From NCBI GenBank assembly GCA_027443745.1, contig DAIAZB010000693.1:1-9636 (forward strand): a stretch of DNA of 9,636 bases. The letters are read 5' to 3'. Within the stretch, counting starts at the first letter, position 1, and each line of letters starts with the position of its first letter. The translations under genes were made by a program, and so were the position numbers. The notes beneath the pieces were generated by a model. The model made no database searches. It saw only the letters and a program-made list of their open reading frames with translations, and was not told where the DNA came from. Shown here in pieces: positions 1 to 9,636 of this stretch. Origin of the DNA: Thiomonas sp. (GTDB lineage: Bacteria; Pseudomonadota; Gammaproteobacteria; Burkholderiales; Burkholderiaceae).

Positions 1-304
1 CCTGGACGAACGCGTCGGCCGGCAGCGGCGCGGCGATGTTCCAGGTCTGCTCCCCGCATTGCGGCGCATACTGCCCGTTGAAGGCAGGCGCCAGCGGCTC
101 GGATTCCCAGGCCGTGAGCAGGTTGGCAGTCGGCGGCAACCGACCCGACACCACCTGCCCGTTCCAGACGATGCCCACCTGCATGAACAAGGCGGCCAGG
201 ATGCGCTGGGCGAATGCGTCGGCCGATAGGGTCGCGGCGATGTTCAAGGTCTGCTCCCCGCACTGCGGCGAATACTGCCCGGTGAAGGCAGGGGCAAGCG
301 GTTG
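1..304 (-). repeat. Diverged in-frame tandem duplication inside dacB (204-base offset)
   Basis: Bases 1 to about 98 align without gaps to 205 to about 302, with roughly 13 mismatches counted by eye (about 87% identity). The offset of 204 bases is exactly 68 codons, so frame is kept. In protein, QPLAPAFTGQYSPQCGEQTL (from residue 241) repeats as EPLAPAFNGQYAPQCGEQTW (from residue 309), and similarity continues to the edge. Residues 225-240 and 293-308 are unrelated, so the repeat begins near the shared PLA. The far copy is cut by the window edge. Confidence 0.85.
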
Positions 305-1024
305 ATCGAAGTTGGCATGCAGGCGGTCTTTCCACGCGCCGCAGGCCACGCCATCGAGGTGCGGGCGCTGCGCCACATGAAAGCCCGCCAGCGGCGGCTC
401 CACCGCAATGCCCACCTGGCCGCGCTGTGGCTCGGGCTGGAAGCTCAGACGCATGGCGCCGAAGTTCAGCAGCAAGGCGTTGGGGCCGACGTTGTAGGGC
501 GCCAGGATGTCGCCGTCGAAGGCGGCGCGGTCGTGCGGCGGCAGGTCGAACGCGCTGCGATCGATCAGCACGTTGCCGTCGATGCGGCGCAGGCCCAAGT
601 CGCGCAGGCGCTGAGCCAGGCTCCACAGGTTGTCGGCCATCAGGTGCGGGTCGCCGCTGCCGACAAAGGCCAGATCGCCCGAGAGCACGCCACCTTGCAG
701 TGGCCCCACCGTGTACACCAGCGTCTTCCAGCGGTAGGCGGGCCCCAGCAGGCTGAGCGCGACATAGGTGGTCACCAGCTTCATCAGCGAAGCCGGGTTC
801 ATCGGCTGCTGCGTGTTGAAGGCGAGTGCGGGCTCGGCATGCCCCAATGGCTGCACCATGAAGCTGCAGGACGAGGCAGGAATGCGGGCCTGGGCCAGGG
901 CCTGCTCAACCGCAGCAGGCAACTGTTCCCGCATGTGCGCCCGAGCCCGGGCCGGGGGTGCGAACCCCGCAGGAATGGCGGCCATGGCCAGGCCGGAGCA
1001 CAGAAGTCGACGGGTTCGATTCAT
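1..1024 (-). CDS. dacB: D-alanyl-D-alanine carboxypeptidase/endopeptidase, PBP4 type (peptidase S13), 3' end outside window
   Basis: The minus strand reads open from ATG at 1024 to the window edge: 341 codons, no stop. The family hydrolyses the terminal D-Ala of peptidoglycan stems and D-Ala-meso-DAP cross-links in the periplasm. The N-terminus (MNRTRRLLCSGLAMAAIPAG) is a typical signal peptide, with cleavage likely after ARARA near residue 29. The acylation motif SxxK is seen as PASLMK (Ser79, Lys82). Following segments match PBP4-like proteins: SGDLAFVGSGDPHL, ILAPYNVGPNALLLNF, and a CGxW motif near residue 228. The SxN and KTG motifs should lie beyond the left edge. Residues 241-273 recur at 309-341, where the family normally moves on to the region leading to its SNN motif. 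No good Shine-Dalgarno precedes the ATG; the start rests on the signal peptide. The gene is divergent from the small secreted protein at 1398. Family call is secure; whether the duplicated protein is active is unknown. Confidence 0.9.
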   Translation of the reverse strand, partial: MNRTRRLLCSGLAMAAIPAGFAPPARARAHMREQLPAAVEQALAQARIPASSCSFMVQPLGHAEPALAFNTQQPMNPASLMKLVTTYVALSLLGPAYRWKTLVYTVGPLQGGVLSGDLAFVGSGDPHLMADNLWSLAQRLRDLGLRRIDGNVLIDRSAFDLPPHDRAAFDGDILAPYNVGPNALLLNFGAMRLSFQPEPQRGQVGIAVEPPLAGFHVAQRPHLDGVACGAWKDRLHANFDQPLAPAFTGQYSPQCGEQTLNIAATLSADAFAQRILAALFMQVGIVWNGQVVSGRLPPTANLLTAWESEPLAPAFNGQYAPQCGEQTWNIAAPLPADAFVQ

Positions 1025-1397
1025 CGGCAGTTACAGGTTGGGAGGTGGGTCGTGGGGACGCGACAACACCATGCAGCACATCGGGCGGTCAGGGGCGGAG
1101 TGGCGATCAGCCCGGGCGTGGCGACGACAGTGCGGACATCGGGTTGTCGTGAGTTCAGGACAAAAATGCGTCAAAAAATCAGCGGGTTATCGCAACGATG
1201 GACATCGTGTCGTCTCAGCAGGACGTTCTCGGCGCCGAATCCCCGGTTTCAGCTTCGACATCCGGATTTTCAATCCATGACTGGGAATTAACGTCTTGAT
1301 TTCGAACAGGAAATGGACACTGGCACATCGCTTGCTCAATGATTCTGCGCGTTGGTTCCATTTTGCGCACCATTGTTCACTCATCAAGGAGTTTCTC
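1025..1397. other. Intergenic region between divergent dacB and the psiF-like gene
   Basis: This 373-base stretch should hold promoters for both flanking genes. It has A-runs around 1160-1178 and an 8-base palindrome ATCCGGAT at 1260-1267. I found no convincing -35/-10 pair in either direction. The only clear signal is the Shine-Dalgarno AAGGAG at 1386-1391 serving the rightward gene. ORFs crossing this region on either strand have no recognisable protein features. Confidence 0.5.
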
Positions 1398-1622
1398 ATG
1401 CGAACAGCCACACCTTTCCGAAGCCCATGGATTCGAGCACTTGCCACCGCGGCACTTCTGACATCTTTCGGGTTCGCGTCCGCCAGTGCCCAGACCGCCG
1501 GCGCCTCGCAAGGCCAGACCGGAGCGCCGTCAAAAGCCAAGTGTGAGCAGGAAGCTGCGGCTCAGGGGCTCTCCGGTGCGCAGGCCAAGAACTTCATCGA
1601 CCAGTGCATGCACAAGGGCTGA
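1398..1622 (+). CDS. Small secreted PsiF-repeat-like protein
   Basis: The product is 74 residues. An N-terminal signal peptide (basic MRTATPFRSPWIR, hydrophobic ALATAALLTSFGF, then ASASAQ) suggests cleavage after ASA near residue 30, leaving about 44 periplasmic residues. The mature end, KAKCEQEAAAQGLSGAQAKN followed by FIDQCMHKG, matches the PsiF repeat pattern: Cys, alanine-rich helix, L-x-G, then F-x-x-x-C. The two cysteines (residues 49 and 70) could form a disulfide. E. coli PsiF, a phosphate-starvation-induced protein, has two such repeats; here there is one. No biochemical function is established for the family. ATG 1398 is chosen because AAGGAG lies six bases upstream and the signal peptide begins there; an upstream in-frame start at 1296 lacks both. 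The gene stands alone and ends 14 bases before a strong terminator. Confidence 0.75.
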   Translation: MRTATPFRSPWIRALATAALLTSFGFASASAQTAGASQGQTGAPSKAKCEQEAAAQGLSGAQAKNFIDQCMHKG

Positions 1623-1636
1623 CCGTTGTCACACTG

Positions 1637-1671
1637 AACGCGCGGCTTGTGCTGACAAGCCGCGCGTTTTT
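1637..1671 (+). terminator. Rho-independent terminator of the psiF-like gene
   Basis: A perfect 14-bp inverted repeat (AACGCGCGGCTTGT at 1637-1650 with its complement at 1655-1668) closes a four-base loop GCTG and runs into five T (1667-1671). It lies directly after the stop codon at 1622, so it ends that transcript and insulates tsaB. Confidence 0.9.
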
Positions 1672-1995
1672 GCTTTCGGGTGCGCAGACGGCTCATGCTC
1701 AGGCCGGCTTCGCCTCGAACGCAAGCAGCGAGGCGCAACCTAGCCCCGAGCCCTGCGGTCACGACCGACAACCGCTTCAACGCCGACGCGACATCGACGC
1801 GACGTCATCGTCCTGGCGCGCATCGGCATGCCTTGGGGTGCATGTTTTCCGGCGGCTGATGATGAACAGGTTCTGCCGGACGGCTAAACTTGGTTGCAGG
1901 TGGGGGCTGGGTGCGTGGCAGCACGCGGACGGGCGCCATGCCTGCACCGCTTTCACGCTACCGTCATCCATATTCCAGCCCGATTCATCCCCCGC
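1672..1995. other. Intergenic region upstream of tsaB
   Basis: This 324-base stretch carries no recognisable gene. It contains a short imperfect direct repeat (GACGCGAC occurring twice around 1783-1803). A possible -10 element TAAACT lies at 1885-1890, but with no good -35 at 16-18 bases. The tsaB reading frame stays open upstream to a TTG at 1894, but that extension has no family resemblance. The tsaB operon promoter presumably lies here. Confidence 0.4.
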
Positions 1996-2766
1996 ATGTC
2001 ATCAGCCCTGCATGTGCTTGCCTTCGACTCCAGCACCGAGTGGCTGTCGGTCGCGCTCCAACTGGACGATGGGGCCATCCTTGCCGACAGCGAGCCCGGC
2101 GGCGCGCGCGCCTCGCAGCGCCTGTTGCCGCTGGTGCAGGAATTGCTCGCCGAAGCCGGCCTGCGGCTCGGCGAGATCGGGCTGATCGGTTTCGGCGCCG
2201 GTCCCGGGGCTTTCACCGGGCTGCGTGCCGCCTGTGCTGCCGCGCAAGGCCTGGCGTTCGGGCTGGACATTCCGGTCGTGCCGGTTCATACACTGCTCGC
2301 CGTGGCGGCATCGGCCGAACACGCGGCCATGCCGGCCTCCACCTTGTTGGTGGCCAACGATGCCCGCATGGGCGAACTGTATTGGGCGCTGGCGCAGCAG
2401 GGTGCAGACGGCAACTTGCGCCTGCGCGCCCCGGCGCAGGTTGCGCCGCCGCAAGCCGCAGCGATGGCTTGGGTGCAAGCCTTGGGCGAGGTGCCACCCG
2501 AGGATGTGCAACTGCTCGGTCATGCCTGGGCCGAGCATCGTGCGGCACTGACTGCAGCGTTGCCCGTGGCCTGGCGCAAGCCGCTTGATGAGGCACTGAC
2601 CGTCACGCCCAAAGCCGCCGCGATCGCCCGGCTGGCGCGTGCCGCGCATGCGCGCGGAGAGAGCGTCGCTGCCGCACAGGCCTTGCCCATTTACGTGCGC
2701 GACAAGGTGGCGCTGACCACGGAAGAACGCGAGCGTGCCCGCCATGTCGAGGTGGTGCATCCATGA
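1996..2766 (+). CDS. tsaB: tRNA threonylcarbamoyladenosine biosynthesis protein TsaB
   Basis: The product is 256 residues. TsaB is the ASKHA-fold partner of TsaD; together with TsaE they transfer threonylcarbamoyl (made by TsaC) to A37 of ANN-decoding tRNAs in the cytoplasm. Seen here: an N-terminal strand with LAFDSST (residues 8-14), the family signature GAGPGAFTGLR (67-77), and a C-terminal PIYVRDKVALTTEER typical of betaproteobacterial TsaB. The first ATG matching the family N-terminus is at 1996. Only a weak purine tract precedes it, so the start is by homology. Its stop overlaps the rimI start by four bases (ATGA), indicating translational coupling. The tsaB-rimI pairing is common in proteobacteria. 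Confidence 0.95.
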   Translation: MSSALHVLAFDSSTEWLSVALQLDDGAILADSEPGGARASQRLLPLVQELLAEAGLRLGEIGLIGFGAGPGAFTGLRAACAAAQGLAFGLDIPVVPVHTLLAVAASAEHAAMPASTLLVANDARMGELYWALAQQGADGNLRLRAPAQVAPPQAAAMAWVQALGEVPPEDVQLLGHAWAEHRAALTAALPVAWRKPLDEALTVTPKAAAIARLARAAHARGESVAAAQALPIYVRDKVALTTEERERARHVEVVHP

Positions 2767-3281
2767 GCGCCCAGTTCAACGCGCCACTGCCCGCGGCCGA
2801 GCTGCGCGGCATGACCGAAGCCGACTTGAATGCGGTCATGTCCATCGAACTGCGCGCCTACGAGTTTCCCTGGAGCCGCGGCAATTTTGCCGACTCGCTC
2901 AACCCGCGCTATGAGGTGCAAGTGCTGGCGCGGCCGGATGGCATCGTGCTGGGTTATTTCGTCGCCATGTCGGGGGTGGAGGAAATGCACCTGCTCAACC
3001 TCACCGTAGACCCTGCGCTGCACGGCCTGGGGCTGGGCCGGCATCTGCTCGACGCCGTGCTGGTCGCGGCGGCCTCGCAAGGCGCGCAGTTGCTGTGGCT
3101 GGAGGTGCGTCCCAGCAACCACCGCGCCATTCGGCTGTACGAGCGCTACGGCTTTCACACCGTGGCCAAGCGCCGCAACTACTACCCTGCGCTCGACGTC
3201 TATGGCCAACCGTGCAAGGAAGATGCATGGGTGATGTCGGCCCAGGTCGACATGTTGCGCCGACGCCGTGGACTGGCCTGA
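2763..3281 (+). CDS. rimI: Ribosomal protein S18-alanine N-acetyltransferase RimI
   Basis: This 172-residue GNAT protein is expected to acetylate the N-terminal alanine of ribosomal protein S18 using acetyl-CoA. The acetyl-CoA loop is LHGLGLGRHLL (residues 86-96), where His87 replaces the usual Gln/Arg of the Q/R-x-x-G-x-G motif. The segment LEVRPSNHRAIRLYERYGF (113-131) holds Glu114 and Tyr126, spaced like Glu103 and Tyr115, the base and acid described for Salmonella RimI. RRNYYP (137-142) and EDAWVMS are also family features. An N-terminal extension of roughly 15 residues precedes the fold. The start overlaps the tsaB stop. Confidence 0.93.
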   Translation: MSAQFNAPLPAAELRGMTEADLNAVMSIELRAYEFPWSRGNFADSLNPRYEVQVLARPDGIVLGYFVAMSGVEEMHLLNLTVDPALHGLGLGRHLLDAVLVAAASQGAQLLWLEVRPSNHRAIRLYERYGFHTVAKRRNYYPALDVYGQPCKEDAWVMSAQVDMLRRRRGLA

Positions 3282-3292
3282 GGGAGCGCGTC

Positions 3293-4270
3293 TTGCCGCA
3301 TCCCTGGCTTGAGGCCGATCGCCGCGCCATGCTGCAGGCGCTGGGCCTGCCTGCAGCCTACGTGCGCCGCAGCGTCCTGAGCACGGCAGAACTCGCGGCG
3401 CTGCAGCCGCGCATGCCGGGAGAGCGGGCTGGCGACGGGGCCACGCTGCCGGCCGAGACCGGCGTCGCACAGGGGCTCGAACAGCCTGGACCCTCGCGCC
3501 GGCAGCCGAGCGGCGGACAGCGCCTGGCGTCCAGACCAGCGCATGGCTTGCACCACGGCGGGGAGACCGCTGCGCCGCCCTCGGCCGCGTTCCGCGCCGC
3601 AGGCTCGGAGGCCGCCGTGCCAGCCTTGGCGGTGCGGCCGCTGGCTGCGCCAGCCCGCCTGCAGCACATCGCCACGCTGGATGCGGCTGGCCTCGCCGCC
3701 TTCACCCGCGATTGCCGCGCCTGCAAGCTCGGCGGCCTGCGCCACCAAGCCGTGTTCGGCGTCGGCCATGCCCAGGGGCAGGTGATGGTGGTGGGCGAGG
3801 CGCCCGGTGCCGAGGAAGACCGCCAGGGCGAGCCCTTTGTCGGCGCTGCCGGCAAGCTGCTCGACAACATGCTGCGTGCCGTGGGCCTGGCGCGCAGCGG
3901 CGACGACCCGGCGCGCACTGTGTACATCGCCAATGTCATCAAGTGCCGTCCACCGGGGAACCGCAATCCCGAGGTGGACGAAATCACGCAATGCGAACCC
4001 ATTCTGGAACGCCAGATTGCACTCGTACGCCCACGCCTTCTGCTGGCGCTGGGGCGTTTTGCCGCGCAGCAACTCACCGGCAGCACCGAGCCCATCGGCC
4101 GCTTGCGCCAGCGCGTGTTTCAGTACCGGGGTATTCCCGTGGTGGTGAGCTATCACCCTGCGTATTTGCTGCGCACACCGCAGGACAAGGCCAGGGCCTG
4201 GGCCGACCTGTGTTTCGCCCAGGACCAGCTTGCGGTCGCGCTGCAAGCCGGCAATCGGTCGGCTTCCTAG
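3293..4270 (+). CDS. Uracil-DNA glycosylase, family 4/5 type with Fe-S cysteines
   Basis: The product is 325 residues if translation starts at TTG 3293. It removes uracil from DNA, starting base excision repair of deaminated cytosine. The catalytic domain occupies the C-terminal half. Motif 1 GEAPGAEED (168-176) is followed by [25 protein letters not shown] follows (214-226); motif 3 is HPAYLLR (288-294). Four cysteines fit the family 4 cluster pattern: Cys141-x2-Cys144 and Cys218-x15-Cys234. Residues 40-120 are a Pro/Ala/Gly/Arg-rich, probably disordered linker after a short N-terminal helix ([10 protein letters not shown]). TTG is chosen because AGGGAG at 3281-3286 sits six bases upstream; the alternative ATG 3329 (313 residues) would lose most of that helix and has no ribosome site. 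An ATG at 3095 would overlap most of rimI and is unlikely. Same operon as tsaB-rimI. Confidence 0.92.
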
Positions 4271-4273
4271 AAT
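4268..4273 (+). promoter_or_regulatory. Possible -10 element (TAGAAT) just before pyrF
   Basis: TAGAAT overlaps the stop codon of the upstream gene and lies six bases before the pyrF ATG, so transcription would begin at or next to the start codon (leaderless mRNA). No good -35 lies at the right distance, and pyrF lacks a clear Shine-Dalgarno, which agrees weakly with a leaderless start. Confidence 0.3.
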
Positions 4274-4279
4274 GCCCGC

Positions 4280-5104
4280 ATGACATTCATCGACCAATGG
4301 CTAGCCGCCAGCAAGCGCAACGCAAGCAGCTTGTGCGTGGGCCTCGACCCGGAGCCGGAGCGTCTGCCCGCGCCGTGGACACACGACACCACGCGGCTGT
4401 TCGACTTCTGCGCCGCCATCGTCGACGCCACGGCCGATCTGGTCTGCGCCTACAAGCCGCAGATCGCCCATTTCGCCGCCGTCGGGGCCGAGGCACAACT
4501 CGAAAAACTCATCGTCCACATCCACCGCAGCGCCCCCGGCGTGCCGGTGATCCTGGACGCCAAGCGCGGCGACATCGGCTCCACCGCGCGGCATTACGCC
4601 CGCGAAGCGTTCGAGCGTTTCGGCGCCGACGCGCTCACGGTTTCGCCCTTGATGGGCGCAGACTCGCTCGGCCCCTACATCGATCACTACCCGGAGCGCG
4701 GCCTGTTCGTGCTCTGCCGCACATCCAACCCCGGCGGCGAAGACCTGCAAGCGCTGCAAATCGCCGCCGATGCCTCGGGACAGTCCGAACAACTGTTCGA
4801 GCGCGTTGCACGCCTGGCCACAGGGCCGTGGAACCGCAGCGGCCAGATCGGACTGGTGACGGGCGCAACTCGGCCCGGCGACATCGCCCGCATCCGCGCC
4901 ATCGCGCCCGACGCGCCGCTGCTCATACCCGGCATCGGCGCCCAGGGCGGCGATGTGCTCGCCACCGTGCACGCCGCACGCCACCGCTATCTCATCAACG
5001 CCTCGCGCAGCGTGCTCTATGCCGGCAACGGCGCGGACTTCGCCAAGGCGTCGCGCGCCGAGGCCCTGCAGTTGCGCGCCGCCATCGCCGCCGTTCCCGG
5101 CTGA
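4280..5104 (+). CDS. pyrF: Orotidine 5'-phosphate decarboxylase, type 2
   Basis: The product is 274 residues, the usual length for the type 2 (longer) subfamily. It converts OMP to UMP, the last step of de novo pyrimidine synthesis, in the cytoplasm. Seen here: [14 protein letters not shown] (residues 17-30), [15 protein letters not shown] (57-71), and the catalytic motif [14 protein letters not shown] with Asp93, Lys95 and Asp98. [19 protein letters not shown] and the phosphate-binding region TGATRPGDI with [12 protein letters not shown] follow. The start at 4280 lies nine bases after the preceding stop; no strong ribosome site is visible. Position suggests transcription with tsaB-rimI-udg, perhaps with an extra promoter of its own. 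Confidence 0.96.
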
Positions 5105-5142
5105 GCGCCCCGACCTTGTTCCACGCCATGTCATCCAGCACC

Positions 5143-5634
5143 ATGTCTTCGCCCCTCACCCATTTCGACGCCGCCGGCCAGGCGCATATGGTGGACGTCA
5201 GCGCCAAGGCCGAGACCGCGCGCATGGCCGTGGCCCGCGGCAGCATTCGCATGCTGCCCGCCACGCTGGCACTGATTCAGTCCGGCAACGCGAAAAAGGG
5301 CGACGTGCTGGGCGTGGCGCGCATCGCCGCCATCCTGGCGTCCAAGCGCACGGCCGACCTCATCCCCCTGTGCCATCCCATCGCGCTCACACGGGTGACG
5401 GTCGAGTTCGAGGTGGACCTTGTCAGCAGTGCCGTGCATTGCCATGCCCGTGCCGAAACCTGCGGCCGCACCGGCGTCGAGATGGAAGCCCTCACCGCCG
5501 TGCAGATCGGCCTGCTCACCATCTACGACATGTGCAAGGCCGCCGATCGCGGCATGGTGATGACCGACGTGCGCCTGCTGGAAAAGCAGGGCGGCAAAAG
5601 CGGACATTGGCAGGCAGATGCGGTCCAGGGCTAA
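5143..5634 (+). CDS. moaC: Cyclic pyranopterin monophosphate synthase MoaC
   Basis: The product is 163 residues from ATG 5143. MoaC converts the 3',8-cyclo-dihydro-GTP made by MoaA into cyclic pyranopterin monophosphate, the first committed intermediate of molybdenum cofactor. Family features: [16 protein letters not shown] near the start, [12 protein letters not shown] (51-62), LIPLCHPI (73-80), GVEMEALTA (111-119), IYDMCKA with Asp129 and Lys132 (E. coli Asp128/Lys131), and GGKSG (150-154). ATG 5128 is in frame and would add five residues (MSSST); neither start has a ribosome site, and 5143 aligns better with the E. coli N-terminus (MSQLTH). No other moa gene is in the window. A GC-rich imperfect hairpin without a T-run lies at 5648-5674, downstream of the stop. 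Confidence 0.95.
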
Positions 5635-5733
5635 AGTCGACGACGCAGTGAGGGGCGCTCAGCGCCGCAGTCACCGCCCCGACACACCCCGCCCAGGCTG
5701 CCCATAGGCCCCGCGAGGGCAAGCGCGGCTTTC

Positions 5734-5739
5734 TACAAT
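5734..5739 (+). promoter_or_regulatory. Probable -10 element (TACAAT) for tldD
   Basis: TACAAT is a one-mismatch sigma70 -10 hexamer ending seven bases before the tldD ATG, so the transcript would begin at or near the start codon. No TTGACA-like -35 is found at 16-18 bases. With a 112-base gap after moaC, it suggests tldD has its own, possibly leaderless, transcript. Confidence 0.4.
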
Positions 5740-5746
5740 CAGTTTC

Positions 5747-7213
5747 ATGAATACCTTGACCGAACCCACCCTCTTGCGCCTCGACGAAGCACGCCGCCTG
5801 CTGCTGACTCCCTACGGCATCGACGAATTCAGCCTGCAGCGCGCCTTGGCGCGTGCGTTCGAGCACAAGCTCGACTACGCCGACATTTATCTGCAGTACA
5901 CGCGCTCGGAGGGCTGGAGCCTGGAAGAAGGCTTGGTCAAGAGCGGCAGCTTCGGCATCGAACAGGGCTTCGGCATTCGTGCCGTGGAGGGCGACAAGAC
6001 CGCTTTTGCCTATTCCGACGACATTTCAGAAGCGCGATTGTTGGAGGCTGCGGCAACTGTGCGTGCCATCGCCCGCCAAGGCCGTGGCCGCGTCAAGCTC
6101 GGCGGCGTGGCGCATCCGGCGACCGGAGGGCGGTCGCTGTACGGCGCCATCGACCCGCTGTCTTCGCTCGATTCCGCCGCCAAGGTGGACTTGCTTCAGC
6201 GCGCTGACGCCATGGCTCGCGCCAAGGATCCGCGCGTGGCGCAGGTCATGGCCAGCCTGTCCGGTGAGTACGACGTGGTCATGGTGCTGCGCTCGGACGG
6301 CATGCTGGCCGCCGACGTGCGCCCGCTGGTGCGTTTCAACCTCTCGGTCATCGCCGAGCAGCATGGCCGGCGCGAAACCGGCTCGGCCGGAGGTGGCGGA
6401 CGTTTTCCGCTCAGTGAATTCACCGAGGCCAAGGTCCAGGAACATGTCGACGAAGCCGTGCGCCAGGCGCTGCTCAACCTCGAATCGCGCCCGGCCCCAG
6501 CCGGCGAGATGACCGTCGTGCTGGGCAGCGGCTGGCCCGGCATCTTGCTGCACGAGGCCATCGGCCACGGGCTGGAAGGTGATTTCAACCGCAAGGGATC
6601 CAGCGCCTTCGCCGGCCAACTCGGCAAGCAAGTTGCGGCCAAGGGCGTGACGGTTCTGGACGACGGCACTCTCGACAACCGCCGCGGCTCGCTGAACATG
6701 GACGATGAAGGCCACCCGACCCAACGCACCGTCCTGATCGAGGACGGTGTGTTGGTGAACTACATGCAAGACAGCCTCAACGCCCGCTTGATGAAGCGCC
6801 AGCCCACCGGCAATGCGCGGCGCGAGAGCTATGCCCATGTGCCCATGCCGCGCATGACCAACACCTACATGCTGGCCGGCGACAAGTCACCCGAGGAGAT
6901 CGTGGCCAGCCTCGACCGTGGCCTCTACGCGGTGAACTTCGGCGGTGGTCAGGTCGACATCACCAGTGGCAAGTTCGTCTTTTCAGCCAGCGAAGCCTGG
7001 TGGGTGGAAAACGGCAAGCTGCAATACCCGGTCAAGGGGGCGACGCTGATCGGCAACGGCCCCGATGCGCTTACCCGCGTCAGTCTCATCGGCTCCGACA
7101 TGCGACTCGACCCGGGCGTCGGCACCTGTGGCAAGGAAGGCCAGAGCGTGCCCGTCGGCGTTGGCCAGCCCACGCTGCGCATCGACGGCATGACCGTGGG
7201 CGGCACCGGCTGA
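5747..7213 (+). CDS. tldD: Metalloprotease TldD
   Basis: The product is 488 residues, full length for TldD. TldD pairs with TldE/PmbA as a cytoplasmic metalloprotease that trims unfolded peptides, known from microcin B17 maturation and CcdA degradation. The zinc motif HExxxH is seen as HEAIGH (residues 269-274) within GILLHEAIGHGLEGDFNRKG. Other family segments are SLEEGLVKSGSFGIEQGFGIR near 58-78, MTNTYMLAGD, GGGQVDITSGKFVF, and the C-terminal GQSVPVGVGQPTLRIDGMTVGG. The start is supported by the family N-terminus; there is no Shine-Dalgarno, in keeping with the -10 element close upstream. The partner pmbA is not in the window, as usual, since the two are often unlinked. Convergent with ppk2. 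Confidence 0.96.
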   Translation: MNTLTEPTLLRLDEARRLLLTPYGIDEFSLQRALARAFEHKLDYADIYLQYTRSEGWSLEEGLVKSGSFGIEQGFGIRAVEGDKTAFAYSDDISEARLLEAAATVRAIARQGRGRVKLGGVAHPATGGRSLYGAIDPLSSLDSAAKVDLLQRADAMARAKDPRVAQVMASLSGEYDVVMVLRSDGMLAADVRPLVRFNLSVIAEQHGRRETGSAGGGGRFPLSEFTEAKVQEHVDEAVRQALLNLESRPAPAGEMTVVLGSGWPGILLHEAIGHGLEGDFNRKGSSAFAGQLGKQVAAKGVTVLDDGTLDNRRGSLNMDDEGHPTQRTVLIEDGVLVNYMQDSLNARLMKRQPTGNARRESYAHVPMPRMTNTYMLAGDKSPEEIVASLDRGLYAVNFGGGQVDITSGKFVFSASEAWWVENGKLQYPVKGATLIGNGPDALTRVSLIGSDMRLDPGVGTCGKEGQSVPVGVGQPTLRIDGMTVGGTG

Positions 7214-7218
7214 TTGTT

Positions 7219-7237
7219 CGCCGCCAAGGCTGCGGCG
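7219..7237. terminator. Weak hairpin between convergent tldD and ppk2
   Basis: CGCCGC at 7219-7224 and GCGGCG at 7232-7237 form a perfect 6-bp stem with a seven-base loop, six bases after the tldD stop. There is no T-run on either strand, so intrinsic termination is doubtful; it may only protect mRNA ends. Confidence 0.25.
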
Positions 7238-7285
7238 TGTGATGTGCGGCATGGCTGGTCCCACACGCGCCGCGTGCCCCGGACT

Positions 7286-8116
7286 TCACGCCACCTTCAA
7301 GCCCTTGAGCTCCGGTTTCGGGTCGGGATCGCGGATGTCCATGGCCTGGAGCGCTCGCACCACCAGCCGCGCCACCAACAGGTTGCGGATGGGTTTGCGG
7401 TCTGCCGGGACGATGAACCAGGGGGCATGCCGGGCGTTGCTGCGTTGCAGGGCGGCCTCATAGGTGTCCTGATAGCGGCGCCACCATCGACGCTCCGACA
7501 GGTCGGATGGGTCGAACTTCCAGTGTTTGGCCGGGTTGTCGATGCGCTCCTGCAGGCGCTCGCGCTGTTCCTCATGGCCGATATGCAGGAAGCACTTGAT
7601 GATGGTCGTGTTGTTCTGCGCCAGCATGCGCTCGAAGTCGGCAATCTGTGCCAGGCGCCGATCGAATTCAGGGATGTCGATCTGCTCATGCACGAGATTG
7701 ATCACCGGATCTTCGTAGTGGCTGCGGTTGAACACGCCGATACAGCCCCGCGGGGGCACCTGTGCGTGCACCCGCCACAGAAAGTCGTGCCGCTGCTCCA
7801 GAGCGGTCGGAAAGCTGAATGACGCCGCGCGCATGCCCAGGGGGTTGACTCCCGTGAAGACGGCCTTGGTCGTGCTGTCCTTGCCGGCCGAGTCCATGCC
7901 CTGCAGCACCACCAGCAGCGCTCGATCCTTGCGGGTGAACATGCGGTCTTGGCGTTCGCCAATGTCCTCGCGCAGCTGTTCGAGCTCTGCTTCGACCCCG
8001 TTCTTGCCGCTGTATTCGGGCAAGTCGATGGCGGTGTCGCGCTTGTCCAGCTTGGGCGCTTCACCCTCTTCGAAGCCGAGATCGCTCATCGATTTCATCG
8101 CTTTGAGTTGGCTCAT
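7286..8116 (-). CDS. Polyphosphate kinase 2 family protein (polyphosphate:nucleotide phosphotransferase)
   Basis: The product is 276 residues. PPK2 enzymes transfer phosphate between polyphosphate and nucleotides (AMP, ADP or GDP, depending on class). Walker A is GMDSAGKD (residues 73-80), followed by STTKAVFTGVNPLG; Walker B lies in GVFNRSHYEDP (127-137); the lid module is around ERRWWRRYQDTYE (208-220). This is a single-domain PPK2 of the kind annotated as polyphosphate:nucleotide phosphotransferase. I cannot tell from sequence alone whether AMP or ADP is the acceptor. ATG 8116 is firmly set by AGGAGG (complement of 8125-8130), eight bases upstream; the frame stays open to 8341 but that part lacks family similarity. 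Divergent from the DAHP synthase leader, sharing the intergenic region 8117-8299. Confidence 0.93.
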   Translation of the reverse strand: MSQLKAMKSMSDLGFEEGEAPKLDKRDTAIDLPEYSGKNGVEAELEQLREDIGERQDRMFTRKDRALLVVLQGMDSAGKDSTTKAVFTGVNPLGMRAASFSFPTALEQRHDFLWRVHAQVPPRGCIGVFNRSHYEDPVINLVHEQIDIPEFDRRLAQIADFERMLAQNNTTIIKCFLHIGHEEQRERLQERIDNPAKHWKFDPSDLSERRWWRRYQDTYEAALQRSNARHAPWFIVPADRKPIRNLLVARLVVRALQAMDIRDPDPKPELKGLKVA

Positions 8117-8244
8117 CCGGGTTCCCTCCTGCGGTTGTGCTTGGATGGTATCGGCGCACCTTGCAGCGTTCCAGGGGGCAGTGCTTGGTCGCGTCCGCAC
8201 GGGATGCCGCCCAAGCCCGCGTTGCAATTCAGCCAAGCTCCGGC

Positions 8245-8274
8245 TTGCGGCCGCGGCGCGAACGCGACTACACT
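8245..8274 (+). promoter_or_regulatory. Sigma70-type promoter of the DAHP synthase leader transcript
   Basis: -35 TTGCGG (8245-8250) and -10 TACACT (8269-8274) are separated by 18 bases. The expected start is near A8281, giving a 5' leader of about 19 bases before the leader peptide ATG. The placement just upstream of the leader ORF supports the call. Confidence 0.55.
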
Positions 8275-8299
8275 CATCGCACTGATTTTCCAAGCTGCC

Positions 8300-8377
8300 A
8301 TGTTCAATTCCGGTTTTTACTTTTATTTCTGGTTCTCGCACCGTGCCGGCGGAGGGAGAGGGCAGCGTTCAGCCTGA
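8300..8377 (+). CDS. Aromatic-rich leader peptide of the DAHP synthase attenuator
   Basis: A 25-codon ORF begins MFNSGFYFYFWFSH and ends in TGA at 8375-8377. Eight of its first twelve residues are aromatic, with seven in a row (residues 6-12: five-letter set F, Y, W; in all five Phe, two Tyr, one Trp). That is the hallmark of a peptide that makes the ribosome pause when charged tRNA-Phe, -Tyr or -Trp is scarce, as in the enteric pheA and trp leaders. The rest (RAGGGRGQRSA) has no obvious function. It sits about 19 bases after a predicted transcription start and 15 bases before an intrinsic terminator, with the DAHP synthase gene beyond. No good Shine-Dalgarno is visible, the weakest point. 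Phe and Tyr codons include TTT and TAT, against the strong local bias for C-ending codons. The frame is open upstream to 7949, but that part is antisense to ppk2. Confidence 0.85.
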   Translation: MFNSGFYFYFWFSHRAGGGRGQRSA

Positions 8378-8405
8378 AACGATCAAATCCCCAAAAACCG
8401 CCGGC
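8345..8405 (+). promoter_or_regulatory. Candidate antiterminator pairing in the leader RNA
   Basis: GCCGGCGG at 8345-8352, starting ten bases after the last aromatic codon, is exactly complementary to CCGCCGGC at 8398-8405, which contains the whole GC part of the terminator's 5' arm. Pairing of the two would prevent the terminator. A ribosome halted at the aromatic codons 6-10 would leave 8345-8352 exposed. I see no clear upstream segment that would sequester it when translation is fast, so the model is incomplete. Confidence 0.5.
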
Positions 8406-8425
8406 TCAACCCGGCGGTTTTTTTT
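8393..8425 (+). terminator. Intrinsic terminator acting as attenuator upstream of the DAHP synthase gene
   Basis: The stem AAAAACCGCCGG (8393-8404) pairs with 8411-8422 around a six-base loop CTCAAC, and eight T (8418-8425) follow. Seven G-C pairs form its core. It begins 15 bases after the leader peptide stop and lies upstream of the DAHP synthase start, with no gene between to terminate. Its position makes it an attenuator rather than an end-of-gene terminator. Confidence 0.88.
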
Positions 8426-8530
8426 CGCCGGGCCGGCAAGGAACCCGCCATGTTCGACGAACACTCCCAGTCCTCCATCCTGCGGCAAGCGCAGCAACCC
8501 AAGCATTCCACTCAGCCAGGAGAAAGCTCC

Positions 8531-9636
8531 ATGCCCCCGAAGTCGACTGCCCCGATGCCCGAGTGGCGCGCCGCTCCGTCCGAGAAGACCTCGGCCACCG
8601 ACGATGAACGCATCAAGGACGTCATGCCGCTGCCACCGCCCGAACATCTCATCCGCTTTTTTCCGATTGCCGGTACGCCGGTCGAGCGGCTGATTCAGGA
8701 CACGCGCAAGGCGGTGCACCGCATCGTGCAGGGAGACGACGACCGTTTGCTTCTCGTCATCGGCCCCTGCTCCATCCACGACCCCAAGGCCGCGCGTGAG
8801 TACGCCGAGCGCCTGGCGCGCGAGCGCCGCCGCCACGCCGGCGAGCTCGAAGTGGTGATGCGGGTGTACTTCGAGAAGCCGCGCACCACGGTGGGCTGGA
8901 AAGGGCTGATCAACGACCCCTACCTGGACCAGAGTTTCCGCATCGACGAAGGCCTGCGCATGGCGCGTGAACTGCTCATCGACATCAACCGCCTGGGCGT
9001 GCCGGCCGGCAGCGAATTTCTCGACGTGATCTCGCCGCAATACATCGGCGACCTCATCTCCTGGGGCGCCATTGGCGCACGCACGACCGAAAGTCAGGTG
9101 CACCGCGAACTGGCCTCCGGTCTGTCGGCGCCCATCGGCTTCAAGAATGGCACCGACGGCAACCTGCGCATCGCCATCGACGCCATCCAGGCGGCACGCC
9201 GGCCACATTCGTTCCTCTCGGTGCACAAGAGCGGCCAGGTGGCCATCGTCCAGACACGCGGCAACAAGGACACCCACGTCATTCTGCGCGGCGGCAAGGC
9301 GCCGAACTACGACGCCGCCAGTGTGCGCGAAGCCTGTGAGCAACTCGAGGCGGCGAAGGTCGAATGCCGCTTGATGATCGATTGCTCGCACGCCAACAGC
9401 GACAAAAAACCCGAGCGCCAGCTCGACGTGGCGCAGAACATCGCCGCCCAACTAGGGGCTGGCGAGCGCTGTATTTTCGGTGTCATGGCGGAAAGCCATC
9501 TGGTCGGCGGAGCGCAGAAATTCACCCCCGGCAAGGACGCCGCCAGCAGCCTGACCTACGGCCAGAGCATCACCGACGGTTGCCTGCCGTGGGACGAGTC
9601 GGTGCAACTCATGGACACCTTGGCCGCCGGGGTGAA
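8531..9636 (+). CDS. aroG: 3-deoxy-7-phosphoheptulonate (DAHP) synthase, class I AroG/F/H type, 3' end outside window
   Basis: There are 368 codons before the right edge; few should be missing. The enzyme condenses PEP and erythrose 4-phosphate to DAHP, the first step of aromatic amino acid synthesis. Metal and active-site residues are in place: GPCSIHD with Cys80 (E. coli AroG Cys61), FEKPRTT with Lys116 (Lys97), DCSHANS with His287 (His268), MAESHLVGG with Glu321 (Glu302), and SITDGC with Asp349 (Asp326). EFLDVISPQY keeps Asp165 and Pro169, matching E. coli Asp146 and Pro150, whose mutation relieves Phe inhibition; allosteric control is thus plausible, but which amino acid inhibits is not certain. 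ATG 8531 follows AGGAG (8518-8522) by eight bases. An in-frame ATG 8450 with AAGGA at 8438-8442 would add 27 Gln/Ser-rich residues. Expression is probably governed by the attenuator upstream. Confidence 0.95.
   Translation, partial: MPPKSTAPMPEWRAAPSEKTSATDDERIKDVMPLPPPEHLIRFFPIAGTPVERLIQDTRKAVHRIVQGDDDRLLLVIGPCSIHDPKAAREYAERLARERRRHAGELEVVMRVYFEKPRTTVGWKGLINDPYLDQSFRIDEGLRMARELLIDINRLGVPAGSEFLDVISPQYIGDLISWGAIGARTTESQVHRELASGLSAPIGFKNGTDGNLRIAIDAIQAARRPHSFLSVHKSGQVAIVQTRGNKDTHVILRGGKAPNYDAASVREACEQLEAAKVECRLMIDCSHANSDKKPERQLDVAQNIAAQLGAGERCIFGVMAESHLVGGAQKFTPGKDAASSLTYGQSITDGCLPWDESVQLMDTLAAGV

What the first reader, a model, noticed from the sequence alone, without database searches (positions are those of the whole stretch)
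8281..8425. Complete aromatic amino acid attenuator in front of a DAHP synthase gene
In about 145 bases, in order: a sigma70-like promoter immediately upstream, a 25-codon ORF with seven consecutive aromatic codons (FYFYFWF), and an intrinsic terminator with eight T, all before the DAHP synthase start. Leader-peptide attenuation is well known for enteric trp and pheA; E. coli aroG is instead controlled by the TyrR repressor. Here the shikimate entry enzyme appears to sense Phe, Tyr and Trp together through one mixed run, a multi-amino-acid sensor. I cannot tell from the sequence whether this has been described in betaproteobacteria.
Basis: partly seen in the sequence, partly recalled or inferred. 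Interest (0 to 1): 0.85.

Follow-up and report, generated by a model that had tools for sequence, protein, structure and literature searches.

The report
Aromatic attenuator before DAHP synthase
A short switch in front of the gene for the first enzyme of aromatic amino acid synthesis appears to read a run of phenylalanine, tyrosine and tryptophan codons and to stop transcription when these amino acids are plentiful; related switches stand before the same gene in many other proteobacteria.

Summary
Window 8300-8377 is a 25-codon ORF with FYFYFWF at codons 6-12, followed by an intrinsic terminator (8393-8425) and a type I DAHP synthase. It is conserved: 106 of 106 strong covariance-model hits in 399 genomes of the order lie before a DAHP synthase. 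Relatives occur in a Xanthomonas/Lysobacter-like family and in another class, probably Alphaproteobacteria. It is patchy: 25 of 78 loci in an even sample of the order. Run codons are TTY 309/TTR 2 and TAY 137/TAR 0 in 84 leaders, so it is translated. Best reading: ribosome-mediated transcription attenuation by aromatic aminoacyl-tRNA supply (about 0.9). Sensing of all three amino acids is plausible in the window (about 0.5), but Trp is missing from 72 of 177 distinct leaders; Phe is in all. In 74 of 197 loci the ATG sits 6-8 nt after an extended -10, suggesting leaderless mRNA. Nearest published case seen: C. glutamicum aroR-aroF.

The parts
8245..8250 (+). candidate -35 hexamer TTGCGG
   Evidence: read from sequence; 3 of 6 to consensus; CTTGC or TTGGC words recur near this place in many same-genus loci (by eye)
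8269..8274 (+). candidate -10 hexamer TACACT (18-nt spacer; transcription start expected near 8281)
   Evidence: TACACT/TATACT 22-26 nt before the leader ATG in 20 of 24 same-genus loci; not reported by the consensus scan
8300..8377 (+). leader peptide ORF, 25 codons plus TGA, no Shine-Dalgarno seen
   Evidence: leader ORFs in relatives
8315..8335 (+). control codons FYFYFWF (codons 6-12)
   Evidence: codon bias over 84 leaders TTY 309/TTR 2, TAY 137/TAR 0, TGG 70
8333..8337 (+). segment 1, 5' strand of protector hairpin 1:2 (UUCUC)
   Evidence: hairpin 8333-8360, -12.8 kcal/mol, z -1.62; pairs counted on 84 leaders
8345..8352 (+). segment 2, antiterminator strand GCCGGCGG
   Evidence: pairs perfectly with 8398-8405; minimum-energy fold of 8333-8408 is this helix; a core was placed in 193 of 202 distinct leaders, in three reading frames
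8356..8360 (+). 3' strand of protector hairpin 1:2 (GAGAG)
8398..8405 (+). segment 3, CCGCCGGC: shared by antiterminator 2:3 and terminator 3:4
8393..8425 (+). intrinsic terminator (stem 8393-8404/8411-8422, T run 8418-8425)
   Evidence: -18.8 kcal/mol, z -5.05; 96.7% of cells paired, 4 pairs with a change on both sides in 84 leaders
8531..9634 (+). DAHP synthase, type I (AroG-like), runs off the window; upstream in-frame ATG at 8450
   Evidence: PF00793; relatives of 87-88% identity align from residue 19-22; AGGAG at 8518-8522

Best explanation
A ribosome-mediated transcription attenuator of the trp/his/pheA type that sets DAHP synthase expression by the supply of aromatic aminoacyl-tRNAs. 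RNA polymerase starts near 8281; a ribosome begins the 25-codon leader. If charged tRNA-Phe, -Tyr or -Trp is short, it stalls on codons 9-12, covers segment 1 (8333-8337) and leaves segment 2 (8345-8352) free. Segment 2 pairs with segment 3 (8398-8405), the terminator cannot form, and the gene is transcribed. If all are plentiful, the ribosome runs on; segment 2 is covered by it or held in hairpin 1:2, segment 3 pairs with segment 4, and transcription ends at about 8425. Shown here by comparison: conserved aromatic ORF under coding selection, conserved terminator, conserved antiterminator strand with compensatory changes, ribosome-sized spacing. Inferred: promoter, actual translation, stalling, read-through and which amino acid counts. 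Probability of the attenuator mechanism about 0.9; that Phe, Tyr and Trp each relieve termination in the window's organism about 0.5.
For: 106 of 106 model hits with E <= 1.5e-5 among 399 genomes of the order, one per genome, lie before a DAHP synthase; 104 of 106 keep an ORF with at least 3 aromatic codons in 8 (strand and order checked for 74 of them). Of 110 loci fetched through DAHP synthase, 96 have leader and terminator. Codon bias shows translation. Antiterminator: 85.5% of cells paired, 21 cells changed on both sides against 7.0 in shuffles; own helix mean 7.20 bp against 6.60 (sd 0.06, maximum 6.80 of 1000) with partners swapped. Terminator: 96.7% paired, 30 such cells against 6.4. 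Hairpin 1:2: 85.2%, 16 against 6.5. The segment-2 core starts 12-20 nt (median 14) after the first base of the last aromatic codon in 78 of 84 leaders, about a ribosome's reach. With the run masked, mean P(2:3) over 84 leaders is 0.98 against 0.41 unmasked and 0.53 with a ribosome at the stop. The upstream regions of 17 other DAHP synthase paralogues carry no leader. No TyrR-type HTH in 41 relatives.
Against: No expression data. In the window itself P(2:3) is 1.0 in all three modelled states, so this simple model shows no switch there; and over all leaders part of the rise on masking is trivial, since it removes competing pairings. The window's stop codon is 23 nt past segment 2, so a ribosome at the stop would not cover it; the off state then rests on ribosome passage or on hairpin 1:2, which is only weakly significant in the window (z -1.62; 10 of 200 shuffles as good). 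RNAalifold on the 84 leaders predicts the terminator alone. The number of pairs changed on both sides and of pair types do not exceed the shuffles, and some slid versions of hairpin 1:2 come close. The whole leader is not unusually stable (z -1.27). The promoter match is weak. The leader is missing in 53 of 78 loci of an even sample of the order, and in Polynucleobacter, two Cupriavidus, Rhodocyclus, Thauera and other loci.
Confidence: 0.88

Rival explanations
1. The attenuator senses mainly phenylalanine; Tyr and Trp codons only lengthen the run or arise by drift between similar codons.
For: Phe is in 177 of 177 distinct leaders and is the commonest residue of the run (764 F, 300 Y, 116 W). 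The published analogue answers to Phe but not Tyr. The enzyme is nearest to Phe-sensitive AroG among solved structures.
Against: Position-specific pattern: Trp stands at the codon 17-19 nt before the antiterminator core in 43 of 84 leaders, one codon later in 12, at the codon 35-37 nt before in 8, and in 8 other cells; drift alone would scatter it, though relatedness of the leaders also concentrates it. 47 of 84 leaders have all three residues in the effective zone.
Confidence: 0.35
2. The terminated leader RNA or the leader peptide also acts in trans, as S. meliloti rnTrpL/peTrpL does; attenuation is only one output.
For: In many relatives the predicted RNA starts at or next to the ATG, as rnTrpL does (passage). 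Peptide parts outside the run are alike within lineages.
Against: The parts of the peptide outside the run differ between lineages, while the RNA motif GGCGG stays in three different frames.
Confidence: 0.08
3. A plain terminator of an upstream gene plus a small hydrophobic ORF, without regulation.
For: In several relatives the 3' end of tldD lies just upstream on the same strand (by eye: L046, L071, L082; L041, L047, L051), and the terminator could serve it.
Against: In the window a PPK2 gene on the minus strand separates tldD from the leader; the element has its own -10; codon bias, spacing and antiterminator stay unexplained.
Confidence: 0.03

Closest known systems
aroR-aroF attenuator of Corynebacterium glutamicum (Neshat et al. 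2014, not read; known here only through passages of the review PMC11802643)
   Same: Leader peptide with Phe-Tyr-Phe before an operon with DAHP synthase; transcription attenuation by ribosome stalling.
   Different: Another phylum; three aromatic residues, no Trp mentioned in the passage; Phe limitation induces, Tyr availability has no effect. Its sequence was not compared here.
pheL-pheA and trpL-trpEDCBA of enterics (named in PMC11802643 passages; details recalled)
   Same: Control codons for the end product, alternative antiterminator and terminator.
   Different: Each reads one amino acid and stands before a terminal-branch gene; this one mixes all three before the common entry enzyme.
thr and ilv type multi-amino-acid leaders (their mixed codons recalled; thr and ilvGMEDA named as attenuated in a passage of PMC1183508)
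   Same: One leader reads several amino acids of a branched pathway.
   Different: Threonine/isoleucine and branched-chain, not aromatic, amino acids.
rnTrpL of Sinorhizobium meliloti (passage of PMC7298713)
   Same: Leader RNA begins with the ATG of the leader ORF, as predicted for many relatives of this element.
   Different: Before trpE(G) and Trp-specific (recalled); the window's own leader has a predicted 5' UTR of about 17-19 nt.
aroF and aroH 5' regions in Shewanella (table in PMC2659441)
   Same: DAHP synthase genes listed with possible attenuation: aroF 'Attenuator sensing tyr-tRNA' (citing a 1980 E. coli paper), aroH 'Possible transcription termination'.
   Different: No mixed aromatic leader is described in the passages seen.

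Membership tests
Ribosome-mediated leader-peptide transcription attenuator | Short translated ORF with clustered codons for the pathway's product | tested here: met
   coding bias (translation itself not measured)
Ribosome-mediated leader-peptide transcription attenuator | Intrinsic terminator between ORF and first gene | tested here: met
   106 of 106 strong model hits before DAHP synthase
Ribosome-mediated leader-peptide transcription attenuator | Antiterminator that shares a strand with the terminator | tested here: met
   limits told in the Against line
Ribosome-mediated leader-peptide transcription attenuator | Protector/pause hairpin 1:2 | tested here: inconclusive
   some support over 84 leaders, weak in the window (z -1.62), not predicted by RNAalifold
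Ribosome-mediated leader-peptide transcription attenuator | Ribosome-sized distance from control codons to antiterminator strand | tested here: met
   12-20 nt in 78 of 84
Ribosome-mediated leader-peptide transcription attenuator | Read-through depends on charged tRNA | not testable with these tools
   needs RNA or reporter data
Known Rfam leader families (RF00512 Leu_leader and others) | Score above the family's gathering threshold | tested here: not met
   at the leader only a sub-threshold Leu_leader match, 8315-8424, 21.6 bits against 50, E 0.81
T-box | Match to the T-box covariance model | tested here: not met
   no T-box match up to E 1 in the window
C. glutamicum aroR attenuator | Homology of leader sequence | not tested
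   aroR sequence not fetched

The most novel reading that the evidence does not exclude
An old, homologous attenuator family controls one DAHP synthase paralogue across beta-, some gamma- and probably alphaproteobacteria.
Probability: 0.4. Interest if true: 0.72.

Novelty: new variant of a known kind. Interest (0 to 1): 0.6.

Why it matters
DAHP synthase is the entry point of the shikimate pathway. Its control in E. coli by TyrR and TrpR is textbook material, yet no TyrR-type HTH was found in 41 relatives. A widely conserved RNA switch would supply regulation there, would be a natural example of one leader integrating three end products, and could serve as a sensor in aromatic-overproducing strains. 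The apparent start of the RNA at the leader ATG in many lineages makes it a good test case for attenuation on leaderless mRNA.

Tried and rejected
Rejected: chance run (next longest in the window is 3); T-box or known Rfam element; terminator of tldD (PPK2 intervenes in the window); specialised leaders on paralogues (0 of 17 upstream regions; L210 had no usable upstream and is not counted). Weaker model hits are mostly not this element: of 17 fetched places with E from 9.6e-5 to 1.1e-3 only L185 is; L184 is a Leu-rich leader before a leuA-like gene, and in L191 the DAHP synthase is a convergent neighbour. Places weaker than that were not fetched. Of the 13 places, five weak ones outside the order (L225-L229, E 4e-4 to 6.6e-4) have no DAHP synthase.

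Led nowhere: consensus promoter and terminator scan; full-leader fold; fold model for the window, the same in all states. The tree of 85 DAHP synthases needs at least 12 changes of leader presence and cannot tell gain from loss.

Literature: ten full-text searches showed no description of a mixed aromatic DAHP synthase attenuator in proteobacteria. What I saw are listings, cut (20 of 23; 30 of 148; 25 of 53), and passages of PMC2965389, PMC5343134, PMC12125101, PMC11802643, PMC7298713, PMC2659441, PMC4833913, PMC1183508; no paper was read whole. Two likely places of prior description, Vitreschak et al. 2004 (recalled) and Lopatovskaya et al. 2010 (seen as a reference), were not read, nor was Neshat et al. 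2014, so priority is not established.

Rows dropped: from 96 leader loci plus the window I left out L003 (same contig as L031) and 12 near-identical rows (the window was one of them, against L001, and in A1 it stands in place of L001), leaving 84. In one search strict filters missed some visible leaders (L072, L103, L177, L185, L234, L249, L254, L255), so 198 of 241 is a lower bound; the 241 include the 17 paralogues. In one search, 9 of 202 distinct leaders had no clear core and were left out. In one search, six rows with 4-5 aromatic codons in eight but no terminator (L273, L307, L311, L314, L326, L329) and two with 3 and a terminator-like site (L304, L309) were counted as having no leader. 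My first table had false misses because minus-strand loci were not turned; corrected.

Full report
Observation. ORF 8300-8377 encodes MFNSGFYFYFWFSHRAGGGRGQRSA with seven aromatic codons at 8315-8335. A 12-pair terminator at 8393-8425 folds at -18.8 kcal/mol (z -5.05), and a type I DAHP synthase follows. The promoter is weak by consensus, but a -10 of TACACT or TATACT stands 22-26 nt before the ATG in 20 of 24 same-genus loci. No other run of more than three aromatic codons exists in the six frames of the window.

Conservation. Loci were fetched through the protein: the best 30 places in 60 relatives and the 80 best named loci of at least 589. Of these 110 loci 96 have an aromatic leader ORF and terminator, and 14 do not: L057, L060, L061 (only 16 bases upstream held), L063, L064, L065, L075, L077, L089, L096, L099, L107, L109, L110 (in L072 and L103 the terminator was read by eye). 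Examples are MSAKFYFYFFWYLRPLADREG in Burkholderia, MTCFFFTGYFYFSNSNPKAVE in Rugamonas and MQTRAAIFFGFYFWFSVPGGREARV in Hydrogenophaga.

Independent search. A covariance model was built from 84 leaders and run on 399 genomes of the order. 136 genomes match at E <= 0.01; 106 places have E <= 1.5e-5, one per genome (my count of the list). All 106 lie before a DAHP synthase (104; the other two are L029 and L030). For 74 of them one search confirmed strand and order; for 30 (L111-L140) one search shows the leader upstream. 104 of 106 keep at least three aromatic codons in eight; L181 and L260 do not. In 370 genomes of the class, four hits with E <= 3.9e-9 fall outside the order, all before DAHP synthase with leaders such as MNAARASFYFWYYFPKPLAEEGLRSP; three are of a family whose enzymes group with a Stenotrophomonas-labelled MAG of Lysobacteraceae. 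In 299 genomes of the phylum, 42 match at E <= 1e-4: 18 in the order, 5 in that family, 19 outside the class. Of those 19 I fetched 14; all have an aromatic leader such as MITVATNYFWYFSYDSSLAAGGSRSI, and DAHP synthase follows.

Patchiness. In an even sample of 100 genomes of the order, 80 had a DAHP synthase match. I examined the best locus of 78 (G077 and G121, 36-37% identity, left out): 25 have the leader, 53 do not (three of the 25 were in hand and eight). A tree of 85 enzymes places rows without leader inside leader-bearing groups, with at least 12 changes. Repeated loss from an old element is the simplest reading, but the tree cannot tell gain from loss.

Translation. In the span 14-37 nt before the antiterminator core of 84 leaders, in-frame codons are TTT 215, TTC 94, TTA 0, TTG 2; TAT 60, TAC 77, TAA 0, TAG 0; TGG 70, TGC 2. 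Synonymous change is free, non-aromatic change is not, so the run is read as protein.

Antiterminator. GCCGGCGG (8345-8352) is a perfect partner of CCGCCGGC (8398-8405), the terminator's 5' arm; with the upstream part removed this helix is the minimum-energy fold. In relatives the core GGYGG lies in frame 2 in 117, frame 0 in 66 and frame 1 in 10 of 193 leaders, so the RNA, not the peptide, is kept. The base before the core, its partner and the terminator's other strand change together: C-G-C 71, U-A-U 59, A-U-A 3, with breaks such as C-A-U 12 and A-A-U 11. On the far side of the core U-A-U (35) and C-G-C (10) pair, but A-A-U (96), C-A-U (23) and A-G-C (13) do not, so there the helix usually ends. 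Cells paired, cells changed on both sides and the covariation score exceed all 500 shuffles for helices 2:3, 3:4 and 1:2. The number of pairs changed on both sides does so only for 3:4, and the number of pair types for none. Cells count related sequences, so these numbers overstate independence. RNAalifold alone finds only 3:4.

Geometry. The core starts 12-20 nt after the first base of the last aromatic codon in 78 of 84 leaders. With an assumed 13-nt reach, a ribosome waiting at the last few codons covers segment 1 and frees segment 2. In the window these are Y9, F10, W11 and, at the edge, F12. Across 84 leaders Trp is concentrated at the codon 17-19 nt before the core (43 of 84), and 47 of 84 have all three residues in the effective zone. 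This argues for, but does not prove, three-amino-acid sensing; Phe is the only residue in every distinct leader.

Weak point. For the window the fold model predicts 2:3 in every state, and its stop codon lies beyond segment 2. The off state must come from ribosome cover during passage or from hairpin 1:2. Only experiment can settle this.

Leaderless relatives. In 77 of 197 leader loci an extended -10 (TGnTAnnnT) ends 4-10 nt before the ATG, 74 of them 6-8 nt; shuffled upstream sequence gives 0.4%. SD-like words precede the leader ATG in 8 of 197. A similar TATATG stands about 7 nt before the ATG in several leaders from outside the class (by eye). The window and most of its genus instead have a predicted 5' UTR of roughly 15-19 nt. 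No transcription start has been mapped.

Comparison. It works like trp, his and pheA attenuators. The nearest case seen is C. glutamicum aroR before aroF. Distinct here are the aromatic three-way mix, the spread over proteobacterial classes, and predicted leaderlessness in many lineages; each has a separate precedent. Hence a new variant of a known kind. Priority is not established, since three relevant papers could not be read.

Noticed in passing
L025-L072, 50 nt before the leader ATG: Extended -10 such as TGTGCTACATT ending 6-8 nt before the leader ATG in most of these loci: predicted leaderless leader mRNA.
   Followed up: partly
window 2-97 and 206-301: Two direct copies of 96 nt, 88% identical, 204 nt apart, inside a Peptidase_S13 (DacB-like) gene on the minus strand.
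   Followed up: partly
L184: A Leu-rich leader (..FIAALLSLLLLSRL..) with terminator, and downstream a 2-isopropylmalate-synthase-like ORF (named by eye), found by the same model.
   Followed up: no
L189: Tyr/Phe/Trp-bearing short ORF (MVTFSVVYNVYFYWYRSSGGAKGC) where no DAHP synthase was found downstream.
   Followed up: no
L181 and L260: DAHP synthase loci whose model hit has no aromatic run; the terminator is seen in L181. Possible decaying attenuators.
   Followed up: no
window 7289-8116 (-): PPK2 gene lies between tldD and the leader; in several relatives the tldD end is just upstream.
   Followed up: partly
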